Source: a virus
Length of the DNA: 20,485 nucleotides
Strand: one strand, 5' to 3'
Virus record (IMG/VR): IMGVR_UViG_3300047994_000592
Span: 1 to 20,485 of that record
Each line of letters starts with the position of its first letter. The first letter of the stretch is position 1. The notes beneath the pieces are model-generated. The model was not told the DNA's origin. It did not search any database and saw only the letters and a list, made by a program, of their open reading frames with translations. The position numbers and the translations under genes were made by a program. Shown here piece by piece: positions 1-20,485 of this stretch.

Positions 1-333
1 TCAGCTACGCGCCAGGCGGCGCGCGGTCATGAGGAGCATTTTGCGATCTTCCGCCGAGCAGGCGCGGTAGAGGCGCATTAGGGCGAGTTCATCGCCCAGG
101 AGCGAACCGGTTTCCCCGGAAACGAGATAGCCGAGCGAGGTGTTCAGGACCTTCGCGATGCGCTCCATATTGTCGCGGACCTGGCCGGCGCGGTCCGTCT
201 CCCATTGGGCGATGGCGGAGCGCGAGACGTTCAGGCGTGCCGCGAATTCATCCTGTGTGAGATTTGCCGCGAGGCGCAAAGCGCGGATGCGGGCGCCGAC
301 GGTCTCGGTGGGGGGCTGTTTCTTTGTTGCCAT
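1..333 (-). CDS. XRE-family transcriptional regulator, probable prophage repressor
   Basis: A 110-residue DNA-binding protein. Residues about 12-70 form a Cro/C1-type helix-turn-helix, with the recognition segment in LTQDEFAARLNVSRSAIAQW, followed by a conserved tail of that fold (SLGYLVSGE). The C-terminal 35 residues are helical and may dimerise. There is no peptidase domain of the LexA/CI type, so any induction would not be by self-cleavage. It is the only gene on the minus strand and diverges from the rest, as a lysogeny repressor or Cro-like regulator would. I chose the ATG at 333; a GTG at 348 adds five residues (MLESR) but has no better ribosome binding site. The family is clear. The role as repressor of the rightward genes is inferred from position and from the palindrome at 391-407. 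Confidence 0.85.
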   Translation of the reverse strand: MATKKQPPTETVGARIRALRLAANLTQDEFAARLNVSRSAIAQWETDRAGQVRDNMERIAKVLNTSLGYLVSGETGSLLGDELALMRLYRACSAEDRKMLLMTARRLARS

Positions 334-368
334 ACGGCTTTCTAACACGCTGGCTGGCGCGACGCCAT

Positions 369-407
369 GTTAGTATTTCTTGACAAATAAAGTTAGTTAT
401 ACTAACT
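369..407. promoter_or_regulatory. Divergent control region with a palindromic operator candidate
   Basis: Between the repressor and the rightward genes lies a perfect palindrome, AGTTAGT-TAT-ACTAACT (391-407). A related half-site, GTTAGTAT, lies at 369-376. A TTGACA hexamer at 380-385 is a good -35 for rightward transcription, and the palindrome covers the positions where its -10 would fall. No strong -10 is present at the standard spacing. This fits a repressor site that blocks the rightward promoter. The palindrome and hexamer are read directly; binding by the adjacent XRE protein is inferred. Confidence 0.5.
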
Positions 408-439
408 GCTCCCGGAGCATCTATCGGGGGAGCAAGGCG

Positions 440-727
440 ATGCCGCTGGCAAGAGAATGGACAAAACAGGCGGATTTTACGATCTGCCAGATGCGGGGCG
501 GGGGTGCGACCTGGGCGCAGATTGGGCTGACTCTGGGGTTGTCACGAAACACGGTGATCGAACGGGGGCGGCGGCTGCGGGCGGAGGCGCCGGTGCGGGT
601 AGCGTCACCTGTGGTGGCGGAGGAGGATGTGATGGCGGACCCGAACCGGGGACCGCTACGGGCGGGGCATCCGCTGACCTGGGGGTTGCTGACGGATGAG
701 CCCTATCCGGGGCATGACGCGAAATGA
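440..727 (+). CDS. Small HTH protein, GcrA-like or phage regulatory
   Basis: A 95-residue protein. Residues 1-45 carry a helix-turn-helix (TWAQIGLTLGLSRNTVIERG) similar in layout to the GcrA-type/AsnC-like HTH of alphaproteobacteria. A short C-terminal motif, PLRAGHPLTWGLLT, resembles a segment I associate with small alphaproteobacterial HTH proteins. The reading frame is open from about 380, but the ATG at 440 is preferred because GGGGGAGCAAGG (426-437) is a good ribosome binding site and homology-like sequence starts there. The stop overlaps the next start (ATGA at 724-727), so the two genes are probably translationally coupled. Its target is unknown. It is the first gene rightward of the operator, so it could be an early regulator or part of packaging initiation. 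Confidence 0.6.
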   Translation: MPLAREWTKQADFTICQMRGGGATWAQIGLTLGLSRNTVIERGRRLRAEAPVRVASPVVAEEDVMADPNRGPLRAGHPLTWGLLTDEPYPGHDAK

Positions 728-1206
728 GCGGCGTGGTGCGGGCGCTGCCGCAAGCGGCGGTGTTGGGCTCGGGGGTTCGGGTGCGGCCGGTGGCGGCGCG
801 GGGTGGCGCGATGACGGCGGGGGAGATTGTGGCGCGGCTGGAGGCGGCGGGGGCGGTGCTGCTGGCGATGCCGGCGCGGGGGTATTCCACGCATATGCGG
901 CAGATGAAGTTTGATATCGTGCATACTGCGCTGGAGGCCTATGGCTGGGGCAGCGCGATGGCGCGGCCGCCGGCGCCGAGTGCTGAGGAGATCAGCCTGA
1001 TGGATGAGGCTTTTGGGTGGCTGGGGCTGATCCCCGAGACGAAATATGTGCTGCGGCGGGTGCTGGGGGCGCGGGCGCTGGTGCATCCGCTGACGGAGCG
1101 GCATCTTTACTCCTGGCGGCGGTTGGGCGCGGCTTTGGGGACGGACCATAAGGCGGTGCAGCGCTGGCATGCCGAGGGCGTGGAGCTGCTGGTGCGGTTG
1201 ATTTGA
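724..1206 (+). CDS. DUF6362-like phage protein, possible small terminase subunit
   Basis: A 160-residue protein. The C-terminal part (about residues 100-160) contains WRRLGAALGTDHKAVQRWHAEG, a helix-turn-helix-like segment that follows a helical region. The general pattern recalls DUF6362-type phage proteins found near terminase genes. The first 29 residues are low-complexity, and an in-frame ATG at 811 (MTAGEIVARLEA) could be the real start. The ATG at 724 overlaps the upstream stop and would be coupled to it. No other small-terminase candidate is visible before the large subunit at 2416, which makes DNA recognition for packaging a reasonable but unproven role. The family assignment is from memory of the pattern, not from a search. 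Confidence 0.5.
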   Translation: MSGVVRALPQAAVLGSGVRVRPVAARGGAMTAGEIVARLEAAGAVLLAMPARGYSTHMRQMKFDIVHTALEAYGWGSAMARPPAPSAEEISLMDEAFGWLGLIPETKYVLRRVLGARALVHPLTERHLYSWRRLGAALGTDHKAVQRWHAEGVELLVRLI

Positions 1207-1214
1207 AGAATTAG

Positions 1215-1350
1215 GAAGCAAGACGTTCTTTTTTGAAAAAAAAGAACCAAAAAACTTTTGTCCTGGGGGCAGCGGTGTTGGAATCACGAAGCCCCCAAGG
1301 AGCAAAAGTTTTTTGCGGAGCTTTTTTACAAAAAAGCGACCACTTTCTTG
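1215..1350. repeat. REP-like twin repeat, pair A
   Basis: Two AT-rich hairpin repeats in inverted orientation. The left copy (1215-1268) is the most degenerate of the family; its inner stem is GTTCTTTTTT paired with AAAAAAGAAC. The right copy (1302-1350) is close to consensus, with GCAAAAGTTTTTTGCGGAGC followed by the T/A hairpin. A GGGGGC / GCCCCC pair (1265-1270, 1291-1296) joins the arms. The pair fills most of the gap between the early genes and the outer membrane protein gene. The T-rich hairpins could end transcription in either direction. Confidence 0.8.
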
Positions 1351-1438
1351 TTTTTTGGCAAGATTCCTTTCACCCATACCGTGCAATTGTATGAACCGGG
1401 GGCCAGAAGGCGCCGGACTGTGACATTTTTACGCTGTT

Positions 1439-1452
1439 TGTAAGCGCTTGCA
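1439..1452. promoter_or_regulatory. LacI/GalR-type operator-like palindrome
   Basis: TGTAAGCGCTTGCA is a near-perfect 14-bp palindrome centred on CG. It lies 40 bp before the outer membrane protein start and resembles the general LacI/GalR family operator (TGNAANCGNTTNCA-like). If real, it would place this gene under host control by a sugar-responsive regulator, not under phage late control. No regulator of that family lies in the window, and no convincing -35/-10 pair is seen next to it. A chance palindrome is possible. Confidence 0.3.
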
Positions 1453-1492
1453 TTTGTTACAAAAGATGTTGTTTTTTGGGGGTTTTGAGCAG

Positions 1493-2305
1493 ATGAAGGG
1501 GGGCGTGGTATCGCTCGCTGGGATGTTTTGGGTGGCCGCGGTGGCATATGGCCAGGCCGCGGCGCCGAGCATCAACGCGGCCGAGACCACGGTTCATCTG
1601 GGGTTGACGGCGGGTTACGGGAATTATGAGGAGAATGTGCAGCCGCAGGATACCGAGGCGGGTGCGCTGCTGGGGGTTGAGGCGGGGGTGGGGTCGCTGA
1701 CGCCAAGCGGGTTTGGGCGGTTTGGCTGGCCGGATGTTTATGCCAATGTCAGCTATGATTTTTCGGCGGGGTTTTTGGATTATCGCGGCAATTTGCTCGA
1801 CCAGGACAACACGCCGTATTTGGCGCATGACCGCAGCTATTATAACACGGCGATTGTGCGGCTGGGGTTGGGGCGGCCGATTTCTGGCGATGCCGAGATT
1901 ATCCCCTATGCCGCCGGCGGGTATCAGAACTGGTACCGCAATGTTGGCGGTGCGGCGGGGTATGGCGAGTTTTATCAGACCGGGATGGTGGGCGGCGGGC
2001 TCAAGCTGGACGTGGCGGCCACACCTTTGCTGATGGTGAGTGCGGATGCCGAGGGGTTTGCGGTGACGGGGGGTGGCGTTTCCGTACCATCCCAGAATTT
2101 CAGCGGGGATTTTGGGACGAGTGCGGAGGAGCGCGTGTCTTTGGATGCCGAGTATCGCTTAAACGATTCGTGGCATGCGTTTGCCGGGCTGGGGGTGACG
2201 CATTATGGGTTTACCGGGTCCAGGGCTGGCGGGTCTGGTGCGTATGAGCCTTTGAGCACCACGCTGCAGGTGAATTCGATTTTTGGGCTAGCTTACGGGT
2301 TTTAA
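1493..2305 (+). CDS. Secreted beta-barrel outer membrane protein (lysogenic-conversion candidate)
   Basis: A 270-residue protein. Residues 1-22 form a Sec signal peptide (MKGG, hydrophobic core, cleavage near AYGQAA). The rest shows alternating polar/aromatic beta-strands with Tyr/Gly-rich turns (HLGLTAGYGNYEEN, YANVSYDFSAGFLDYRGN). It ends in a terminal phenylalanine after GLAYGF, the usual C-terminal signal for outer membrane barrel insertion. The frame is open upstream to a TTG at 1448, but the ATG at 1493 puts the signal peptide at the N-terminus. It is not a structural phage protein. It sits alone between a repeat pair and the terminase, as accessory 'moron' genes do. It could alter the lysogen's surface, for example to exclude other phages. 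The specific family is not recognised. Confidence 0.7.
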   Translation: MKGGVVSLAGMFWVAAVAYGQAAAPSINAAETTVHLGLTAGYGNYEENVQPQDTEAGALLGVEAGVGSLTPSGFGRFGWPDVYANVSYDFSAGFLDYRGNLLDQDNTPYLAHDRSYYNTAIVRLGLGRPISGDAEIIPYAAGGYQNWYRNVGGAAGYGEFYQTGMVGGGLKLDVAATPLLMVSADAEGFAVTGGGVSVPSQNFSGDFGTSAEERVSLDAEYRLNDSWHAFAGLGVTHYGFTGSRAGGSGAYEPLSTTLQVNSIFGLAYGF

Positions 2306-2350
2306 TTTATTTTCTAACTGAGCGTTATTTTCGATTGCCCACTTGCCCCA

Positions 2351-2374
2351 TCTTGGCATATACGTCTTGGCATA
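2351..2374. repeat. Tandem 10-bp direct repeat upstream of the terminase gene
   Basis: TCTTGGCATA occurs twice (2351-2360 and 2365-2374) with a 4-bp spacer, so the centres are 14 bp apart. It lies about 50 bp before the terminase start in an otherwise featureless 110-bp gap. A weak sigma-70-like pair, TTGCCC (2335-2340) and TATACG (2359-2364), overlaps it with an 18-bp spacer. The repeat could be a site for an activator or repressor of the late (head and tail) genes. The repeat is seen; the function is inferred. Confidence 0.4.
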
Positions 2375-2415
2375 CTGGTTCTTAACGCGCACCGGCGGGT
2401 ATTGACCTAACATTC

Positions 2416-3777
2416 ATGAGTGAGGCGGCGGGGTTTTTGGGCTTCGCCCGCCATGTGATGGCTGAATCTTCCAAGGTGCCGGCGCGGCACCATGAATTGC
2501 TGATCGCCCGGCTTGAGGAAGTGGTGACCGGGGGGTGCGAGCGGCTGATGGTGCAGATGCCGCCGGGCTCGGCGAAGTCGACATATGGGTCGATTTTGTT
2601 TCCGGCGTATTTTCTGGGCCGGCACAAAAAGGCGCAGGTGATTGCAACAGCGCATACGGCGTCGCTCGCGGATTATTTTGGCCGGCATGTGCGCGAGACG
2701 CTGGAGGCGCATGGCGGGTTGCTGAGCGTGAAGATTGCGGAGAAGAGCCGGGGGGCTGCGAGGTTTGCAACCGCTGCGGGTGGCGAATATTTTGCCGCCG
2801 GGGTGCGCGGACCGATTACCGGCCGGCGGGCGGATTTGATCCTGATTGATGATCCGATAAAATCCTGGGCGGAGGCGGAGAGCCAGACGTATCGGGATGC
2901 GCTGTATGATTGGTACCGGGCGGAGCTTTCGGCACGGCTGAAGCCGCGCGGGCGGATTGTGCTGATGATGGCGCGCTGGCACGAGGATGATCTGGCGGGC
3001 CGGCTCATGGCGGGCGAGCGGGCGTGGAACTGCCTGACGTTGCCGGAGATTGCCGGCGAGGGGGACGCGCTGGGGCGGGCACCGGGCGAGGTGCTGTGGC
3101 CGGAATGGCAGGATGCGGCAGCGGTTGAGCGCCGGCGGCTGGAAGTGGGGGAACGCACGTTCTCTGCGATGTATCAGCAGAATCCGCGGCCGCCGGAGGC
3201 GGCGTTGTTCAAGGTGGATAACATAAAAGTGCTGGCGGAGGCGCCGGTTGTGTCGCGCACGATACGAGCGTGGGATTTAGCCGCGAGCCTGCCGGCGCAG
3301 GGGCGCGACCCTGATTATACGGTGGGGCTGAAGCTGGGCCATACCGCCGACGGCCGGCTGGTGGTGCTGGATGTAGTGCGGTTTCAGGGCTCGCCGGCGC
3401 AGGTGGAGGCGCGGATAGATGCAACCGCCCGGCTGGATGGCGCGCAGACGGTGGTGGCGCTGCCGCGGGACCCCGGGCAGGCGGGGGCGGCACAGATTGC
3501 CATGCTGAGCCGGATGCTGGCGGGGTTTCAGATTTTGGCGTCGCCGGAGATGGGGGCCAAGGAAATGCGCGCGCGGCCGGCGGCGACGCAGGTGGATGCG
3601 GGGAACCTGGCGATTGTGGCCGCACCTTGGAATGATGCGTTTTTGGCTGAGATAAGGGCTTTTCCGGATTCGCGGAAGGATGACCAGGTGGATGCGCTCT
3701 CGCGCGCTGTGAATACGCTGGCGACGACGCATGGGCACCTGGCACGGCGGGTTAGTGTGCCGCTGCTGGGGAGGTAA
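2416..3777 (+). CDS. terL: Phage terminase large subunit
   Basis: A 453-residue DNA-packaging motor that translocates and cuts phage DNA at the portal. The ATPase domain comes first: Walker A MPPGSAKST at residues 48-56, Walker B LILIDD at 141-146, and a coupling region LMMARWHEDDL near 183-193. The C-terminal RNase H-like nuclease follows, with acidic residues in AWDLAAS (D287) and DDQVDALS (D422, D423, D426). Length and motif order are normal for the family, so the protein looks intact. No clear Shine-Dalgarno site precedes the ATG at 2416. The next gene is the portal, the usual neighbour, separated by a repeat pair. Confidence 0.95.
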   Translation: MSEAAGFLGFARHVMAESSKVPARHHELLIARLEEVVTGGCERLMVQMPPGSAKSTYGSILFPAYFLGRHKKAQVIATAHTASLADYFGRHVRETLEAHGGLLSVKIAEKSRGAARFATAAGGEYFAAGVRGPITGRRADLILIDDPIKSWAEAESQTYRDALYDWYRAELSARLKPRGRIVLMMARWHEDDLAGRLMAGERAWNCLTLPEIAGEGDALGRAPGEVLWPEWQDAAAVERRRLEVGERTFSAMYQQNPRPPEAALFKVDNIKVLAEAPVVSRTIRAWDLAASLPAQGRDPDYTVGLKLGHTADGRLVVLDVVRFQGSPAQVEARIDATARLDGAQTVVALPRDPGQAGAAQIAMLSRMLAGFQILASPEMGAKEMRARPAATQVDAGNLAIVAAPWNDAFLAEIRAFPDSRKDDQVDALSRAVNTLATTHGHLARRVSVPLLGR

Positions 3778-3781
3778 GTAA

Positions 3782-3942
3782 GAGGTCGCTTTTCTGTCGA
3801 AAAGCTCGGCAAAAGACTTTTGTCCCGAAGGCTTGGGTGATGGAAACGGCGTTGCCTTTATGACGGACTGTTAGATTGGTATCTGCATAGAATGGCAAAA
3901 GTTTTTGGGACGCCTTTTCTCAAAAAGGCGCTGCTTTCTTTC
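3782..3942. repeat. REP-like twin repeat, pair B
   Basis: Inverted pair between the terminase and portal genes. The left arm is 3782-3831 and ends in CTTTTGTCCCGAAGG. The right arm is 3895-3942 and starts GCAAAAGTTTTTGGG. Both arms keep the inner T-tract/A-tract hairpin (GCTTTTCTGTCGAAAAGC; GCCTTTTCTCAAAAAGGC), but with substitutions that are often compensated on the other side of the stem. That is evidence for selection on, or recent ancestry of, the hairpin. About 60 bp of unrelated sequence lies between the arms. Confidence 0.75.
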
Positions 3943-3964
3943 TATTTTGGGTTTGTGAGGCGGG

Positions 3965-5359
3965 ATGTTTGAGACGATTTGTGACACGGTGCCGGCCGAT
4001 GGTGCGATGCCGGCCCGCGTTGCTCGGCTGGATGTTCTACGGCGCGTGCTGGAGGGGACGATCTATGATAATCTGCCCTACCAGTTTCATGAGGAGCGAA
4101 ATGGCGCAGGGGAATATGTGCCGTTGCGGCAACGCCGGCCCTCCGTGCGGTACGGGTTGTGCCGGATTGTGGTTGAGGATTCCGTGGCGTTGCTGTTCAG
4201 CGCTGGGCATTTTCCCGCGGTGGAGTGCGCCGATGCGGAGCTGGTGAAGACGCTGGGCGATGTTGTTTGCGAGACGCGGCTGAATGAGGTGATGATTGAT
4301 GCCGCGATTCGCGGGTCGATTGGGTCCGTGGCGATTTTGATGCGGGTGCTGCGGGGGCGGGTGTTTTTTTCCGTGATGGAGAGCCTGTATTTGACGCCGG
4401 TGTGGAGCGTGGAGGCGCCCGATACGCTGAGCCGGGTGACGGAGAAATACAAGGTTTCAGGGGCTGACCTTGCCGCGCAGGGTTATGAGAATGTGGATGC
4501 AGGGACGATTTATTGGTTCCAGCGGGCTTGGGATGAGAATGCTGAGACGTGGTTTTTACCTTGGGCGGTGAATGATCCGATTGCGCAGCCAATGCGGGAT
4601 GCTGAACGCAGCGTGGTGCATGGGCTGGGGTTTGTGCCGGTGGTTTGGATTCGGAATCTGCCGGGGGGTGATGCCGTGGATGGGACTTGTACGTTCCGCT
4701 CCGCGATCGAGACAAATATTGAGATTGATTATCAGCTCAGCCAGGCGGGGCGGGGGCTGAAGTATAGTTCGGATCCGACGCTGCTGATCAAGGAGCCGGC
4801 GACGAGTGATTCAGAGATTGTCAAAGGTGCTGGAAATGCTTTGGTCGTTTCAGAGAAGGGCGATGCGAAGCTGCTGGAGATTGGCGGAACGGCTTGTGAT
4901 GCGGTGATATCGTATGTGCGGACGTTGCGGGAGTTTGCGCTGGAGAGTGTGCATGGGAACCGGGCGAGCGCGGACCGGTTGACGGCGGCGCAGTCTGGCC
5001 GGGCGCTGGAGCTAATGAATCAGGGGTTGATCTGGCTGGCGGATAATCTGCGGATTTCCTATGGGACCGGCGGGATTCTGGCGCTGATGAAGATGGTGGT
5101 GCGGGCGTCCGCGGTGTTTCCGTTGGTGGTGATGGGCGAGACCATTCCGGCCTTGGATGCGAAGCAGCGGCTGAGTTTGCGATGGCCGCGTTGGTATCCG
5201 CTCTCGGCGGATGACCGGCTGAAGGAGGCGCAGGCGGTCGCCACGCTGACGAATGCCGGGCAGCTCTCGCGCGAGACGGCAGTGAAGACGATCGCGGGAG
5301 CGCATGGGGTTACGGATGTTGCGGCCGAGTTGGATGCGATTGATCAGGATACGCCATGA
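3965..5359 (+). CDS. Phage portal protein (Gp6-like)
   Basis: A 464-residue protein placed directly between the terminase and the scaffold/capsid genes. In tailed phages this is where the portal, a ring through which DNA enters the head, is encoded. The sequence matches the SPP1 Gp6-like portal pattern in outline. There is an N-terminal wing (VRYGLCRIVVEDSVALLFSA), a beta-rich middle with IYWFQRAWDENAETWFLPW, and a helical C-terminal half that holds the stem/crown region (GLIWLADNLRISYGTGGILALMKMV). The length suits the family. GAGGCGGG just before the ATG is a reasonable ribosome binding site. The stop overlaps the next start (ATGA, 5356-5359). The exact subfamily is uncertain. Confidence 0.8.
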   Translation: MFETICDTVPADGAMPARVARLDVLRRVLEGTIYDNLPYQFHEERNGAGEYVPLRQRRPSVRYGLCRIVVEDSVALLFSAGHFPAVECADAELVKTLGDVVCETRLNEVMIDAAIRGSIGSVAILMRVLRGRVFFSVMESLYLTPVWSVEAPDTLSRVTEKYKVSGADLAAQGYENVDAGTIYWFQRAWDENAETWFLPWAVNDPIAQPMRDAERSVVHGLGFVPVVWIRNLPGGDAVDGTCTFRSAIETNIEIDYQLSQAGRGLKYSSDPTLLIKEPATSDSEIVKGAGNALVVSEKGDAKLLEIGGTACDAVISYVRTLREFALESVHGNRASADRLTAAQSGRALELMNQGLIWLADNLRISYGTGGILALMKMVVRASAVFPLVVMGETIPALDAKQRLSLRWPRWYPLSADDRLKEAQAVATLTNAGQLSRETAVKTIAGAHGVTDVAAELDAIDQDTP

Positions 5360-5736
5360 GCGATGAGAACGAAGACTGGCAGGCCCGTGCGGAGAGTGCG
5401 GAGGCGGCGTTGAGCCGGGTGCAGGCGGAGGCGGATGCGCGGCTGGTTCATGCCGAGTTGAAGGCTGAGGCGTTGCGGGCGGGTATGGTGGATCTTGACG
5501 GGTTGAAGCTGCTGAATACGGCGGAGGTTCGGCTGACGGAGCGCGGCGAGGTTGCGGATGCGGCGGCGCTGCTGGCGAAGTTGAAGCGGGCGAAGCCTTG
5601 GTTGTTTGGGCAGGGAATGTCGTCTTCCGCGGCGGCGAATCCGCCGCGGCCGGAGCCGCCGCGGATGCGCCATGCGAATGAGTTGAGCCATGAGGAATGG
5701 GTGGCGGCGCGGGCTGCACTGTTGCGGCGGCGGTAG
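5356..5736 (+). CDS. Scaffold-like capsid assembly protein
   Basis: A 126-residue, highly charged, mostly helical protein. Residues 1-50 are an Ala/Glu/Arg-rich probable coiled coil (WQARAESAEAALSRVQAEAD). A middle segment, GMVDLDGLKLLNTAEV with LLAKLKRAKPWLF, resembles capsid scaffolding proteins. The C-terminus is proline-rich and then basic, consistent with a capsid-binding tail. It is translationally coupled to the portal gene by an ATGA overlap and precedes the major capsid gene, the standard scaffold position. No protease domain is present, so any maturation protease is elsewhere or absent. Confidence 0.65.
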   Translation: MSDENEDWQARAESAEAALSRVQAEADARLVHAELKAEALRAGMVDLDGLKLLNTAEVRLTERGEVADAAALLAKLKRAKPWLFGQGMSSSAAANPPRPEPPRMRHANELSHEEWVAARAALLRRR

Positions 5737-5746
5737 CCTGGAAACG

Positions 5747-5872
5747 TAAGCGGTCGTTTTTTGAAAAAAGCTCCGCAAAAACTTTTTTGTCCCCGGGGGA
5801 CGGTGAAACATCCCGTGTAAAAGTTACAAAAGTTTTTTGGCTCTTTTTTTCAAAAAAGAACTTCTCTCTTGA
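5747..5872. repeat. REP-like twin repeat, pair C
   Basis: Inverted pair between the scaffold-like and capsid genes. The left arm (5747-5799) keeps GCGGTC, a GTTTTTTGAAAAAAGC hairpin, TCCGC and CTTTTTTGTCC. The right arm (5826-5871) keeps CAAAAGTTTTTTGG and a CTTTTTTTCAAAAAAG hairpin. The arms are only 26 bp apart, the closest of the five pairs. In RNA this would form a hairpin just upstream of the capsid gene's ribosome binding site (AGGAG, 5888-5892), so it may set the level of capsid messenger. Confidence 0.8.
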
Positions 5873-5901
5873 ATCATGCATAGCACTAGGAGCTTTCGCC
5901 G

Positions 5902-7224
5902 ATGGGTATCCAAAACTTTCCGGCTGCGCTGCAGCCGATTATTCAGCAGGGCTTTCTGGAGCGTGAGTTCGAGACGGCGTTGAAGTCGCGGCTGGGGTAT
6001 CGGCTGATTGCCGATCGCGAGGAGTTCGCGGTGGGGATTGGCGAAACCTTGACCAAGACGCGGGCAGGGTTGAAGCCGAGTGTGACGGTGCCCCTGGCGG
6101 CGGCGAGCAATACGAATCTGGATAACGGCTTGACGTCCACCAACTGGGGCGTGGAGCAGTACACGATTTCGCTCAATTTTTATGCGGCGACGCAGGACCT
6201 CAACATGGTGACGAGCCGGGTGGGGATTGCGAGCCAGTTTCTGCAGAATGCCGCAACGAATGGCGAGCAGGCGGCGCGCAGCCTGGACGAGCTGGCGCGC
6301 AATGCGTTGTTTGCACTGTATTTTGGTGGCAACACGCGGGTGATTGCGACGCTGGGTTCGGCTGGGCCGAATGTGGAGGTTGATGATATCCGTGGGTTTC
6401 AGACGGCGTTTTCCAATGGCGTGCAGCAGAATGTTTCCGCGACCTATCCGTTGACCGTTACCGTGGGTTCCGACAATTACACGCTGGTGAATGTGGTGCC
6501 GGATGCGACGAATGCTTCGACGGCGCCGAATGGGATTTCCGGGCAGTTGCAGTTCTCCACCAATGTAACGGTGGCGGATGCGACCGTGGGCATGCTGGTG
6601 CAGGCGGCGACGGCGAGCAGCATTGTACGGCCGGCGAGCCGGTTGACGACGGCGGCGTTGCAGGCCACCGATACGCTGAGCATGGGCAATCTGCTGGATG
6701 CGGTGGCGCTGTTGCGGCGCAATGCGGTGCCACTGGTGGATGGGGTTTATAATTGTTATCTCGATCCGGTTTCGGCGCGCCAGTTGTTTTCCGATCCGGA
6801 TTTTAAGCAGTTGTTTCAGGGTGCGACCTCGTCCAATCCGGTGTTCCGGCAGGGGATGGTGAGTGACTTTTTGGGGTTGCGGTTTATTACGACCACGGAG
6901 GCCTATGTGCAGAGCCATCCGAGCATTTCGAATCTGTTCGTACGGCGGCCGATTGTTTGTGGGCAGGGTGCGCTGATTGAGGGCGATTTTGCGGGCATGG
7001 CGGCGGATGATGTGGCGCCGAAGGACAGCCTGGTGAACGTGATTGATAACGTGGCGATGGTGACGCGCGAGCCGATCGACCGCTTGCAGCAGATTATCGC
7101 GCAGAGCTGGTATTGGATTGGCGGGTTCTGTGCCCCCTCCGACACCACGACCACGCCGAATGTGGTGCCAACGGCAACCAATGCCAATTACAAGCGAGCG
7201 GTGATGATCGAGCATATCGGTTAA
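5902..7224 (+). CDS. Major capsid protein, HK97-fold
   Basis: A 440-residue capsid subunit. The N-terminal arm (MGIQNFPAALQPIIQQGFLEREF) leads into a long spine-like segment. The C-terminal third has the P-domain/A-domain pattern of HK97-type capsids, with LLDAVALLRRNAVPLVDGVY, then DPVSARQLFSDPDFKQLFQG and a FLGLRFITTTEAY strand. Residues about 165-235 are a Thr/Val-rich beta segment that looks like an inserted surface domain, making the protein somewhat long for the family. A strong AGGAG site at 5888-5892 precedes the ATG. Position after the scaffold and before the small connector genes agrees with the call. Confidence 0.85.
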   Translation: MGIQNFPAALQPIIQQGFLEREFETALKSRLGYRLIADREEFAVGIGETLTKTRAGLKPSVTVPLAAASNTNLDNGLTSTNWGVEQYTISLNFYAATQDLNMVTSRVGIASQFLQNAATNGEQAARSLDELARNALFALYFGGNTRVIATLGSAGPNVEVDDIRGFQTAFSNGVQQNVSATYPLTVTVGSDNYTLVNVVPDATNASTAPNGISGQLQFSTNVTVADATVGMLVQAATASSIVRPASRLTTAALQATDTLSMGNLLDAVALLRRNAVPLVDGVYNCYLDPVSARQLFSDPDFKQLFQGATSSNPVFRQGMVSDFLGLRFITTTEAYVQSHPSISNLFVRRPIVCGQGALIEGDFAGMAADDVAPKDSLVNVIDNVAMVTREPIDRLQQIIAQSWYWIGGFCAPSDTTTTPNVVPTATNANYKRAVMIEHIG

Positions 7225-7235
7225 GGAGCGGAACG

Positions 7236-7544
7236 ATGTCAACGGGTGCGACGCAACCATTCCGGCCGGCCGGGACGGCGCATGTGAGTGCCACCACCAG
7301 TGCGGCGAGTATTGCGCTGGTGGGCGGTGGGAACGCGGTGCTGGTTTATAATTCCACGAGTGCCACGGCGTTTTTCCGGCTGGGCGGGGCGGGCGGGCTG
7401 ACGGCCACCACGTCTGACACGCCGGTGCCGGCGGGGGCGAGGATGCTGGTGGGAGCTGGGCCGTTTGTGAGCTATGCTGCGGTGGTGCTGAGTACGGGGA
7501 CGGGCACGGTGTATTTTACGCTGGGCGACGGGGATACGTACTGA
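7236..7544 (+). CDS. Small beta-rich head protein, decoration-like
   Basis: A 102-residue protein. It is rich in Thr, Ala, Gly and Val, with alternating strands (ALVGGGNAVLVYNS, TVYFTLGDG) and almost no charged residues, which suggests a compact beta-sandwich. It follows the major capsid gene by 11 bp with a good ribosome binding site (AAGGAGCGG, 7223-7231). Small proteins of this type in this position are often capsid decoration or head-surface proteins. The frame is open upstream into the capsid gene, but the ATG at 7236 is the first one with a binding site. The role is inferred from composition and position. Confidence 0.55.
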   Translation: MSTGATQPFRPAGTAHVSATTSAASIALVGGGNAVLVYNSTSATAFFRLGGAGGLTATTSDTPVPAGARMLVGAGPFVSYAAVVLSTGTGTVYFTLGDGDTY

Positions 7545-7545
7545 G

Positions 7546-7941
7546 ATGCCGGGCAATATTCCGGCTTCCTTCACCGATGGGCAGAAGGCGGATATTCGGC
7601 GGTTCTGCGGCTATCCGGCCTATGGGGCGGGGGCGGCGGGGTTTGAGTCCTGGCGGTTTTTTCAGGCCTATGGGACGCTGGAGTATCGGATGAATAATCT
7701 GGCGCCGGCGGAGATTGCCGTGAGCCTGCAATATCTCTCCACACTTGCCACACTTGAGGCGGTGATTCCGACGACCTCAGAGAATCTGGACACTGAGAAT
7801 GCCGCGGCGTGGACGCATAATGCCGATGAGCTGCGGGACCGGAGCAATCTGTTTGATAGCTGGCGGCGGCGGTTTTGCGGGTTTCTGGGCGTGCCGCCCG
7901 GACCGGCGCTGGCGCAGGCCGGCGTGACGCTGGTGGTGTGA
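7546..7941 (+). CDS. Head-tail connector-type protein
   Basis: A 131-residue, mainly helical protein with several tryptophans (FESWRFFQAYGTLEYRMNNL; DSWRRRFCGFLGV). Spacing to both neighbours is one base, so it belongs to the head operon. Its position after the capsid and decoration genes, its size and its helical character fit an adaptor that docks on the portal ring. No diagnostic motif is seen, so the assignment rests on context. Confidence 0.5.
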   Translation: MPGNIPASFTDGQKADIRRFCGYPAYGAGAAGFESWRFFQAYGTLEYRMNNLAPAEIAVSLQYLSTLATLEAVIPTTSENLDTENAAAWTHNADELRDRSNLFDSWRRRFCGFLGVPPGPALAQAGVTLVV

Positions 7942-7942
7942 G

Positions 7943-8587
7943 ATGGATGGGGTGAGGTTGGCGGACCGGCTTGCCTATGGCGCCGGGTGTGCGGCGCGGC
8001 GGGCGGGGTTTCTGCATGATGCGTATCGGCCGGACGGGCCGGAGGCGCCTGTGGAGCTGGATAAGCGGTTTCTGCGGTTAGCGGTGGCCTATGTGCTGCC
8101 TGGGGGTTCTGTGGCCGCGCCCAGCGGCTTTGGCGTGCCGTTTCGGCAGGCCTGGGCGGATTGGAGCTATCTGCGGGAGGGTGATTATCTGGCGGGGCCC
8201 GAGGGGACGGTGTTTGTGGCGGCCATAGAGCCGCCAAAGCCGATGCTGGTGGTGATGACGAATGCGGTGGTGGACCTGGCGCGGCCGGCGGCACCGGTGC
8301 TGGCGGGGCTGAACGCCTATGGCGCGGTGCTGCCGGGGACGGAGACAAAGCTGGTGGCTGCGTTTCCGGCGAGTTTGCTGGTGGGCGGGGTGGATGACCA
8401 TACGCGGGCTGGGCTGCCCGATGATACCAAGGTGCCGGGATTTACCGCGCTGCTGCCGCGGGTGGAGGGCGTGCTGCCGCATGTGGCGGATATTTTGAGC
8501 AATGATCGAAATGAGCGGTTTGTGGTAACGGCGGTGGAACAGGTTTCCGCGGTCTGGCGCCTCTCGCTGGTGCAGGCGGTGAGCTGA
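7943..8587 (+). CDS. Head completion / connector protein of unknown family
   Basis: A 214-residue protein that I do not recognise by family. The N-terminus is helical and basic (RLADRLAYGAGCAARRAGF). The centre contains a beta-rich region with VPFRQAWADWSYLREGDYLAG and a tyrosine/glycine turn. The end, NDRNERFVVTAVEQVSAVWRLSLVQAV, looks like the strand pair that closes stopper or neck proteins. Its stop overlaps the next start by one base (TGATG, 8585-8589). Context places it in the neck between the portal adaptor and the tail terminator. Confidence 0.45.
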   Translation: MDGVRLADRLAYGAGCAARRAGFLHDAYRPDGPEAPVELDKRFLRLAVAYVLPGGSVAAPSGFGVPFRQAWADWSYLREGDYLAGPEGTVFVAAIEPPKPMLVVMTNAVVDLARPAAPVLAGLNAYGAVLPGTETKLVAAFPASLLVGGVDDHTRAGLPDDTKVPGFTALLPRVEGVLPHVADILSNDRNERFVVTAVEQVSAVWRLSLVQAVS

Positions 8588-9420
8588 TGGCGGACCAGGC
8601 GGATGTGGAGACCGCGCTGGCGGCGATTGTGGCGAATGCGCTGTACCCTGAAGGGACGGCGGCGACGAGTGTGATTGGGAATATCTGCCGGGTGTATCGG
8701 GGCTATCCGACGGCGCCGGCGCTGGATGCGGACCTGGCAGCGGGGGTGGTGCATGTGTCCGTGGCGGCGGGAGGTTCGCCGGCGCGAAACGTGACGCGGT
8801 ATCCCCGGAAATGGATTACGGTGGCGCCGGTGCTGACGGTGTTGCGTGTCGCGGTGGCCGGGGAAACCGCGACGTTCAGCGGGGCTTGCGCGGTGGGGCA
8901 GCTGGCCGGCGTGGTGGTGAAAGATTCGGCCTATGCCTATGCAGTGCAGGGTAATGATAGCCCGGCGACGGTGGCGAGCAATCTGGCGGCGATTTTGCGC
9001 TCGGCCGGGTGGCTGGTGGAATATGCCGGCACGAGCGTGGGGGTGCCGGGGGCGGCGCGGTTTGAGGCGCGGGTGGTGAGCGGGGCGGGGGCGTTGCAGG
9101 AGATCAAGCGCCAGGCCCAGGAGTTTAAGATTTCCATGTGGTGCCCGGATCCGGCAAGCCGGGATGCGGTGGCGCCCGTTGTGGACCAGGCACTGGCGGG
9201 CGTGAATTTTGTTCCGCTGGCGGATGGGTCTTATGCGCGGGTGATTTTTACCAATAGCGAGGCGCAGGATGGGGCGGCGGATGCGGCGCTGTACCGGCGG
9301 GATCTGACGTATTCGGTTGAGTATCCGACGACGGTTTCGCAGGTGATTCCGGCGATGTTGTTTGGGGCTGCGAGTTTGTCGGCCAATGCGGGCTTTGTTG
9401 AGGATTTGCCAGTGGCGTAA
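8587..9420 (+). CDS. Tail terminator-like protein with an inserted Ig-like domain
   Basis: A 277-residue protein. The outer parts (residues 1-75 and about 165-270) look like one domain: a start pattern VETALAAIVANALY, then GYPTAPALDADLAAG, and a later QEFKISMWCPDPASRDAVAPVVDQAL followed by YSVEYPTT. This is the layout of tail terminator or tail completion proteins. Between them lies a segment of about 90 residues (VLRVAVAGETATFSG, YAVQGNDSPATVASNLAAIL) resembling the small Ig-like or carbohydrate-binding repeats often inserted in phage structural proteins. It is the last gene before a repeat pair and the sheath cluster, as expected for a tail terminator. The exact function is inferred. Confidence 0.5.
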   Translation: MADQADVETALAAIVANALYPEGTAATSVIGNICRVYRGYPTAPALDADLAAGVVHVSVAAGGSPARNVTRYPRKWITVAPVLTVLRVAVAGETATFSGACAVGQLAGVVVKDSAYAYAVQGNDSPATVASNLAAILRSAGWLVEYAGTSVGVPGAARFEARVVSGAGALQEIKRQAQEFKISMWCPDPASRDAVAPVVDQALAGVNFVPLADGSYARVIFTNSEAQDGAADAALYRRDLTYSVEYPTTVSQVIPAMLFGAASLSANAGFVEDLPVA

Positions 9421-9421
9421 G

Positions 9422-9608
9422 TAAGCGGTCGCTTTTTTGTAAAAAAGCTCCGCAAAAAACTTTTGTCCTGAGGGCATGGTTGTTGGTATGGCTAAGCAAT
9501 TAAGGCGTGGATGGCCGCTTTTGCGGCCATGACGGGTTAATTGGGCTAGGGCCCAGATTCGCAGAAGTTTTTTGCGGAGCTTTTTTTCAAAAAAGCGACC
9601 GCTTTCTT
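9422..9608. repeat. REP-like twin repeat, pair D
   Basis: One of the two best-conserved pairs. The left arm (9422-9475) reads GCGGTC, then GCTTTTTTGTAAAAAAGC, T, CCGC, AAAAAACTTTTGTCC. The right arm (9561-9608) is nearly its reverse complement. Within each arm GCGG and CCGC extend the inner stem, giving a long hairpin. The two arms could also pair with each other across about 85 bp. It fills the gap between the head/neck genes and the tail sheath cluster. Confidence 0.9.
9512..9531. other. Perfect GC-rich hairpin inside repeat pair D
   Basis: ATGGCCGC-TTTT-GCGGCCAT is a perfect 8-bp stem with a 4-base loop, located between the two arms of pair D. A second small inverted repeat, TGGGC / GCCCA, lies just downstream near 9542-9555. 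There is no T-run after it, so it is not a classical intrinsic terminator by itself. Together with the flanking arms it makes the gap before the sheath genes a dense block of secondary structure. Confidence 0.6.
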
Positions 9609-9621
9609 ACAAGGACATTCC

Positions 9622-9762
9622 ATGAAATTTCATCTTGTGGTGCTGAAGCCCTTTGCCGGGTTCAAGCGCGGTGATCTGATTGCGGACCAGGTGATGGTCG
9701 AAAAAGTTCTGGCGGGGCCGCAGGCGAGTTCCGTGGTGCGCATTACGGCCAAGGAGGGCTGA
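9622..9762 (+). CDS. 46-residue conserved-position phage protein
   Basis: A short gene encoding 46 residues, beginning MKFHLVVLKPFAGFKRGD and ending VVRITAKEG. It has a good ribosome binding site (AAGGA, 9611-9615) six bases before the ATG, and its stop is three bases before the sheath start, so it belongs to the sheath operon. A small protein directly before the sheath gene is also found in Mu-like phages (the DUF2635 position). The sequence here, with a K-R-G-D turn and a VV-R-I strand, is compatible with that kind of small beta protein. Function is unknown. Confidence 0.65.
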   Translation: MKFHLVVLKPFAGFKRGDLIADQVMVEKVLAGPQASSVVRITAKEG

Positions 9763-9765
9763 ACC

Positions 9766-11310
9766 ATGCCGATTGTACAACAGGGCGCGATCAACACGAC
9801 CGCGCTGATCGTGCCTGATCTTTATGTGCAGATTGTGCCGCCGCAGTCTTTGCTGTTGAACGGGGTGCCGACGGATGTTCTGGGCGTGGTGGGCACGGCG
9901 AGCTGGGGGCCGGTGGGGGAGCCCACGGTTATTGGCAGCATGAGCGATTACGCCGCGGCTTTTGGCGCCGTGATGCCGCGCAAGCATGATATGGGCACGC
10001 AGGTTGCGACCGCGGTGCAGCAGGGGGCGGGGAATTTCCGTTGCGTTCGGGTTACGGATGGGACGGATACGGCGGCCTCGATCACGGTGCTCGGCGGCGT
10101 GACGTTTACCGCGCTGTATACAGGCAGTTTCGGGACGGAGCTGACCTTGACATTTTCCGCGGGTTCGGCGGCGAGCACGTGGCGGATGTCTGTCGCGCTG
10201 CCGGGGCAGAGCCCGGAGGTGTATGATAATATTTCGGGCAGCGGGGCGACGTTCTGGGCTAATCTTGCCAATGCGGTGAATAATGGGAATGGCGTGCTGC
10301 GGGGGCCTTCGCAATTGATTGTTGCGACGGCGCTGGGGGGTGTGGCGACGCCGGTGGCGGGGGCGTTCTCGTTCAGCTCGGGCACGCCGGGGAGCGATGG
10401 CGCCGTGAGCATTACGGCGGCGACGCTGGTTGGGGTTGATACGCTGCCGCGGCTGGGAATGTATGCGCTGCGCGGGCAGGGATGCGCGATTGCGCTACTG
10501 GCGGATGCGGATGATTCGACGCAATGGGGTGTGCAGGCCGAGTTTGGGCTTGCCGAGAGCGTTTATATGATTTTGACCGGGCCGGCCGGCGATAATATTG
10601 CCAATGCGGTGACGATGAAGGCCGAGGCCGGGATTGATAGTTACGCCGCGAAGATGATGTTTGGGGACTGGGTGTATTGGTCTGACCAGGCGAATGCGCT
10701 CATACGGCTGGTTTCCCCGCAGGGGTTTGTGGCGGGGCGGCTGGCGAATTTGTCGCCGGAGCAGTCGTCTTTAAATAAACCGCTTTATGGCGTGATTGGG
10801 ACGCAGAAATCCGGCCAGCCGGGGGTGGGGACGGCGAGCACGTATGCGACCGCTGATCTTGCGGCGCTGCTGGGGGCGGGGATTGATGTGATTGCCAATC
10901 CGCAGCCGGGCGGGGCGTATTGGGGGGTGCGGGGCGGGCATAACTCCTCGTCTAACGCGGCCACCAATGGGGATAACTATACGCGGCTGACGAATTATAT
11001 TGCGAGCACGCTGGCAAGCGGGATGGGGGCGTATGTTGGGCAGCTGGTGAATACCACGCTGTTCCAGAATATCCGTGCCACGCTGCTGGCGTTTTTGAAT
11101 GGGTTGCTGAGCCAGGGGTTGCTCGGGAGCACGAATGGCGCGCTGCCGTTTGCAGTCGTGTGCGATGCGAGCAACAACCCGCCCAGCCGGACGAGGCTGG
11201 GCTATGTGCAGGCGGATGTTCAGGTGCAGTACCAGGCGATTAATGAGAAGTTCATTGTGAATGTGCAGGGCGGGCAGACGGTGCAGGTGAGTGTGCAGAC
11301 GATACCGTAA
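9766..11310 (+). CDS. Contractile tail sheath protein
   Basis: A 514-residue sheath subunit, which polymerises around the tail tube and contracts to drive it through the host envelope. The N-terminus TTALIVPDLYVQIVPP followed by GVVGTASWGPVGEPTVIGS is characteristic of sheath proteins, as is SDYAAAFG. A middle region with VRVTDGTDTAASITV and Thr/Gly-rich strands is the variable outer domain. The C-terminal domain, RLGYVQADVQVQYQAINEKFIVNVQGGQTVQV, provides the strands that lock subunits together. Length is normal. It shows that the tail is of the contractile (myovirus) type. Confidence 0.93.
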   Translation: MPIVQQGAINTTALIVPDLYVQIVPPQSLLLNGVPTDVLGVVGTASWGPVGEPTVIGSMSDYAAAFGAVMPRKHDMGTQVATAVQQGAGNFRCVRVTDGTDTAASITVLGGVTFTALYTGSFGTELTLTFSAGSAASTWRMSVALPGQSPEVYDNISGSGATFWANLANAVNNGNGVLRGPSQLIVATALGGVATPVAGAFSFSSGTPGSDGAVSITAATLVGVDTLPRLGMYALRGQGCAIALLADADDSTQWGVQAEFGLAESVYMILTGPAGDNIANAVTMKAEAGIDSYAAKMMFGDWVYWSDQANALIRLVSPQGFVAGRLANLSPEQSSLNKPLYGVIGTQKSGQPGVGTASTYATADLAALLGAGIDVIANPQPGGAYWGVRGGHNSSSNAATNGDNYTRLTNYIASTLASGMGAYVGQLVNTTLFQNIRATLLAFLNGLLSQGLLGSTNGALPFAVVCDASNNPPSRTRLGYVQADVQVQYQAINEKFIVNVQGGQTVQVSVQTIP

Positions 11311-11334
11311 GGCGTTTGAGGTAGGAGCAGGGAT

Positions 11335-11763
11335 ATGCCGTATAATACGTTTTCCGTTGGCAGCGACTGCCAGATTGTGGTGATGGGGCCGTTTGGCCGG
11401 GTGGATCTGGCGCATGTGACGGGGTTTGAGGCGCGCCAGATGACGATGGCGGTGCGGGTGGACCGGCTGGATGGGGTGCAGCTGGGGGCGGAGTTGCCGA
11501 AGGGGTGGACGGGGAGTTTTTCGCTGGACCGCGGGTCCTCGGCGGCGGATGATTTTATTGCGCAGATTGAGGCGGCGTATCTGGCGGGGCAGTCGATTGG
11601 GGCTGGAACGTTGTATCAGTATGTGAATGAGCCGGATGGGTCGACCTCGACGTATCAGTTTAATGGGGCGGTGTTTAAGCTGACCTCGGCGGGGCAGTAT
11701 AAGGGGGATGCGGCGGTGACGCAGCGGCTGGATTTTTATGCTTCTGGGCGGGTACGGGTGTGA
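11335..11763 (+). CDS. Tail tube protein
   Basis: A 142-residue protein directly after the sheath, in the FI/FII-type order of contractile phages. It is beta-rich, with a start (YNTFSVGSDCQIVVMGPFGRV), a mid-section (GWTGSFSLDRGSSAADDFIAQIEAAYL) and a terminal strand (RLDFYASGRVRV) typical of tube subunits, which stack as hexameric rings to form the DNA conduit. TAGGAGCAGGG precedes the ATG. The stop overlaps the next start as TGATG (11761-11765). Confidence 0.85.
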   Translation: MPYNTFSVGSDCQIVVMGPFGRVDLAHVTGFEARQMTMAVRVDRLDGVQLGAELPKGWTGSFSLDRGSSAADDFIAQIEAAYLAGQSIGAGTLYQYVNEPDGSTSTYQFNGAVFKLTSAGQYKGDAAVTQRLDFYASGRVRV

Positions 11764-12065
11764 TGACGGAAATTGTGACGGATAAAGCCGGGCGGAAGAT
11801 TCAGTTGCGGCACATGGGGGTGTTGGAGCAGTTGCGGCTCTACAAAGCTTTGGGGCCGTCGCTCTCCGTAAATGATCCATATTTTGATCTGGCTTTCATT
11901 GCCGCTTCTGTTTCGATGATTGATGATGTGCCGGTGCCGTTCCCGACCAGCGAGGCGAATGTGGAGGCCGTCCTGGAGCGCTTGGGAACAGGCGGTGTTG
12001 TGGCGGTTGATGGGTTTTTGCCTTCGGCATCGACGGCAGAGATGGTAACTGAAGCGGGAAACTGA
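11763..12065 (+). CDS. Tail assembly chaperone, unshifted product (gpE/gpG-like)
   Basis: A 100-residue acidic, mostly helical protein between the tail tube gene and the place of the tape measure gene. This is the standard position for the chaperone that coats the tape measure protein during tail assembly. It starts TEIVTDKAGRKIQLRHMGVLEQLRLYKAL and ends EAGN followed by TGA (12063-12065). The last three sense codons plus one base form a G GGA AAC slippery heptamer immediately before the stop, so a fraction of ribosomes should continue in the -1 frame. A GTG at 11760 could add one residue. Identification rests on position plus the frameshift architecture. Confidence 0.75.
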   Translation: MTEIVTDKAGRKIQLRHMGVLEQLRLYKALGPSLSVNDPYFDLAFIAASVSMIDDVPVPFPTSEANVEAVLERLGTGGVVAVDGFLPSASTAEMVTEAGN

Positions 12066-12232
12066 GTCGGCATCCCGCATTGATGGACTGTTTGTATCTC
12101 GTCCATTGCGGGGTGCCTTATGATATTGCCTTTGGTCTCGGGCGCGCAGAACGTTTGGCGTATTTAGTTATTTTCGGCCGGTTTCAGGGAATGATATTTG
12201 ACTGGAACACGGGAAAGTGGCAAAAAACATAA
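11763..12232 (+). CDS. Tail assembly chaperone, -1 frameshift product (gpE-E'/gpGT-like)
   Basis: If the ribosome slips one base back on G GGA AAC (12056-12062), it avoids the TGA and reads 56 more codons from 12062 (CTG) to a TAA at 12230-12232, for a product of 156 residues. The extension contains MDCLYLVHCGVPYDIAFGL, GRAERLAYLVIFGRFQG and ends FDWNTGKWQKT. Small helical peptides with a terminal F-D-W motif are typical of the second half of tail chaperones in alphaproteobacterial phages. In lambda (G/GT) and P2 (E/E') the longer form recruits the tape measure. No start with a ribosome binding site exists for the second frame alone; an ATG at 12083 lies inside the stem. Confidence 0.75.
12056..12117 (+). 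promoter_or_regulatory. Programmed -1 ribosomal frameshift signal with stimulatory stem-loop
   Basis: The slippery heptamer G GGA AAC is at 12056-12062 in the correct phase, followed directly by the zero-frame stop. After a 6-base spacer comes a strong stem-loop. GGCATCCCGCA (12069-12079) pairs with TGCGGGGTGCC (12107-12117), and ATGGAC (12083-12088) pairs with GTCCAT (12101-12106). There is a 3-base bulge and a 12-base loop, 17 pairs in all including one G-U. Heptamer, spacer length and stem agree with the general model of -1 frameshift sites. Confidence 0.85.
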
Positions 12233-12855
12233 AAGTTATTGCATCTATCTACCCATGGTTGTAGCTTTCGGAGGGTATTGGAAAGATCCTTTAGGGGAAC
12301 TTTAAGATGACGCGGATTGTGCGACTACCGAACCGTGCAAGGCTGGTTTATCTGGTACCGATCTGTTTGTTGGCGCTGCTTTGCGGAAGCTCTAGCGTCC
12401 GCGGGGCGACCGATGATTTGGCGTTTCAAGACTGCCGGGACCTGTTAAATCAGGACTCTGACGTTTTGCCGGGTCAGGTTTGGTACAAGCCGCCTGTAGA
12501 CAAGGCCACTCAAAGCGCCATTGCACCCGAATTGAAGTATGGTGGCGCTATTGTGCGCTGGACTTACCTCGTCAATGAGGATGGGTCGAAAACCATCGTG
12601 GTTTTGAATCGGGATGCAACGATTCCTCAACCAGAGGATGATCCTGATGTCTTTGATTTATTTATGGAAAAAGATGGTGTTTCGGTCGAGATCGATGGTG
12701 TTTCTGCTAATGCTTTTGCATTTTCAGCCTACGAGACCGACCACGTCAATGGTCTGCTATTTTGTACCCATGCGAAAATATCTCCTGAATGGGATTGGGA
12801 CGGGCATGATTGGGGCTTTTGAAGCAATACTTTCATTGTGAGGATGCCAAAGATG
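12217..12855 (+). repeat. Tandem duplication, copy 1 (639 bp)
   Basis: This block is repeated directly after itself at 12856-13494. It starts inside the end of the frameshifted chaperone frame (GTGGCAAAAAACATAA) and ends just after the start codon of the downstream hydrolase-like gene (GAGGATGCCAAAGATG). The first 278 bp differ from copy 2 at five positions and the last 69 bp are identical. The 292 bp between (12495-12786) are strongly diverged. Copy 1 therefore leaves a vestigial ribosome binding site and ATG at its right end that lead only into a short dead frame. Confidence 0.95.
12307..12822 (+). CDS. Secreted protein of unknown function, paralog 1
   Basis: A 171-residue protein. Residues 1-34 are a Sec signal peptide with a basic start and hydrophobic core (YLVPICLLALLCG), with likely cleavage near SVRGA/TDD. 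C26 sits in a poor lipobox, so a lipoprotein is less likely. The mature part is about 137 residues, acidic and Trp-rich at the end (SPEWDWDGHDWGF). Its two cysteines (C43, C153) could form a disulfide in the periplasm. A good ribosome binding site (AGGGGAA) precedes the ATG, behind a 90-bp leader shared with paralog 2. I do not recognise the family. Its place beside a peptidoglycan-hydrolase-like gene suggests a periplasmic inhibitor or immunity protein, but that is conjecture. Confidence 0.8.
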   Translation: MTRIVRLPNRARLVYLVPICLLALLCGSSSVRGATDDLAFQDCRDLLNQDSDVLPGQVWYKPPVDKATQSAIAPELKYGGAIVRWTYLVNEDGSKTIVVLNRDATIPQPEDDPDVFDLFMEKDGVSVEIDGVSANAFAFSAYETDHVNGLLFCTHAKISPEWDWDGHDWGF

Positions 12856-13494
12856 GTGGCAAAAAACATAAAATTTATTGTATCTATCCACCCATGGTTG
12901 TAGCTTTCGGAGGGTATTGGAAAGATCCTTTAGGGGAACTTTAAGATGACGCGGATTGTCCGACTACCGAACCGTGCAAGGCTGATTTATCTGGTACCGA
13001 TCTGTTTGTTGGCGCTGCTTTGCGGAAGCTCTAGCGTCCGCGGGGCGACCGATGATTTGGCGTTTCAAGACTGCCGGGACCTGTTAAATCAGGACTCTGA
13101 CGTTTTGCCGGGTCAGGTTTGGTACAAGCCGCCCGTTGATAGGGCAACCCAGAAGGCCATCGCCCCCCAAATGAGGTATGAAGGCTCTATCATAAGGTGG
13201 ACCTATCACATTAATGAGGATGGGGCGAAGACGATTGTCGTTTTGACCAGGGATGCAAGCGTGCCACAACCGGAAGATGACCCCGATGGCTTTGACATAT
13301 TCCTGGAACGAGGTGATGTCTCGGTGGAGCAGGATGAGGTTTCCGCAAACGCCTTCGCATTTTCGGCTTATGAGACTGACCATGTAAACGGGCTTTTATT
13401 CTGTACCCATGCGGTGATATCGCCCGAATGGGATTGGGACGGGCATGATTGGGGCTTTTGAAGCAATACTTTCATTGTGAGGATGCCAAAGATG
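12856..13494 (+). repeat. Tandem duplication, copy 2 (639 bp)
   Basis: Second unit of the duplication. Its first bases repeat the last four codons and stop of the chaperone extension (W-Q-K-T-stop) although that gene does not lead into it. This shows that copy 2's left end is the scar of the duplication event. Its right end runs straight into the intact hydrolase-like gene. The shared leader differs from copy 1 at only three positions in 90 bp. Confidence 0.95.
12946..13461 (+). CDS. Secreted protein of unknown function, paralog 2
   Basis: A 171-residue paralog of the preceding gene, without insertions or deletions. Of the 24 residue differences I count between the two, one is at position 14, twenty-two lie in residues 66-131 and one is at 157. 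The signal peptide, N-terminal 65 residues and C-terminal tail are otherwise the same, including both mature cysteines and the SPEWDWDGHDWGF end. Many third-codon positions also differ within the core, so the divergence is old or imported. The shared ends look recently homogenised. It lies 30 bp before the hydrolase-like gene and would be co-transcribed with it. Function unknown. Confidence 0.8.
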   Translation: MTRIVRLPNRARLIYLVPICLLALLCGSSSVRGATDDLAFQDCRDLLNQDSDVLPGQVWYKPPVDRATQKAIAPQMRYEGSIIRWTYHINEDGAKTIVVLTRDASVPQPEDDPDGFDIFLERGDVSVEQDEVSANAFAFSAYETDHVNGLLFCTHAVISPEWDWDGHDWGF

Positions 13495-14853
13495 TCGGAT
13501 TCCGACAATTCAACGTCGAATTTCGCCGCCTTTGCCGCCGGCATGCGTCAGTCCGAGTCAACGAATAACTATAGTAGTCTCGGACCGGACCCGAAAACAA
13601 AAAAGCTGAAAGACCAGCATTTTGGCGCTTATCAACTTGGATATCAAGCACTTGCTGATGCGGGATTCATTGAGGAAAAGGGAGATTTGACGAAGCCTGC
13701 ATGGACTTCGTATGCGAATTCATTGGGTGTGAATTCGGTTTCCAGCTTCATTAGCAATAAGAGTGCACAGGATATCGCTTTCGTCAATTTTACAAAAGCG
13801 AACCTAGATTATCTAAAAGGATACCAGTCATATATTGGAAAGACGATTCGGACTGGTACGGTAGGAAATGTCGATGTCACTGAATCGGGATTGCTAGCTG
13901 CGGCTCACCTGGTCGGGCACCATGCTGTTGAACAATTCCTAAGCTCCAACGGTAAAGTAGACGGTCACGATGACAACCTTGTGCACGTATCTGAGTATAT
14001 GGCTCAGTTCACTGGCTATGGATTCACGTATGATGCAAAGACTGGAAAGTTTATCGATGCACCGGAGCCGACGGCGATGCTCCAGACGATTGAGGCGGAG
14101 CGTGACGCGGCTGTTGCATATCGGGCCGCGCATAAAAGTAGGCTGGTAAATAAGCCAGGAAAGAAGCTTTCTACGCGGTCGCGCGGAACTCATCATTCAT
14201 ATGCACCGGTCCATGGGCGAGCCGGGGCTCTGAAACCGAAGTCTCACGAACGGGCGTCAGTGGACGGTGATGGGAGCGGTATCGCTCGGCCCAACCGTCG
14301 AGGCTTGGGGCTTCAAACTGAAAACCGAGCTGAAATGGTTTCTTTGGCTAATGGCACTTATCTCGCGCGAACTTCAGAAACGCATAACTTTTTAGGATAT
14401 AGGATTGGCGCCCGCGCGGGCAGCTCCTCTGGATCGATGGTTCCAAATGACGGATATGGAGAATCGGAGGGACGTTTGGAGCCCCGTTTAGCGGGAGGTA
14501 CACGTATCGTGAGCGTTGCCGCTCGGGGTATTGGAAACGGGCAAAGCTTTGCGCCGACTTCCTTTAATGGGATGGAGTTTACGGAATCCGCCATCGGGGC
14601 GCCTTCGCAACAAAAATGTGTTATGCTGACGCCGTCTTTCGAGGGTTCGCCCCATAGGGTGGGCGGATCGTCCGCTTTTCAGACTGGATTCAGCATATTC
14701 GAGGCGGCGCGGGATAAGGAGAGTAACGAGACACGTCTTTCTCGCGTTCTGGATAATTATTTTCTCAGGCAGGCGCGGTTGCCGCCTGTTGGTGGTTCAG
14801 GGTTTGATCCGCGGGTTACGCCGGCTTGGCCGGGGGTGAAAATTACGGGTTGA
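13492..14853 (+). CDS. Peptidoglycan hydrolase-like protein with a long unassigned C-terminus
   Basis: A 453-residue cytosolic-start protein without a signal peptide. Residues about 10-180 resemble lysozyme/transglycosylase-like domains of phage and secretion-associated proteins. A possible catalytic glutamate is in QSESTNNY (E22), followed by FGAYQLGYQALADAGF (44-59) and GLLAAAHLVGHHAV (133-146), then EYMAQFTGYGF. The remaining 270 residues are low in predicted structure, Gly/Ser/Arg-rich and unrecognised, possibly a delivery or toxin part. I start at the ATG at 13492 because GAGG (13479-13482) is correctly spaced; an ATG at 13483 is possible. It occupies the tape measure position but lacks the coiled-coil and membrane segments of one. 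AT-richer than its neighbours, it looks acquired. Confidence 0.55.
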   Translation: MSDSDNSTSNFAAFAAGMRQSESTNNYSSLGPDPKTKKLKDQHFGAYQLGYQALADAGFIEEKGDLTKPAWTSYANSLGVNSVSSFISNKSAQDIAFVNFTKANLDYLKGYQSYIGKTIRTGTVGNVDVTESGLLAAAHLVGHHAVEQFLSSNGKVDGHDDNLVHVSEYMAQFTGYGFTYDAKTGKFIDAPEPTAMLQTIEAERDAAVAYRAAHKSRLVNKPGKKLSTRSRGTHHSYAPVHGRAGALKPKSHERASVDGDGSGIARPNRRGLGLQTENRAEMVSLANGTYLARTSETHNFLGYRIGARAGSSSGSMVPNDGYGESEGRLEPRLAGGTRIVSVAARGIGNGQSFAPTSFNGMEFTESAIGAPSQQKCVMLTPSFEGSPHRVGGSSAFQTGFSIFEAARDKESNETRLSRVLDNYFLRQARLPPVGGSGFDPRVTPAWPGVKITG

Positions 14854-14920
14854 GGTGACGGGGCGCTGGAGGTCGATCCGCGTCCGGGGTTAACCATTCA
14901 ACGTCTCGGCTGCGTTACCG

Positions 14921-14960
14921 TTCCGTTCTGGGTTGCTGCGCTGCGCTCGCAATGACGGGG
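14921..14960. repeat. Dispersed REP-like palindrome
   Basis: TCTGGGTTGCTGCGCTGCGC followed by TCGCAATGACG (14926-14956) resembles the short interspersed palindrome seen as GTCATTGCGAGCG...GCAACCC in many proteobacterial genomes. It can fold with TTGC/GCAA and GCG/CGC stems. It is a different family from the five twin repeats. It sits in the 156-bp gap that closes the cargo block before the baseplate genes, and may mark the recombination border. The rest of that gap shows no feature. Confidence 0.55.
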
Positions 14961-15009
14961 GCTGGCGGATGCAGGCCGGGGTTTTTAAAGTGGCCGATTG
15001 AGGTTCCCG

Positions 15010-15708
15010 ATGAGCAATGTGATTCTAACCCTGGGCGGGGTGCCCTTTCAGGATATGGAAGTGCCTGAGAAAATCTCGTTCGGCGGCAAGCAGCGCGTGG
15101 CGGTGCAGAATCTGATCGGCGGCGGGCGGGTGGTGGCGGCGCTGGGGCTAGATGATGGGGAGATTTCGTTCTCCGGGATATTTTCCGGCGCCGATGCGGT
15201 GCGCCGGGCGCAGCTGCTGGATGCGGCGCGGGCACTTGGGGCAAGTTTGCCGCTGGTGTGGGATGGGTTTTTTTATACCGTCATCATCGAAGGGTTCACG
15301 GCGGAGTATCGCAAGCCGAATTTGATTCCGTTCGCGATTACCTGCGTGGTGGTGAGCGATCCGCTGGCTGCGCTGAGCGCGCTGGCGGCACCGGTGGCGG
15401 CACTGGTGGGGAATGATCTGAGTGTGGCGGGCGCGCTGAGCGGGCAGGCGGGGATTTCGCTGGATGGCATTAGTGCTGCGAGCCTGGCGGGGTTTGCGGG
15501 CGTGCAGGGTGTGTTGACATCGGTGATGGGCAGCAGCGGGGCCGCGGTGGTGACAGGTGCCGCGCAGGTGAATGGGGCCGCGGATGCGGGGGCTGGCGTG
15601 GCGGCGATAAGCGGGCTTGGGGGCGCGTCCGCGCAGCTGGCGGGGGCGAGTGCGATGACGGGATATGTGAACCGGGCGGCGAGCAATCTGGCGGGTGAAC
15701 TGGCATGA
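15010..15708 (+). CDS. P2 gpU-like tail protein with Ala/Gly-rich extension
   Basis: A 232-residue protein. Residues 1-115 match the pattern of the P2 gpU family: a strand at the start (VILTLGGVPFQDMEVPEKISFGGKQR), a GEISFSGIFSG turn, a helix (AVRRAQLLDAARALG) and LPLVWDGFFYTVIIEGFTAEY closing strands. The last 115 residues are an Ala/Gly/Val-rich helical tail that P2 gpU (about 160 residues) does not have. The frame opens at a TTG at 14998, but the ATG at 15010 fits better. It is coupled to the LysM gene by an ATGA overlap and begins the U-X-D series. Confidence 0.65.
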   Translation: MSNVILTLGGVPFQDMEVPEKISFGGKQRVAVQNLIGGGRVVAALGLDDGEISFSGIFSGADAVRRAQLLDAARALGASLPLVWDGFFYTVIIEGFTAEYRKPNLIPFAITCVVVSDPLAALSALAAPVAALVGNDLSVAGALSGQAGISLDGISAASLAGFAGVQGVLTSVMGSSGAAVVTGAAQVNGAADAGAGVAAISGLGGASAQLAGASAMTGYVNRAASNLAGELA

Positions 15709-15893
15709 GCAATCAGAGCGTGACGGTGGCCGGCGGCAATCTTTTCGCACTGGCGGCGCGGTATTTGAAAGATGCGACGCAGTGGATCCGGATTGCGCAG
15801 GCCAATGAACTTTCCGATCCGGTGCTGGTTGGGGTGAATGTGCTGGTGATCCCGCCGGTGGATGCGACCGCGGGGGGTGGCATTGCCGGTTGA
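15705..15893 (+). CDS. LysM-type tail protein, P2 gpX-like
   Basis: A 62-residue protein that is essentially one LysM domain (VTVAGGNLFALAARYLKDATQWIRIAQANELSDPVLVGVNVLVIP). It has the usual order of an initial strand, two helices, the N-x-L/D-P segment and a closing V-I-P strand. Such small LysM proteins (gpX in P2) bind at the tube-baseplate junction between the U-like and D-like proteins, exactly its position here. Its 3' end overlaps the start of the hub gene in another frame. Confidence 0.85.
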   Translation: MSNQSVTVAGGNLFALAARYLKDATQWIRIAQANELSDPVLVGVNVLVIPPVDATAGGGIAG

Positions 15894-16860
15894 ACAGCCG
15901 CAATTGCGGCTGAGCATCGCCGGGGTGGCGGTGCCGGGCGCGGTTTCGTTGGAAATTGAATCCGTGGCATATTTTTCGGCGGATCGGTTCCGGATTGGTT
16001 TTGCGATGGGGGCCGCGGCGTTTACCACGGCGGCGTATTTTGCCGGGCTGGGGTTGCAGACAATCAAGATCGAGGCGGCGCTGAGCGGGTTTGGGTATGT
16101 GACACTGCTGACCGGGCAGATTGATAATGTCCGGATTGATCTGGCGAGGAATATCGCGGAGCTGTGCGGGCGGGATTTGTCGGCGCGGTTGATTGATAGC
16201 GAAATATCGGAGACGTTTGCGAATCAGAGCTCGAGCCAGATTGCGAGCACGATCGCGGCGCGGCATCAGCTGACGGCGAATGTGACGGCGACGCAGACAA
16301 TGGTGGGGCAGTATTATGAGCTGGACCATGCGCGCAATGCGCTGGGGGCGCATTCGCGGGCGACGACGGAATGGAATTTGCTGACGGAACTTGCGGCGCT
16401 TGAGGATTTTGTGGTGTCCGTGACGGGAACGACGTTGAATTTTGGGCCGGTTGCGCCGGGGCGGCCTGTGTTTGTGACGCCGCGGAGTTTTACGGCGCTC
16501 AGTTTGGACGTGGCGACGACGATTCCAATGTCGGCGCGGGTAAAATCCTGGAATACGCGGCAGAAGGCGGTGGTTTCTGAGCGTGCCGGGAGTGGGGCGG
16601 GGACGACGCTGATTCGGCCGAATTTGACGGTGGCGCAGGCGCGGAGCCTGGCCACGAATCATCTGGCGACGCTGCGGCAGCATGGGACGATGCTGGTGGG
16701 GACGATGCCGGCGGATTTGACGCTGATGCCTGGGATGCAACTGGTGCTGAGCGGCACGGAGTCCGGGCTGGATCAGACCTATGATGTGAGTGCTGTGTCT
16801 CGGGTGTTGGAGGCGCGGACGGGGTTTTTGCAGACGGTGCTGGCGTTTGGGACGAGCTAA
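15862..16860 (+). CDS. Baseplate hub protein, P2 gpD-like
   Basis: A 332-residue protein of the late-control D / gp27-like hub family, which forms the ring between the tail tube and the spike. It shows the N-terminal strand series (PQLRLSIAGVAVPGAVSLEIES, FGYVTLLTGQIDNVRIDLARNIAELCGRDLSARLIDSE) and later a WNLLTELAALEDFVVSVTGTTLNFG segment. The C-terminal GMQLVLSGTESGLDQTYDVSAVSRVLE matches the hub fold's final barrel. The start is uncertain: ATG at 15862 or GTG at 15877 (VALPVEQ); both overlap the LysM gene. A repeat pair follows. Confidence 0.8.
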   Translation: MRPRGVALPVEQPQLRLSIAGVAVPGAVSLEIESVAYFSADRFRIGFAMGAAAFTTAAYFAGLGLQTIKIEAALSGFGYVTLLTGQIDNVRIDLARNIAELCGRDLSARLIDSEISETFANQSSSQIASTIAARHQLTANVTATQTMVGQYYELDHARNALGAHSRATTEWNLLTELAALEDFVVSVTGTTLNFGPVAPGRPVFVTPRSFTALSLDVATTIPMSARVKSWNTRQKAVVSERAGSGAGTTLIRPNLTVAQARSLATNHLATLRQHGTMLVGTMPADLTLMPGMQLVLSGTESGLDQTYDVSAVSRVLEARTGFLQTVLAFGTS

Positions 16861-16861
16861 G

Positions 16862-16997
16862 GAAGTGGTCGCTTTTTTGTAAAAAAGCTCCGCAAAAAAC
16901 TTTTGTCCTGGGGTTACGGGGCTTGACGGCACTGGATTAGCCTAGATTCGCAAAAGTTTTTTGCGGAGCTTTTTTACAAAAAAGCGACCGCTTGCTT
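16862..16997. repeat. REP-like twin repeat, pair E
   Basis: A second near-consensus pair, starting right after the hub gene stop. The left arm (16862-16913) and right arm (16950-16997) are almost exact reverse complements over about 45 bases, with the inner GCTTTTTTGTAAAAAAGC hairpin and the CCGC / GCGG extension. They are separated by only about 36 bp, so transcripts could form one very long hairpin. It fills most of the 195-bp gap between the hub and the spike gene. Confidence 0.9.
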
Positions 16998-17055
16998 TTG
17001 TTCTTGGTGAAGTTGGCGGAAGGCGCTTCGCTTTTCGGCCCTACGGGAGCGGCGG

Positions 17056-17601
17056 TTGGATCAGTTTTGGAATTTGGTGAAGGCCAGAGCGGGTGCGCTT
17101 GATGGGCTCGCGGGGGTGGCGCGGTTTGGACTCGTATCGAGTTTTGATCCCGGCGCGTATGCGGCGCGGGTTTTGATTCAGCCTGAGAATGTGCTGAGCG
17201 GATGGCTGCCGGTGCTCTCGGCCTGGGTTGGGGCTGGGTGGGGCATGGCGGCGCCGTTGATGCCGGGAGCGCAGGTTTTGGTGATTGCGCAGGAAGGCGA
17301 TGCCGAGCAGGGGGTTGTGATTGGGGCGGTGTGGTCGGCGGTGGATACGCCGATGGCGGCAACGGCTGGGGAGTTATGGCTGCGGCATCAGAGCGGGAGT
17401 TTCCTGAAATTGCAGAATGACGGGACGATTGCGATGGCAGCGCCGCAGGTGAACATCACGGGAAATCTCGTGGTGAGTGGTGATATTTCCGATCAGAATG
17501 GCGCGCATGGGACGGTGGCGGCGCTGCGCAATTCATATGACACGCATGCGCATTCGGTGCCCGAGGGTGGCACGACCGGCTTGCCGTCGGAGACCGTGTG
17601 A
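17056..17601 (+). CDS. Baseplate spike protein, P2 gpV-like
   Basis: A 181-residue spike that pierces the outer membrane. An OB-fold N-terminal half (GLVSSFDPGAYAARVLIQPENVLSGWLPVLS, then GVVIGAVWS) is followed by a repetitive beta-helix-like part (FLKLQNDGTIAMAAPQVNITGNLVVSGDIS). The tip motif THAHSVP holds two histidines (164, 166) in the position where gpV-type spikes bind iron. Translation most likely starts at the TTG at 17056 behind GGGAGCGGCGG; no ATG start fits. The stop overlaps the next gene (TGATG). Confidence 0.85.
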   Translation: MDQFWNLVKARAGALDGLAGVARFGLVSSFDPGAYAARVLIQPENVLSGWLPVLSAWVGAGWGMAAPLMPGAQVLVIAQEGDAEQGVVIGAVWSAVDTPMAATAGELWLRHQSGSFLKLQNDGTIAMAAPQVNITGNLVVSGDISDQNGAHGTVAALRNSYDTHAHSVPEGGTTGLPSETV

Positions 17602-17963
17602 TGGCGGATTTGGCGTTGCAGTTTGGCGGGGATTTGGGGGTTTCGCCGACCGGGGATTTGTTGCTGGCCGAGGGTGGTGCGCTGACGCAGCAGCGGGTGT
17701 TGTTGCGGTTAATGACCAATCCGGGCGATTATATCTGGCAGCTTAATTATGGCGCAGGGCTGGCGCAGTTTATTGGGCAGCCGGGTGCGCCAGCCGCGAT
17801 TACGGGTGTGGCGCGGGCGCAGTTGCTGTTGGAGGTGGCGGTGGCGCCAAGTCCGGCGCCAGTGATCGGCACCGTGGCCAACGATGATGGGACCGTAAAC
17901 TTATCTCTGACCTATGCCGATGCGTCGAGCGGGCAGAGTTCTTTTCTCACCTTTAGTTTGTAG
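17601..17963 (+). CDS. Baseplate wedge protein, gp25/P2 gpW-like
   Basis: A 120-residue protein of the gp25-like family that joins the baseplate wedge to the sheath. The pattern is GDLGVSPTGDLLLAEGG, then the conserved QQRVLLRLMTNPGDYIWQLNYGAGLAQFIG segment, in which the NPGD and NYG turn are typical. The ATG at 17601 overlaps the spike stop; a GTG at 17598 adds one residue. Order V, W, J, I as in P2 supports the call. Confidence 0.85.
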   Translation: MADLALQFGGDLGVSPTGDLLLAEGGALTQQRVLLRLMTNPGDYIWQLNYGAGLAQFIGQPGAPAAITGVARAQLLLEVAVAPSPAPVIGTVANDDGTVNLSLTYADASSGQSSFLTFSL

Positions 17964-17969
17964 GTTCTC

Positions 17970-19094
17970 ATGCAATTATCGCTGCAGAATTTCTCCACGC
18001 TGGTGGAGGGGATGGCGGCCTCCGTGCAGGGTGCCGCGCAGAATCTGCTGGATTTGACGGTAGGTTCGGTGTTGCGGGCCATATTGGAGGCGAATGCCTC
18101 GGTGGCGCTTTGGCTGCAATGGCTGATGGTGCAGTTGCTGGCGACGACCCGGCTGGCGACCAGTACGGGGGCGGATTGCGATAGTTTTGGCGCGGATTTT
18201 GGGTTTACGCGGCTGCCCTCGGTGGCGGCGTCTGGGCAGGTGTTGTTTTCGCGTTTCTCACCGAGTAGCGCGGCGTTTATTCCAGTTGGGACGAATGTTT
18301 CAACCGCGGCGAATACGCAGAGTTTTATGGTCGCGGCCGATCCAGCGAATGCGGCCTATAGCGCGGCTGCCGGAGGCTTTACGCTGGCGGCGGGGATTGC
18401 GAGTTTGAATGTGGCGGTGGTGGCAAATGCGGCGGGGAGTGCTGGGAATGTGCAGCCGGGTGCGATCTCGCTGCTGAGTTCGGCGGTTGCTGGCGTGGAT
18501 ACGGTGACAAATGCGGCGGCGCTGACGGGCGGGATTGATGCGGAGAGCGATACGGCGTTTCGGGCGCGGTTTGGCAATTATCTGGCGAGCCTTTCGCGGG
18601 CGACGAATCTTGCCATTGGTTCGGCGGTGGCCGGCATTCAGCAGGGGCTGAGTTATACGATTACGGAAAACGTGAGCCAAGCCGGTGGGACGCAGATGGG
18701 GTTTTTTGTGGTCACAGTGGATGATGGGTCGGGCGATCCGCCGGCGGGTTTGCTGAGCACGGTGCAAGGGGCGGTGAGTGCCGTTCGGCCGGTGGGGACG
18801 GGGTTTGCGGTGCAGGGGCCGGTGGTGAGCCCGGCGAATGTCGCGGTGAGCGTGACCACGGCGCCGGGGGCATCGCATTCGGCCGCGGTGGCGGCGGTGG
18901 CTGGCGCGATTGAGACCTATATTGCGGGGCTGCCGATTGGTGCCACGCTGAGTTATACGCGGCTGGCGCAACTGGCCTATGATGCGTCTGATTCCGTTTC
19001 AAATCTTTCCGGTTTGTTGCTGAATGGCGGGACTGCCGATTTGGTGCCGCCGCTGTTTGGCGTGGTGCGCGCCGGCACCGTGACGGTGGCGTGA
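17970..19094 (+). CDS. Baseplate J-like protein
   Basis: A 374-residue baseplate J family protein, which forms the outer wedge ring. The N-terminal helical region (VGSVLRAILEANASVALWLQWLMVQLLATTRLATSTGADCDSFGADFGF) is diagnostic. It is followed by a beta domain (SGQVLFSRFSPSSAAFIPVGTNVST), then the conserved GGIDAESDTAFRARFGNYLA segment and a C-terminal IGATLSYTRLAQLAYDASD region. Length is typical. The next gene starts inside its last codons. Confidence 0.92.
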   Translation: MQLSLQNFSTLVEGMAASVQGAAQNLLDLTVGSVLRAILEANASVALWLQWLMVQLLATTRLATSTGADCDSFGADFGFTRLPSVAASGQVLFSRFSPSSAAFIPVGTNVSTAANTQSFMVAADPANAAYSAAAGGFTLAAGIASLNVAVVANAAGSAGNVQPGAISLLSSAVAGVDTVTNAAALTGGIDAESDTAFRARFGNYLASLSRATNLAIGSAVAGIQQGLSYTITENVSQAGGTQMGFFVVTVDDGSGDPPAGLLSTVQGAVSAVRPVGTGFAVQGPVVSPANVAVSVTTAPGASHSAAVAAVAGAIETYIAGLPIGATLSYTRLAQLAYDASDSVSNLSGLLLNGGTADLVPPLFGVVRAGTVTVA

Positions 19095-19753
19095 GCATGA
19101 CCGGCGATACAGAAGACATGGTGGCGCGGCTGAAGCTGGTGCTGCCGGCGCGCTGGTTTGCGGATAGCACGCCGATTTTGGATGCGTTGCTGACCGGCCT
19201 GGCGAGCGCCTGGAGTGGGCTGTATGCGCTGGTCACGTATGTGACGGCGCAAACCCGGATGGCGACGGCGAGCGGCATATTTCTTGATATTGCCTCGCAG
19301 GATTATCTGGGCGGCAGTCTGCCGCGGCGGGCCGGGGAGGCGGATGCGGCCTATGGCGCACGGCTGCGAAACAATCTACTGGGCCCGCGCGCGACCCGGG
19401 CGAGCCTGGTGCAGGCGGTAACCGATTTGACTGGCCGTGCGCCGAGCGTGTTGGAGCCGCTGAATGCGAGCGATACCGGCGGCTATAATGTTAACCTGGG
19501 TTATAATACCGCTGGCGGATATGGCAGCATGAACCTGCCTTATCAGTTTTTTGTAAAGGCGTACCGCCCGAATAATACGCCGATCAGCAATGCGGGTGGC
19601 TATAACGATGGGCCGGGCGGCTATGCGCATGCGCCGATGTTTTATGCGGATCTGACGGAATTCGCCGGCACGGTGAGCGACGCTGAAATCTATGCCGCGG
19701 TGGCCGCCGTGCTGCCGACCTCCAGCATTGCCTGGACCCACATCTCAAACTGA
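19091..19753 (+). CDS. Tail protein, P2 gpI-like or DUF2313-like
   Basis: A 220-residue protein after the J-like gene, in the P2 gpI position, linking the wedge to tail fibres. The N-terminal part (MVARLKLVLPARWFADSTPILDALLTGLASAWSGLYAL) and DIASQDYLGGSLPRRAGEADAAYGARLRNNLL resemble the gpI/DUF2313-type family. The C-terminal half is Gly/Tyr/Asn-rich (GGYNVNLGYNTAGGYGS, GGYNDGPGGYAHAP), likely a flexible contact region. I use the GTG at 19091, which overlaps the J-like stop as GTGA; an ATG at 19097 is the alternative. Confidence 0.75.
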   Translation: MSMTGDTEDMVARLKLVLPARWFADSTPILDALLTGLASAWSGLYALVTYVTAQTRMATASGIFLDIASQDYLGGSLPRRAGEADAAYGARLRNNLLGPRATRASLVQAVTDLTGRAPSVLEPLNASDTGGYNVNLGYNTAGGYGSMNLPYQFFVKAYRPNNTPISNAGGYNDGPGGYAHAPMFYADLTEFAGTVSDAEIYAAVAAVLPTSSIAWTHISN

Positions 19754-19762
19754 GGATTTTTC

Positions 19763-20485
19763 ATGGACCGTAACATCGTTTATCCCGGGAGCATCCCGCT
19801 GGACACCGATATTCTGTATCCGAATCGCAATGCGATGCTGGGAATTGCAGCCCTTACGGCGGCGGTGCTGGGGAGCAATGTGGTGGTGGATGGCCTGGCC
19901 TGCACGCCAACCTCGCCGGCATCCTTGACCGTCAATGTAGGGCCGGGGAGCATTACGCAATATTCGACGGTGGATGCGACGGCTTATGGGACGCTGCCGG
20001 CGGATGTGACCGAGCAGATAGTGAAAACCGGGATCAATCTGCAGGCGACGGCTTTTACGCTGGCGGTGCCGGCGAGTTCGGGGCAGGCGATCAATTATTT
20101 GATCGAGGCGGCATTTTCGGAGACCGATACCGATCCTGTCGTGCTGCCTTATGTGAATGCGGCGAATCCAGCGCTGCCGTTTTCCGGGCCGAATAATGCC
20201 GGCACGGCGCAGAATACGCAGCGGATTCAGCGGGTGCAATTGCAGGTCAAGCCCGGAGCGGCGGCGTCTTCTGGCACGCAGACCACGCCGGCGGTGGATA
20301 GCGGCTGGGTCGGGCTCTATGTTGTTACGGTGAATTACGGACAATCGGCGATTAGCTCGGCGAATATTGCCGTGGCGCCGGGGGCGCCGTTTCTGGCGTA
20401 TAAATTGCCGACGCTGCGGCCAGGGTTTTCTGCGATGCAGGTATTCACGTCGTCCGGGGTATTTACAGTACCCAATGGCGTGACG
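19763..20485 (+). CDS. Tail fibre protein, N-terminal part (runs off the window)
   Basis: An open frame of 241 codons with no stop before the window edge. It begins MDRNIVYPGSIPLDTDILYPN and continues with strand-rich sequence (LTVNVGPGSITQYSTVDATAYG) and a long domain with AINYLIEAAFSETDTDPVVLPY. The last residues, MQVFTSSGVFTVPNGVT, match the opening of Gly-rich tail fibre adhesin tips, so the receptor-binding part probably starts at the edge. It follows the gpI-like gene by nine bases with GAGGA (19752-19756) as ribosome binding site. Confidence 0.75.
   Translation, partial: MDRNIVYPGSIPLDTDILYPNRNAMLGIAALTAAVLGSNVVVDGLACTPTSPASLTVNVGPGSITQYSTVDATAYGTLPADVTEQIVKTGINLQATAFTLAVPASSGQAINYLIEAAFSETDTDPVVLPYVNAANPALPFSGPNNAGTAQNTQRIQRVQLQVKPGAAASSGTQTTPAVDSGWVGLYVVTVNYGQSAISSANIAVAPGAPFLAYKLPTLRPGFSAMQVFTSSGVFTVPNGVT

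Follow-up and report, generated by a model that had tools for sequence, protein, structure and literature searches.

The stretch of viral DNA analysed here, the whole of the 20,485-nucleotide IMG/VR record IMGVR_UViG_3300047994_000592 (hereafter the window), raises the question of whether a single gene in its tail region is read into two proteins by a programmed -1 ribosomal frameshift and, if so, in what kind of element such a device has been kept.

The slippery site and its reading frames

The gene in question lies on the plus strand (11763..12065) and specifies a predicted tail assembly chaperone of 100 amino acids from the ATG at 11763, or of 101 amino acids from an alternative GTG at 11760. 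Its zero frame ends GCG GGA AAC TGA, where the slippery heptamer G GGA AAC (12056..12062, plus strand) stands in the X XXY YYZ phase and is abutted by the zero-frame stop TGA (12063..12065, plus strand). In the -1 frame, no stop intervenes between 12053 and a TAA at 12230-12232, and the extension encoded there (12062..12232, plus strand) consists of 56 codons (12062-12229) and that TAA, with the sequence LSRHPALMD...FDWNTGKWQKT; joined to the chaperone, it would give a fusion protein of 156 amino acids. A putative stimulatory stem-loop (12069..12117, plus strand) begins 6 nt past the heptamer and is laid out as 11 pairs, a 3-nt bulge, 6 pairs and a 12-nt loop. The initial annotation had described this locus as a textbook frameshift site, and the in-phase heptamer with the stop right after it, the 6-base spacer, the stem and the 56-codon extension were all recovered in place.

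Taken alone, the heptamer is weak evidence, since 11 of the 985 stop triplets in the window have one by chance. A mechanical scan of 689 kb of related sequence on both strands, requiring a heptamer, a stop within 30 nt, at least 80 codons before and at least 40 after, returned 45 candidates. Of the 17 with the most stable folds downstream, 15 are the chaperone site of the window and its counterparts.

All 38 relatives scanned have a zero-frame protein that matches PHROG 20383, a family without assigned function, and in one of them it also matches PHROG 508, labelled as a tail assembly chaperone. Searches with the zero-frame protein found no family for it in Pfam or NCBIfam, and a PDB sequence search gave no match. 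Its AlphaFold (AF2) model is of high confidence (pLDDT of 87); the top-ranked PDB structure by fold is the tail assembly chaperone of HK97 (2OB9), a weak match with an E-value of 0.38, and the fold matches among viral proteins in BFVD are enriched in annotated chaperones, including Mu FS-gp41, these also being weak (E-values of 0.03 and above). It is the position of the gene, directly after those of the sheath and tube and before the tape-measure slot, that settles its predicted identity as a tail assembly chaperone.

Conservation of the heptamer, the extension and the stem-loop

All 24 relatives fetched from viral and genome collections carry the heptamer, as GGGAAAC in 22 and as AAAAAAC in two, and in 23 of them a stop lies directly on its 3' side. 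The exception, unique among all relatives compared, is L004 (L004:3294-3321), where the adjacent stop is lost and the zero frame continues for six codons into the stem, with both heptamer and stem kept. Further loci came from the family of Acidocella aromatica (L023), the Acetobacteraceae. The element of A. aromatica itself has GGGAAAC as its heptamer and LSRHPGLMD in its extension. The site is readable in 26 of 28 short family loci, the other two being short contig pieces, and reads GGGAAAC in 18, AAAAAAC in six, GGGAAAT in one and AAAAAAA in one; the same arrangement recurs in all 20 of the larger family loci. The signal is kept in each of the 40 distinct bacterial genomes with a readable site, drawn from the fetched relatives, which contribute five, and from both sets of family loci, and this identical layout rules out a sequencing artefact. 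Towards the 3' end of the zero-frame gene, an in-phase heptamer of the XXXYYYZ type is confirmed, then, in the window and in the readable relatives. Relatives lacking both heptamer and stem while keeping two genes, which the initial annotation had named as evidence against a frameshift, were sought and none was found.

None of the relatives compared, including the Komagataeibacter phage phiKX1 (LC644975), has a G as the last base of the heptamer. This avoidance of G could reflect a dedicated tRNA-Lys(CUU), an explanation drawn from the one genome of A. aromatica, which has tRNA-Lys(CUU) beside tRNA-Lys(UUU).

For the extension itself, pN/pS is approximately 0.2-0.4 when read in the -1 frame, whereas the other two frames give values close to 1 or higher; judged from this comparison of sequences, selection acts on the protein that the -1 frame encodes, and a conserved protein-coding extension in that frame is confirmed. 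It might nonetheless be translated without any frameshift, as a separate small gene with its own start or by re-initiation at the stop. An in-frame ATG is indeed present in the window (at 12083 in the -1 frame), but column 8 holds I, V, A, L, T or R in most relatives and offers no start codon, and conservation of the extension starts upstream of that ATG. The record of phiKX1 has the two halves as two genes, yet a separate gene would leave the conserved heptamer and its adjacent stop unexplained. An independent start for the extension was rejected, as the start codon is not conserved, and translation as a gene of its own is very improbable.

With the RNA folded from 12063, the stem has an energy of -29.2 kcal/mol (z = -4.8), and none of 200 shuffles folds as well. 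Because 16 of 1000 synonymous recodings of the window alone do fold as well, the case rests on conservation and not on energy; proof of the stem by energy alone was set aside as insufficient, the recodings of the L022, L020 and L021 stems often folding equally well. Conservation is seen in the codons of the arms, where alone the synonymous third positions are frozen: Val18 is GTG in all 44 sequences, His4 is CAC in 41 of the 44, and Gly17 is GGG in 40, with other Val, Gly and Ala columns varying freely, at 1.4-1.9 bits. The remaining four sequences, those of the L009 group, have GGC at Gly17 and a matching change of CCC to GCC in the 5' arm, a C-G swap that constitutes one apparent compensatory event. 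Across 20 sequences, 90.5% of the cells are paired in the lower helix (helix 1) and 70.8% in the upper, and the covariation score (0.182) exceeds that of shuffled alignments (0.114; 0 of 500 shuffles reach it) and of all slid versions. Together, the frozen arm codons, the pair counts and the covariation argue that the RNA element is real and that conservation within it covers roughly the lower 9 pairs (12069-12077 with 12109-12117). The 17-pair stem of the initial annotation is thus present in the window with its 3-nt bulge, but across relatives conservation is confined to this lower core; the conservation of the heptamer and the covariation in the stem that the annotation had proposed to look for among homologs both emerged, the latter above the level of shuffles. 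No Rfam family matches the RNA element.

The near invariance of this stem core also bears on whether the longer product could arise from slippage of RNA polymerase on a run of A or G, and not from slippage of the ribosome. Runs of A6C or A7 in some relatives would suit a slipping polymerase, but the run in the window is only G3A3C, an identical stem accompanies both types of heptamer, and the stop sits as it does in ribosomal sites, all of which make this origin exceedingly improbable.

A programmed -1 ribosomal frameshift in the tail assembly chaperone gene, as first proposed for the window, is strongly supported by the comparison of heptamer, stop, stem and extension and by both selection tests, and is highly probable. 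Most ribosomes would stop at the TGA at 12063 and release the 100-amino-acid chaperone, and a minority, paused by the stem 6 nt downstream, would exchange GGA-AAC for GGG-AAA in a tandem slip and translate 56 further codons to yield the 156-amino-acid fusion. On the model of lambda G/GT, the short form would coat the tape-measure protein and the extension would recruit tube subunits, the ratio between the two forms being important for tail assembly. We infer the occurrence of slippage, its rate, the partner proteins and the making of both products from these comparisons. The rate of frameshifting may be low, because in E. coli an A_AAC in the A site shifts far less readily than does A_AAG (reviewed in PMC5009743).

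Tail genes and the surrounding element

The chaperone gene follows two genes of a contractile tail, one for the tail sheath (9766..11310, plus strand; PHROG 23 tail sheath, E-value 1.7e-47) and one for the tail tube protein (11335..11763, plus strand; PHROG 12993), the latter assigned by its tube position and its homology to phiKX1. The tube protein is the proposed partner of the extension. The tape-measure slot is occupied by a gene (13477..14853, plus strand) for a short tape-measure-like protein of 458 amino acids with the conserved C-terminus RQARLPPxGxxGFDPRxTPAWPG. The slot proteins of relatives vary and are short, at 250-512 amino acids; they are often Pro/Ala-rich, their C-terminus being conserved, and a profile of this C-terminus matches the end of the 742-amino-acid gene of phiKX1 (E-value 3.7e-5). 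From its position and its C-terminal similarity to the phiKX1 gene, the slot protein is probably a shortened tape measure. The idea that the Acidocella elements have no tape measure was rejected when the C-terminal profile located the gene behind that of the lysozyme, to where it has moved in two Acidocella-type elements (L038/L039 joined, 27726-28562; L042/L043 joined, 27982-28824).

Between the chaperone gene and the slot, the window has a tandem duplication (12217-12855 and 12856-13461) with a 639-bp period that holds two copies of a gene for a 171-amino-acid, possibly lipoprotein-like protein. The repeat begins within the last codons of the extension, and relatives have other small genes or none at this site.

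Of 120 Acetobacteraceae genomes, 55 have a homologue of the sheath, mostly as a single copy. The order of genes, terminase-portal-scaffold-capsid-head genes-sheath-tube-chaperone-slot-gp43-LysM-D-V-W-J-I, is identical in 25 genomes (the 20 larger family loci and G001-G005), the moved slot gene aside, some of the 20 family loci being truncated or too divergent at their terminase or portal end; the terminase, portal and capsid genes are all open in the window. At the left end of the element, a candidate regulator of the helix-turn-helix type (XRE-like, by eye) occupies 1-348 on the minus strand and adjoins two small genes in several relatives. Upstream of the terminase lies an extra open reading frame of 285 amino acids (1448-2305), possibly for an outer-membrane protein as judged by eye, with relatives of similar size in two other elements (family F0). 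An interspersed repeat with a core near AAGCGGTCGCTTTTTTGTAAAAAAGCTCCGCAAAAAACTTTTGTCC recurs in intergenic gaps at approximately 1229-1349, 3775-3830, 5741-5858, 9418-9608 and 16858-16997.

The relation of this element to its hosts was assessed in the 25 genomes with RecA as the single marker of host lineage, and on that marker the element appears to be inherited with the host. Among close relatives, the proteins of the element and RecA are roughly equally diverged (for example, 90% against 92%, and 82% against 86%), and the two sets of distances are correlated (Mantel r of 0.54, reached in 0 of 2000 permutations). The tree of the structural proteins has 11 of 22 splits in common with that of RecA, where the random maximum is 3. 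These figures, like the single gene order of all 25 genomes, speak against an ordinary, occasionally mobile prophage whose likeness across genomes would come from repeated infection by related phages, although three strongly supported conflicts between the two trees are in its favour. The flanks bear on both sides, in that the adjoining chromosomal genes are common within the Acidocella/G001 group and largely different beyond it. Close relatives do occur as virus contigs, and the sequenced phage phiKX1 has tail genes related to those of the element, but when the gene maps of the element were inspected by eye and by shared-family labels, neither an integrase nor a replication gene could be recognised. 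An ordinary prophage is a possible but rather unlikely explanation, and the word, which was used in the initial annotation, is probably the wrong one.

Since the gene order is fixed, the structural tree follows RecA and no integrase was recognised, the comparisons instead suggest a long-resident, possibly domesticated contractile-tail element, apparently inherited vertically in the Acetobacteraceae. It may possibly form a contractile-tail particle resembling a gene transfer agent. In its fullest form, this reading is offered tentatively: the frameshift would be kept in a domesticated, vertically inherited, contractile-tailed and DNA-packaging particle of the Acetobacteraceae (similar to a gene transfer agent, of myovirus type and with a shortened tape measure), with the rule against G in the heptamer set by the lysine tRNAs of the host. 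This context of the element is of more interest than the frameshift itself.

Relation to known systems

The mechanism is the textbook one of lambda G/GT, P2 E/E' and Mu gp41, and the GGGAAAC heptamer is already known in phages. P2 (E/E') and Mu (gp41/FS-gp41) likewise have contractile tails and, between the tube and tape-measure genes, a chaperone gene with a -1 frameshift. Mu FS-gp41 is among the weak fold matches of the chaperone in the window; neither phage has a Pfam or NCBIfam sequence family in common with that chaperone, and the P2 heptamer differs from the heptamer found here. The lambda heptamer is GGGAAAG, and the site in the window departs from it in having C and not G as the last base, a zero-frame stop that abuts the heptamer, a strong stem and contractile-tail neighbours. 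Lambda G/GT is alike in that ribosomes slip into the -1 frame at G GGA AAZ late in a tail chaperone gene that lies shortly before the tape measure, giving a short and an extended form (PMC5009743).

What is added here is the extension of a known mechanism to an unannotated group, along with a family-wide comparative set in which synonymous sites of the stem are frozen and the heptamer avoids AAG. The phages KL1 and Colossus and the virus HCTV-1 have long non-contractile tails. Frameshifting of a chaperone at GGGAAAC has already been proposed for all three, namely in gp18/gp19 of Burkholderia phage KL1, in Caulobacter phage Colossus and in haloarchaeal virus HCTV-1 (PMC3483164, PMC3556154, PMC5009743). 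KL1 resembles the window in having GGGAAAC right before a TGA and a predicted stem-loop (PMC3483164). These three are single predictions, whereas in the group of the window the stem is conserved family-wide.

The phage phiKX1 has AAAAAAC-TGA, the same stem arms (GGCACCCCG...CGGGGTGCC) and a sheath and tube related to those of the window, but differs in the 742-amino-acid gene at its tape-measure position. Its frameshift is unannotated, the halves being recorded as two hypothetical proteins, which bears out the expectation that an extension of this kind would be missed by gene calling.

Phage-like contigs from peat moss (Sphagnum) match regions of Acetobacteraceae, are described as having no excision or replication modules and are called uncertain in function (PMC12142844, 2025). 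The available portion of that account, unlike the present analysis, has no mention of a frameshift and no test of co-inheritance. With their P2/Mu-like V-W-J baseplate and their match to Acetobacteraceae chromosomes, both as in the element described here, the contigs are probably of the same kind as the element in the window. Were this element domesticated, the Acetobacteraceae would possess a contractile-tailed equivalent of gene transfer agents, a kind that was not encountered in the portion available of a classification paper (PMC9662315); retention of the frameshift would then be an argument that the element still assembles tails and that selection acts to keep them.
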